Shown one piece after another: positions 1 to 37,743 of a stretch of 37,743 nt of DNA. The translations under genes and the position numbers were made by a program. The notes beneath the pieces are model-generated. The model made no database searches and had not been told where the DNA came from. It saw only the letters and a list, made by a program, of their open reading frames with translations. Origin of the DNA: Hyphomicrobiales bacterium (GTDB taxonomy: Bacteria > Pseudomonadota > Alphaproteobacteria > Rhizobiales > Beijerinckiaceae); assembly GCA_003241815.1 (NCBI GenBank), contig QBLV01000027.1, forward strand, positions 1-37,743, given 5' to 3'. How positions within the stretch are numbered: the stretch's first letter is position 1; each line of letters begins with the position of its first letter.

Positions 1-108
1 TCCTACGACGACATCCTCGACCATTGCTGCTTCGCCTGGAATCGACTTGTCGACCAGCCATGGCGCATCATGTCCATCGGCCGACGGAAATGGGCCCATG
101 CGTCATGA
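1..108 (+). CDS. IS630 family transposase, C-terminal fragment (cut by window edge)
   Basis: Frame 1 from the first base encodes 35 residues ending in a TGA at 106-108. The stretch YDDILDHCCFAWNRLVDQP, followed by a short basic Trp-containing tail (IGRRKWAH), is the usual ending of IS630-type DDE transposases, which catalyse cut-and-paste transposition into TA. The catalytic Asp/Glu residues lie upstream of the window, so activity cannot be judged. The call rests on similarity to the remembered family C-terminus. Confidence 0.7.
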   Translation, partial: SYDDILDHCCFAWNRLVDQPWRIMSIGRRKWAHAS

Positions 109-127
109 TCCATGGGATTTGGTATTA
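1..127 (+). mobile_element. 3' end of an IS630-family insertion sequence (partial)
   Basis: The window opens inside a reading frame whose C-terminus looks like an IS630-type transposase. About 20 bases follow its stop before unrelated coding sequence begins, and these should hold the terminal inverted repeat (around ccatgggatttggtattag). The other end of the element is outside the window, so the inverted repeat and the TA target duplication cannot be confirmed. The true outer edge could lie anywhere from about 120 to 142. Confidence 0.55.
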
Positions 128-820
128 GCTCGCGCGGTGCTAGCACGGATCCGTGGCGAGCTAGACAGACGCGTTCTGGCTCAGGATCAAGCGGAAGCCT
201 ATGAGCGTGCAGCAAAAGCTAAGCTGGAGCTTGACCGTAAGGAGAATATCGAGCGGCTAACAACGGCTGCGCGGTCAATCCGCGATCTGTTTTATGATTG
301 CTCATCGCAACAGCTCGCGAAGCTGGTTCGGTCGGCAGAATCCGCAGACGTGCTGGCTACAGCAGCGATGACCATTTGCCGGAAAGAACTGGACGACGCG
401 TTTGCCGCGTGGCTAGCAGCTGGCCGCGCCGATGGGTCCGTGACCAATGAAACGACGTTCCGAGAGGCATTGCTGAGGATAACCCGTGAGAGCGTCCTCA
501 CGACTGCCGTGCAACTCAAGGCCGGCGGGGCAGGAACGCAAGTTGCTAGCTCGCCACCGTCGCCACAGCCAACTACGCCAAGTCTGGAGCCGCTTGCTCT
601 TCAACAATGCCTTGCGACAATGGCGAAGGCGAGAGAGGGAAAATTCGTCGAACAAAAGAAGTTGCTAGAAGTGATGCTGGAACTCTGCAGACCCGAGATC
701 GAGACCGTGGCGAGGACTGCTTTTCTCAGGGGTCCGGATGCCGACCTCGCAGCGGAGCGTCAAAAGGCTTTGCAAGCGGCCACAACGGCTGGAAGGAAGC
801 TAATAGGGATGACCGATTAG
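98..820 (+). CDS. hypothetical protein, probably 5'-altered by the adjacent IS
   Basis: An open frame of about 240 residues ends at 820, four bases before the SRAP gene. I do not recognise the family. The protein is largely helical and charged, with a coiled-coil-like segment near the N-terminus (AYERAAKAKLELDRKENIERL) and a Pro/Ser/Thr-rich linker in the middle (SSPPSPQPTTPS), so two helical domains joined by a linker are likely. Possible starts are ATG 47 and ATG 98, which lie inside the transposase frame, and GTG 137 just past the IS. None has a convincing ribosome-binding site, so the original 5' end may have been replaced by the IS. GC content and codon use look lower than in the genes to the right, consistent with acquired DNA. 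Confidence 0.5.
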   Translation: MRHDPWDLVLARAVLARIRGELDRRVLAQDQAEAYERAAKAKLELDRKENIERLTTAARSIRDLFYDCSSQQLAKLVRSAESADVLATAAMTICRKELDDAFAAWLAAGRADGSVTNETTFREALLRITRESVLTTAVQLKAGGAGTQVASSPPSPQPTTPSLEPLALQQCLATMAKAREGKFVEQKKLLEVMLELCRPEIETVARTAFLRGPDADLAAERQKALQAATTAGRKLIGMTD

Positions 821-824
821 CAGC

Positions 825-1505
825 ATGTGCGGGCGCTTCTCTCAATCCTACACTTGGCAGCAGATCCACGCCTTCAGCAATCCGCTGACGCTGGCGCAGG
901 GTCGCGGCAATTTCCAGCCTCGCTACAACATTGCGCCGACGACGACCGTGGATATCATCGTTCCAAGCGAGACCGGGCGCGATCTGATCAGCGCCCGGTG
1001 GTGGCTCGTGCCCGCGTGGTGGAAGAAGTCGCTGCGCGAAATCGCCAGCACGTTCAACGCCCGCGTCGAGACGGTCGATAGCTCGGCCATGTTCCGCGAC
1101 GCCTTCAAGCGTCGCCGCTGCATTGTGCCCGCATCGGGTTTCTTCGAATGGACGGGGCCGAAGACCGACCGCGTCCCGCATTATTTCAGCGCGGCGGACG
1201 GCGGGTTGCTTGGCATTGCCGGGCTATGGGACCAGTGGACCAATCCCGAGGGCGACGTCGTAACGAGCTGCACCATGATCGTCCGGGATGCCAACGAGTG
1301 GACGGCGAAGTATCACGACCGCATGCCATCGTTCCTCCAGCCCGACCAGTTCGACGCCTGGCTAAGCGGCGGGGCCGACAAGGACATCCTTCGGCAACAG
1401 CCTCCGCAGCTTCAGGAGTGGATTGTGTCGAAGCAGGTCAACAAGACCGGCCAGGGCGATGACGACCCGAGCACCGTCGAGCCGATCGAGGTGCCGGCGG
1501 CTTAA
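825..1505 (+). CDS. SOS response-associated peptidase (SRAP domain, YedK/HMCES family)
   Basis: This 226-residue protein has every hallmark of the SRAP family, whose members form a covalent thiazolidine crosslink with abasic sites in single-stranded DNA and protect them. It begins MCGRF, so Cys2 becomes the N-terminal nucleophile after Met removal. The other active-site residues are visible: Asn78 in NARVET, Glu108 in the SGFFEW motif, and His164 in YHDRMP. They correspond to Asn75, Glu105 and His160 of E. coli YedK. Length is normal for the family. The start is fixed because the Cys must be residue 2. It begins 4 bases after the upstream hypothetical gene and may be co-transcribed with it. 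Extra SRAP genes are often carried on plasmids and islands, which fits the IS and att-like sequences nearby. Confidence 0.93.
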   Translation: MCGRFSQSYTWQQIHAFSNPLTLAQGRGNFQPRYNIAPTTTVDIIVPSETGRDLISARWWLVPAWWKKSLREIASTFNARVETVDSSAMFRDAFKRRRCIVPASGFFEWTGPKTDRVPHYFSAADGGLLGIAGLWDQWTNPEGDVVTSCTMIVRDANEWTAKYHDRMPSFLQPDQFDAWLSGGADKDILRQQPPQLQEWIVSKQVNKTGQGDDDPSTVEPIEVPAA

Positions 1506-1589
1506 CCATAGAAGCAGGCGGATGGGGAGAGCTCGCGCCAAGCGGGCGGTTTGGCGGAACGAACCCGCCATGCCGGCGTAGTGTCGGAC

Positions 1590-1898
1590 ATGGCTCTTCA
1601 CTGGTTTACCTCTCCCGTATTTGTCGCGACTGACGAAGGCCGCGACCGCTATGCCGTGTCCAACGTCGAGAGGGCAGCCGAATTCCTGCTCTCATGGCGC
1701 GGCAATGGACAAGGTGAATGCTGGCGTGAAGCCGTTCAGGCATGCATGGCCGCCATCAAAAACCAGATCCCGATTGAAACTGCTCGTTCCGCGTTCGAAG
1801 GTGCGGTCGTTGAATGCGGACAAGTGGGCCGGTTCTCGCCCCGTCCGCGCGTTGGTGTCACGCAGCCCGACCGAGGCGCAGTGGCCGCTCTAAGCTGA
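1590..1898 (+). CDS. DUF982 domain protein
   Basis: About 102 residues from ATG 1590. The N-terminal part matches the pattern I associate with DUF982, a small family common in Rhizobiales: a W-x-x-PV-x-V opening, then a V-x-x-V-x-x-A-x-E-x-L-L-x-W segment, a Cys within an A-x-x-A-C-x-x-A helix, and an AR-x-A-F-x-x-A helix (ARSAFEGAVVE). The function is unknown. A TTG in the same frame at 1551 would add 13 residues, but ATG 1590 places the conserved HWFTSPVFV block directly after the start. The last 25 or so residues look unrelated to the domain. It lies between the SRAP gene and the candidate island boundary. Confidence 0.6.
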   Translation: MALHWFTSPVFVATDEGRDRYAVSNVERAAEFLLSWRGNGQGECWREAVQACMAAIKNQIPIETARSAFEGAVVECGQVGRFSPRPRVGVTQPDRGAVAALS

Positions 1899-2288
1899 GC
1901 CCGCTGTTTCGCATTCTCAGCGACTCGACGGATTGCCCTGTCGGCGCGCTGCGGTCTGGCGCAATGCAGGGTGCGACAATTTGGCGTTGGGTTCCGCTGA
2001 CGTGCGCTGCAATTCGCCGCCTAGCGCGGGAATTTGTTGGCCTAAACGTTGGCCTTTGTCAGATCAGCATTGATAAATAGTTAGGTATTTCAATGCATTG
2101 AGCGGTCAATGTGGAGCCGGCCAGGGGCACCATCGCTTGATTCGTCAGCATGGCTGGCGGGCAGAACACCGTCAGAGACTGCTGACGGGATGGTGAGCCT
2201 TGCCAACGACCCCGACAACAGATCCACATCTTCAACCTGGCGCTTGACGCAAGGCACCACTGCTTTCGCGTCGCGTGCCCGGCCCCTG
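1899..2288. other. gene-free junction region between accessory and core DNA
   Basis: No convincing gene is present in these 390 bases. The segment contains an AT-rich patch (about 2065-2100, gataaatagttaggtatttc) that stands out from the GC-rich surroundings, followed at once by a sequence resembling a tRNA 3' end (2114-2132). Beyond it the sequence carries no recognisable signal until the esterase gene. Confidence 0.5.
2114..2132 (+). other. tRNA 3'-end-like sequence, candidate att site scar
   Basis: The sequence gagccggccaggggcacca reads as the 3' strand of a T-stem (ccggc), the 3' strand of an acceptor stem (caggggc), discriminator A and CCA. A tRNA beginning GCCCCTG, plausibly a tRNA-Leu, would pair with it. 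The 70 bases upstream do not fold into a cloverleaf, so this is not a tRNA gene. Integrative elements that use tRNA 3' ends leave exactly this kind of partial copy at their distal end. Confidence 0.4.
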
Positions 2289-3407
2289 CTAGCGCATCAG
2301 ACCGGCGGCCCTGAGCGCATCCTCGATGATCTTTGCCGGGCCCGACGGGGCGGGTTTGGCTGGTTTCGCTCCATCCGGCAAAGGGCGGCCGCTGTGACGC
2401 GGCATGGCCGCCGTCGTCACCGCTTCGGCCGTGAGGCGGTCCGGCGCGACGGCCGGGACCCGCCCGGCAAGCTGCCAGAACGCCGCGATATGGCGGGTCG
2501 ATGAAATTCCGGCGTTGAGCATGAAAGCTCCCGGCGCGCCGATTCCGTCACCGGCGTCGACCGGCGTCCCATGCCCCATGCCGGCGATCGCGAAGGCCTC
2601 GATCCTGGCCACGCCTGTCGCATCGCACCAGATCCGCCTTGTATGCCCGGCGATGGCAGTCGTTTGCGTCGGCTCCGCCTCAAGCCCGTGAACCCCGCGC
2701 CATTGCGACAGGATCGCCTCGCCATTGGCCGGCACGACAGTGCGATCCTGCGTGCCGTGCCAGACCGAGAGCGTCGGCCATGGCCCCGCATGGCGCGACG
2801 CGTCGCGAACGGCGCTCTGCAGCGCCGCTTCCCGCGGCAGGCCCTGGCCGCGCATCCGCTCGAGCGCCTCCGGCACATTTGATGCGCAACCGAACGGCAG
2901 CCCCGCAATGATCGCGCCGCCGGCGAAGATTCCCGGATAGGTCGCGAGCATCACTGCGGCCATCGCGCCGCCTGCGGACAGGCCGGTGACGAAGACCCGG
3001 CGGCGATCGAGCGCGTGCACCTCGATCATGGTGGCGACCATCTGCGCGATGGACAAGGCTTCGCCGGAATCACGGCGGATGTCGCCCGGTGCGAACCAGT
3101 TGAAACAGAGATTGGGGTTATTCGCACGCTGCTGCTCCGGATACAGCAGCGCGAAGCCGTGGCGGTCGGCAAGCTGCGACCACCCCGAGCCATGGTCGTA
3201 GTCGGCTGCGGTCTGCGTGCAGCCGTGCAGCACGACGACCAGCGGCGCTTTTGCCGGCAAGATGTCAGGCAGATAGACGTGCGCCTTGAGCGCCCCGGGA
3301 TTTGATCCGAAGGATGTCATTTCGGAGAGTCGGGAGGCTTGCGTCGAAGCGCGTCCCATCCCTCGAGAAGCGGTCAGGCGGGCGATCGTATCGGACAGAC
3401 TGGGCAT
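2289..3407 (-). CDS. PHB depolymerase family esterase (alpha/beta hydrolase)
   Basis: This 372-residue protein resembles the esterase/PHB-depolymerase family (LpqC-like), serine hydrolases acting on polyhydroxyalkanoate or aromatic and polysaccharide esters. The oxyanion-hole motif VVVLHGCTQT is near residues 57-66, the nucleophile elbow is GLSAGG with Ser144, the Asp candidate is Asp221 (GTQDRTVVP) and the His is His278 (GMGHGTPV). The start at 3407 has a strong AGGAG six bases upstream; an ATG ten codons earlier lacks one. No signal peptide is evident, so a cytoplasmic location is likely unless export is unconventional. The C-terminal 40 residues are Pro/Ala-rich and probably disordered. 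It is divergent from the racemase homologue, sharing the 3408-3600 intergenic region. Confidence 0.88.
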   Translation of the reverse strand: MPSLSDTIARLTASRGMGRASTQASRLSEMTSFGSNPGALKAHVYLPDILPAKAPLVVVLHGCTQTAADYDHGSGWSQLADRHGFALLYPEQQRANNPNLCFNWFAPGDIRRDSGEALSIAQMVATMIEVHALDRRRVFVTGLSAGGAMAAVMLATYPGIFAGGAIIAGLPFGCASNVPEALERMRGQGLPREAALQSAVRDASRHAGPWPTLSVWHGTQDRTVVPANGEAILSQWRGVHGLEAEPTQTTAIAGHTRRIWCDATGVARIEAFAIAGMGHGTPVDAGDGIGAPGAFMLNAGISSTRHIAAFWQLAGRVPAVAPDRLTAEAVTTAAMPRHSGRPLPDGAKPAKPAPSGPAKIIEDALRAAGLMR

Positions 3408-3600
3408 GATGGGCTCCTGCGCCGGCCAACCCCTCATGGCACCGACACATCCCTTAAACGCAAGCCTGCGCGATTTTGTTGCAATGCACCATCATCGCAG
3501 GCGAAGATACGCCGTTCCAACCGCATTGCCTTCCCACGCAGGGATGGCGGAAACTGGTCTTCGCCGCAGCGCGTTCCGTCGCCAAGCCCAGAGGCCCTTC

Positions 3601-4344
3601 TTGCGCATCCTGCTCATCAATCCCAACACGACGGCCGAGGTGACCGCCTTGATGGAGCGGGTGCTGGCGCCGCATCTGCCCGCCGACGTGACGCTCGTGC
3701 CGGTCACCGGGCGGTTCGGGGCGCGCTATATCGCCAGCCGCACGGCCGCGGCCATTGCCGGCCATGCCGCGATTGAGGCCTATGCCGAGCATGGCCATGG
3801 TTGCGACGCGGTCTATCTCGCCTGTTTCGGCGATCCCGGCCTGCTTGCTCTCAAGGAATTGGCGCAGGTGCCCGTCATCGGCATGGCCGAGGCGAGTTGC
3901 CTTGCGGCGTCAGCGCTGACGGAGCGCTTTTCGATCGTCACCGGCGGCGAGCGCTGGGGGCCGATGCTGCGCGAGTTCGTGACCACGCTGGGTCTCGGCG
4001 ACAGGCTGGCCGCGATCGAGACGATTGCCCCGACCGGCGCCGAGATTGCGCGCGACCCCGACAGTGCCATCGCGATGCTGGCGCAGGCCTGCCGGCTGAC
4101 CGCCGCGCGTGATGGAGCGGGCGCGGTCATTCTCGGCGGGGCCGGCCTTGCAGGCCTTGCAGCCCGTATCCAGCCGCATCTCGACATCCCCGTGATCTGC
4201 TCGGTCGATGCGGGGATGAAGGCAGTGCTGGCGGCCCTGCGCGCTCCGCCGCAGAAGCCCGCGAGCGGGGATCTCGCCTTGCCCGCGCCGATCGCCAGCA
4301 CCGGGCTCGGCGAGCGCCTCGCGGCGTTGCTGGCCCGCCCCTGA
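3601..4344 (+). CDS. Asp/Glu/hydantoin racemase superfamily protein lacking the second Cys
   Basis: A 247-residue protein starting at TTG 3601 with AGAGG six bases upstream. The opening RILLINPNTT, the block VYLACFGDPGLLALKEL and the later AVILGG-AGL block are those of hydantoin/allantoin racemases of the Asp/Glu racemase fold. These cofactor-independent enzymes normally use two cysteines as acid/base pair. The first is present (Cys75), but the second, expected in an LGCAG context, is Gly180 (codon ggg at 4138-4140). A classical two-base racemization is therefore unlikely. A one-base reaction such as decarboxylation, isomerization or C-C cleavage, or loss of function, are alternatives. An upstream in-frame extension to 3286 exists but overlaps the divergent gene and lacks homology. 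It converges with the beta-hydroxyacid dehydrogenase gene, with both stop codons inside a short CTGAGC/GCTCAG inverted repeat. Confidence 0.85.
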   Translation: MRILLINPNTTAEVTALMERVLAPHLPADVTLVPVTGRFGARYIASRTAAAIAGHAAIEAYAEHGHGCDAVYLACFGDPGLLALKELAQVPVIGMAEASCLAASALTERFSIVTGGERWGPMLREFVTTLGLGDRLAAIETIAPTGAEIARDPDSAIAMLAQACRLTAARDGAGAVILGGAGLAGLAARIQPHLDIPVICSVDAGMKAVLAALRAPPQKPASGDLALPAPIASTGLGERLAALLARP

Positions 4345-4356
4345 GCCGCCTGCCGC

Positions 4357-5280
4357 TCAGCCCTTCTTCTCAGCCTTCTTGGCTAGGGATATGCCGTTCT
4401 GCGAGGCGACCCAGTCCGATAGCATCGGCACATAGTCGTCTCCCTTGCCGGCGGCCACGGCTGTCGCGAAGCTGTTCTTCACCGCATTGCCGATCGGGTT
4501 GGGAACGCCCGCCGCGTTCGCCACGCTTTCGAGATAGCGCACATCCTTCAGCGCGTTGACCAGGGTGAACTTGTGCGCGTCGCGGTCGCGCTCCAGCACA
4601 TACTGCATGAAGGTCTGATAGAAGCCGCAATCCATCCGGCTGCCGCGCAGGACGCTATCGAAGGTTTGGGGCGTAATGCCGATCTTCTGCGCCAAAGTGA
4701 GCGCCTCGGCATAGATCGCGGCATACCCCATGGAGAGGAAGTTGTTCAGGAGCTTCATCTTGTGGCCGTCGCCTACGGGGCCGAGATGCACGACCTTCTG
4801 CGCCCAGGCCTCGATCGCCGGCTTGATCCGCGCGAAGATCTCCGGCGTCGTGCCGACCATGGCCGAAAGCTGTCCGAGCGCGGCCTGGGCCGGCGTGCCG
4901 CCGAGCGGGGCGTCAGCCAGATGCAGGCCCTTGGCCTCCAGTTCCCCGGCGATCCGCACCGTCACCGTCGGGTCGGACGTCGAGCAGTCGATGATCACCG
5001 TCCCCGGCCTGGCGCCCGCGAGGATTCCGTCGGGACCATTGACCACGGCTTCGACCTGGGCCGAGCCGGTCACGCACAGGAAGATGATCGTGGCGTTCTG
5101 GGCGAGCTCCTTCGGCGTCTTCGCTTCTTTCGCTCCACCCGCGACGAGCTGCTCGACCGGCTTGCGGTTGCGGTGGCCCATCACGGTGAGGGCGAAGCCC
5201 TTGTTGAGCAGGCTTTGGACCATGCCCTGCCCCATCAGGCCGACGCCGATGAAGCCGATGGATTCTTTGGTCGCAGTCAT
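4357..5280 (-). CDS. NAD(P)-dependent beta-hydroxyacid dehydrogenase (HIBADH family)
   Basis: A 307-residue member of the 3-hydroxyisobutyrate/6-phosphogluconate dehydrogenase superfamily, which oxidises beta-hydroxy acids or reduces tartronate semialdehyde. The N-terminal Rossmann motif is GFIGVGLMGQGM. The substrate-loop motif is DAPLGGTPAQAALG, a variant of the common DAPVSGG. The catalytic Lys lies in GDGHKMKLLNNFLSMG. Length is normal. Start 5280 follows CAGGAG with 9-base spacing. The upstream extension to 5313 is not conserved. It is divergent from a LacI regulator, so control by that regulator is likely. The substrate is not determinable from sequence; the neighbouring transporter suggests a carbohydrate-derived hydroxy acid. 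Confidence 0.88.
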   Translation of the reverse strand: MTATKESIGFIGVGLMGQGMVQSLLNKGFALTVMGHRNRKPVEQLVAGGAKEAKTPKELAQNATIIFLCVTGSAQVEAVVNGPDGILAGARPGTVIIDCSTSDPTVTVRIAGELEAKGLHLADAPLGGTPAQAALGQLSAMVGTTPEIFARIKPAIEAWAQKVVHLGPVGDGHKMKLLNNFLSMGYAAIYAEALTLAQKIGITPQTFDSVLRGSRMDCGFYQTFMQYVLERDRDAHKFTLVNALKDVRYLESVANAAGVPNPIGNAVKNSFATAVAAGKGDDYVPMLSDWVASQNGISLAKKAEKKG

Positions 5281-5384
5281 CTTCAATTTCTCCTGCTTAT
5301 ATGAGAAGCACATGGGGATGGGACGGAACGCCTGACCGAAAACGGGGCTCCGGTTCGTGTTTTCAGGCTCCGGAGAAGAGCGTC

Positions 5385-6461
5385 ATGACCAGCAGCGGGC
5401 CCATCGGTGCCGGGTCTCCCGTCAAGCCGCCGACAGCCGCTCCGGGCGGACGCTCCCGCGTGACGCTGCAGATCATCGCCGACCGCCTCACGGTCTCGAC
5501 CGCGACCGTCTCGCTGGCGTTGCGTGGCTCTCCGCTGGTCGCCGAGGCAACGCGTGCCCGTGTCCAGCAGATGGCCCGCGAAATGGGCTACAGCTACAAC
5601 CGCAGCGCCGCCTCCTTGCGCACTGACCGCACCAACATCCTCGGCGTCGGATTCCACGACATCACCAACCCGTATTTCGCCGAGCTGTTGGCCGCGATCG
5701 AGGAGACCACCACGGCCCATGGCCGCTCGATTCTGCTCGGCACCTATGGCGAGGACCTGGAGCGGCAGGACCGTGTGCTTGGCACGCTCACGGAGTATCG
5801 CCCCGACGGCATGATCCTGTGCGCGGCCGGCGGCTCGACACCGGCGACCTTCGCGCACCTGATCGCGGCTGGCGTGCCGATCGTCCAGCTCTCCCGCGAG
5901 ATCACCGACGCTCTCGATTTCGTCGGCTCGGACGACCGCCACGGCACCATCCTGGCGATGGAACATCTGATCGGACTCGGCCACCGCCGCATCGCCTTCA
6001 TCTGCCAGAATCAGCGCATCTCCACCGGCGCGAACCGCTATCGCGGCTATTGCGAAGTCCTGACCCGCTACGGGATCGCGATCGATCCTGACCTCGTCTA
6101 CCCTGGGCACGGCACGCGCGAGAACGGCTCGAAGGGGATTCAGGCCGTGCTCGATGCGTCCGATCCGCCCACCGCAGCTGTCTGCATGAACGATCTCTCG
6201 GCCTTTGGCGCGATGCTGGGCTTGCGCCATCGCGGGCGCGAGGCCGGCATCGACTTCTCGATCGTCGGATGCGACGACGTTCAGGAAGCGGCGCAATGGT
6301 ATCCGGCCCTGACCACGATCCGCAATTTCCAGGACGAAATGGGACGCACATCGGCGGAGTTCCTGATCAGTCGCATCGCCGAACCGGAGGCAGCCCCGCG
6401 CCGCCTGCAGCTCAAGCCGGAGCTGGTCATCCGGGGCACGACCACGCCGCTGCGAAGCTGA
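5385..6461 (+). CDS. LacI family transcriptional regulator
   Basis: A 358-residue repressor-type protein. An approximately 27-residue N-terminal Pro/Gly-rich tail precedes the helix-turn-helix (VTLQIIADRLTVSTATVSLA, then LRGSPLVAEATRARV with the hinge-helix region). A periplasmic-binding-protein-like sensor domain follows (from NILGVGFHDITNPYFAELLA), containing the usual GSDDRHGTILAMEHLIGLGHRRIAF type block. Such proteins bind a sugar or a sugar acid. ATG 5385 follows GGAGAAG. It stands between two hydroxyacid dehydrogenase genes: divergent from one (start 5280) and convergent with the other (stop 6478). The 104-base divergent intergenic region holds GAAAAC (5338-5343) and GTTTTC (5359-5364) in inverted orientation, a possible operator. 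Control of the flanking dehydrogenases and the transporter is an inference. Confidence 0.92.
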   Translation: MTSSGPIGAGSPVKPPTAAPGGRSRVTLQIIADRLTVSTATVSLALRGSPLVAEATRARVQQMAREMGYSYNRSAASLRTDRTNILGVGFHDITNPYFAELLAAIEETTTAHGRSILLGTYGEDLERQDRVLGTLTEYRPDGMILCAAGGSTPATFAHLIAAGVPIVQLSREITDALDFVGSDDRHGTILAMEHLIGLGHRRIAFICQNQRISTGANRYRGYCEVLTRYGIAIDPDLVYPGHGTRENGSKGIQAVLDASDPPTAAVCMNDLSAFGAMLGLRHRGREAGIDFSIVGCDDVQEAAQWYPALTTIRNFQDEMGRTSAEFLISRIAEPEAAPRRLQLKPELVIRGTTTPLRS

Positions 6462-6477
6462 GTCGTAAGACCCCGTC

Positions 6478-7374
6478 TCATGCATCGTTCGCCGGCTTGG
6501 CATTGAGCGCACGATAGGCGCGCACGACCTGCGAATCGTCGCGGCCGCCATGACCGAGCCCTGACGACGCCAGGAACATCTGGTGAGCGGCCGCCGCCAG
6601 CGGCAGAGCCGTCTTGGCGGCGCGCCCTGCATCCAGAACGATGCCGAGATCCTTGACGAAGATGTCGACCGCGCTCGCCACGGCCGGGTCCGGCTCGTGC
6701 ATGCGCGGGCCGCGATCACGCAGCATCCAGGAGGATGCGGCCGAGCCGCCCATGATCTCGAACAGCAGCCGGCCGTCGATCCCGGCCTTCTCTGCCAGAG
6801 ACAGCGCCTCGGCTGCGACCGCGATATGCACGCCGCAGAGCAGCTGGTTGACCGTCTTCACCGTGGCGCCCTGGCCGGGCTTCTCACCGACATGGAAGAC
6901 CTTGTCACCCATCGCGTCGAGCATGGGTTTGGCCAACGCGACGCTGTCGGCGGGCGCGCCCACCATGATCGTCAGCGTCGCCCCTCGTGCGCCGGCGACA
7001 CCCCCGGAAACCGGCGAATCGACGAAGTGCCGGCCGCTGTCGATCACCTCGGCCGCGATCGCCTCGACTTCGCCCGGCGGGCAGGTCGCCATCAGCATCA
7101 CCACGGCGCCGGGAGCGAGCGCATCGAGCGCGCCGGCCTCGAACAGCACGGAGCGGGCCTGGGCGGCATTGACAACCATCAGCACCAGCGCCTGCGCTCC
7201 CTCGGCCGCAGCCTTCGCGCTGACGGCGCCATGGCCGCCAGCCGCGACCAGTGCCTCGCGCGCAGTTTCGCGCATGTCGAAGCCCGTGACGCGGAACTGG
7301 CGCTTGATCAGGTTCTGCGCCATCGGCGCACCCATGGCACCGAGCCCGATAAAGGCGATGGAGGTGATAGTCAT
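6478..7374 (-). CDS. ltnD: L-threonate dehydrogenase-like beta-hydroxyacid dehydrogenase
   Basis: A 298-residue HIBADH-superfamily protein. It has the Rossmann motif FIGLGAMGAPMAQNL, substrate loop DSPVSGGVAGARGATLTIMVG region, catalytic Lys in GQGATVKTVNQLLCGVHIA, and the C-terminal block SAVDIFVKDLGIVLD ending in GRDDSQVV. The KTVNQLL-GVHIA and VDIFVKDLG-VLD segments are as I remember them in LtnD, the enzyme that oxidises L-threonate to 2-oxo-tetronate, so I favour that over tartronate semialdehyde reductase. The partner enzymes OtnK, OtnI/OtnC and aldolases are not in the window. It is the last gene of the transporter transcription direction, separated from the permease by a large palindromic repeat (7400-7503). 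The start at 7374 is set by homology; the ribosome-binding site is weak. Confidence 0.85.
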   Translation of the reverse strand: MTITSIAFIGLGAMGAPMAQNLIKRQFRVTGFDMRETAREALVAAGGHGAVSAKAAAEGAQALVLMVVNAAQARSVLFEAGALDALAPGAVVMLMATCPPGEVEAIAAEVIDSGRHFVDSPVSGGVAGARGATLTIMVGAPADSVALAKPMLDAMGDKVFHVGEKPGQGATVKTVNQLLCGVHIAVAAEALSLAEKAGIDGRLLFEIMGGSAASSWMLRDRGPRMHEPDPAVASAVDIFVKDLGIVLDAGRAAKTALPLAAAAHQMFLASSGLGHGGRDDSQVVRAYRALNAKPANDA

Positions 7375-7399
7375 TGAGTAAAGCTCTTTCGGCTGCTCC

Positions 7400-7503
7400 G
7401 TCACCCCGGACAAGCGGCGAAGCCGCGCCGATCCGGGATCCATCGTAGAGCGCTGAGTTCTACGATGGATCCCGGAACTCCGCTTGGCTGCGTCCGGGAT
7501 GAC
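7400..7503. repeat. nested palindromic (REP-like) element
   Basis: Two nested inverted repeats lie between the permease and the ltnD-like gene. The inner one is a perfect 17-bp stem, 7432-7448 against 7460-7476, with an 11-base loop. The outer one pairs 7400-7411 (gtcaccccggac) with 7492-7503 (gtccgggatgac), 11 of 12 matching. The gtcat-cccggac...tccgggatcc style is common as dispersed intergenic repeats in Hyphomicrobiales genomes. In RNA it would form a long hairpin that could stop or protect the transporter transcript. Confidence 0.75.
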
Positions 7504-7542
7504 GGCGCGGGTGGAACGGAGTGTGGTGAGCGTCCCAACTGC

Positions 7543-8472
7543 TCACTCCTTCACCGCCCCCGTCATCGCCGACACGTAATGCTCGACGAAGAAGGCGTAG
7601 AGGATGACCAGCGGCAGCGAGCCAGCGAGCGCACCCGCCATCAGCGAGCCCCAGCGATAGATGTCGCCATCGACGAACTCGTTCACGATCGCCACCGGCA
7701 CGGTCTTGTTCTGCGTCGAGGACAGGAAGGTCAGCGCGTAGATGAACTCGTTCCAGCACAGGGTGAAGGAGAAGATGAAGGCCGAGATCAGGCCGGGCAC
7801 CGCCAGCGGCAGGATGATCTTGATCAGGATCTGCGCCCGCGTTGCGCCGTCGATCAAAGCGCATTCCTCGAGCTCGTAGGGAATCGTCTTGAAATAGCCC
7901 ATCAGGAGCCAGGTCGAGAACGGGATCAGGATCGTCGGATAGACAAGGATCAGCGCCAGCGGCGTATCGAACAGGCCGACCTTGTAGATCACCGTCGCCA
8001 GCGGGATGAACAGGATCGAGGGCGGCACCAGATAGGCCAGGAAGATCAGCGCACCGACCGTGACGGCGCCCTTGAAGCGCAGGCGCACGATCGCATAGGC
8101 GGCGAGCACGCTGGCGACCAGCGAGATGAAGGTCGCGCAGGTCGCGATGAACATCGTGTTCCAGAGCCAGCGCGGATAGTCGCTCTCGAACAGCAGCTTG
8201 TGGATGTGCTTGAAGGTCGGCTCCCAGGTCCAGAACGGGCTGACCTTGTCCATCTCGATGAGCTGATGGTCGGGTTTCACCGCCGTCAGCGCCATCCAGT
8301 AAAACGGAAACAGCAGCACGAACAGGATCAGGAGAAGCGGGATATAGGTCGTGACGACGCGCCGCGGCAGCGTCTCCAGATAACCCATGCCCTCGCTGTG
8401 GTCGGCGGTCGCATTGCTGCCGGCGGTGGCCTGGCGGCCGGCACTGTCCTGAATGGCTCCGACATTACTCAT
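7543..8472 (-). CDS. carbohydrate ABC transporter permease, MalG type
   Basis: A roughly 309-residue integral membrane protein with six predicted helices. The first is YIPLLLILFVLLFPFYWMAL, followed by the long periplasmic segment usual in MalG-type CUT1 permeases. The EAA loop that docks to the ATPase is visible as EECALIDGATRAQILIKIIL followed by PLAVPG. The C-terminus AFFVEHYVSAMTGAVKE is typical. The start at 8472 overlaps the stop of the MalF-type gene by eight bases (ATGAGTAA), implying translational coupling; a GTG three codons earlier is possible. The N-terminal 30 residues before the first helix are polar and longer than usual. It imports, with its partners, a sugar or sugar acid. 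Confidence 0.92.
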   Translation of the reverse strand: MSNVGAIQDSAGRQATAGSNATADHSEGMGYLETLPRRVVTTYIPLLLILFVLLFPFYWMALTAVKPDHQLIEMDKVSPFWTWEPTFKHIHKLLFESDYPRWLWNTMFIATCATFISLVASVLAAYAIVRLRFKGAVTVGALIFLAYLVPPSILFIPLATVIYKVGLFDTPLALILVYPTILIPFSTWLLMGYFKTIPYELEECALIDGATRAQILIKIILPLAVPGLISAFIFSFTLCWNEFIYALTFLSSTQNKTVPVAIVNEFVDGDIYRWGSLMAGALAGSLPLVILYAFFVEHYVSAMTGAVKE

Positions 8473-9427
8473 TGCTGCCACCCTGCTGCCATTTGCGTGT
8501 CTGGAGCCCGTACCAGGCGATGCCGATCGCCGCGAGCAGGAAGGGGATCATCGCCGTCGAGATCGCCGCGCCTTCGCCGAGCTGCCCGGCGATGATGGCG
8601 CGCTGATAGGACAGCGTCGCCATCAGATGCGTGGCATTCACCGGCCCGCCGCGGGTGAGCGCCCAGATCAGCTGGAAGTCGGTGAAGGTGAACAAAACCG
8701 AGAAGGTCATCACCACCGCAATGATCGGCGTCAGCAACGGATAGGTGATGTGCCGGAAGCGCTGCCAGGGCGTCGCCCCGTCCAGCGTCGCGGCCTCGTA
8801 GAGCGAGGGCGAGACCGTCTGCAGGCCGGCCAGAAGCGTGATCGCGATGAAGGGCACGCCGCGCCAGACATTGGCGAAGATCGTCGACCAGCGGGCATTC
8901 CAGACGTCGCCGAGGAAGTTGATGTTGTGGTCGATCCAGCCGAGCTGCCTCAGGGACCACGAGATGATCGAGAACTGCGCGTCGTAGATCCACCAGAACG
9001 CGATCGCCGACAGAACCGTGGGCACGATAAAGGGGATCAGCACGAGGGCGCGGATCATCGCCTTGAACGGCAGATGCTTGTTGAGCAGCAGGGCCAGATA
9101 GAGCCCGATCACGAATTTCGCGGCGCTGGCGACGGTCGTATAGAGCAAAGTGTTGAAGACCGAGGTCCAGAACACCCGGTCTTCCCAGAGCCAGATGTAG
9201 TTCTCCAGCCCGATGAAGACGCCGGCCCGGCCGATCTTGGTGTCGGTGAAGGACAGCCAGACGCCCAAGCCCAGCGGATAGGCCAGGAACAGGATCAGGA
9301 TGCCCATCGCCGGCATCATGTACCAGAAGCCGAGCCAATTCGGGCTCGCCTTCAGTTTCTGCCAGGCCGTGCGCTCGCTTCTGAAGGATGTCTGGCGGGC
9401 CGGCATCTCGGCTACGGAGTTGGCCAT
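8465..9427 (-). CDS. carbohydrate ABC transporter permease, MalF type
   Basis: A 320-residue permease of the CUT1 sugar importer class with about six transmembrane helices, the first being FWYMMPAMGILILFLAYPLG. The EAA motif is YEAATLDGATPWQRFRHITY followed by PLLTP. FTDFQLIWALTRGGPVNAT precedes the last helices, as in most UgpA/MalF-type subunits. It overlaps the MalG-type gene downstream. Upstream, 118 bases containing two strong hairpins separate it from the binding-protein gene, which probably lowers permease expression relative to the binding protein. The start codon context is weak (no clear Shine-Dalgarno). Confidence 0.93.
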   Translation of the reverse strand: MANSVAEMPARQTSFRSERTAWQKLKASPNWLGFWYMMPAMGILILFLAYPLGLGVWLSFTDTKIGRAGVFIGLENYIWLWEDRVFWTSVFNTLLYTTVASAAKFVIGLYLALLLNKHLPFKAMIRALVLIPFIVPTVLSAIAFWWIYDAQFSIISWSLRQLGWIDHNINFLGDVWNARWSTIFANVWRGVPFIAITLLAGLQTVSPSLYEAATLDGATPWQRFRHITYPLLTPIIAVVMTFSVLFTFTDFQLIWALTRGGPVNATHLMATLSYQRAIIAGQLGEGAAISTAMIPFLLAAIGIAWYGLQTRKWQQGGSNE

Positions 9428-9455
9428 CGCGGGTCCGATGTCATGCGGGGAATCG

Positions 9456-9475
9456 GTCCGGCCACGGGGCCGGAC
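9456..9475 (-). terminator. intercistronic hairpin 2 (after binding-protein gene)
   Basis: Perfect 8-bp stem gtccggcc/ggccggac with a four-base loop, located between the binding-protein stop and the permease start. It lacks a U-tract, so it is more likely an RNA-stability or attenuating structure than a full terminator. Confidence 0.5.
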
Positions 9476-9502
9476 TGTGATGTCGTGTTGCCGAGGAAGT
9501 CA

Positions 9503-9530
9503 GAGGCGGCCCGCCTGAACGGGCCGCCTC
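9503..9530 (-). terminator. intercistronic hairpin 1 (after binding-protein gene)
   Basis: Perfect 11-bp stem gaggcggcccg/cgggccgcctc with a six-base loop, starting about 15 bases beyond the binding-protein stop. There is no U-run in the transcribed direction. Its position between a binding protein and its permeases is where partial termination or 3'-end protection usually sets subunit stoichiometry. Confidence 0.55.
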
Positions 9531-9545
9531 GTCAGTCCAGAGAAC

Positions 9546-10847
9546 TTAGCGATAGATGCGCTTGGCCTGCCGCTCGGCGCCGGCCATGGCACCCTTGATG
9601 TCCTCGCGGCCTGTCACGTAGTTCGCGAACATGTCGACGACGACGAAGTCCGCGATGGCCGACGCTGCATTTTCGCCCAGCGTGCCAAGGCCCGCAGGCG
9701 TCAGCGTGCGCTTGGCGATGTCGCGGAACACCGTCGTCTTCGGATCGGCGGTCCAGACCGGGTTCTTGTCGTATTCGTTCAGGAAATGCGACAGGTAGCC
9801 CTGCGCCGCGGTGATCCAGGGGTTGTACTGCGGGGCATCGAGCATGAAGGCGATGAACGCCTTGCAGGCATTGGGAACCTTCGTGAACTGGAAGGCCAGC
9901 ATGGTGAAGGGAAGGTGCAGTTCGGTCGGCTTCCCGACGGGGCCGATCGGCATATAGGCGTGGTCCATATCGGCCGCCATCTCGGGCTTTTCCTTCTTGG
10001 CCGCGACGTAGACCGAGATGCCGTTGACGGTGGTGTGCAATTCACCGGCGAGGAAGGCCTTGTTGTTCGAGGAATCGTTCCACGAGGCCGTGCCGGGAAT
10101 GAAGGTCTCGTAGAGCGCCTTGCTGTATTCAAGCGCCTTCGCCGTCTCCGGCGAATTGATGATGACCTTGTTGTCCTTGTCGACGAGGTTGCCGCCATGG
10201 CTCCAGAGCATCCAATGGATCCAGGTGTTGGCGTCGCCCGAGGCGTGGCCGAAGGCCATGCCGGCAGGCGTATTATTCGCCTTCTGGGCCTTGCAGAGCT
10301 CCAGGAAGCCGGCGGTGTCCTTGGGGAATTCCTTGAACCCGGCCTTGTTCATCGACGAGATGCGGTAGTTCATCAGCGCGCCGCTGGCCGCGATCGGGAC
10401 GCCGATCCACTTGCCGCCGAGCTTGCCGTAGGATTCAGCCGACGGAGCCCAGCCGCCATGCTTGTCGCCGAGATATTTGGCGACGTCGCTGAGATCCATG
10501 CACTTCTGCGGGAACAGATGCGGCAGCGAATAGAGCCCCCAGACGAGGTCGAGACCCTGTCCGGTGTTGGCCACGACCGAAGCCTTCGGCTGCAGATCGT
10601 CATAGGATTCGTTGGTGACGGTGATCTTGGCGCCCGTGGCGGCCTCGAACGCTGCGACGAGCTTCATGAACTCGACGTCTTCCGCTTCGACGAAGCGCTT
10701 CCAGCGCATCAGGTTGATCTTGGCGTTGGGCTCGACCTTGAAGGGCGAGGCCTGCGCCCAGGCCTTGGCATAGGCGAGCAGGTTGGTGCTGCCGCCGAGC
10801 CCGAGGGCGGTGCCGCCCTTGAGCATTGTTCTGCGATCGAAATTCAT
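9546..10847 (-). CDS. ABC transporter sugar-type substrate-binding protein, Tat-exported
   Basis: A 433-residue extracellular solute-binding protein of the family-1 type, the periplasmic receptor for the permeases downstream. The N-terminus MNFDRRTMLKGGTALGLGG has a twin-arginine motif followed by a hydrophobic stretch and an AWAQA cleavage site, so Tat export is likely. The central block with GKWIGVPIAASGALMNYR and the Ala/Trp-rich C-terminal half fit the family. It resembles binding proteins of polyol or sugar-acid importers, but the ligand cannot be read from the sequence. A very good ribosome-binding site (GGGAGG) precedes the start. It is second in the operon after the ATPase gene, an order seen in many alphaproteobacterial CUT1 operons. 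Confidence 0.92.
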   Translation of the reverse strand: MNFDRRTMLKGGTALGLGGSTNLLAYAKAWAQASPFKVEPNAKINLMRWKRFVEAEDVEFMKLVAAFEAATGAKITVTNESYDDLQPKASVVANTGQGLDLVWGLYSLPHLFPQKCMDLSDVAKYLGDKHGGWAPSAESYGKLGGKWIGVPIAASGALMNYRISSMNKAGFKEFPKDTAGFLELCKAQKANNTPAGMAFGHASGDANTWIHWMLWSHGGNLVDKDNKVIINSPETAKALEYSKALYETFIPGTASWNDSSNNKAFLAGELHTTVNGISVYVAAKKEKPEMAADMDHAYMPIGPVGKPTELHLPFTMLAFQFTKVPNACKAFIAFMLDAPQYNPWITAAQGYLSHFLNEYDKNPVWTADPKTTVFRDIAKRTLTPAGLGTLGENAASAIADFVVVDMFANYVTGREDIKGAMAGAERQAKRIYR

Positions 10848-10917
10848 CGTTTATCCTCCCTGGATAAGGTTCGACGGCTCATTGAGCGGCCGTTCTGAAC
10901 CGGGTTGTCCGGCCGTT

Positions 10918-11976
<1,059 letters not shown>

Positions 11977-12145
11977 GTGGGCCCTCTCCTAAACGTCGTT
12001 TCCCCGTGGACACGGTGGTTCGCCGGTGACGGCGAAGTCCGAGTCGCATCGCATACCGGCCTGTTGCGACCGATCGATGAAGGTTGCCGTTGGCTGACGA
12101 CCGCACCCTGTCGAGAGGGACGGTCCCTTGCGCCGGACTTCATCT

Positions 12146-12166
12146 GCGATAAAGTCATACGATATA
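12146..12166. promoter_or_regulatory. candidate GntR/FadR-type operator, copy 1
   Basis: A 21-base sequence whose core is AAAGTCATACGATATA, 18 of 21 positions identical to a second copy at 13001-13021. It lies 77 bases upstream of the GntR gene start and about 170 bases upstream of the ABC ATPase start, in the divergent control region. The two copies bracket the regulator gene, as expected for its own binding sites. Confidence 0.5.
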
Positions 12167-12242
12167 GACAGGCGTGTCAAGCGCCGGCCGCAAGGCTGCG
12201 AGCGGGTTCTCCGGAGCGCTCGGAGCGGGGAGACGCCAGACG

Positions 12243-13004
12243 ATGCGGGTGCGCGACTATTCGCGGCCGACGACCCTCAATCCCGACCGCCTCTTCGGCC
12301 AGGTCGCCCAGAAGCTCGCCGTCGCGATCATCACCGGAGCCGTCAAGGCCGGGCAGTTGCTGCCCAACGAGGACGACCTGCGCTCCGACATCTCGGTCTC
12401 GCGCACCGCCTATCGCGAGGCCGTGAAGGTGCTCACCGCCAAGGGGCTGGTCGAGGCCAGGCCCAAGAGCGGCACCCGCGCCGCGCCCCGCGACAGCTGG
12501 AACCTGCTCGACACCGACGTGCTCTCCTGGCATTTCGAGGCCGACCCGAACGAGAAATTCATTCGCGATCTCTTCGAGTTGCGCCGTTTCGCCGAGCCTG
12601 CCGCCGCCCGGCTGGCAGCCCAGCGCCGCACCCCTGCCGACATCGCCCGCATCGAGGCCGCCTATCGCGGCATGTCCGCCAATCCGCCTTATGCCGACGC
12701 GACGATCCGCGCCGATCTGGCCTTCCACGAGGCGGTCTTCGCCGCCTCGCACAACGCCACGCTGATGTGCCTGGCCAGCGCGGTCGCGGCGACGGTGCAA
12801 TGGTCCCTGCTGCTCAAATCCGTCGACGGCAGCGATGTCTACATCGCCTCGCTGGTCGACCATGAGCGCGTTCTGGATGCGATCATCCAGCGCGACGGAG
12901 ACCTCGCATCGGCACGGATGACGACGCTGGTGATCGACAGCCTGAACACGACCCTCGCCTTCCTGACACCAGGCGCGTCGGCGAGAATCCACAAATCCGC
13001 GTGA
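12243..13004 (+). CDS. GntR family transcriptional regulator, FadR/FCD subfamily
   Basis: A 253-residue regulator. The N-terminal winged helix (LFGQVAQKLAVAIITGAVKA, then NEDDLRSDISVSRTAYREAV and VLTAKGLVEARPKSGT) is followed by an all-helical FCD ligand domain. This domain keeps the putative metal ligands: Asp and His in RADLAFHEAVFAASHN and a later His in VDHERVLDAI. FCD regulators sense hydroxy acids and sugar acids. ATG 12243 has GGGGAGA upstream; a GTG at 12174 in frame would add 23 residues but overlaps nothing conserved. It is divergent from the ABC operon and upstream of a 2-hydroxyacid dehydrogenase. Near-identical operator-like sites at both ends suggest that it controls both and itself. 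Confidence 0.93.
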   Translation: MRVRDYSRPTTLNPDRLFGQVAQKLAVAIITGAVKAGQLLPNEDDLRSDISVSRTAYREAVKVLTAKGLVEARPKSGTRAAPRDSWNLLDTDVLSWHFEADPNEKFIRDLFELRRFAEPAAARLAAQRRTPADIARIEAAYRGMSANPPYADATIRADLAFHEAVFAASHNATLMCLASAVAATVQWSLLLKSVDGSDVYIASLVDHERVLDAIIQRDGDLASARMTTLVIDSLNTTLAFLTPGASARIHKSA

Positions 13005-13021
13005 TTAAGTCATACTATATA
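13001..13021. promoter_or_regulatory. candidate GntR/FadR-type operator, copy 2
   Basis: A 21-base sequence with core TAAGTCATACTATATA that overlaps the stop codon of the GntR gene and lies about 166 bases upstream of the 2-hydroxyacid dehydrogenase. It repeats the site at 12146-12166 with three differences in 21. Confidence 0.5.
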
Positions 13022-13055
13022 TGCGCCATCGGCACTTTCCCGACAGCGTGCGGCG

Positions 13056-13073
13056 TGGTGGGATATCCCACCA
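13056..13073. promoter_or_regulatory. perfect 18-bp palindrome, candidate operator
   Basis: The sequence tggtgggatatcccacca is its own reverse complement over 18 bases. It lies in the 182-base gap between the GntR gene and the 2-hydroxyacid dehydrogenase, about 113 bases before the latter's start. A palindrome with no loop is better suited to a dimeric DNA-binding protein than to an RNA hairpin. The cognate regulator is unknown. Confidence 0.45.
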
Positions 13074-13186
13074 TCGATCGCGGCGAGCCGATGCTTCCAT
13101 CCAGCCGCCATATGCGGCATCTAATCGATTCATAATGGCCTGATCAAGCCGCCCGACCATCACCCGAAGCCTACGGAAACGCTCCC

Positions 13187-14155
13187 ATGACACGGCCCAA
13201 CGCCACCGAGATCCTGATGACCGGCCCGCTGATCGCCTATGCGGCCGAGCAGTTGAAAGCCCAGTTCACCGTGCATGAACTGTGGAAAGCGCAAGACAAG
13301 GACGCCCTGCTGCGCGAGGTCGCCGACCGCGTGCGTGGCATCGCCGGCGGCGGCCATGTCAAGATCGACGGCGCCTTGTTCGATGCGCTGCCGAAGCTCG
13401 AGATGATCGCGAATTTCGGCGTCGGCTACGACAATGTCGATGCGACGGAGGCGGGCAAGCGCGGGCTCGTCGTCTCGAATACGCCCGACGTGCTCACCGA
13501 CGAAGTCGCCGACCTTGCCATCGGCCTGTTGATCGCCACCGTCCGGCAACTGCCGCAGGTCGATCGCTATCTGCGCGAGGGCAAATGGCTGAAGGCGCCC
13601 TATCCGCTGACCACCTCGCTTCGCAAGCGCAGCGTCGGCATCGTCGGGCTCGGCCGCATCGGCAAGGCCGTGGCGAGCCGCGTCGAGGCGTTCGGCCTGC
13701 CGATCTCCTATCACGGCCGCTCGCGCCAGGCCGACGTGCCCTATCGCTACTATCCCTCGCTGGTCGAGATGGCGGCGGATGTCGACACGCTGATCTCGGT
13801 TGCGCCCGGCGGCACCTCGACGCATCACATCATCAATGCCGAGGTGCTGAAGGCGCTCGGCCCCAACGGCATCGTCATCAATGTCGGACGCGGCACGGTG
13901 ATCGACGAGACGGCGCTGATCGAGGCTCTCCAGAACAAGACCATCCTCTCGGCCGGCCTCGACGTCTTCGAGGACGAGCCGCGCGTGCCTGCCGAACTGA
14001 TCGCGATCGAGCATGCCGTGCTGCTGCCCCATGTCGGTTCGGCCTCGGTCCACACCCGCGAGCAGATGGGCCAGCTCGTCGTCGACAACCTGGTTTCGTG
14101 GTTCGAGGGCAAGGGCCCGCTGACGCCCGTGCCCGAGACGCCATGGAAGGCCTGA
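13187..14155 (+). CDS. D-isomer-specific 2-hydroxyacid dehydrogenase (hydroxypyruvate/glyoxylate reductase-like)
   Basis: A 322-residue NAD(P)H-dependent dehydrogenase. The Rossmann motif is VGIVGLGRIGKAVASR. The catalytic triad is visible: Arg in INVGRGTVIDE, Glu in DVFEDEP and His in LLPHVGSAS. The substrate-anchoring segment NFGVGYDNVD is typical of the GhrB/hydroxypyruvate reductase branch. Likely reactions are glyoxylate or hydroxypyruvate reduction, or oxidation of a related 2-hydroxy acid. It is preceded by two possible operators (13001-13021 and 13056-13073) and by the GntR gene, which suggests induction with the transporter. The inhibitor gene downstream starts 13 bases before its stop, so the two are translationally coupled. 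Confidence 0.92.
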   Translation: MTRPNATEILMTGPLIAYAAEQLKAQFTVHELWKAQDKDALLREVADRVRGIAGGGHVKIDGALFDALPKLEMIANFGVGYDNVDATEAGKRGLVVSNTPDVLTDEVADLAIGLLIATVRQLPQVDRYLREGKWLKAPYPLTTSLRKRSVGIVGLGRIGKAVASRVEAFGLPISYHGRSRQADVPYRYYPSLVEMAADVDTLISVAPGGTSTHHIINAEVLKALGPNGIVINVGRGTVIDETALIEALQNKTILSAGLDVFEDEPRVPAELIAIEHAVLLPHVGSASVHTREQMGQLVVDNLVSWFEGKGPLTPVPETPWKA

Positions 14156-14964
14156 CGCTGGCCGGGCAGACCGGGGCCAGCTTGCGCCTGCCGCTGATCG
14201 CGGCGGGCGTTTGGCTGGCGGTCGCCCCGGTCTGTGCGCAAACGACCATGCCGCCGCGCGGGGCCGATCAGGCCCCCGACTCACTTCGGCCTCTGCTGGG
14301 CGCCTGGGATCTGGAGGCGGTCGACCAACCGCGCCGCTGCACGATCATTCTCGGCGCGGAAACGGTAGCACACGGCCGTCAGGTGCGCTTCCCGGCAACC
14401 TGCCGCCGCGCCCTGCCGGTCCTTTCCGATGTCTCGACCTGGACTGTCACCGCAAAGGGCCTGCCGGTTCTCGCCGATGCGCAGGGCAAGGCAGTCCTCG
14501 GCTTCGATGGCACCGGTCCCACCGTCGCGCTGCAGGCGAAGGCGGGCGACGGCAAGGCCTATCGCCTCGACCCGAAATCCTATCCGCGTAGCGCCAAACC
14601 GCCTGCAAGCGCCGCCGCTCTGGCTGCCGCAGCGGCGCAGCGACCAACCGTCGTCGATCCGGGCCGTGCTCCGGCCGCCGACACGCTGCCGGGACGTTAC
14701 ACTCTGATGCGCCAGCAGAACCGCGAGGCTTGCCGGCTGGTGCTGAGCCCCGGCCCCCAGCCGGACGCGCCTGCCGCCTTTGAAGGACCTTGCACGGACA
14801 CAGGCCTCACCATCTTCGATCCTGTCGGCTGGCGCTACAGCGCAGGCCGCCTCTCCCTCGTGGCGCGCAAGGGCCACAGCGTCGACCTCGTTTTCGAGAA
14901 CGGCCAATGGCGCAAGGACCCGGCCGTCGGCGCACCGCTGCTGCTGCGCAGGCTCTCGCCCTGA
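14143..14964 (+). CDS. AprI/Inh family metalloprotease inhibitor, two tandem domains
   Basis: A 273-residue exported protein. The N-terminus has a hydrophobic segment (LRLPLIAAGVWLAVAPVCAQ) that looks like a signal peptide with cleavage after CAQ. Two repeats of the AprI/Inh lipocalin-like fold follow. The first begins LLGAWDLEAVDQPRRCTIIL (around residue 51) and the second LPGRYTLMRQQNREACRLVL (around residue 183). Each has a G-x-[WY]-x-L opening, an early Cys, a second Cys about 25-30 residues later (disulfide) and a W-D-containing or W-R-containing strand. An Ala/Pro-rich linker joins them. Known members inhibit serralysin-type zinc proteases with their N-terminal strand. Single-domain members of about 120 residues are usual. 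The start overlaps the upstream dehydrogenase by 13 bases. No serralysin gene is in the window. Confidence 0.75.
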   Translation: MEGLTLAGQTGASLRLPLIAAGVWLAVAPVCAQTTMPPRGADQAPDSLRPLLGAWDLEAVDQPRRCTIILGAETVAHGRQVRFPATCRRALPVLSDVSTWTVTAKGLPVLADAQGKAVLGFDGTGPTVALQAKAGDGKAYRLDPKSYPRSAKPPASAAALAAAAAQRPTVVDPGRAPAADTLPGRYTLMRQQNREACRLVLSPGPQPDAPAAFEGPCTDTGLTIFDPVGWRYSAGRLSLVARKGHSVDLVFENGQWRKDPAVGAPLLLRRLSP

Positions 14965-15121
14965 GCCTGACCGAGGCCTGAATCCGCGGCTGTGTGCCGG
15001 CCGGTTCATTCCCTCACGTTAATGCGATCATCCACTGCCGGCCTTCTCTGGCGATCGAGCGGGATCGTTCCTAGATGAGTGCCAGGCGCCCGCAAAACCT
15101 GGGCAAACGGAAGGAAGCCTG

Positions 15122-16021
15122 ATGTTCAACGCCAAATCCCTTCTCGACGCCCTCGTCAGTGCCGGCACGCAGGCTGGCAAGCCTGGCGGCCAGGGCCAGA
15201 CGGGTGCGCTCGGCTCGATCCTCGGCGGGCTTGCCGGGAAAATGCAGCAAGGCGGGGGCGTCGGCGGACTTGCAGGCATGGCGGGCCAAATCCTGACCCA
15301 GGCGACGCAAGGGGTCGGTGACGCCGCGCGCCAGACCGGCGTCCAGCAAAAAGCGGGCGATGCGCTGGGGCAGGTCACTGGAGGGCGCTCGGCACAGGAT
15401 GTGCTCGCCCAGGCCAAGGCGATGTTCGACAAGAACCCGGCAATGGCGACCGCCGTGCTCGGCGGCCTCGGCGCGCTCGTCTTCGGCTCGTCCACCGGCC
15501 GCGCCGTCGTCGGTTCGGCGGCCCGCATGGGAGGCATGGCGCTGATCGGTGGCCTCGCTTACAAGGCCTATCAGAACTACCAGTCCGGCAAGCCCATGCT
15601 CGATGTCGGGAGCCCGGAGGTCCTTCCTGCCCCGTCCGGCACCGGCTTCGAGCCCGAAGCCGCGAGCGAGGCGACGGCTCTCGTCTTCATCCGCGCCATG
15701 ATCGCCGCCGCGGCGGCGGACGGAGCGATCGACGCCGACGAGCGCGCCCGGATCCTGGGCGGCCTGCGCGAGGCCGGCTTCGACACCGAGGCGAACGAAT
15801 GGCTCGCCAGGGAAATGGCCAACCCTGCTTCGGTCGAGATGCTGGTGGAGGGGGCTCAAAGCCCCGAACTCGCGGCGCAGATTTACACGGCCGCGCGCAT
15901 CACCATCAATCCCGACACGCCCAAAGAGCGGGACTTCCTTGCCGGTCTGGCAGGCTCGCTGGGTCTCGATGCCGAATTGGTCGCCAACATCGACGCCGCC
16001 GCCAGCTCCGCGAAGGTCTGA
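15122..16021 (+). CDS. TerB-like / DUF533 tellurite-resistance-type protein
   Basis: A 299-residue protein related to the YebE/DUF533 family. The N-terminal 120 residues are Gly/Gln/Ala-rich and low in complexity. A hydrophobic Gly-rich segment follows (AVLGGLGALVFGSSTGRAVV, then MGGMALIGGLAYKAYQNYQ), and then a C-terminal acidic helical TerB-like domain beginning LVFIRAMIAAAAADGAIDAD and ending in a KERDFLAGLAGSLGLD segment. The TerB fold binds divalent metal through acidic residues. The precise role of DUF533 proteins is unknown and tellurite resistance is only an inherited name. AAGGAAG precedes the ATG. It is probably monocistronic, ending at the hairpin at 16065-16090. Confidence 0.85.
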   Translation: MFNAKSLLDALVSAGTQAGKPGGQGQTGALGSILGGLAGKMQQGGGVGGLAGMAGQILTQATQGVGDAARQTGVQQKAGDALGQVTGGRSAQDVLAQAKAMFDKNPAMATAVLGGLGALVFGSSTGRAVVGSAARMGGMALIGGLAYKAYQNYQSGKPMLDVGSPEVLPAPSGTGFEPEAASEATALVFIRAMIAAAAADGAIDADERARILGGLREAGFDTEANEWLAREMANPASVEMLVEGAQSPELAAQIYTAARITINPDTPKERDFLAGLAGSLGLDAELVANIDAAASSAKV

Positions 16022-16387
16022 CGCGCCGGGGTCGCTCCCCAGCCACACTGCTTGCCGACTGGAACGCCCCGCCACCCCAGTGGCGGGGCGCATTGTTATG
16101 TCGATCACGATCGATGCGCCCCGCCAGCGTCCGGCAAAGCCAGTTCAGGCCCCTCGCCACCATTGGCCGCCGCGCCGCGACTGATCGGGAATCGAAGGGA
16201 CGCTTCAGTCGGCTGTTAATCATGGCAGCCGAATGACCCCTGCACCGCGCACAACGTCCACCGAGGTTTAGGATTTATCGGCGAGTAAGGCAGGGTCAGA
16301 ACGGCTCACTGTCTTGATGGCGCTTGTCGGGACCTTGTCATCGACCGGCCTGAACCATAACGACGCCAGGGAAGAAGAGACAAGGAC
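16022..16387. other. intergenic region with terminator and UbiA-like gene leader
   Basis: No gene is recognised in these 366 bases. They hold the hairpin at 16065-16090. A small 6-bp stem (cggctg...cagccg) follows near 16210, then the promoter and leader of the polyprenyl phosphoribosyltransferase gene, with a purine-rich ribosome-binding region (agggaagaagagacaagg) just before 16388. Confidence 0.5.
16065..16090 (+). terminator. hairpin downstream of DUF533 gene
   Basis: Perfect 10-bp GC-rich stem cgccccgcca/tggcggggcg with a six-base loop, 44 bases after the stop codon and followed by cattgttatg. The U-tract is poor but the stem is strong. Confidence 0.6.
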
Positions 16388-17278
16388 ATGTCTTTATCCG
16401 CGATGATCAGGGCGATGCGGCCGCATCACTGGCTCAAGAACGGGCTGGTTTTCGTTCCGATCCTGCTCAACCACGACGTCTTCGACATTTCCGCGATCGG
16501 ACACGGCGTCGTCGCCTTCGTCGCCTTCAGCCTGATGGCATCGTCGATTTACCTCCTCAACGACATTATCGATGTCGAGGCCGACCGGCGCCATCCCACC
16601 AAATGCAAGCGCCCGCTGGCGGCAGGCGAGATCACCGAGCGGCAGGCTTATGCCGCCGTGCCCCTGCTGCTGGCGGCCGCCTTCGCACTGTCCTGGCTGC
16701 TGCCCCAGCCGCAGCTCTTCGTGCTGGCGCTCGGTGCCTATCTCGCCCTGGCGCTGGCCTATCTGTTCGTACTGAAGCGCAAGCTGCTGGTCGATGTGCT
16801 GGGCCTCGCCGCCCTGCACACGTTGCGCATCCTCGCCGGCAATGCTGCTGCCGCGATCCCGATCTCCTCCTGGCTGCTCGCCTTCTCGATGTTCCTGTTC
16901 CTGAGCCTGGCGCTGGTGAAGCGCTATGCCGAGTTGCGGATCACGCAGGACCAGTCGGGCCTCAAGAAGGCCGGACGCGGCTACCAGGCCGAGGATATCG
17001 AGGCGCTGTCGCAGCTCGGCATGGCCTCGGGCTGCACCTGCGCGCTGATCATGGCGCTTTATGTCGATAGCGCCGCGGTGAAGCAGCTCTACAGCCGCCC
17101 GGAGCTGATCTGGCTGGTCTGCCCGATCATCCTCTACCAGATGGCACGGATCTGGTTCCTGGCGCGGCGCGGCCATATGCCGGACGATCCGCTGGTCTTC
17201 ATGATCCGCGACTGGCGCAGCCAGGTCACGGGAGCGATTGTCGTTGTCATCATGATCGCCGCGACCGTGCTTCCGTGA
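16388..17278 (+). CDS. UbiA-family polyprenyl-phosphate phosphoribosyltransferase (DPPR synthase-like)
   Basis: A 296-residue membrane protein with about eight hydrophobic helices. The first UbiA aspartate motif is LLNDIIDVEADRRHPTKCKR (around residues 56-75), where the NDxxDxxxD spacing followed by HPTK and RPLAAG matches mycobacterial DPPR synthase (Rv3806c), rather than the quinone-pathway enzymes. DPPR synthase attaches 5-phosphoribose from PRPP to decaprenyl phosphate in the inner membrane. The N-terminal RPHHWLKNGLVFVP also fits this branch. The stop overlaps the start of the DprE1-like oxidase (GTGA), so the two products are made together, as in decaprenyl-phosphoryl-arabinose synthesis and related NoeC-type arabinosylation systems in rhizobia. 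The phosphatase and DprE2 partners are not adjacent. Confidence 0.87.
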   Translation: MSLSAMIRAMRPHHWLKNGLVFVPILLNHDVFDISAIGHGVVAFVAFSLMASSIYLLNDIIDVEADRRHPTKCKRPLAAGEITERQAYAAVPLLLAAAFALSWLLPQPQLFVLALGAYLALALAYLFVLKRKLLVDVLGLAALHTLRILAGNAAAAIPISSWLLAFSMFLFLSLALVKRYAELRITQDQSGLKKAGRGYQAEDIEALSQLGMASGCTCALIMALYVDSAAVKQLYSRPELIWLVCPIILYQMARIWFLARRGHMPDDPLVFMIRDWRSQVTGAIVVVIMIAATVLP

Positions 17279-18588
17279 GCGGGTTCCAAAGCGTCATACG
17301 CTCCTGGGGCGGTTTGAACGCTCGGGGCAGCGACCTCGTGGCGCCGCACGCCTGGATCGCGGCGCCTGCGCCGCAGCAGGGGCTGGTCCTCGCCCATGGC
17401 AATGGGCGCTCCTATGGCGATTCCTGCCTGAACGATGGCGGGCGCCTCATCCTTGCGCGCGGGCTCGACCGCGTACTGGCCTTCGACCGCAAGAGCGGGA
17501 TCGTCACCTGCGAGGCCGGCGTGCTGCTCGACGACCTCCTGAAGCTCGCCGTTCCCGCCGGCTGGTTTCCGCCGGTGACGCCCGGCACCTGCTTCGTCAC
17601 CATCGGCGGCGCACTCGCCAACGACGTCCACGGCAAGAACCATCACCGCGCCGGCACCTTCGGGCGCCATGTCCGCGCCTTCGAGCTGGTGCGCTCGGAC
17701 GGGCAGCGGCGGACCTGCGCGCCCGACATGAACCCTGCGCTCTTTGCCGCTACGATCGGCGGAATGGGCCTGACCGGCCTGATCACGCAGGTGACGCTGC
17801 AGCTCATGGCGGTGGATTCGGCCGAAATGAGCCAGGAGGTCGTCCATTTCGACGGCCTCGACCGCTTCTTCGAAATCGCCGCGCAATCCGACTCGACCCA
17901 TGAGTATACCGTCGCCTGGATCGACGCGCTCGCGCGCGGCCCAGCCTTCGGGCGCGGCGTTTTCTTCCGCGCCAACCATGCGCCGGCCTCGCAGCGGCCG
18001 CCGAGCCGGCCGCGTCAAAGCCTGCCCTTCCCGGTCAGGCCGCCGGTGCCGCTGATCAACGGCCTGACGCTGCGCGCCTTCAACCTGCTCTATCGCTCCA
18101 TGCAGCCACGCTCGTCACAGCCGCGACTGATCTCCTATCGCCCGTTCTTCTATCCGCTCGACCGGGTCCGCGACTGGAACCGGGCCTATGGGCCGAAAGG
18201 CCTGCGCCAGTTCCAATGCGCGATCCCGATGGCGCACGCCCGAGATTGCGTGGATGAGATGCTGCGGCGAACCCAGGCTGCCGGCGAGGCCTCATTCCTG
18301 ACCGTGCTCAAGCTTTTCGGCGATGTGCCCTCGCCGGGGATGATGTCCTTTCCCGTCGCCGGAGCGACGCTTACGCTGGACTTCCCCTATCGCGGCACCC
18401 GCACGGACCGACTGCTCGACGAGCTCGATCGCATCACCATCACGGCAGGGGGCCGCGTGAACCCCTACAAGGACGCCCGCATGTCGCCGGCGACCTTCGA
18501 GGCGTCTTTCCCTCGCTGGCGCGATTTCGCGGGGCATATCGATCCGGGATTTTCGTCCAGCTTCTGGCGCCGGGTGACGGCCAGCTGA
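17275..18588 (+). CDS. FAD-dependent oxidoreductase, DprE1-like (decaprenylphosphoryl-ribose 2-oxidase type)
   Basis: A 437-residue VAO-type flavoprotein starting at GTG 17275, overlapping the UbiA-like gene by four bases. The FAD-binding segment HGNGRSYGDSCLNDGG and the block PGTCFVTIGGALANDVHGKN (residues about 103-122, followed by HHRAGTFG) are close to DprE1, which oxidises the 2'-hydroxyl of polyprenyl-phosphoryl-ribose as the first half of its epimerisation to arabinose. The Lys of the catalytic YxxKDxR region is present (YKDAR, Lys399). By eye alignment the residue equivalent to Cys387 of mycobacterial DprE1 is Thr366 (GATLTLDFPY). No DprE2-type classical SDR lies next to it. Confidence 0.87.
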   Translation: MSGFQSVIRSWGGLNARGSDLVAPHAWIAAPAPQQGLVLAHGNGRSYGDSCLNDGGRLILARGLDRVLAFDRKSGIVTCEAGVLLDDLLKLAVPAGWFPPVTPGTCFVTIGGALANDVHGKNHHRAGTFGRHVRAFELVRSDGQRRTCAPDMNPALFAATIGGMGLTGLITQVTLQLMAVDSAEMSQEVVHFDGLDRFFEIAAQSDSTHEYTVAWIDALARGPAFGRGVFFRANHAPASQRPPSRPRQSLPFPVRPPVPLINGLTLRAFNLLYRSMQPRSSQPRLISYRPFFYPLDRVRDWNRAYGPKGLRQFQCAIPMAHARDCVDEMLRRTQAAGEASFLTVLKLFGDVPSPGMMSFPVAGATLTLDFPYRGTRTDRLLDELDRITITAGGRVNPYKDARMSPATFEASFPRWRDFAGHIDPGFSSSFWRRVTAS

Positions 18589-18713
18589 CAAGGCCGGCCG
18601 TGCTCGCCGCGAAAAAATCTGCAATCGCCTTGAACCCTTTCGCCGGTCGCCGCGACCAACGGTCATGGAGGGCGAATGGTTCGCTCCCGACGACATTCTG
18701 GGAGATCAAGACG

Positions 18714-19004
18714 ATGACCCGCTTCAAGAAGATCGCGACCGCCACCCTTGCCGCTCTCACGCTCGCCACCACGTTGGCTGCCACCTCGGCCGAAGCACGT
18801 CCGCGCTACTGGGGCCATCGCGGCTACGGCGTCGGAGCCGGCATCGTCGGTGCCCTCGCGGTCGGCGGGCTCCTCGCGGCGGCCTCCCGCCCCGCCTATG
18901 GCGGATACTATGCCTACGGCCCGGTTCGCCGCTGCGACATGGTTGAGCGCATCAACCGATATGGTGAGGTCGTCGGCTACCGCCGCGTCTGCGGCTACTA
19001 CTGA
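18714..19004 (+). CDS. small exported Gly/Tyr-rich protein, unknown function
   Basis: A 96-residue protein with a clear signal peptide: MTRFKKIATATLAALTLATT, then LAATSAEA cleavage at about residue 28. The mature part begins RPRYWGHRGYGVGAGIVG, continues through a Gly/Ala segment and ends in a Tyr- and Cys-containing tail (RRCDMVERINRYGEVVGYRR, then VCGYY) with two Cys that could form a disulfide. Small proteins of this design are common in Hyphomicrobiales and are uncharacterised. GGGAGA lies 12 bases before the ATG. It sits alone between the DprE1-like gene and the convergent aminotransferase gene. Confidence 0.75.
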   Translation: MTRFKKIATATLAALTLATTLAATSAEARPRYWGHRGYGVGAGIVGALAVGGLLAAASRPAYGGYYAYGPVRRCDMVERINRYGEVVGYRRVCGYY

Positions 19005-19086
19005 GAACACGGGGTACAGGCGGCCCGGGGCCAGGAACCCGCAGGGCCGCCGCCCAACACCGCCGGATTTTCGCAGACCCTTGAAG

Positions 19087-19117
19087 CGGCTCCCCGATCC
19101 TCCCGGGGGGCCGTTTC
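19087..19117 (+). terminator. possible terminator of the small exported protein gene
   Basis: The GC-rich imperfect hairpin cggctccccg...cggggggccg is followed by tttcctttgg. It lies about 80 bases beyond the stop at 19004. The stem has a mismatch. Confidence 0.4.
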
Positions 19118-19137
19118 CTTTGGCCAAAGCGCACGAA

Positions 19138-19161
19138 AAAGGGCCGGCGAACCGGCCCTTT
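19138..19161. terminator. bidirectional rho-independent terminator
   Basis: The perfect 10-bp stem aaagggccgg/ccggcccttt with tetraloop cgaa is flanked by A-run and T-run, so it can work in both directions. It separates the rightward small-protein gene from the leftward transporter/SDR/aminotransferase operon that ends at 19186. Confidence 0.85.
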
Positions 19162-19185
19162 AAACAGGCGTCCGAGGGGAGTGCC

Positions 19186-20637
19186 TCAGCCCTTCGACAC
19201 CGCGACCTTGCGCAGGTAATCCGTCACGATGCGGGTGATGCCGCGTCCGAGCAGATCGTCCAGCGCGTTGATGAAGGTGTCGCAATCCTCCCGCGTCGCG
19301 ATCAGCGGCGGCTCGAGGCGGATGACGTTGCGGTTATACTCAGTGAAAGCGACGAGCACGTCGTAATCCTTGAGAAGCAGCGCGCCGATGAAGCCGCAGA
19401 GCGAGCCCTTGAGCTTGTCGTCGAGCAGCGCGACCATGTGCTTGAGCCCGAAGGGCATGGTCTCGCTGATGTCCTGGAACTCGACGCCGATCATCAGGCC
19501 GCGCCCACGGATCTCCTTCAGCAGACTCGGATATTTGACGCGCAGCTCGTTGAGGCGGCCGATCAGGTAGTCGCCCTGGCGCTGGGCGTTGCCCATGAGG
19601 TCTTCCTCATAGAGCACGTTCAGCCCCTCGATCGCCGAGATGCAGGCCTCGCCCATGCCACCGAAGGTCGCCTGGGCATGAATCAGCGCGGTCTTGGGCT
19701 TGCCATAGGCCTTCATGTAGAGCTCGCGCCGGGCGATCATCGCGCCCATCGCGGCCTTGGAGCCACCGAGCGCCTTGGCGAGCGCGGTCACGTCCGGCAC
19801 CACACCGTCGCGCTCGAAGGCGAAGAACTGGCCGGTGCGGCCGAGCCCGCATTGCACCTCGTCGGCGACCCAGAGCACACCATGCTTGTCGCAGAGCGCG
19901 CGCAATTCGCGCCAGAAGCCCAGCGGGGCCTCGACGATGCCGCCGCCGCCCTGAATCGTCTCCATCACCACGATGCCAATCGCGGGATCACTTTCCAGCG
20001 CCAGGCGAACCGCCTCGATGTCGCCGAACGGCACCTTGACCCGGTTCTCGACCAGCTTGAACTGCGACTGGTAAAGCGTGGAATCCGTGACCGAGAGCAC
20101 GCCTTTGGTCTTGCCGTGGAAGGAGTTCGCGGCGTGCAGGATCTTGGACTTGGCCGGGCCCTGCGCCTGCTCGGCGACCTTCAGCGCCGCTTCCATCGCC
20201 TCCGAGCCGGTCGAGCCGAGGAAAACCATGTCGAGATCGCCCGGCGAGATCGCGGCGAGATTGGCGGCGAGTGCCGAGGCATATTGCGACATGAACGCCA
20301 TGCAGATCTCATGGCGGTTCTCGTCCTGGAAGCGCTTCCGCGCCGCAACGATGCGCGGATGGTTGTGGCCGAAGGCGACCGAGCAGAAACCCCCGAAGAA
20401 ATCGAGAATCTTGCGGCCGTCCTTGGTGATGTAGTGCATGCCCTCGGCTCGATCGACGAGGATCTTGTCGAAGCCGAGCAGTTTCAGGAAATGCACCTGG
20501 CCGGGATTGATGTGGCTGGTGAACAGCTCTTTCACCGTCTGCACGTCGAGGTTCTTGGCATCCTCGACGCTGTAGAGCTTCGGGCGCGTCGGCGCCGTCA
20601 TGGCGGCATCTTCGGTCTTGAAAGCGGGCATGCTCAT
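19186..20637 (-). CDS. class III PLP-dependent aminotransferase
   Basis: A 483-residue fold-type I aminotransferase of the ornithine/acetylornithine class. Diagnostic features: cofactor-binding GSTGSEAMEAALKVA (about 141-155), NSFHGKTKGVLS (about 171-182), the Asp/Glu of WVADEVQCGLGRTGQFFAF (Asp259) and the Schiff-base Lys288 in TALAKALGGSK. The approximately 60-residue N-terminal extension (LYSVEDAKNLDVQTVKELFT and onward) is reminiscent of HpnO-type enzymes, which aminate a side-chain aldehyde on hopanoids, rather than of biosynthetic ArgD. Its ATG overlaps the stop of the SDR gene (ATGA), and the operon starts with an ArnE-like transporter. A role in making an amino sugar or lipid-linked amino group is therefore inferred; a catabolic omega-amino acid aminotransferase is the alternative. 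Confidence 0.88.
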   Translation of the reverse strand: MSMPAFKTEDAAMTAPTRPKLYSVEDAKNLDVQTVKELFTSHINPGQVHFLKLLGFDKILVDRAEGMHYITKDGRKILDFFGGFCSVAFGHNHPRIVAARKRFQDENRHEICMAFMSQYASALAANLAAISPGDLDMVFLGSTGSEAMEAALKVAEQAQGPAKSKILHAANSFHGKTKGVLSVTDSTLYQSQFKLVENRVKVPFGDIEAVRLALESDPAIGIVVMETIQGGGGIVEAPLGFWRELRALCDKHGVLWVADEVQCGLGRTGQFFAFERDGVVPDVTALAKALGGSKAAMGAMIARRELYMKAYGKPKTALIHAQATFGGMGEACISAIEGLNVLYEEDLMGNAQRQGDYLIGRLNELRVKYPSLLKEIRGRGLMIGVEFQDISETMPFGLKHMVALLDDKLKGSLCGFIGALLLKDYDVLVAFTEYNRNVIRLEPPLIATREDCDTFINALDDLLGRGITRIVTDYLRKVAVSKG

Positions 20638-21638
20638 GCGGCGACACTCCTCGGGGCTTCGTTGGAGGGCGCTTTGGCCCGGCGGTATTCGGTGTAGGCG
20701 GCGAGCAGCATGTCCTCGTCGCGGTGCATCGGCTTCCAGCCGAGCTCACGCTTGGCCTTGGAGGTGTCGAGGATGCAGATCTCGTCGGCGATCATGTACT
20801 GCTCGGGGTCCATGATCGGCATGTTGACCGCATCGAGCGCGTTCAGCGTCAGCTTGACCAGCGAAGCCGGCGTCGGCAGCAGGATCGACTTCGAACCGGC
20901 ATGCTTGATCAGATCGCCGAGCAGTTTCTTCACCGGCGGCGGATCATCCGAACCGAGGTTGTAGGCGCTGTTCGGAAAACCCGCCTTCCAGGCCGCGATG
21001 CAGGCGCTGGCACAGTCGAACACCGAGATGAACTGATAGGGGTTCTTGCCCGAGCCGATCATCGGGACCGGCAGGTTCAGGTCGATCAGCTTGAACAGCT
21101 TGACCAGGATGCCGAGACGCCCGGGCCCGATGATCAGGCGCGGGCGGAAGATCGGGATCTGGAAGCCCTGGTCGCGATAGGTCTGCGCCAGTGTCTCGGT
21201 GGCGAGCTTGCTCTCGCCATATTCGCCGAGCGGCCGGGCGGGATGGTCCTCGTCCTGCGGCACCGTCACCGAATGGCCGTAGATCATGTCGGTGGTGAAG
21301 TGGACGAGCTTGTTGGCGCCCGCCTTCTCCATCCAGCTCAGGATGTTCTGCGTGCCGTGATAATTCACCGGCCAGAAGAAGTCGTGACGTTCCGCCCGCG
21401 TCACGATCGGCGACAACATCTTGGCCGAGAGGTTGTAGACGAGGTCGTCCTTGTCGAGCGGGATCGTGGCGACGCTTGCCGCTTCCGTCACGTCGATCTT
21501 GTGGAACGGCACCTTGGCATAATGGGCATGGCCGCTCTTGACGATATCGGCGACGAGCACCTCCTCGCCCATCGCTGAGAGGTCAGCCGCCAGATGCGAG
21601 CCGACAAAGCCGTCACCGCCGATGATGATGTGTTTCAC
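20634..21638 (-). CDS. NAD-dependent epimerase/dehydratase (extended SDR)
   Basis: A 334-residue extended short-chain dehydrogenase acting on sugar-type substrates. The N-terminal nucleotide-binding motif is IIIGGDGFVGSHLA, and the active site is TTDMIYGHS with the YGESK pair (Tyr140, Lys144). The block RPRLIIGPGRLGILVKLFKL is the substrate-domain segment usual in this family. The start is GTG 21638, with GGAGAG five bases upstream; the in-frame extension beyond it is Arg/Pro/Ala-rich and is not conserved. It is translationally coupled to the aminotransferase and lies 14 bases after a 37-codon mini-gene. A keto- or aldehyde-sugar from this enzyme could feed the aminotransferase. Confidence 0.88.
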   Translation of the reverse strand: MKHIIIGGDGFVGSHLAADLSAMGEEVLVADIVKSGHAHYAKVPFHKIDVTEAASVATIPLDKDDLVYNLSAKMLSPIVTRAERHDFFWPVNYHGTQNILSWMEKAGANKLVHFTTDMIYGHSVTVPQDEDHPARPLGEYGESKLATETLAQTYRDQGFQIPIFRPRLIIGPGRLGILVKLFKLIDLNLPVPMIGSGKNPYQFISVFDCASACIAAWKAGFPNSAYNLGSDDPPPVKKLLGDLIKHAGSKSILLPTPASLVKLTLNALDAVNMPIMDPEQYMIADEICILDTSKAKRELGWKPMHRDEDMLLAAYTEYRRAKAPSNEAPRSVAA

Positions 21639-21652
21639 GCGATCTCTCCGGC

Positions 21653-21766
21653 TCAGCGGGGTCGGTGCGGGCGCTGATCGCGCACCGGCACCGGGATGGG
21701 CACGAGCTCGGGCTTCGGCTCGAGCAGGGCGCCGAGGCGCAGGAACAGGCGAACGATCCAATCCAT
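21653..21766 (-). CDS. 37-residue mini-protein in the transporter/SDR/aminotransferase operon
   Basis: A short frame fits exactly in the gap between the ArnE-like gene (stop 21775) and the SDR gene (start 21638). It has an ATG with GAGGGA a few bases upstream. The peptide begins MDWIVRLFLRLGALLEP, an amphipathic helix with Trp/Phe/Leu on one face and Arg on the other. It ends in a Pro/Arg-rich tail (PVPVRDQRPHRPR) interrupted by PKPELVPIP. I do not recognise a family. Its placement and ribosome-binding site support translation. It could be a membrane-surface partner of the small transporter, or a leader that couples translation of the SDR gene. Confidence 0.5.
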   Translation of the reverse strand: MDWIVRLFLRLGALLEPKPELVPIPVPVRDQRPHRPR

Positions 21767-21774
21767 GATGTCCC

Positions 21775-22143
21775 TCAGCTTTGTGCGATGAAAATGGTGC
21801 CGAGCACGATGAAGCCGATGCCCGCGATCCGGGCTGCGCTCATGTCCTCGTTGAAGACGAAATAGGCGTAGGCCGCGACCACGACATAGGCGAGGCTCAG
21901 AAACGGGTAGGCGTAGGAGATCTGGACCTTCGACAACACGACCAGATGCGAGGCCATGCTGACGACGAAGGTGCACAGACCTGCGAAGACGAAGGGGTTG
22001 AAGACAATGCGGAAGATGGTCGAAATCACGCCGTCGCCAGCGACGTCGAGCGTGCCCACGCCGGTCATGCCGCGCTTCAGCATGAGCTGGGCCGCCGCAT
22101 TGGTCAGCACCGTGAACAGGATCAGGGGAATATAGGCATTCAT
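21775..22143 (-). CDS. small four-helix transporter, ArnE/EmrE-like (DMT superfamily)
   Basis: A 122-residue protein with four predicted membrane helices: IPLILFTVLTNAAAQLMLKR, VFAGLCTFVVSMASHLVVL, YAYPFLSLAYVVVAAYAYFV and IAGIGFIVLGTIFIAQ. The LTNAAAQLMLKRG start and the SYAYPFLSLAYVVVA block are closer to ArnE/ArnF, which move 4-amino-4-deoxy-arabinose-phosphoundecaprenol across the inner membrane, than to multidrug EmrE, whose Glu14 is not seen here. It is the first gene of an operon with a mini-protein, SDR and aminotransferase, which supports transport of a lipid-linked amino sugar. ATG 22143 is preceded by GGAAGAG about ten bases upstream; longer in-frame starts up to 22203 are possible. 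Confidence 0.75.
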   Translation of the reverse strand: MNAYIPLILFTVLTNAAAQLMLKRGMTGVGTLDVAGDGVISTIFRIVFNPFVFAGLCTFVVSMASHLVVLSKVQISYAYPFLSLAYVVVAAYAYFVFNEDMSAARIAGIGFIVLGTIFIAQS

Positions 22144-22492
22144 CGACGTTTGAGCTCTTCCGCGTTCCATCAGAGCCTCTGGATGACGCGGAAAATACTT
22201 CAAATGCCTTACGCTGCGGGCCTTACCTTGGCGTAACGTTAAGACAAACCTGACGCGATTTCAGAAAGACGCCGTCAATCCGCAGCGGGCGCTCGGGAGC
22301 GGCTGTTTCTTGCCCCGCGCGGATCCCCAGCGTCCTGATGCGTGAGGCCAGGTCTTCGCGGGAATGCCCCGGGATCGCCGCCACAATGGCACCGGTGCTC
22401 GCCCAGACCGCAGATTATTGGCCTGGGATATGGGGCGGTTTGGCCCGTGCCTCGCTGGCGATATCGACCACCCGTCAGCGGAGACAACAGAG
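22144..22492. other. intergenic region upstream of the ArnE-like operon and the cyanase remnant
   Basis: These 349 bases should carry the promoter of the leftward ArnE-like operon and possibly the old promoter of the rightward cyanase remnant. Around 22209-22236 is an inverted pair ttacgc...gcgtaa. No complete gene is recognisable. Confidence 0.45.
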
Positions 22493-22609
22493 ATGAAGCG
22501 CAAAGAGCGCACCAAGAAGATCCTCGACATCAAGCGCGAGACGGGCTGGAGCTGGAAATACTCCACCGAAGAGATCGGTGGCATGTCCGAGGTGCTGATC
22601 GTCGGTTGA
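22493..22609 (+). pseudogene. cynS: cyanase (cynS) 5' remnant, truncated after 38 codons
   Basis: A 38-codon frame beginning MKRKERTKKILDIKRETGWS and ending EEIGGMSEVLIVG, then TGA. This is the N-terminal DNA-binding-like domain of cyanate hydratase as found in alphaproteobacteria, which normally continues into the GALLGQMKL segment and a catalytic C-terminal domain (about 150 residues in all). Here the frame stops at the start of that segment and the 3' end of a glutathione transferase gene follows within 10 bases, so the rest, including the catalytic Arg/Glu/Ser residues, has been deleted. A purine-rich ribosome-binding region (cggagacaacag) remains. The identification comes from remembered family sequence. 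Confidence 0.65.
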
Positions 22610-22618
22610 GGCATGCCC

Positions 22619-23224
22619 TCAGCCCTTCGCCAGTTCCTCCTCCTTCGCCAGCGTCCGCTGCAAAGCGGGGCGCGCCAGCATGCGCTCCATATAAGCCTCG
22701 AAGGCCGGCCGGCGCGGCAGCACATTGATCAGGTTCATGCCGTAATACATGGCGGTGCCGATCTGCGTGTCTGCCGCCGTGAAGCGCTCGCCCGCCGCAT
22801 GCCCGTGCGCCAGCCGTCTCTCCAGATGCGCGACGGCATCGTCGAGCGAGCCGAAGGAGACGCTGCTCGGCTGGTAGGACAGACCGAGCGCCTTGGTCGC
22901 GATCACCGGATCGAGCACCGCGTCGGCATAGACCAGCGCGGTCAGATAGGCGGCCCGATCCGGAGCGCCGACGGCCGGCGCCAGCCCGGCACCCGGAAAG
23001 GCGTCGCCGAGATAAAGCGTGATCGCGGCGCGCTCCGCGACGATGACGCCGTCATGGACGATGGCCGGCACCTTCTTGTGCGGCTGGATCTCGCGATAGG
23101 ATTCGGGCGCCCCGTCCTCCCCACGAATATCGACCAGTTGCATGTCATAGGGCTCGCCCAGCTCCTCGAGCAGCCACAGGATGCTGAAGGACCGCGATTG
23201 CGGAGCATGGTAGAAGGTCAGCAT
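22619..23224 (-). CDS. glutathione S-transferase family protein
   Basis: A 201-residue GST. The N-terminal thioredoxin-fold domain starts MLTFYHAPQSRSFSILWLLE, with the glutathione-contacting Pro in KKVPAIVHDG and the Glu/Arg-Ala pair in IVAERAAITLYL. The C-terminal helical domain runs from about residue 85. The SRS segment at the expected nucleophile position suggests a Ser-based beta/theta-like enzyme. The start at 23224 has GGAGG five bases upstream, clearly better than the in-frame alternatives. It is divergent from the uncharacterised gene at 23323, and its 3' end marks the breakpoint of the cyanase remnant. Confidence 0.92.
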   Translation of the reverse strand: MLTFYHAPQSRSFSILWLLEELGEPYDMQLVDIRGEDGAPESYREIQPHKKVPAIVHDGVIVAERAAITLYLGDAFPGAGLAPAVGAPDRAAYLTALVYADAVLDPVIATKALGLSYQPSSVSFGSLDDAVAHLERRLAHGHAAGERFTAADTQIGTAMYYGMNLINVLPRRPAFEAYMERMLARPALQRTLAKEEELAKG

Positions 23225-23322
23225 GGTATCCTCCATCGCAACACCGGGGCGGGTCATGCCCCGACCGGCAGTCTGGACCGCTCCGCCTGTCGCAACGTGT
23301 CAGGTACCGCAGGGTTTCCGCC

Positions 23323-23940
23323 ATGCCGTTGCCCAACCGCGTCGCGCCTGACGGCCGCCTCTTCGCCGACCCGGCCCGCGGCCTGCTGTTCGGCAATCGC
23401 GGCGGGCGCTTTCACGACCCCGAAAGCCGCGACCTGCCGCGCCGGACCTATGCGAGCCGGCAATGGATCTGCTGCGTGCTCGCCTTCAAGGGCAGACGCA
23501 GGCAGGTCTGGGGTCGCGGCTACACCGAGCTGTTCTTCTGCGACGAGGTCACGGCGCTCGCCGCCGGCCACCGCCCCTGCATGGAGTGTCGCCGCAGCGA
23601 CGCGCTGGCCTATCGGACCGCCATGATGCGGGGAGCCGGCTTGAGGGCCCCGCCCTCCTTCCCCGAAATCGACCGCCGCCTCCACGGCGAGCGGCGTGTC
23701 GGACGCGATGGGCGGCTGCATCACTTGCCCGCCGCGGACCTTCCCGACGGCAGCATGGTCCTGCGCCAGGATGGTCCGGGCTTCCTCGCGCTGAAAGGTG
23801 GACAGGCCCTGCTCTGGTCGCCGGCGGGCTATGTCGCGCGCATGAAACGGCCCCCGGGCATGGCTTGGGTGCTGACGCCGCCTTCGACGCTGGCGGCGCT
23901 CGCCTACGGCTACTACCCCCTGTGGCACACCACCGCCTGA
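23323..23940 (+). CDS. conserved protein of unknown function with CMECR motif
   Basis: A 205-residue protein. I recognise similar hypothetical proteins in alphaproteobacteria but know no function. Visible features: a start PLPNRVAPDGRLFADPARGL followed by GNRGGRFHD; a Trp/Cys segment ASRQWICCVLAFKGR; an aromatic block GRGYTELFFCDEVTALAAGH followed by RPCMECRR, which could bind a metal; and a C-terminal half that reads like a small beta-rich domain (LLWSPAGYVARM, then an aromatic end). There is no signal peptide or membrane helix. The start at 23323 lacks a strong ribosome-binding site but lies at the start of the conserved block. It is divergent from the GST gene. Confidence 0.65.
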   Translation: MPLPNRVAPDGRLFADPARGLLFGNRGGRFHDPESRDLPRRTYASRQWICCVLAFKGRRRQVWGRGYTELFFCDEVTALAAGHRPCMECRRSDALAYRTAMMRGAGLRAPPSFPEIDRRLHGERRVGRDGRLHHLPAADLPDGSMVLRQDGPGFLALKGGQALLWSPAGYVARMKRPPGMAWVLTPPSTLAALAYGYYPLWHTTA

Positions 23941-24043
23941 CGGGCGCCCCGGCGCCATGCGTTGGTCCCGTCAGGAACCTTTCCGGCCGGCGCCGCGTTG
24001 CCCGGGCAGTTGTTGTCACACGCAAACATTGGGGGATGCACCG

Positions 24044-24118
24044 ATGCGTTCGATCGCTCTTTGGCTTCTTGGTATTCCGATTCCGATCATTATCCTTCTC
24101 TGGTTCTTCATGAGCTGA
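24044..24118 (+). CDS. 24-residue hydrophobic membrane peptide
   Basis: A very short frame with ATG 24044 preceded by GGGGGA about seven bases upstream. The peptide begins MRSIALWLLGIPIPIIILLW and ends FFMS: one predicted helix with an Ile-Pro-Ile-Pro break. I recall near-identical tiny proteins (MRxIAxWLLGIPIPIIIL) in many Hyphomicrobiales, often in several copies per genome, with no known function. The codons are noticeably AT-richer than those of the neighbours. It is followed 40 bases later by a strong terminator hairpin, so it is probably its own transcription unit. Confidence 0.65.
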   Translation: MRSIALWLLGIPIPIIILLWFFMS

Positions 24119-24158
24119 TCGGTTTGCACTGACCACTTCGCAGCAGAAGCACCATCGA

Positions 24159-24183
24159 CATGGCCGGGCTCGTCCCGGCCATG
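24159..24183 (+). terminator. rho-independent terminator of the 24-residue peptide gene
   Basis: Perfect 10-bp stem catggccggg/cccggccatg with a five-base loop, followed by ttcgtttgttc. It sits 40 bases after the stop codon. Confidence 0.75.
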
Positions 24184-24329
24184 TTCGTTTGTTCGGGCTC
24201 GATACCGACACGGGCTGACAGCCAATCCTGTCATGCGACCAAACCCGTCATGCGACCCTGCCCATGATTCGACAGCGCATTGCAGCATTGCGCCCGCGCG
24301 CCATCGCATCGTCATCGGAACTGCCCTAT

Positions 24330-25295
24330 ATGCCGCCCATGTCTGATCCCCGCATGTCTGATCCCCATATGTCGCCTATCATCTCCGTCTCCGGCCTTTC
24401 GAAGACCTACGCTTCCGGCTTCCAGGCCCTGAAGACGGTCGATCTCGATATCCGCAAGGGCGAGATCTTCGCGCTGCTCGGCCCCAACGGCGCCGGCAAA
24501 ACGACGCTGATCAGCATCATCTGCGGGCTGGTCAATCCGAGCACGGGGACGGTGCGCGCCGACGGCCACGACATCGTCACCGACTACCGCGCCGCTCGCG
24601 CCACGATCGGCCTGGTGCCGCAGGAGCTGACCACCGACGCCTTCGAGACCGTGCGCGCCACCGTCGCCTTCAGCCGCGGCCTCTTCGGCAAGCCCAAGGA
24701 TCCCGCGCTGGTCGAGCAGGTGCTCAAGGACCTTTCGCTTTGGGACAAGCGCGACGCGCAGATCCGTACGTTGTCTGGCGGCATGAAGCGCCGCGTGATG
24801 ATCGCCAAGGCACTCGCGCATGAGCCGCGCATCCTCTTCCTCGATGAGCCGACGGCCGGCGTCGATGTCGAGCTGCGGCAGGACATGTGGCAGCTCGTGC
24901 GGCGCCTGCGCGAGAACGGCGTCACCATCATCCTGACCACGCACTATATCGAGGAGGCCGAGGAGATGGCCGACCGCGTCGGCGTGATCAGCAAGGGCGA
25001 GATCATCCTGGTCGAGGACAAGGTCGAGCTGATGCGCAAGCTCGGCCGCAAGCAGCTCACCCTGACGTTGCAGGCGCCGCTGGCGGAGCTTCCGTCCGCC
25101 CTCTCCGCCTTCGATCTGGCGCTGGCGGCCAGGGGGGAAGAGCTCGTCTACACCTACGATACCAAGGCCGAGCGCACCGGCATCACCACTTTGCTGCAGG
25201 CCCTCGGCGAGGCCGGCATCCGCTTCAGCGACCTGCGCACGAGCCAGAGCTCGCTCGAAGACATTTTCGTCAGCCTGGTGAGGGACCGCTCATGA
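24330..25295 (+). CDS. ABC-2 type exporter ATP-binding protein (YadG-like)
   Basis: A protein of about 321 residues. Walker A is GPNGAGKTT, the Q-loop is in [11 protein letters not shown], the signature is [16 protein letters not shown] and Walker B is [12 protein letters not shown], with the switch His in [12 protein letters not shown]. The C-terminal approximately 90 residues are the usual accessory domain of ABC-2 ATPases. It forms an exporter with the permease gene whose ATG overlaps its TGA (ATGA). The start is uncertain: in-frame ATGs occur at 24330, 24339, 24354 and 24369. The last three follow a small tandem repeat (MSDP, MSDP, MSP), and none has a clear ribosome-binding site. The substrate is unknown; YadGH-type pairs are thought to act in lipid or drug export. 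Confidence 0.92.
24338..24372 (+). repeat. 15-nt tandem repeat at the ABC ATPase start
   Basis: catgtctgatcccc occurs twice in tandem, followed by a partial third unit (catatgtcgcc). Each unit carries an ATG in the gene's frame. Confidence 0.7.
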
Positions 25296-26083
25296 AAACG
25301 CTCGATGCGAGCCCGCCCGCCATCAACTGGCCGGCGATTGCCGCGATCTACCGTTTCGAGATGGCCCGAACCCTGCGTACGCCGCTGCAGAGCGTCGTCT
25401 CGCCCGTGCTCTCAACGTCGCTCTACTTCGTCGTCTTCGGCGCGGCCATCGGCTCGCGCATGGAGGCGATCGACGGCGTCGCCTACGGCGCCTTCATCGT
25501 GCCGGGACTAATGATGCTGACCCTGCTCACCCAGAGCATCGCCAATGCATCCTTCGCGATCTATTTCCCGAAGTTCACCGGTACGATCTATGAATTGCTT
25601 TCCGCGCCGGTGGCCTGGTGGGAGGTGGTCATCGGCTATGTCGGCGCAGCGGCGACGAAATCGGTCGTGCTGGGACTGATCATCCTGTTGACGGCAACGT
25701 TCTTCGTGCCGCTGCGGATCGAGCACCCCGGCTTCATGCTGCTGTTCCTGGTGCTGACCGCCGTCACCTTCAGCCTGTTCGGCTTCATCGTCGGCATCTG
25801 GGCGGATGGCTTCGAAAAGCTGCAGGTCATCCCGCTGCTGGTGGTGACGCCGCTCGCCTTCCTCGGGGGCTCGTTCTACTCGATCGAGATGCTGCCGCCG
25901 CTCTGGCGCACCGTCGCGCTGTTCAATCCGGTGGTCTACCTGATCAGCGGCTTCCGCTGGAGCTTCTTCGGCATCGCCGATGTCGGCGTCGGCGTCAGCC
26001 TCGGCATGACGCTCGTCTTCCTCGCCCTCTGCATCGCCGCCGTCGCCTGGATCTTCCGGACCGGCTACCGCCTCAAGAACTGA
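25292..26083 (+). CDS. ABC-2 type transporter permease (YadH-like)
   Basis: A 263-residue permease with six predicted helices, starting with [20 protein letters not shown]. The segment [20 protein letters not shown] is followed by APVAWWEVV, the coupling-helix region conserved in YadH/NodJ-type ABC-2 permeases. [20 protein letters not shown] is followed by [14 protein letters not shown], which is the characteristic loop before the last helix. It is translationally coupled to the ATPase gene. The 3' end converges with the chemoreceptor gene 15 bases away and no clear terminator lies between. Confidence 0.93.
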
Positions 26084-26098
26084 GGCAGGAGGCCCGAT

Positions 26099-27781
26099 CT
26101 AGGCCGCCTTGAGATCGGCGAAGAAGGTTCCGACCGCGCCGCGCAGAACCTGCGCCTCGCGCGCCAGGTTCTCCGCAGTCGATAGCGCCCGATTGGCCGA
26201 GAGCATCGCAGCCTCTGAGGTTGCGGTCACCTCCACCATCTGGCGCGCGACGCCAGCGGTTCCGGAAGCGGTCGCCTGAACACTCCCGGCGATTTCGGAG
26301 GTTGCGATCATTTGCTGACCCGTCGCTCTGGCGATGGCCACCGTATGGTGCGCCACCTCGTCCATCACGCTGGCGATGGTCTCGATCGCCGAAACGGCGC
26401 CTTGCGTCTCGCCTTCGAAGATCGCGATGCGTTCGGCGATCTCGTCTGTCGCCTGGGCCGTGCGGCTTGCGAGCAGCTTGACCTCGCCCGCGACGACGGC
26501 AAAGCCGCGGCCAGCGTCTCCGGCCCGCGCCGCCTCGATCGTGGCGTTGAGGGCTAGCAGGTTCGTCTGCGACGCAATCTCGCGGATCAACCCGATGACC
26601 CTGGCGATGCTGTCGGCGGCGCCGACGAGGTTGGCGACATTGCCGCGGGCGCGGGCCGCATCGCCCGCGGCGGTTCTGACCACACCGTTGGTCTGGCCAA
26701 TGCGGTCGGCGATGTCGGAGATCGATTCCGACAATTGCTCCGAGGCTGCCGCAATCGCGCGGACATTGTCGGAGGCATCGAGCACGGCAACACGGGCTTC
26801 ATTCGCCTGCGATGTCGCGCTGGTCGCCACCGCATTGAGGCTGCGCGCCGTGTCTTCCATCTCCTCGGCGCTGCTGCGCACGGTGTTCAGCACGGAATCG
26901 ATCCGCACATCGAAGTCTGCGATCAGCTGCTCCCGCTTGGCCTGGCGCAGCGTGCGCGCCGCCTCCGAAGCCCTCGCATCGCCCTCCAGCGTTTCGCGAG
27001 CACGTGCGTTCTCGCGGAAAACGGCGACGGACCGGGCCATGTCGCCGATCTCGTCCCGCTGCCTGACGCAGGGGATCACATCAACAGCCTCGGAGCGCGC
27101 CAGGCGGTGCATGGTCGCGGCCAGGCGCCGCAGCGGGCGGGCGACGCGGAAATGCACCAGCGCCAGAGCGGCGCCGAGCCCCAGCACGATCAGCAGCACG
27201 CCGCTGATCGCCTGCAGCCACAGGCCGTGTCGCTGGAGCAGGCCGCGCTCGACCTCGGTGACTTCGCTGCGGCTTTCGTTCAGTGCTGTGACACGCTTCA
27301 GCGCGACATTCAGCGCCTTGCGAATGTTCCTGCTGTCCTCGTTGTCGCCGATCTCGGCAGCGGCGGCGGGACCCTGCTCGCGCGCGCGCCGGACCAGTTC
27401 GGTCCGGAACCGGACGAAGGCCTCGAGCTGGGTCGCCACGGCTTCGACCGCGGCCTCGTCGCCAGGCGTGATCAACCCCCGCCACTTCTGGACCAGCCCG
27501 GTAATTTCTTCGAGCCCCTCGCGCAACGGCAGGGCGAAACGCTCGCTGTCCTTGGCATCCGCGCTCATGTAGATGCCCCGGGACTCCATCACCACCGCAT
27601 TGACGAGTCCGTTCATGCGCTCGGCCAACAGGGCCCGGTCGGACACCGCCTCCATCTCGATCGTCATCGCGGCGTAACGGCCCAGTGTCTGCACGCCGAT
27701 CGCGACGGAGAGCCCGGCCGCGAGCCCGAACAGCGCGAAAGCGCCGAAAATCTGCGTTGAAATCTTGCGCGGGCCGAACAT
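26099..27781 (-). CDS. methyl-accepting chemotaxis protein
   Basis: A chemoreceptor of about 560 residues. A short cytoplasmic start is followed by helix one ([20 protein letters not shown]). A periplasmic helical sensor of about 160 residues comes next (four-helix-bundle type, by its length and Leu/Ala pattern), then helix two ([20 protein letters not shown]), a HAMP domain ([20 protein letters not shown]) and a long coiled-coil signalling domain. The hairpin tip [20 protein letters not shown] is nearly invariant in MCPs and binds CheA/CheW. The protein ends without a CheB/CheR-docking pentapeptide. Start 27781 (MFGPRK) has GGGAAAG upstream; an ATG 17 codons earlier has none. The ligand is unknown. 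It is divergent from prfC. Confidence 0.92.
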
Positions 27782-27943
27782 CGCAGTGAGCTTTCCCGAA
27801 TGAGGTGCACGGCGTCCCCGCTTCGACGACATGATCAGCGCAAAGGGTTAAGGGTGACTGACCTGCGTTGCGAAGCCAGCCCCGCATTGCCTCGACGGCC
27901 AACTCTGATTGACTTCGACGGCCTCATCCTGTTCTCAGACGCG

Positions 27944-29569
27944 ATGACTGACAGCCAGACTTCCGATGCACCGGCGCAGGACGCCGCCGCCCCGCATGCG
28001 CGCCGCCGCACCTTCGCGATCATCTCGCACCCGGACGCCGGCAAGACCACGCTGACAGAGAAGCTGCTTTATTTCGGCGGCGCGATTCAGCTCGCCGGCG
28101 AAGTGCGCGCCAAAGCCGGCCGCCGCCAGACCTCCTCGGACTGGATGAAGATCGAGCGCCAGCGCGGCATCTCGGTCGTCACCTCGGTGATGACCTTCGA
28201 ATATGGTGGCCACGTCTTCAATCTGCTCGACACGCCGGGCCATGAGGACTTCTCGGAAGATACCTACCGCACCCTGACGGCGGTGGATTCCGCTGTGATG
28301 GTGATCGACGCGGCCAAGGGCATCGAGGCGCGCACCAAGAAGCTGTTCGAGGTCTGCCGCCTGCGTGACATCCCGATCGTCACCTTCATCAACAAGGTCG
28401 ACCGCGAAACGCGCGACCTGTTCGACCTGATCAACGAGATCGAGACCACGCTGGCGCTGGATGTCGCACCGATGACCTGGCCGGTCGGGCGCGGGCGCGA
28501 ATTCGTCGGCACCTATGACCTCAAGGCCAACACCTTCCGCCGCAACCAGAAGGGCGACGAAAGCGCGCAGGATCTCGCCGTCTCGGGCCCCGACGACAAA
28601 CTCTTCGACGAATTGCTGCCGAACGGCGCGGCAGAGGTCTGGCGGGAGGAGGTGTTCCTGGCAGCCGAAGGCCTGAAGCCCTTCGACCTCGATTCCTTCC
28701 GCGAAGGCCATCTTACACCGCTCTATTTCGGCGCCGCGCTGCGCGACTACGGCGTGCGCGACCTGATCGACGCGCTCGGCGCGCTCGCGCCGAGCCCGCG
28801 CGCGCAGACCGCCGACAAGCGCACGATCCAGGCCGGCGAGCCGAAAATGACGGGCTTCGTCTTCAAGATCCAGGCGAACATGGACCCCAATCACCGCGAC
28901 CGCATCGCTTTCATGCGCGTCTGCTCGGGCAAGCTTTCGCGCGGCATGAAGGCCAGGCTGGTGCGGACCGGCAAGCCTATGCCGCTCAACGCGCCGCAAT
29001 TCTTCTTCGCCCGCGACCGCTCGATCGCCGAGGAAGCCTATGCCGGCGACATCGTCGGCCTGCCCAACCACGGCACGCTGCGTATCGGCGACACCCTGAC
29101 CGAGGGCGAGGACGTCGTCTTCAAGGGTGTGCCGAGCTTCGCGCCGGAAATCCTGCGCCGCGTCAAACTCAAGGACGCGATGAAGGCCAAAAAACTGCGC
29201 GAGGCCCTGCAGCAGATGGCCGAGGAGGGCGTCGTGCAGATCTTCCTGCCCCATGACGGCGCTCCGGCCATCGTCGGCGTCGTCGGCGCGCTGCAGCTCG
29301 ACGTGCTCAAGGAACGCATGGAGGCGGAGTATTCGCTGCCGGTGGATTTCGAGCCCTGCCAGTTTTCGATCGCGCGCTGGGTCTCCAGTGACGACAAGCT
29401 GGCGCTTCAGAAATTCGTCGGATTGAAGCCGTCTTCGATGGCCGACGACCTCGACGGCGACCCGGTCTTCATGGCCTCCAGCCAGTTCACGCTGAAATAT
29501 GATGCGGAGCGGTCGCCGGAGGTCACGTTCTCCGACATCAAGGATTATCAGAAGGTCGCCAAGGCCTGA
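27944..29569 (+). CDS. prfC: peptide chain release factor 3
   Basis: A 541-residue translational GTPase that recycles RF1/RF2 after termination. The G motifs are clear: SHPDAGKTTLTEKLL (G1), the RGISVVTSVMTFEY switch I region, DTPGHEDFSEDTYRTL (G3) and FINKVDRET (G4). The block MKIERQRGISV and the later GALQLDVLKERMEAEYSLPV are specific to RF3 and distinguish it from EF-G. The start at 27944 gives a 20-residue N-terminal extension that is Ala/Gln-rich; the longer frame to 27800 overlaps the divergent gene. Length is close to the 529 residues of E. coli RF3. Confidence 0.96.
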   Translation: MTDSQTSDAPAQDAAAPHARRRTFAIISHPDAGKTTLTEKLLYFGGAIQLAGEVRAKAGRRQTSSDWMKIERQRGISVVTSVMTFEYGGHVFNLLDTPGHEDFSEDTYRTLTAVDSAVMVIDAAKGIEARTKKLFEVCRLRDIPIVTFINKVDRETRDLFDLINEIETTLALDVAPMTWPVGRGREFVGTYDLKANTFRRNQKGDESAQDLAVSGPDDKLFDELLPNGAAEVWREEVFLAAEGLKPFDLDSFREGHLTPLYFGAALRDYGVRDLIDALGALAPSPRAQTADKRTIQAGEPKMTGFVFKIQANMDPNHRDRIAFMRVCSGKLSRGMKARLVRTGKPMPLNAPQFFFARDRSIAEEAYAGDIVGLPNHGTLRIGDTLTEGEDVVFKGVPSFAPEILRRVKLKDAMKAKKLREALQQMAEEGVVQIFLPHDGAPAIVGVVGALQLDVLKERMEAEYSLPVDFEPCQFSIARWVSSDDKLALQKFVGLKPSSMADDLDGDPVFMASSQFTLKYDAERSPEVTFSDIKDYQKVAKA

Positions 29570-29623
29570 GCTGCTTCACCTCTGTGTCGCGAATGTCACA
29601 AGGCGACGGCAGCCTTGTCGAGT

Positions 29624-29637
29624 TTGATCCTGATCAA
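29624..29637. promoter_or_regulatory. FNR/FixK-type box upstream of ompW
   Basis: The sequence TTGATCCTGATCAA matches the anaerobox consensus TTGAT-N4-ATCAA exactly at all ten defined positions. It is centred about 93 bases upstream of the ompW-like start codon. Proteins of the FNR/FixK/FnrL group bind such sites under low oxygen. The E. coli ompW gene is known to respond to FNR, so a functional link is plausible. Confidence 0.65.
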
Positions 29638-29723
29638 TTCGATCGCGATGGAATTCGGGCTGTTGGGCACGTGAGCTGCGGGCGCCATCGCGCATCGCGC
29701 TCTCGATCCTGGGGGCTCTCGCC

Positions 29724-30410
29724 ATGTCACGCTTCATCCGTCTGTCCATTTGCGCCGCGCTGCTCGCCGGCACGGCCCTGACCTCGGCTCAGGCTGCCGA
29801 CCTGCCATCCGCCAGGACCGCTCCGCTCGCGCCGATCCTGACCCAGTGGAGTCCGTGGATGATCCGCGGCCGCGCGCTCTTCGTCGTCCCGCAGGAGGAT
29901 GCGAAGCTCACACTTGGCGGCGCGCCGGTCGTCGGCGGCGACGTCAACATCTCCAACTCGGTCGTCCCCGAACTCGACATCAGCTACTTCTTCACCAGGA
30001 ACATCGCCGTCGAGCTCATCCTCGGCGTCACCCCGCACAATGTGAAGGGCGCCGGTACGCTCGCCGGCACGCGCATCGGTTCGGCTTGGCTGCTGCCGCC
30101 GACGCTGATGCTGCAATACCACTTCACCGACCTCGGCGCCTTCAAGCCCTATGTCGGCGTCGGCGTGAACTACACCGTCTTTTTCAACGAGAAGGCCAAG
30201 GGCGGCTTCACCCAGTTCGACCTGAAGGACAGCTTTGGCCTCGCCCTGCAGGTCGGCGTCGACTACATGATCGACAAGCACTGGGGCATCAACTTCGACG
30301 TGAAGAAGATCTTCCTCGAACCCAAGGTCAAGGTGAACAACGGCCTCGTCTCAGGCAAGGTCAAGATCGACCCCTGGCTGATCGGCACCGGCGTTACCTA
30401 TCGCTTCTGA
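29724..30410 (+). CDS. ompW: OmpW family outer membrane protein
   Basis: A 228-residue eight-stranded beta-barrel precursor. The signal peptide MSRFIRLSICAALLAGTALT, ending SAQA, is cleaved at about residue 24. The mature protein contains WMIRGRALFVVPQED, a NISNSVVPELDISYFFTRNI strand pair and the hallmark central block LPPTLMLQYHFTDLGAFKPY, followed by VGVGVNYTVFF. It ends in a final amphipathic strand GTGVTYRF with a C-terminal Phe, the BAM-recognition signal. OmpW proteins form narrow hydrophobic channels and often change with oxygen or stress. The perfect FNR-type box upstream and the strong terminator downstream mark it as a single-gene unit. Confidence 0.93.
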   Translation: MSRFIRLSICAALLAGTALTSAQAADLPSARTAPLAPILTQWSPWMIRGRALFVVPQEDAKLTLGGAPVVGGDVNISNSVVPELDISYFFTRNIAVELILGVTPHNVKGAGTLAGTRIGSAWLLPPTLMLQYHFTDLGAFKPYVGVGVNYTVFFNEKAKGGFTQFDLKDSFGLALQVGVDYMIDKHWGINFDVKKIFLEPKVKVNNGLVSGKVKIDPWLIGTGVTYRF

Positions 30411-30433
30411 CCCGACAGTATTCGGCTGGGGAG

Positions 30434-30462
30434 AAAGGGAGCGGTTCGCCGCTCCCTTTTTT
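30434..30462 (+). terminator. rho-independent terminator of ompW
   Basis: An 11-bp stem aaagggagcgg/ccgctcccttt with tetraloop ttcg is followed by a run of T, 24 bases after the stop. The A-run on the left lets it also serve the leftward Lrp gene, which ends at 30474. Confidence 0.88.
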
Positions 30463-30473
30463 CATGGCCGCGC

Positions 30474-30953
30474 TCAGCCGCCGGTCGCCACGAATCCGAG
30501 CGGAATCGCGGTGGTGGACTTCAACTCTTCCATCGCAAACATCGAGGTCACATCGTTGAGATCGATTCGCGAGATCAGCTTCTTGTAGAGCGCGTCATAG
30601 GCCGCGATATCCGGCACGCAGGCCTTGAGCAGATAATCGATCTCACCGCTCATCCGGTAAAAATCCACGATCTCGGGCAGGTCGTGCACCGCCGCGTGGA
30701 AGCGCTCCAGCCATTCCATCGAGTGCCGGGCCGTCTTCACCGCAATGAAGACGGTGACGCCGGCGTGGAGCTTGGCCCGGTCGAGCAGCGCGACGCGCTT
30801 GCGGATATAGCCCGCCGCTTCCAGCTTCTGCACGCGTCGCCAGCACGGCGTCGAAGAGAGCCCGACAGCTTCGGCGAGTTCCGCCAGCGGCAGGCTCGCA
30901 TCCTCCTGCAGCCGCGCCAGGATCTTGAGATCGAAGCTATCGAGCTTGGACAT
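30474..30953 (-). CDS. Lrp/AsnC family transcriptional regulator
   Basis: A 159-residue regulator. The N-terminal helix-turn-helix (LDSFDLKILARLQEDASLPL, then AELAEAVGLSSTPCWRRVQK) is followed by the linker GYIRKRVALLDRAKL and the RAM effector domain (VTVFIAVKT, then IVDFYRMSGEIDYLLKACV with the conserved Gly-x-x-Asp-Tyr). GGAGG lies just before the ATG at 30953. It is divergent from a cysteine dioxygenase gene, an arrangement that usually means amino acid-responsive control of the neighbour and of itself. A 9-bp inverted repeat (30984-31043) lies in the shared control region. Cysteine is the likely effector, by context only. Confidence 0.94.
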   Translation of the reverse strand: MSKLDSFDLKILARLQEDASLPLAELAEAVGLSSTPCWRRVQKLEAAGYIRKRVALLDRAKLHAGVTVFIAVKTARHSMEWLERFHAAVHDLPEIVDFYRMSGEIDYLLKACVPDIAAYDALYKKLISRIDLNDVTSMFAMEELKSTTAIPLGFVATGG

Positions 30954-30983
30954 GGCGCCTCCAGCGCGATTCAGGAATTCACT

Positions 30984-31043
30984 GATTGCCGACAAGCAGG
31001 GCGGCGCAATAATTTTCTAACTTTCGACTCATGCTCGGCAATC
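30984..31043. promoter_or_regulatory. separated inverted repeat, candidate Lrp-type binding sites
   Basis: gattgccga (30984-30992) and its exact reverse complement tcggcaatc (31035-31043) are 51 bases apart centre to centre, about five helical turns. They flank the AT-rich middle of the Lrp/cysteine dioxygenase divergent region, so a wrapped octameric Lrp-family protein could contact both on one face. Confidence 0.4.
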
Positions 31044-31139
31044 GTTTTCTCACCGGACCGAATTCGCGGCAAGATCGCAAACCCGTTTCGCTCCGCTCCG
31101 CTATCCTTGTCTGGTGATTGGGTCGAGGGGAGTCGCGGC

Positions 31140-31661
31140 ATGCAGGGGTTTCTGAACGAGGAGCGGCGCGGGGCCGTGCTGCGCAGTCTGCGGACGGATG
31201 AGGGCACGCTTTCGCGCGACTATCTGTCGGCCGCTCGCACCGTCCTGCGCGAACTCGTCGCGATACCCGACCTCGTCCAGCGCCTGCCGCTCGAACGTAA
31301 AGCCGGTGGCTACACCCGCAACCTGCTGGCCGGCAACGACGCGGTCAGCGTCTGGGCGATCGTCTGGGCGGAAGGTGCGACCACCTGCATCCACGACCAT
31401 CATTGCTCCTGCTGCTTCGGCGTCGTCAGCGGCACCGTCACCGAGACCTGGTATCGCGCCATCGATGCGACCCGTGCCGTCCCGACGGAGGAACAGGAGC
31501 GCCAGGCCGGCTATGTCGCCTGCATGCTGCCGTCCGGCCCCAACATTCACCGCATGCGCAATCTGGGCACGGGCGACGCCATCTCGATCCACATCTACGG
31601 CTTCGACCACGAGGCCCATGCCTCCTCGATCGAGACGGAATACACCGCCATCCACGGCTGA
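31140..31661 (+). CDS. cysteine dioxygenase family protein (cupin)
   Basis: A 173-residue mononuclear-iron thiol dioxygenase that converts cysteine to cysteine sulfinate, or possibly acts on 3-mercaptopropionate. The three-histidine iron site is visible: His85 and His87 in the block CIHDHHCSCCFGVVSGTVTE, and His137 in GPNIHRMRN. The cupin spacing and the length fit bacterial CDO. The Tyr of the catalytic region may be Tyr153 in HIYGFDH. Three Cys follow the second His (89, 91, 92), a crowded arrangement. ATG 31140 has GAGGGGAG upstream. It is divergent from an Lrp regulator. Confidence 0.87.
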   Translation: MQGFLNEERRGAVLRSLRTDEGTLSRDYLSAARTVLRELVAIPDLVQRLPLERKAGGYTRNLLAGNDAVSVWAIVWAEGATTCIHDHHCSCCFGVVSGTVTETWYRAIDATRAVPTEEQERQAGYVACMLPSGPNIHRMRNLGTGDAISIHIYGFDHEAHASSIETEYTAIHG

Positions 31662-31733
31662 CAGGCCATCGGCGGCATCAAGCGCTCGCCTGTGATGCTT
31701 CCCTACAAAATCATCAAGCTCCAGCCTGCGCGC

Positions 31734-31759
31734 GGGGATAAGCCAGCCGCCTTATCCCC
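31734..31759 (+). terminator. hairpin between cysteine dioxygenase and GH19 genes
   Basis: Perfect 9-bp stem ggggataag/cttatcccc with an eight-base loop, 72 bases after the dioxygenase stop. There is no U-tract, so termination is uncertain. Confidence 0.4.
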
Positions 31760-31809
31760 CCTGCGCCCTCGCAGCACGAAGATGGCCTCCTTTCGAGGAG
31801 GGACCATCC

Positions 31810-32400
31810 ATGTCGATGCGAGGAACCGATGCGCCGGCGGCGGCCGTCACACCGTCACCAAACCCGCTCGCGGTCACCACGGAACGGCTGCAACGGCTGG
31901 TGCCGGCCGGTCGGCCTGAGATCGTCGCACCGATCGCCGAGAGCTTCGATCGGCTCGCCCTCCGCTACGACATCACCACGCGGCTGCGCCTCTGTCATTT
32001 CCTCGCCCAGGCGGCGCATGAGAGCGACGGCTTCCGCACACTCGCGGAATATGGCGGACCCACCTATTTCAGGCGCTATGACGGCCGCCGCGATCTCGGC
32101 AACACGATGCCGGGCGACGGCGCCCGCTATCACGGCCGCGGCATCTTCCAACTCACCGGCCGCTTCAACTATCGCCGCTTCGGCGCACTGATCGGCATCG
32201 ACCTCGAAGCCGATCCCGATCGCGCGATGGAGCCTGCGATTTCACTGTCCATTGCCTTCGCCTATTGGCGCGAGCGCGAGATCAACGTCGCCGCCGATTC
32301 CGACGACGTGGCGCGCGTGACGAAGCTGATCAATGGCGGCCGCAACGGCTTGGCCGACCGCACGCGGCTGCTGGCGGTGGCGAAGGAGATTTGGGTGTAA
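31810..32400 (+). CDS. GH19 chitinase/endolysin-like glycoside hydrolase
   Basis: A 196-residue protein of the glycoside hydrolase 19 family in its short, phage-endolysin-like form. The catalytic region is HFLAQAAHESDGFRTLAEYG, with Glu71 and Glu80 as likely acid and base. The second conserved block is RYHGRGIFQLTGRFNYRRFG. Members of this type cleave peptidoglycan or chitin. The first 20 residues are Pro/Ala/Thr-rich and there is no hydrophobic signal sequence. GAGGAG lies 11 bases before the ATG. No holin, spanin or other phage gene is adjacent, so it is either a phage remnant or a domesticated lysin. Confidence 0.85.
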   Translation: MSMRGTDAPAAAVTPSPNPLAVTTERLQRLVPAGRPEIVAPIAESFDRLALRYDITTRLRLCHFLAQAAHESDGFRTLAEYGGPTYFRRYDGRRDLGNTMPGDGARYHGRGIFQLTGRFNYRRFGALIGIDLEADPDRAMEPAISLSIAFAYWREREINVAADSDDVARVTKLINGGRNGLADRTRLLAVAKEIWV

Positions 32401-32408
32401 GGCCAGCC

Positions 32409-32500
32409 GTCATTCTCGGGCGAAGCGAAGCGCAGACCCGAGAATCTCATGACGAGCTTCCGCTCGTTTCCGAGATGCTCGGGTCAAGCCCGACCATGAC
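32409..32500. repeat. palindromic intergenic repeat between convergent genes
   Basis: Stem attctcggg (32412-32420) pairs with cccgagaat (32437-32445), flanked by gtcat/atgac. A second related half (gctcgggtcaagcccga...catgac) follows up to 32500. The element fills the gap between the GH19 gene and the convergent PLP-enzyme gene and can form hairpins on either transcript. It resembles, but is not identical to, the element at 7400-7503. Confidence 0.65.
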
Positions 32501-32512
32501 GATCCGTGTGCC

Positions 32513-33667
32513 TCAGCCGTGCCCCGCCTTGAGCGCCTGATCCAGATCCGCATAGAGATCCTCGAGATCCTCGATTCCAGTCGAGAGTCGCAGCAGGTCC
32601 GGCGGGCAGGGCGAGCCGGCGCCCTCGATCGAGGCGCGATGCTCGATCAGGCTTTCGACGCCGCCGAGCGAGGTCGCCCGCTTGTAGAGCTCGACATGTG
32701 CCGCCGCCTTGACCGCGGCCCCCTCACCACCGACGACCTGAACGGAGAGCATGTAGCCGAAGCCTCCCTCCATCTGGCGCGCGGCGATGTCGTGGCCGGG
32801 ATGCTGCGGCAGGCCCGGATAGAGCACGCGCGCCACCAGCGGATGGGCCGACAGCCGCTGAGCCAGCGCCATCGCCGAGGCGCTCTGGCGCTCCTGCCGG
32901 ACATGGAGCGTGCGCATGCCGCGCATCAGCAGATAGGCCTCGAACGGCCCGAGAATCCCGCCCTGCCCCTTGCGCACGGTTTTGATGCGATTCCAGAATT
33001 CGTCGTCCTCGCGGGCGCAGAGCGCGCCGGCGACCACATCGGAATGACCGTTCAGAACCTTCGTCGCGGCATGCATGACGATATCGGCACCCAGCAGCAG
33101 CGGCCGCGTATGCACTGGCGAGGCGCAGGTCGAATCCACCGCGAGCTTCGCGCCAGCCTTGTGGGCGATCTCGGCGGCGCCCGCGATATCTGTGATCGTC
33201 CAGAGCGGATTCGAGGGCGTCTCGGCCCAGACCAGCTTGGTCTTGCCGGGCTTCACGGCCCCGGCCAGCGCGGCGAGATCATCGGTCTCGACGAAATCGA
33301 TCACCAGGCCCCAGCGTGTCGCCTCGGTCAGGAGCCAGGAGCGCAGCGCCCAGTACATCACCTTGGAGGCCACGACGTGGTCGCCCGGCGACAGTGCCTG
33401 GAACACGGCGGTCGCCGCCGCCATGCCCGAGCCGAACAAGAGCGCGCCGGCCTTGGCCTGCTCCAGCATGGCCAGCACGCTCTCGGCCTCGCGCGTCGTC
33501 TCGTTGTCGGGCCGGCCATAGATGAAGCCGCCGGAATAGCCGTTGTCCGCGTCGCGGATATAGGTTGTCGAGACATGGATCGGCGGCACGACGCCCTTGG
33601 TCAGCGGGTCGATCTTGCCCATCGCCTGCGCGGCGAGAGAGCGGGGGTGCAACGGACGCTGGGGCAT
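32513..33667 (-). CDS. trans-sulfuration PLP enzyme, cystathionine lyase/gamma-synthase type
   Basis: A 384-residue member of the Cys/Met metabolism PLP family (fold type I). The N-terminal VPPIHVSTTYIRD and YGRPDNETTREAES blocks, the phosphate-binding LFGSGMAAATAVF, the Asp in AVDSTCASPVHTRPL and the Schiff-base Lys203 in HAATKVLNGHSDVVAG are all present. The family covers cystathionine gamma-synthase, cystathionine beta/gamma-lyases, O-acetylhomoserine sulfhydrylase and methionine gamma-lyase, and I cannot separate these by eye. The start at 33667 (MPQRPLHPRS) fits the family N-terminus although the ribosome-binding site is poor; the frame stays open upstream to 33988 but overlaps tspO. It is divergent from tspO. 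Confidence 0.9.
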   Translation of the reverse strand: MPQRPLHPRSLAAQAMGKIDPLTKGVVPPIHVSTTYIRDADNGYSGGFIYGRPDNETTREAESVLAMLEQAKAGALLFGSGMAAATAVFQALSPGDHVVASKVMYWALRSWLLTEATRWGLVIDFVETDDLAALAGAVKPGKTKLVWAETPSNPLWTITDIAGAAEIAHKAGAKLAVDSTCASPVHTRPLLLGADIVMHAATKVLNGHSDVVAGALCAREDDEFWNRIKTVRKGQGGILGPFEAYLLMRGMRTLHVRQERQSASAMALAQRLSAHPLVARVLYPGLPQHPGHDIAARQMEGGFGYMLSVQVVGGEGAAVKAAAHVELYKRATSLGGVESLIEHRASIEGAGSPCPPDLLRLSTGIEDLEDLYADLDQALKAGHG

Positions 33668-33779
33668 GAGAAATCCGATAAAGTTCCATGAGGGACTGGA
33701 ATGACATCTGACGCAGGCGCATGCCGGGCGCAAGGCTGCGGCCCTTGTACTGACTGCAACCGGCCCCCATCCTCCGCTC

Positions 33780-34280
33780 ATGAGCACCGCCGATCCAGCC
33801 CCGCCTTTCGCCCGCCGGCCATTCTGGCTCGATCTCCTGATCGCGGTCGTGCCCGTCGTGATCGTCTCCGCGATCGGCAGCGCCGTGACCGTGCCGCAGA
33901 TTCCGGGCTGGTATGCGGGGCTTTCCAAGCCGCCCTTCAACCCGCCGAACTGGCTTTTCGCGCCGGTCTGGACGACGCTCTTCGCCATGATGGCCTATGC
34001 GGTCTTCCGCATCCTGCGGCAGCCCCTGGAGAGACGAGGCGCGCTCATCGCCTATCACGTCCAGCTTGCGCTCAACCTCGCCTGGTCCTGCGTCTTCTTC
34101 GGGCTGAACAGCCCGCTCGGCGGCATACTCGTCATCCTGCCGCTGCTGGTCATGATCCTCGTCACGATCGCGGCCTTCGCCCGGCTGGATCGGATCTCGG
34201 CGGCGCTGCTTTGGCCCTATGCCGCCTGGGTGTCCTTCGCCACCCTGCTCACCGTTTCGATCTGGTGGCTAAACCGCTGA
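33780..34280 (+). CDS. tspO: TspO/MBR family protein (tryptophan-rich sensory protein)
   Basis: A 166-residue, five-helix membrane protein. Conserved features: PGWYAGLSKPPFNPPNWLFA followed by PVWTTLFAMMAYA in the first half, the AYHVQLALNLAWSCVFFGLN block in the third and fourth helices, and the final AAWVSFATLLTVSIWWLN. TspO proteins bind porphyrins and sterols and tune photosynthesis or stress genes in alphaproteobacteria. The start ATG 33780 is the first in frame. It is divergent from the PLP-enzyme gene and converges with the response regulator gene 13 bases away. Confidence 0.94.
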   Translation: MSTADPAPPFARRPFWLDLLIAVVPVVIVSAIGSAVTVPQIPGWYAGLSKPPFNPPNWLFAPVWTTLFAMMAYAVFRILRQPLERRGALIAYHVQLALNLAWSCVFFGLNSPLGGILVILPLLVMILVTIAAFARLDRISAALLWPYAAWVSFATLLTVSIWWLNR

Positions 34281-34293
34281 CGCCGCCTTGGCA

Positions 34294-34668
34294 TCACCCG
34301 ATCGAGCGCTCGATCACCTTCATTACCGTTTCCCGCAAGTCGGCGATGGTGAAGGGCTTGGCCATCACCTCGGATACGATCGCCTCCAGGCTTCGGGCCC
34401 GCTCCCGCTGCTCGGCATAGCCCGTCATCAGCATGATCGTGAGGTCGGGAAAGGCCTGCTTGGCGGCCAGGGCCAGCGCGATCCCGTCCATCAGCGGCAT
34501 ACGGATATCGGTCAGAAGCAGGTCGAAACGACCCTGCTCGGCGATCAGCGTGTCCAGCGCCTCGGCGCCGTCGGCCGCCGTCAGGCAGGTATGGCCGTCC
34601 ATCGTCAGCCCGCGCGCCACCAGCGTCCGCAGGGGTTCCTCGTCGTCGACGACCAGAATGCGTGACAT
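34294..34668 (-). CDS. single-domain response regulator (CheY/CpdR-like)
   Basis: A 124-residue receiver domain with no output domain. The acidic pocket is VVDDEE at residues 6-11, the phosphoacceptor is Asp54 in LLTDIRMPLMDG, the switch Thr is in MLMTGYA and the Lys is in MAKPF. Among alphaproteobacterial single-domain regulators it most resembles CpdR (LLLTDI-MP-MDGI...SKPF), which when unphosphorylated directs ClpXP to substrates, but DivK-like or CheY-like roles are possible. It starts 3 bases after hpt ends and so is very probably co-transcribed with it. No histidine kinase is nearby. Confidence 0.92.
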   Translation of the reverse strand: MSRILVVDDEEPLRTLVARGLTMDGHTCLTAADGAEALDTLIAEQGRFDLLLTDIRMPLMDGIALALAAKQAFPDLTIMLMTGYAEQRERARSLEAIVSEVMAKPFTIADLRETVMKVIERSIG

Positions 34669-34671
34669 CTC

Positions 34672-35232
34672 TCAGATCCCGGGCAGGCCGGCCTGATCGG
34701 CCGTCTCGATGACACCGACGAAGGGCAGCTGCCTGTAGGCGTGCGCGACGTCCATGCCGTATCCGACGACGAAATAGTCGGGACATTCGAATCCGACATA
34801 TTCGGCTGTGATGTTGACCGCGCGCTTGCCGGGCTTCTGAAGCAGCACAGCAGATGACACCTTCGCCGCGCCGCGCGCCGCCAGCAGATCCTTGGCGAAG
34901 GCGAGCGTGCGGCCCGATTCGAGAATGTCGTCGACGAGCAGGACCTCGCGGCCTCGGACATCGCTTTGCACGTCGCGCAGGATCTCGACCTGACCCGACG
35001 ACACGGTCGCGGCCCGATAACTCGACAGATGCACGAACTCGACCTGCGGCGTCATGCCGACCCGGTGCATGGCGCGGATCAGGTCCGCGACAAACATGAA
35101 ACTGCCCTTGAGCACGGCGACCACGAGCAGATCGGCAGGCGCCGTCGCCGCGATGGCCTGCGCCATCTCCGCGTTGCGGCTCGCGATCGCAGCCTCGTCG
35201 TAAAGCACCCTGATGCGCCGTGGCTCGGGCAT
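34672..35232 (-). CDS. hpt: hypoxanthine phosphoribosyltransferase
   Basis: A 186-residue type I phosphoribosyltransferase that salvages hypoxanthine (and guanine) with PRPP. The PRPP loop is REVLLVDDILESGRTLAFAK. The pyrophosphate-binding segment VAVLKGSFMFVADLIRAM and the purine-contacting end FVVGYGMDVAHAYRQLPFVG are as in bacterial HPRTs. ATG 35232 has AGGA ten bases upstream; a GTG eight codons earlier is an alternative. It is followed without a gap by the response regulator gene. Confidence 0.95.
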   Translation of the reverse strand: MPEPRRIRVLYDEAAIASRNAEMAQAIAATAPADLLVVAVLKGSFMFVADLIRAMHRVGMTPQVEFVHLSSYRAATVSSGQVEILRDVQSDVRGREVLLVDDILESGRTLAFAKDLLAARGAAKVSSAVLLQKPGKRAVNITAEYVGFECPDYFVVGYGMDVAHAYRQLPFVGVIETADQAGLPGI

Positions 35233-35311
35233 GGTTTCATCGTCCTTTCGCGGCACGCAGCCGCCCGGCCTCCGAGAGCCCGGGTCATCGCGCGATTCAT
35301 TGGCGGTTTCG

Positions 35312-35342
35312 CCCTGTCAGGAGATTTAGAGCGCCTGACGGG
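35312..35342 (-). terminator. hairpin between the zinc-ribbon gene and hpt
   Basis: The inverted repeat ccctgtcagg...cctgacggg, with a 12-base AT-containing loop, lies in the 155-base gap downstream of the zinc-ribbon gene and upstream of hpt. It could end the former or form part of the hpt leader. One base is unpaired. Confidence 0.35.
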
Positions 35343-35387
35343 AACTGGATAGGGCTGCACGCCAAAAGCGGCAGGGTGCAGCGCAAT

Positions 35388-36155
35388 TCAGCGCAGGCTG
35401 GCGGCGCTGACCGGCCCTGATGAGGCAAAGCGTACCAACACGGTATGACCGGCAGCCGGCGGCGCCGCGAGCCTGGCCCGGAAGCGTATCAGCTCGGAGG
35501 GCTCCAGCTCCGGGCGCGGCGGATCGGTCTTCCAGCTGTACAGCGTCTGCCCGGCGGCATCTTTCACAGCGACCTCGATCGGCGGCACCTTCGCGTTGCC
35601 CCGCGTGACATTGGTCACATCGCCCTCGACCACGAGGAAGCGGCCGGAGCCGTCCTCGACCAGACCGCTATCGATCGAGCTCAGCTTCAGGCCGCGGACA
35701 TTGACAGGAAATCCCAGTGTCTCGAAAACCGAGGCGAGTTGCGGCGCACTGCGCGCAGCCCGGTCGCGCTGCCAGACCAGGACGCCGAGCAGAGCAAGCC
35801 CCACCAGAGAAAGCGTTGCGACACGGACCGCGCCAACCGGCGTCTTTTTGGCCTTTCCGGAGACCTGGCGTGAACGACCGGCACCGCGCCTGCCGCCTGG
35901 GGGCGGGGCCTCGGCGGACTCGACGCCTTGCTCGGCAGCCAGAGCCGAGACCTGCGCCTCGATCGCCGCGGCCTGCTCCAGCTCCGCGTTCAACAGCGCC
36001 TGCGTCTCCTCGGCGGTCGGAGCGTCTGGAAACGCCTCGGGCACGACATGCCAAGAGGTCTGGCAGTTCGCGCAGCGCACCTTGCGGCCCTCGGTGCCGA
36101 GCTTGGCGACATCGAGTTCATAGCGGCTGGCACAGGAGGGGCAGACAATGAGCAT
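35388..36155 (-). CDS. MJ0042 zinc-ribbon and DUF3426 membrane protein
   Basis: A 255-residue protein with an N-terminal MJ0042-type zinc ribbon (Cys5, Cys8, Cys28, Cys31; IVCPSCASRY and VRCANCQTSWHV). A low-complexity Ala/Glu segment and a basic stretch follow. A single membrane helix (VRVATLSLVGLALLGVLVW, about residues 111-129) precedes a C-terminal DUF3426-type beta domain (VVEGDVTNVTRGNAKVPPIE). The zinc ribbon is cytoplasmic and the beta domain periplasmic by the positive-inside rule. The function is unknown, but it is commonly placed divergently from ftsE in Hyphomicrobiales, as here, which suggests a link to the cell envelope. Confidence 0.88.
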   Translation of the reverse strand: MLIVCPSCASRYELDVAKLGTEGRKVRCANCQTSWHVVPEAFPDAPTAEETQALLNAELEQAAAIEAQVSALAAEQGVESAEAPPPGGRRGAGRSRQVSGKAKKTPVGAVRVATLSLVGLALLGVLVWQRDRAARSAPQLASVFETLGFPVNVRGLKLSSIDSGLVEDGSGRFLVVEGDVTNVTRGNAKVPPIEVAVKDAAGQTLYSWKTDPPRPELEPSELIRFRARLAAPPAAGHTVLVRFASSGPVSAASLR

Positions 36156-36446
36156 GGCGGTGGCCGGACGGCTCCTTGGCGTAGCGGATCGAGTCGCGGA
36201 CCAGCGGGTGTCGTGTAGGCTGGCGGCTTGGCCAAACCTTCACTGACAGGGCCGCCGATTCAACCCCAAGCGTCCGCTGCCGCGAACGTCTGCCTTATTG
36301 GCCGGTTTATGGTTAACGCCTCGTGAAGATATCTGCGCCATGCTCCGCTTCGCGCGGCTTTCCGATCGGCCGGGCAAGAGGTGTAGGATCGGGATGAGAT
36401 TCGCGGATCGCGGGATTCGCACAGAGCGCGCGCAGGGACATCACGA

Positions 36447-37106
36447 TTGGTTCGGTTCGAAAATGTCGGCCTGCGATATGGCATGGGCCCGGAGGTGCTG
36501 AAGGACATCAACTTCAGCATCGCGCCGCGTTCGTTCCAGTATCTCACCGGCCCGTCGGGCGCCGGCAAGACGACGCTGATGCGGCTTATCCTGATGGCCC
36601 TGAAGCCGACGCGCGGCCTCGTCAACCTGTTCGGGCAGGACGTCTCGCGGCTCGATGCGGCGACCCTGACGGCCTTTCGTCGCCGCATGGGCGTCGTCTT
36701 CCAGGATTTCCGCCTGCTCGATCACCTGACTGTCTACGAGAACGTCTCGCTGCCGTTGCGCGTGCTCGGCAAGGAGGAGACGAGCTACCGTGCCGAGGTC
36801 GTCGAGCTGCTGCGCTGGGTCGGCCTGGGAGAACGCATGCATGCCGTGCCGCCCGTGCTCTCGGGCGGCGAGAAGCAGCGCGCCGCGATCGCGCGTGCGT
36901 TGATCGGCCGGCCCGAGCTGCTGCTTGCCGACGAGCCGACCGGCAATGTCGATCCTGGCCTCGGCCGCCGCCTGCTGCGCCTGTTCATGGAGCTGCAGTC
37001 GCTCGGCACCGCCGTCGTCATCGCGACCCATGATCTCGGCCTGATGGAGCTCTACGACGCGCCGCGGCTCGTCCTCGCCGACGGCCATCTCCATGTCGAT
37101 TCCTGA
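36447..37106 (+). CDS. ftsE: cell division ATP-binding protein FtsE
   Basis: A 219-residue ATPase of the divisome FtsEX complex, which transmits ATP hydrolysis through FtsX to periplasmic murein hydrolases. Walker A is GPSGAGKTT (about 35-43), the Q-loop is VVFQDFRLLDHLTVYEN (the DFRLL element is typical of FtsE), the signature is LSGGEKQR, Walker B is LLLADEPTGNVD and the switch His is in IATHD. The start is TTG 36447 with AGGGA upstream, and the next in-frame Met would remove conserved sequence. It is immediately followed by ftsX. The 291-base divergent region to the zinc-ribbon gene contains a TTAACCAT-type motif at 36310-36317. Confidence 0.95.
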   Translation: MVRFENVGLRYGMGPEVLKDINFSIAPRSFQYLTGPSGAGKTTLMRLILMALKPTRGLVNLFGQDVSRLDAATLTAFRRRMGVVFQDFRLLDHLTVYENVSLPLRVLGKEETSYRAEVVELLRWVGLGERMHAVPPVLSGGEKQRAAIARALIGRPELLLADEPTGNVDPGLGRRLLRLFMELQSLGTAVVIATHDLGLMELYDAPRLVLADGHLHVDS

Positions 37107-37110
37107 CCCC

Positions 37111-37743
37111 ATGGCGATGCCGGAATCAGGCGGCCGCGAGTTCGAACCGCAGGAGCGGGCGCTGCCGAACAATCTGCGGCGCGAGCAGCCGCTCGTCCCG
37201 GTCGATTCCGTCGCCGGCCGCGCGCTGATGGCAGTGATCGCGATCCTGACCTTTCTCGCAGCGCTGAGCGCAGGCGCCGCCGTGCTCGCCGCCCGCGCCT
37301 CCGAGCAATGGCGCGGCGCCGTCGCCAACGAGATGACGGTCCAGATCCGGCCGGATTCGCGCCGCGACATCGAGGCCGACATCGCGCGCGCCGTCGCCAT
37401 GGCCCAGGCCACGCAGGGCATCGAGTCCGTGCGCGCGGTGCCGAGGGCCGAATCTGACAAATTGCTTGAACCCTGGCTCGGCACGGGGCTCGATCTGGTC
37501 GAGCTACCGGTGCCCAGGCTGATCGTGCTCAGGCTGAGATCCGGCACGGGCCCGGATCTTGCTGCCTTTGGGGCAGCGTTGCGGCGCGAGGTTCCAACCG
37601 CGATCCTCGACGACCACCGCCTCTGGGTCCGTAGGCTCTCGACCATGGCAAGCACCATCATCCTCTCCGGCGCTGCAATCGTCCTGCTGGTCTTGGCAGC
37701 GGCGGCACTGGCGGTCGGCTTTGCCACGCGCGGCGCCATGGCC
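37111..37743 (+). CDS. ftsX: cell division protein FtsX, N-terminal part (runs off window)
   Basis: The first 211 codons of the FtsX permease-like subunit, open to the window end. A Pro/Arg-rich cytoplasmic tail (about 45 residues) is followed by helix one (LMAVIAILTFLAALSAGAAV) and a periplasmic domain that includes ANEMTVQIRPDSRRDIEADI and RAVPRAESDKLLEPWLG. The second helix starts at IILSGAAIVLLVLAAAALAV, followed by GFATRGAM. The cytoplasmic loop, the last two helices and the C-terminus lie outside. The start is uncertain: ATG 37111 and ATG 37117 follow the ftsE stop, while ATG 37093 overlaps ftsE; none has a strong ribosome-binding site. It forms an operon with ftsE. Confidence 0.9.
   Translation, partial: MAMPESGGREFEPQERALPNNLRREQPLVPVDSVAGRALMAVIAILTFLAALSAGAAVLAARASEQWRGAVANEMTVQIRPDSRRDIEADIARAVAMAQATQGIESVRAVPRAESDKLLEPWLGTGLDLVELPVPRLIVLRLRSGTGPDLAAFGAALRREVPTAILDDHRLWVRRLSTMASTIILSGAAIVLLVLAAAALAVGFATRGAMA

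Follow-up and report, generated by a model that had tools for sequence, protein, structure and literature searches.

A candidate route to a lipid-linked aminopentofuranose, predicted from a five-gene module of Hyphomicrobiales

Introduction

What would a DprE1-like oxidase make where an aminotransferase accompanies it and DprE2, the reductase that normally acts after DprE1, is not found? The question is raised by a locus in a 37,743-nucleotide stretch of DNA from a Hyphomicrobiales bacterium (on contig QBLV01000027.1; the whole stretch is hereafter the window). A first-pass annotation suggested that here a lipid-linked ribose could be oxidised and then aminated, instead of being epimerised to arabinose.

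The prototype of the three-component pentofuranose systems is that of Citrobacter youngae O1/O2 (Kelly et al. 2024, PMC11127046). As far as the portions of that article used here extend, its extended SDR, ORF13, turns lipid-bound ribose into xylose, and the lipid-linked pentofuranose variants are ribose, xylose and arabinose; the word "aminotransferase" is absent from its main text. In excerpts from the Nod factor literature, noeC, noeH and noeO are described as making a D-arabinose precursor (PMC2443382, PMC5080398). A published description of the five-gene set reported below was not found in the full-text literature searched, whose scope mostly leaves out subscription papers.

Results

Two facing transcription units

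The features of the locus are given in Table 1. The coupling of a DPPR-synthase-type UbiA to a DprE1-like oxidase, as first annotated, is borne out by the motif residues described below and by a 4-nt overlap in which the GTG start of DprE1 lies within the UbiA stop (GTGA). The facing operon of an ArnF-like membrane protein (Eam), a mini-ORF, an SDR and a class III aminotransferase (AT) is likewise present in the window, and there the AT start overlaps the SDR stop as ATGA.

Table 1. Features of the two facing units and the interval between them
Feature	Position	Strand	Evidence
UbiA-family polyprenyl-phosphate phosphoribosyltransferase, DPPR-synthase-like, without HAD phosphatase domain	16388..17278	+	PF01040, NF006088, 8j8j
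DprE1-like FAD oxidase	17275..18588	+	PF01565, NF053785, solved DprE1 match
Small secreted-type ORF, between both units	18714-19004		
Class III PLP aminotransferase (AT)	19186..20637	-	PF00202, 275 bits
Extended SDR, GalE-like, NAD-type	20634..21638	-	PF01370, 127 bits; likely GTG start 21638
37-aa ORF (mini-ORF)	21653..21766	-	same-genus conservation
Eam, small ArnF/ArnE-like membrane protein	21775..22143	-	NF002816, 57 bits (cut-off 99)

Enzyme families and conserved motifs

The UbiA protein scores 80 bits against PF01040 and 386 bits against NF006088 (cut-off 351), with the N-terminal 191 positions of the latter model unmatched. DPPR-synthase models give 143-167 bits, under their cut-offs of 207-474, and the solved DPPR synthase 8j8j is matched at E 3e-35. 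N58, D59, D62 and D66, together with H69, K72 and R179, are invariant in 79/79 alignment rows, E182 is found in 77, and P70 is variable. The N, D, D, D synthase motif of the three-component type is present, and its spacing is that of ORF15 in the part of the source consulted (PMC11127046). No HAD phosphatase domain was found on the window UbiA, whose 305-aa open frame encodes a 296-aa protein that carries the UbiA domain only. HAD-UbiA fusions occur in relatives at loci L091, L037 and L038, and systems with a separate phosphatase are acknowledged in the same portions of PMC11127046.

The oxidase matches a solved DprE1 at E 3e-72 and NF053785 at 360 bits, below the curated cut-off of 500. K399 and Q314 are conserved in 76/76 rows and H132 in 62. 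Oxidation of polyprenyl-P-ribose at C2 is its predicted activity. DprE1 proteins of the module clade differ in sequence near the lysine from those partnered by DprE2; five short fragments, belonging to L116 and L062, were left out of the first DprE1 tree.

In the SDR, Y143 and K147 (numbered from a query start at 21647) are found in 85/85 rows, and the glycine motif in 83, the other two being gaps; its first residue differs, giving GGxGxxG. The GalE-like nucleotide motif and the YxxxK of ORF13-type epimerases are thus both represented in the window SDR, and its solved relatives are mostly epimerases, decarboxylases and dehydratases, not simple reductases. We regard it as a candidate sugar epimerase.

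Eam reaches 36 bits against the ArnE model (cut-off 92) and 22.9 against Pfam EamA, under the cut-off of 28.2, and it also falls short of the NCBIfam cut-off for ArnF (NF002816, Table 1). It is a candidate flippase of a lipid-linked sugar.

The aminotransferase is distinct from HpnO

K288 of the AT is present in 83/83 rows, and the nearest solved structures are putrescine aminotransferase and PigE. Both of these act on aldehydes, and the substrates of class III aminotransferases are often aldehydes, not ring ketones. Clustering of the AT with hopanoid HpnO or with catabolic enzymes had been named beforehand as an outcome that would tell against amination of a lipid-linked sugar. HpnO is also a class III aminotransferase, at 33-35% identity to the AT, and it falls in a separate clade: 37 module ATs lie on one side of a branch supported at 100/99, and five HpnO-type ATs stand apart at 100/100. 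The HpnO-type class was assigned from HpnH/HpnN neighbours labelled by eye, not by model search, except that L164, which has no such neighbours, was labelled by similarity and grouped with the other HpnO-type ATs in the tree. The tree, and the occurrence of both kinds in genome G110, rule out identification of the AT as HpnO or a catabolic enzyme; it is also separate from the other class III ATs of the window's genome. The class-wide search scored at most four AT candidates per genome. Amination of the DprE1 ketone is the activity that we predict for the AT.

The units are inherited together

Among same-genus genomes, 56/67 have the SDR, the AT and DprE1, and the remaining 11 lack both SDR and AT. 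In five same-genus genomes some 18-50 kb separates the two units, and three have them on different contigs of draft assemblies. Of 177 named SDR loci, the best 80 were compared: AT and Eam are present in all 80, with SDR and AT always adjacent, and all five genes are found in 69, usually as one operon. The set recurs across families, once with a different gene order. DprE1 is present in every AT-containing genome compared, namely 57/57 relatives, the genomes of the 80 named loci (70 within the locus, 10 elsewhere) and G375. Five Hoeflea-type genomes retain UbiA-DprE1 although it is unlinked from the AT. Such joint presence and absence, recurrence and retention when unlinked rule out a chance neighbourhood. 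Independent occurrence of the two units in related genomes had been named beforehand as a second outcome that would tell against the proposal, and these genomes do not show it: UbiA-DprE1 does exist apart from the AT, but then with DprE2 (9/9 relatives that have DprE1 and lack the AT). On these genome comparisons we conclude that the UbiA-DprE1 and Eam-SDR-AT units belong together.

Two details of the first-pass annotation need adjustment. The facing arrangement is real in the window, but outside the genus the genes usually form one operon. The conserved set had been put at six genes; the core comprises five, and the mini-ORF lies outside it. It was found in 21/21 same-genus loci tested, at 62-100% identity, and in 0/5 other loci tested, two of which are divergent members of the genus, and it is specific to most of the genus. 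Among other neighbours, no family beyond the five core genes appears in more than 35 of the 98 clustered sequence sets.

DprE2 and the aminotransferase seldom occur together

In the window's genome, which is 90.3% complete, the proposed search for DprE2 scored 20 of 63 candidates and found no match at E 1e-30; in the 57 AT-containing relatives, with at most 20 candidates scored per genome, it found no strong match. DprE2 is present in all nine relatives that have DprE1 without the AT, a difference (0/57 versus 9/9) with a Fisher p of 2.7e-11, uncorrected for relatedness. Across the searches, at most 20, 43 or 61 candidates were scored per genome, and some genomes are incomplete.

DprE2 occurs in five of the 80 named-locus genomes. 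In three of them, namely Bradyrhizobium iriomotense, B. algeriense and Ensifer sesbaniae, there are two DprE1 proteins, one with the AT and a second that adjoins DprE2. Antarcticirhabdus (G122) and the metagenome-assembled genome G123 have the AT and a single DprE1, which adjoins DprE2 outside the AT set. Exclusion between SDR and DprE2 is nearly equal to that between AT and DprE2, and only G114 tells SDR and AT apart. This genome lacks the AT, has DprE2 elsewhere and keeps the rest of the operon intact, SDR included; gene calls in the stretches used for the context of its DprE2 are unreliable, the codon scores having been trained on other loci. The AT set also has DprE1 partners of other lineages, in G375 within the same locus and in three of the 80 genomes.

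Discussion

The enzyme families, conserved motifs, operon, co-inheritance and DprE2 exclusion, all established at the level of sequence, suggest that the five enzymes of the module produce a polyprenyl-phosphate-linked aminopentofuranose and export it, the DprE1 ketone being aminated and not reduced. We put the probability of this at about one half. The three genomes with two DprE1 proteins, the DprE1 partners of other lineages, G114 and the ArnT-like match of a neighbouring membrane family also speak for it; G122 and G123, the near-equal exclusion between SDR and DprE2, the preference of many class III aminotransferases for aldehydes and the low TM-scores of the ArnT match speak against it. 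The original idea of oxidation followed by amination, in place of epimerisation to arabinose, is supported to this extent and fits the exclusion of DprE2.

We infer the substrates, the order of steps, the aminated carbon, the product and the transferase of the window's genome as follows. UbiA would transfer phosphoribose from PRPP to polyprenyl phosphate, and a phosphatase, which some other loci encode as a HAD domain on UbiA itself, would yield polyprenyl-P-ribose. DprE1 would oxidise C2 to a ketone, which the AT would aminate, replacing reduction by DprE2, to give a 2-amino-2-deoxy-pentofuranose. The extended SDR probably changes the configuration at an adjacent carbon (C3, like ORF13 in Citrobacter). 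Eam would flip the lipid-linked sugar to the periplasm, and a GT-C enzyme would move it onto an envelope glycan.

The nitrogen may instead be placed on another carbon of a lipid-linked aminopentose, the SDR oxidising C3 or C5 for amination there by the AT, with DprE1 separate or preparatory. An SDR and a PLP aminotransferase are a common sugar-amination pair, and the invariable adjacency of the two genes in the best 80 of 177 named loci, the resemblance of the AT to putrescine aminotransferase and PigE and the departure of module-clade DprE1 near the lysine would all suit this route. It leaves the 2-ketone of DprE1 without a reductase in AT-containing genomes that lack DprE2, and G114 keeps the SDR without the AT; we consider this route unlikely. 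More doubtful still is that the SDR is a non-homologous DprE2, forming with DprE1 a lipid-linked pentose such as arabinose, with the AT aminating some other target such as the acceptor. Genomes with the SDR do lack DprE2 almost as consistently as those with the AT, but G114 has SDR and DprE2 together, most solved structures related to the SDR belong to enzymes with other activities, and in the same best 80 of 177 loci the AT always adjoins the SDR. That the units are unrelated neighbours, with AT and SDR in hopanoid or catabolic metabolism, is highly improbable, since their opposite strands in the window and their separation in some same-genus genomes are set against their union in one operon at other loci, their shared absence within the genus, their retention together where linkage is lost and a distinct AT clade.

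Returning to amination of the DprE1 ketone, the module is best read as a variant of the three-component pentofuranose systems. It shares with them a UbiA phosphoribose synthase and an extended SDR, has in Eam a candidate for their small ArnE-like transporter (portions of PMC11127046), and adds DprE1 and a class III aminotransferase. In the same portions, the prototype has HAD-UbiA and a GT-C transferase, whereas the window UbiA lacks the HAD domain and has no linked GT-C. With the mycobacterial DPA and rhizobial noeCHOP routes the module shares a UbiA phosphoribosyltransferase and DprE1; it differs from the DprE1/DprE2 arabinose route in having AT, SDR and Eam, with DprE2 not found in the window's genome.

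In the Arn pathway, which places 4-amino-4-deoxy-arabinose on lipid A, the sugar is made on UDP, and ArnB belongs to a different aminotransferase family. An aminopentose on polyprenyl phosphate, predicted here, and an ArnE/F-like transporter would be common to both, and a putative ArnT-like GT-C lies beside relatives of the module. The module would instead build its sugar from PRPP and alter it on the lipid. A flavin oxidase followed by an aminotransferase also converts hydroxyl to amine in the aminoglycoside 6-prime dehydrogenase and its class III partner; the chemistry of that pair is not lipid-linked, and the likeness drawn is one of reaction logic.

If the main proposal holds, amination would join the known bacterial ways of varying lipid-linked pentofuranoses, and the presence of DprE1 without DprE2 in many rhizobia and their relatives would be accounted for. 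An aminopentofuranose, directly searchable, would be predicted in the surface glycans of such bacteria, and plant-associated bacteria would obtain a charged envelope sugar by a path other than Arn. A more specific version, against which we judge the odds to be slightly tilted, is that polyprenyl-phosphoryl 2-amino-2-deoxy-pentofuranose, a glycosyl donor undescribed in the literature searched, arises in many Hyphomicrobiales when polyprenyl-P-ribose is oxidised and transaminated while still on the lipid, and that ArnT-like transfer to the envelope gives a positively charged pentofuranose surface sugar. G114, with DprE2 for the AT and the SDR kept, could then yield lyxofuranose, epimeric at C2 and C3, a sugar absent from solved carbohydrate structures according to the portions of PMC11127046 used.

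As to the final transfer, no GT-C gene linked to the module was found within the window, and the genome has two PMT_2 matches away from it, one above cut-off. Structure prediction covered two GT-C-like families. For one neighbouring membrane family, the best model match is ArnT, an aminopentose transferase, at TM-scores of only 0.40-0.42; the model of a 395-aa family matches ALG12, PglB and AftB at probabilities of 0.94-0.99 but weakly, with E at least 0.06. GT-C-like families lie near other module loci, and G110 has a PMT_2 protein.

Gene organization in the window

The putative pathway genes of the window lie in two facing transcription units, one encoding a UbiA enzyme and a DprE1-like oxidase, the other a small ArnF/ArnE-like membrane protein (Eam), a 37-aa ORF, an extended short-chain dehydrogenase/reductase family protein (SDR) and a class III PLP aminotransferase (AT). 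The UbiA and DprE1 frames share a GTGA overlap, which bears out the translational coupling described in the first-pass annotation, and the SDR and AT frames overlap by ATGA. In the relatives checked, UbiA is fused to a HAD phosphatase domain, which is absent from the UbiA of the window.

Features of the window and examples of two families encoded near AT in other loci
Feature	Position	Strand	Remarks
UbiA enzyme	16388-17278	+	closest model NF006088, then DPPR synthase
DprE1-like oxidase	17275-18588	+	DprE1 model 360 bits (cut-off 500)
Small secreted-type protein	18714-19004		glycine- and tyrosine-rich; between the two units
AT	20637-19186	-	among solved structures nearest PigE and putrescine aminotransferase
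SDR	21638-20634 (likely start)	-	GalE/UXS kind
37-aa ORF	21766-21653	-	between Eam and SDR
Eam	22143-21775	-	ArnF model 57 bits (cut-off 99)
~395-aa family, example	L091:12524-13714		membrane protein
~580-aa family, example	L104:12526-14268		membrane protein

The 37-aa ORF is present in all 21 same-genus loci tested (62-100% identity) and in none of five other loci having Eam and SDR close together; it is possibly a small membrane-associated protein. The secreted-type protein also adjoins DprE1 in the related genome G028 (85% identity, locus L136), and a family search with a longer frame of this region gave no match.

Co-inheritance of the five genes

Among 121 genomes, the window's own and 120 relatives, SDR is found in 58, AT in 57 (excluding four genomes with only 33-35% identical matches), DprE1 in 66 and UbiA in 71. 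SDR, AT and DprE1 occur together in 56 of the 67 genomes of the genus, and UbiA accompanies them in 55 of the 56; the exception, G064, probably reflects an assembly gap, because its DprE1 match itself begins only at residue 45. The remaining 11 genomes of the genus lack SDR and AT, and ten of them also lack DprE1; in the other one, G044, a divergent DprE1 adjoins DprE2, the reductase normally acting after DprE1. Both units are retained even when they are ~18-50 kb apart (G009, G028, G064, G065 and G066) or on different contigs (G001, G032 and G059), and the proposal that the two units belong together is upheld by this co-occurrence.

A wider scan with one genome per species gave 177 SDR relatives, and the loci of the best 80, with up to 10 kb each side, represent Rhizobium, Ensifer, Mesorhizobium, Hoeflea, Aureimonas, Shinella, Phyllobacterium, Bradyrhizobium and others. 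Every one of these 80 loci contains AT and Eam, 74 contain UbiA, 70 DprE1 and 69 all five genes, although the UbiA and DprE1 matches of one locus (L062) are fragmentary. Of the six genes expected to be conserved together, five form the core, which does not include the 37-aa ORF. By gene calling, 58 of the best 80 loci have the one-strand order UbiA-DprE1-Eam-SDR-AT, with 4-nt overlaps of Eam/SDR in 65, UbiA/DprE1 in 34 and SDR/AT in 11, and representatives checked have an N-terminal HAD domain on UbiA. PMC11127046 shows that the HAD-UbiA arrangement makes polyprenyl-P-ribose in Citrobacter. The ten genomes whose locus lacks DprE1 each encode it elsewhere: five Hoeflea-type genomes have a UbiA-DprE1 pair, three have DprE1 by itself and two have it adjoining DprE2. 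They are among 24 genomes tested, all of which have a DprE1.

Distribution of AT and DprE2

Searches with NF005489 for DprE2, which catalyzes the last step to arabinose, gave strong matches (247 bits or more, next best 117) in nine of the 121 genomes (G044, G069, G070, G072, G082, G091, G107, G109 and G114), exactly those possessing DprE1 without AT, and DprE2 adjoins DprE1 in seven of them. None of the 57 AT-containing genomes has such a match (Fisher p 2.7e-11, relatedness ignored); a limited number of candidates was scored per genome, so that a weak DprE2 could be missed. DprE2 is found in five of the 80 named genomes of the wider scan (4/50 and one of the other 30). In three of the five (Bradyrhizobium iriomotense, B. 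algeriense and Ensifer sesbaniae), DprE2 directly adjoins a second copy of DprE1, which in B. algeriense is a match split in two pieces. The chief evidence against a dedicated DprE1 is found in Antarcticirhabdus and an Aurantimonadaceae MAG, in which the single DprE1 adjoins DprE2 and the AT set has no DprE1 of its own. The second DprE1 of E. sesbaniae (L177, in the genome of locus L070) lies directly 5' of DprE2, away from the AT module, and the pair may be noeHO of a Sesbania-nodulating bacterium.

Sequence features of the module enzymes

Clustering of AT with HpnO or with catabolic enzymes had been named in the first-pass annotation as evidence that would refute the pathway; the tree instead sets 37 module ATs apart as their own clade (branch 100/99). 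Outside it lie five HpnO-type ATs, four of which adjoin HpnH- or HpnN-like genes as judged by eye, and five further class III ATs from the window's own genome.

In the module rows of each family alignment, DprE1 K399 and Q314 are kept in 76/76 rows and H132 in 62/76, SDR Y143 and K147 in 85/85 and AT K288 in 83/83, all of which we take to be catalytic. UbiA N58, D59, D62 and D66 are kept in 79/79, and PMC11127046 describes these motif residues as catalytic.

A few fixed positions separate module from DprE2-associated DprE1s (25 vs 11 rows). Among them, N396 and Y398, which flank P397 just before K399, are Y and A in the latter, and T367 is A or S. Position 367, which aligns with the benzothiazinone-binding cysteine of mycobacterial DprE1, is Thr in 70/76 and Ala in 6/76 module DprE1s. 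The four other-lineage DprE1s paired with AT carry DprE2-type residues at all three positions, so the module-type residues are unnecessary for AT pairing.

Independent assembly of the Eam-SDR-AT set

In a DprE1 tree of 97 rows, 82 rows from AT-containing genomes plus G114 form a single starred clade, with the 11 rows of DprE2 genomes outside it. The DprE1s of Mangrovicella, Aureimonas leprariae and a Hyphomicrobiales MAG, which have AT and no DprE2, group with two DprE2-associated ones. A scan of 384 other genomes of the class gave one hit at E 1e-120, in G375, which belongs to another order and has a new gene arrangement, Eam-SDR-UbiA-DprE1-AT; its AT, SDR and Eam are 64-70% identical to those of the window, as against 30% for UbiA and 44% for DprE1. 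The G375 DprE1 groups with DprE2-associated DprE1s, and NF005489 found no DprE2 among the candidates scored in this genome. Since these three genomes and G375 use DprE1s of other lineages, the Eam-SDR-AT set has combined with more than one DprE1 lineage. G114 (L037:5534-10904 and L050) is the reverse case, encoding HAD-UbiA, DprE1, Eam and SDR without AT, with a membrane gene abutting the SDR end and DprE2 on a separate contig; it could represent a route to lyxofuranose if the SDR inverts C3.

A proposed pathway and its outlet

In our model, UbiA and a phosphatase would form polyprenyl-P-ribose, which DprE1 would oxidize to the 2-ketone, and AT would aminate this ketone in place of reduction by DprE2. 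The SDR probably alters C3, for which ORF13, converting ribose to xylose, is a precedent (PMC11127046). Eam would flip the lipid-linked sugar and a GT-C glycosyltransferase would transfer it. We infer the amination step from gene content, because DprE2 is excluded, the AT set is repeatedly paired with DprE1 and G114 lacks AT and has DprE2. The genomic case for the module, a putative variant of known pentofuranose-type systems, is strong, and its chemistry is predicted. PMC11127046 gives ribose, xylose and arabinose as pentofuranose side-chain variants, and its main text contains neither 'aminotransferase' nor 'rhizobi'. The rhizobial arabinose route described in PMC2443382 and PMC5080398 is noeCHOP of Azorhizobium and IRBG74, for Nod factors; a full-text literature search found nothing on the five-gene set.

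Two families without a Pfam match are encoded within a few kb 3' of AT, one of ~580 aa in 18 loci and one of ~395 aa in 15, with both in L118. Structure models suggest that they may be GT-C-like: the ~580-aa model (pLDDT 84) best matches ArnT (E 5.8e-5, TM-scores only 0.40-0.42), and the ~395-aa model (pLDDT 91) has weak GT-C enzyme matches (E 0.06 or worse). The genes around the G110 module resemble, by eye, those for exopolysaccharide synthesis, and a PMT_2 protein is encoded immediately 3' of DprE1. In the window genome, two PMT_2 matches, one above cut-off, are unlinked to the module. Seven relatives (G084, G085, G093, G099, G106, G115 and G116) have a UbiA match of the module kind and no DprE1 at E 1e-20, and possibly represent plain ribofuranose systems.
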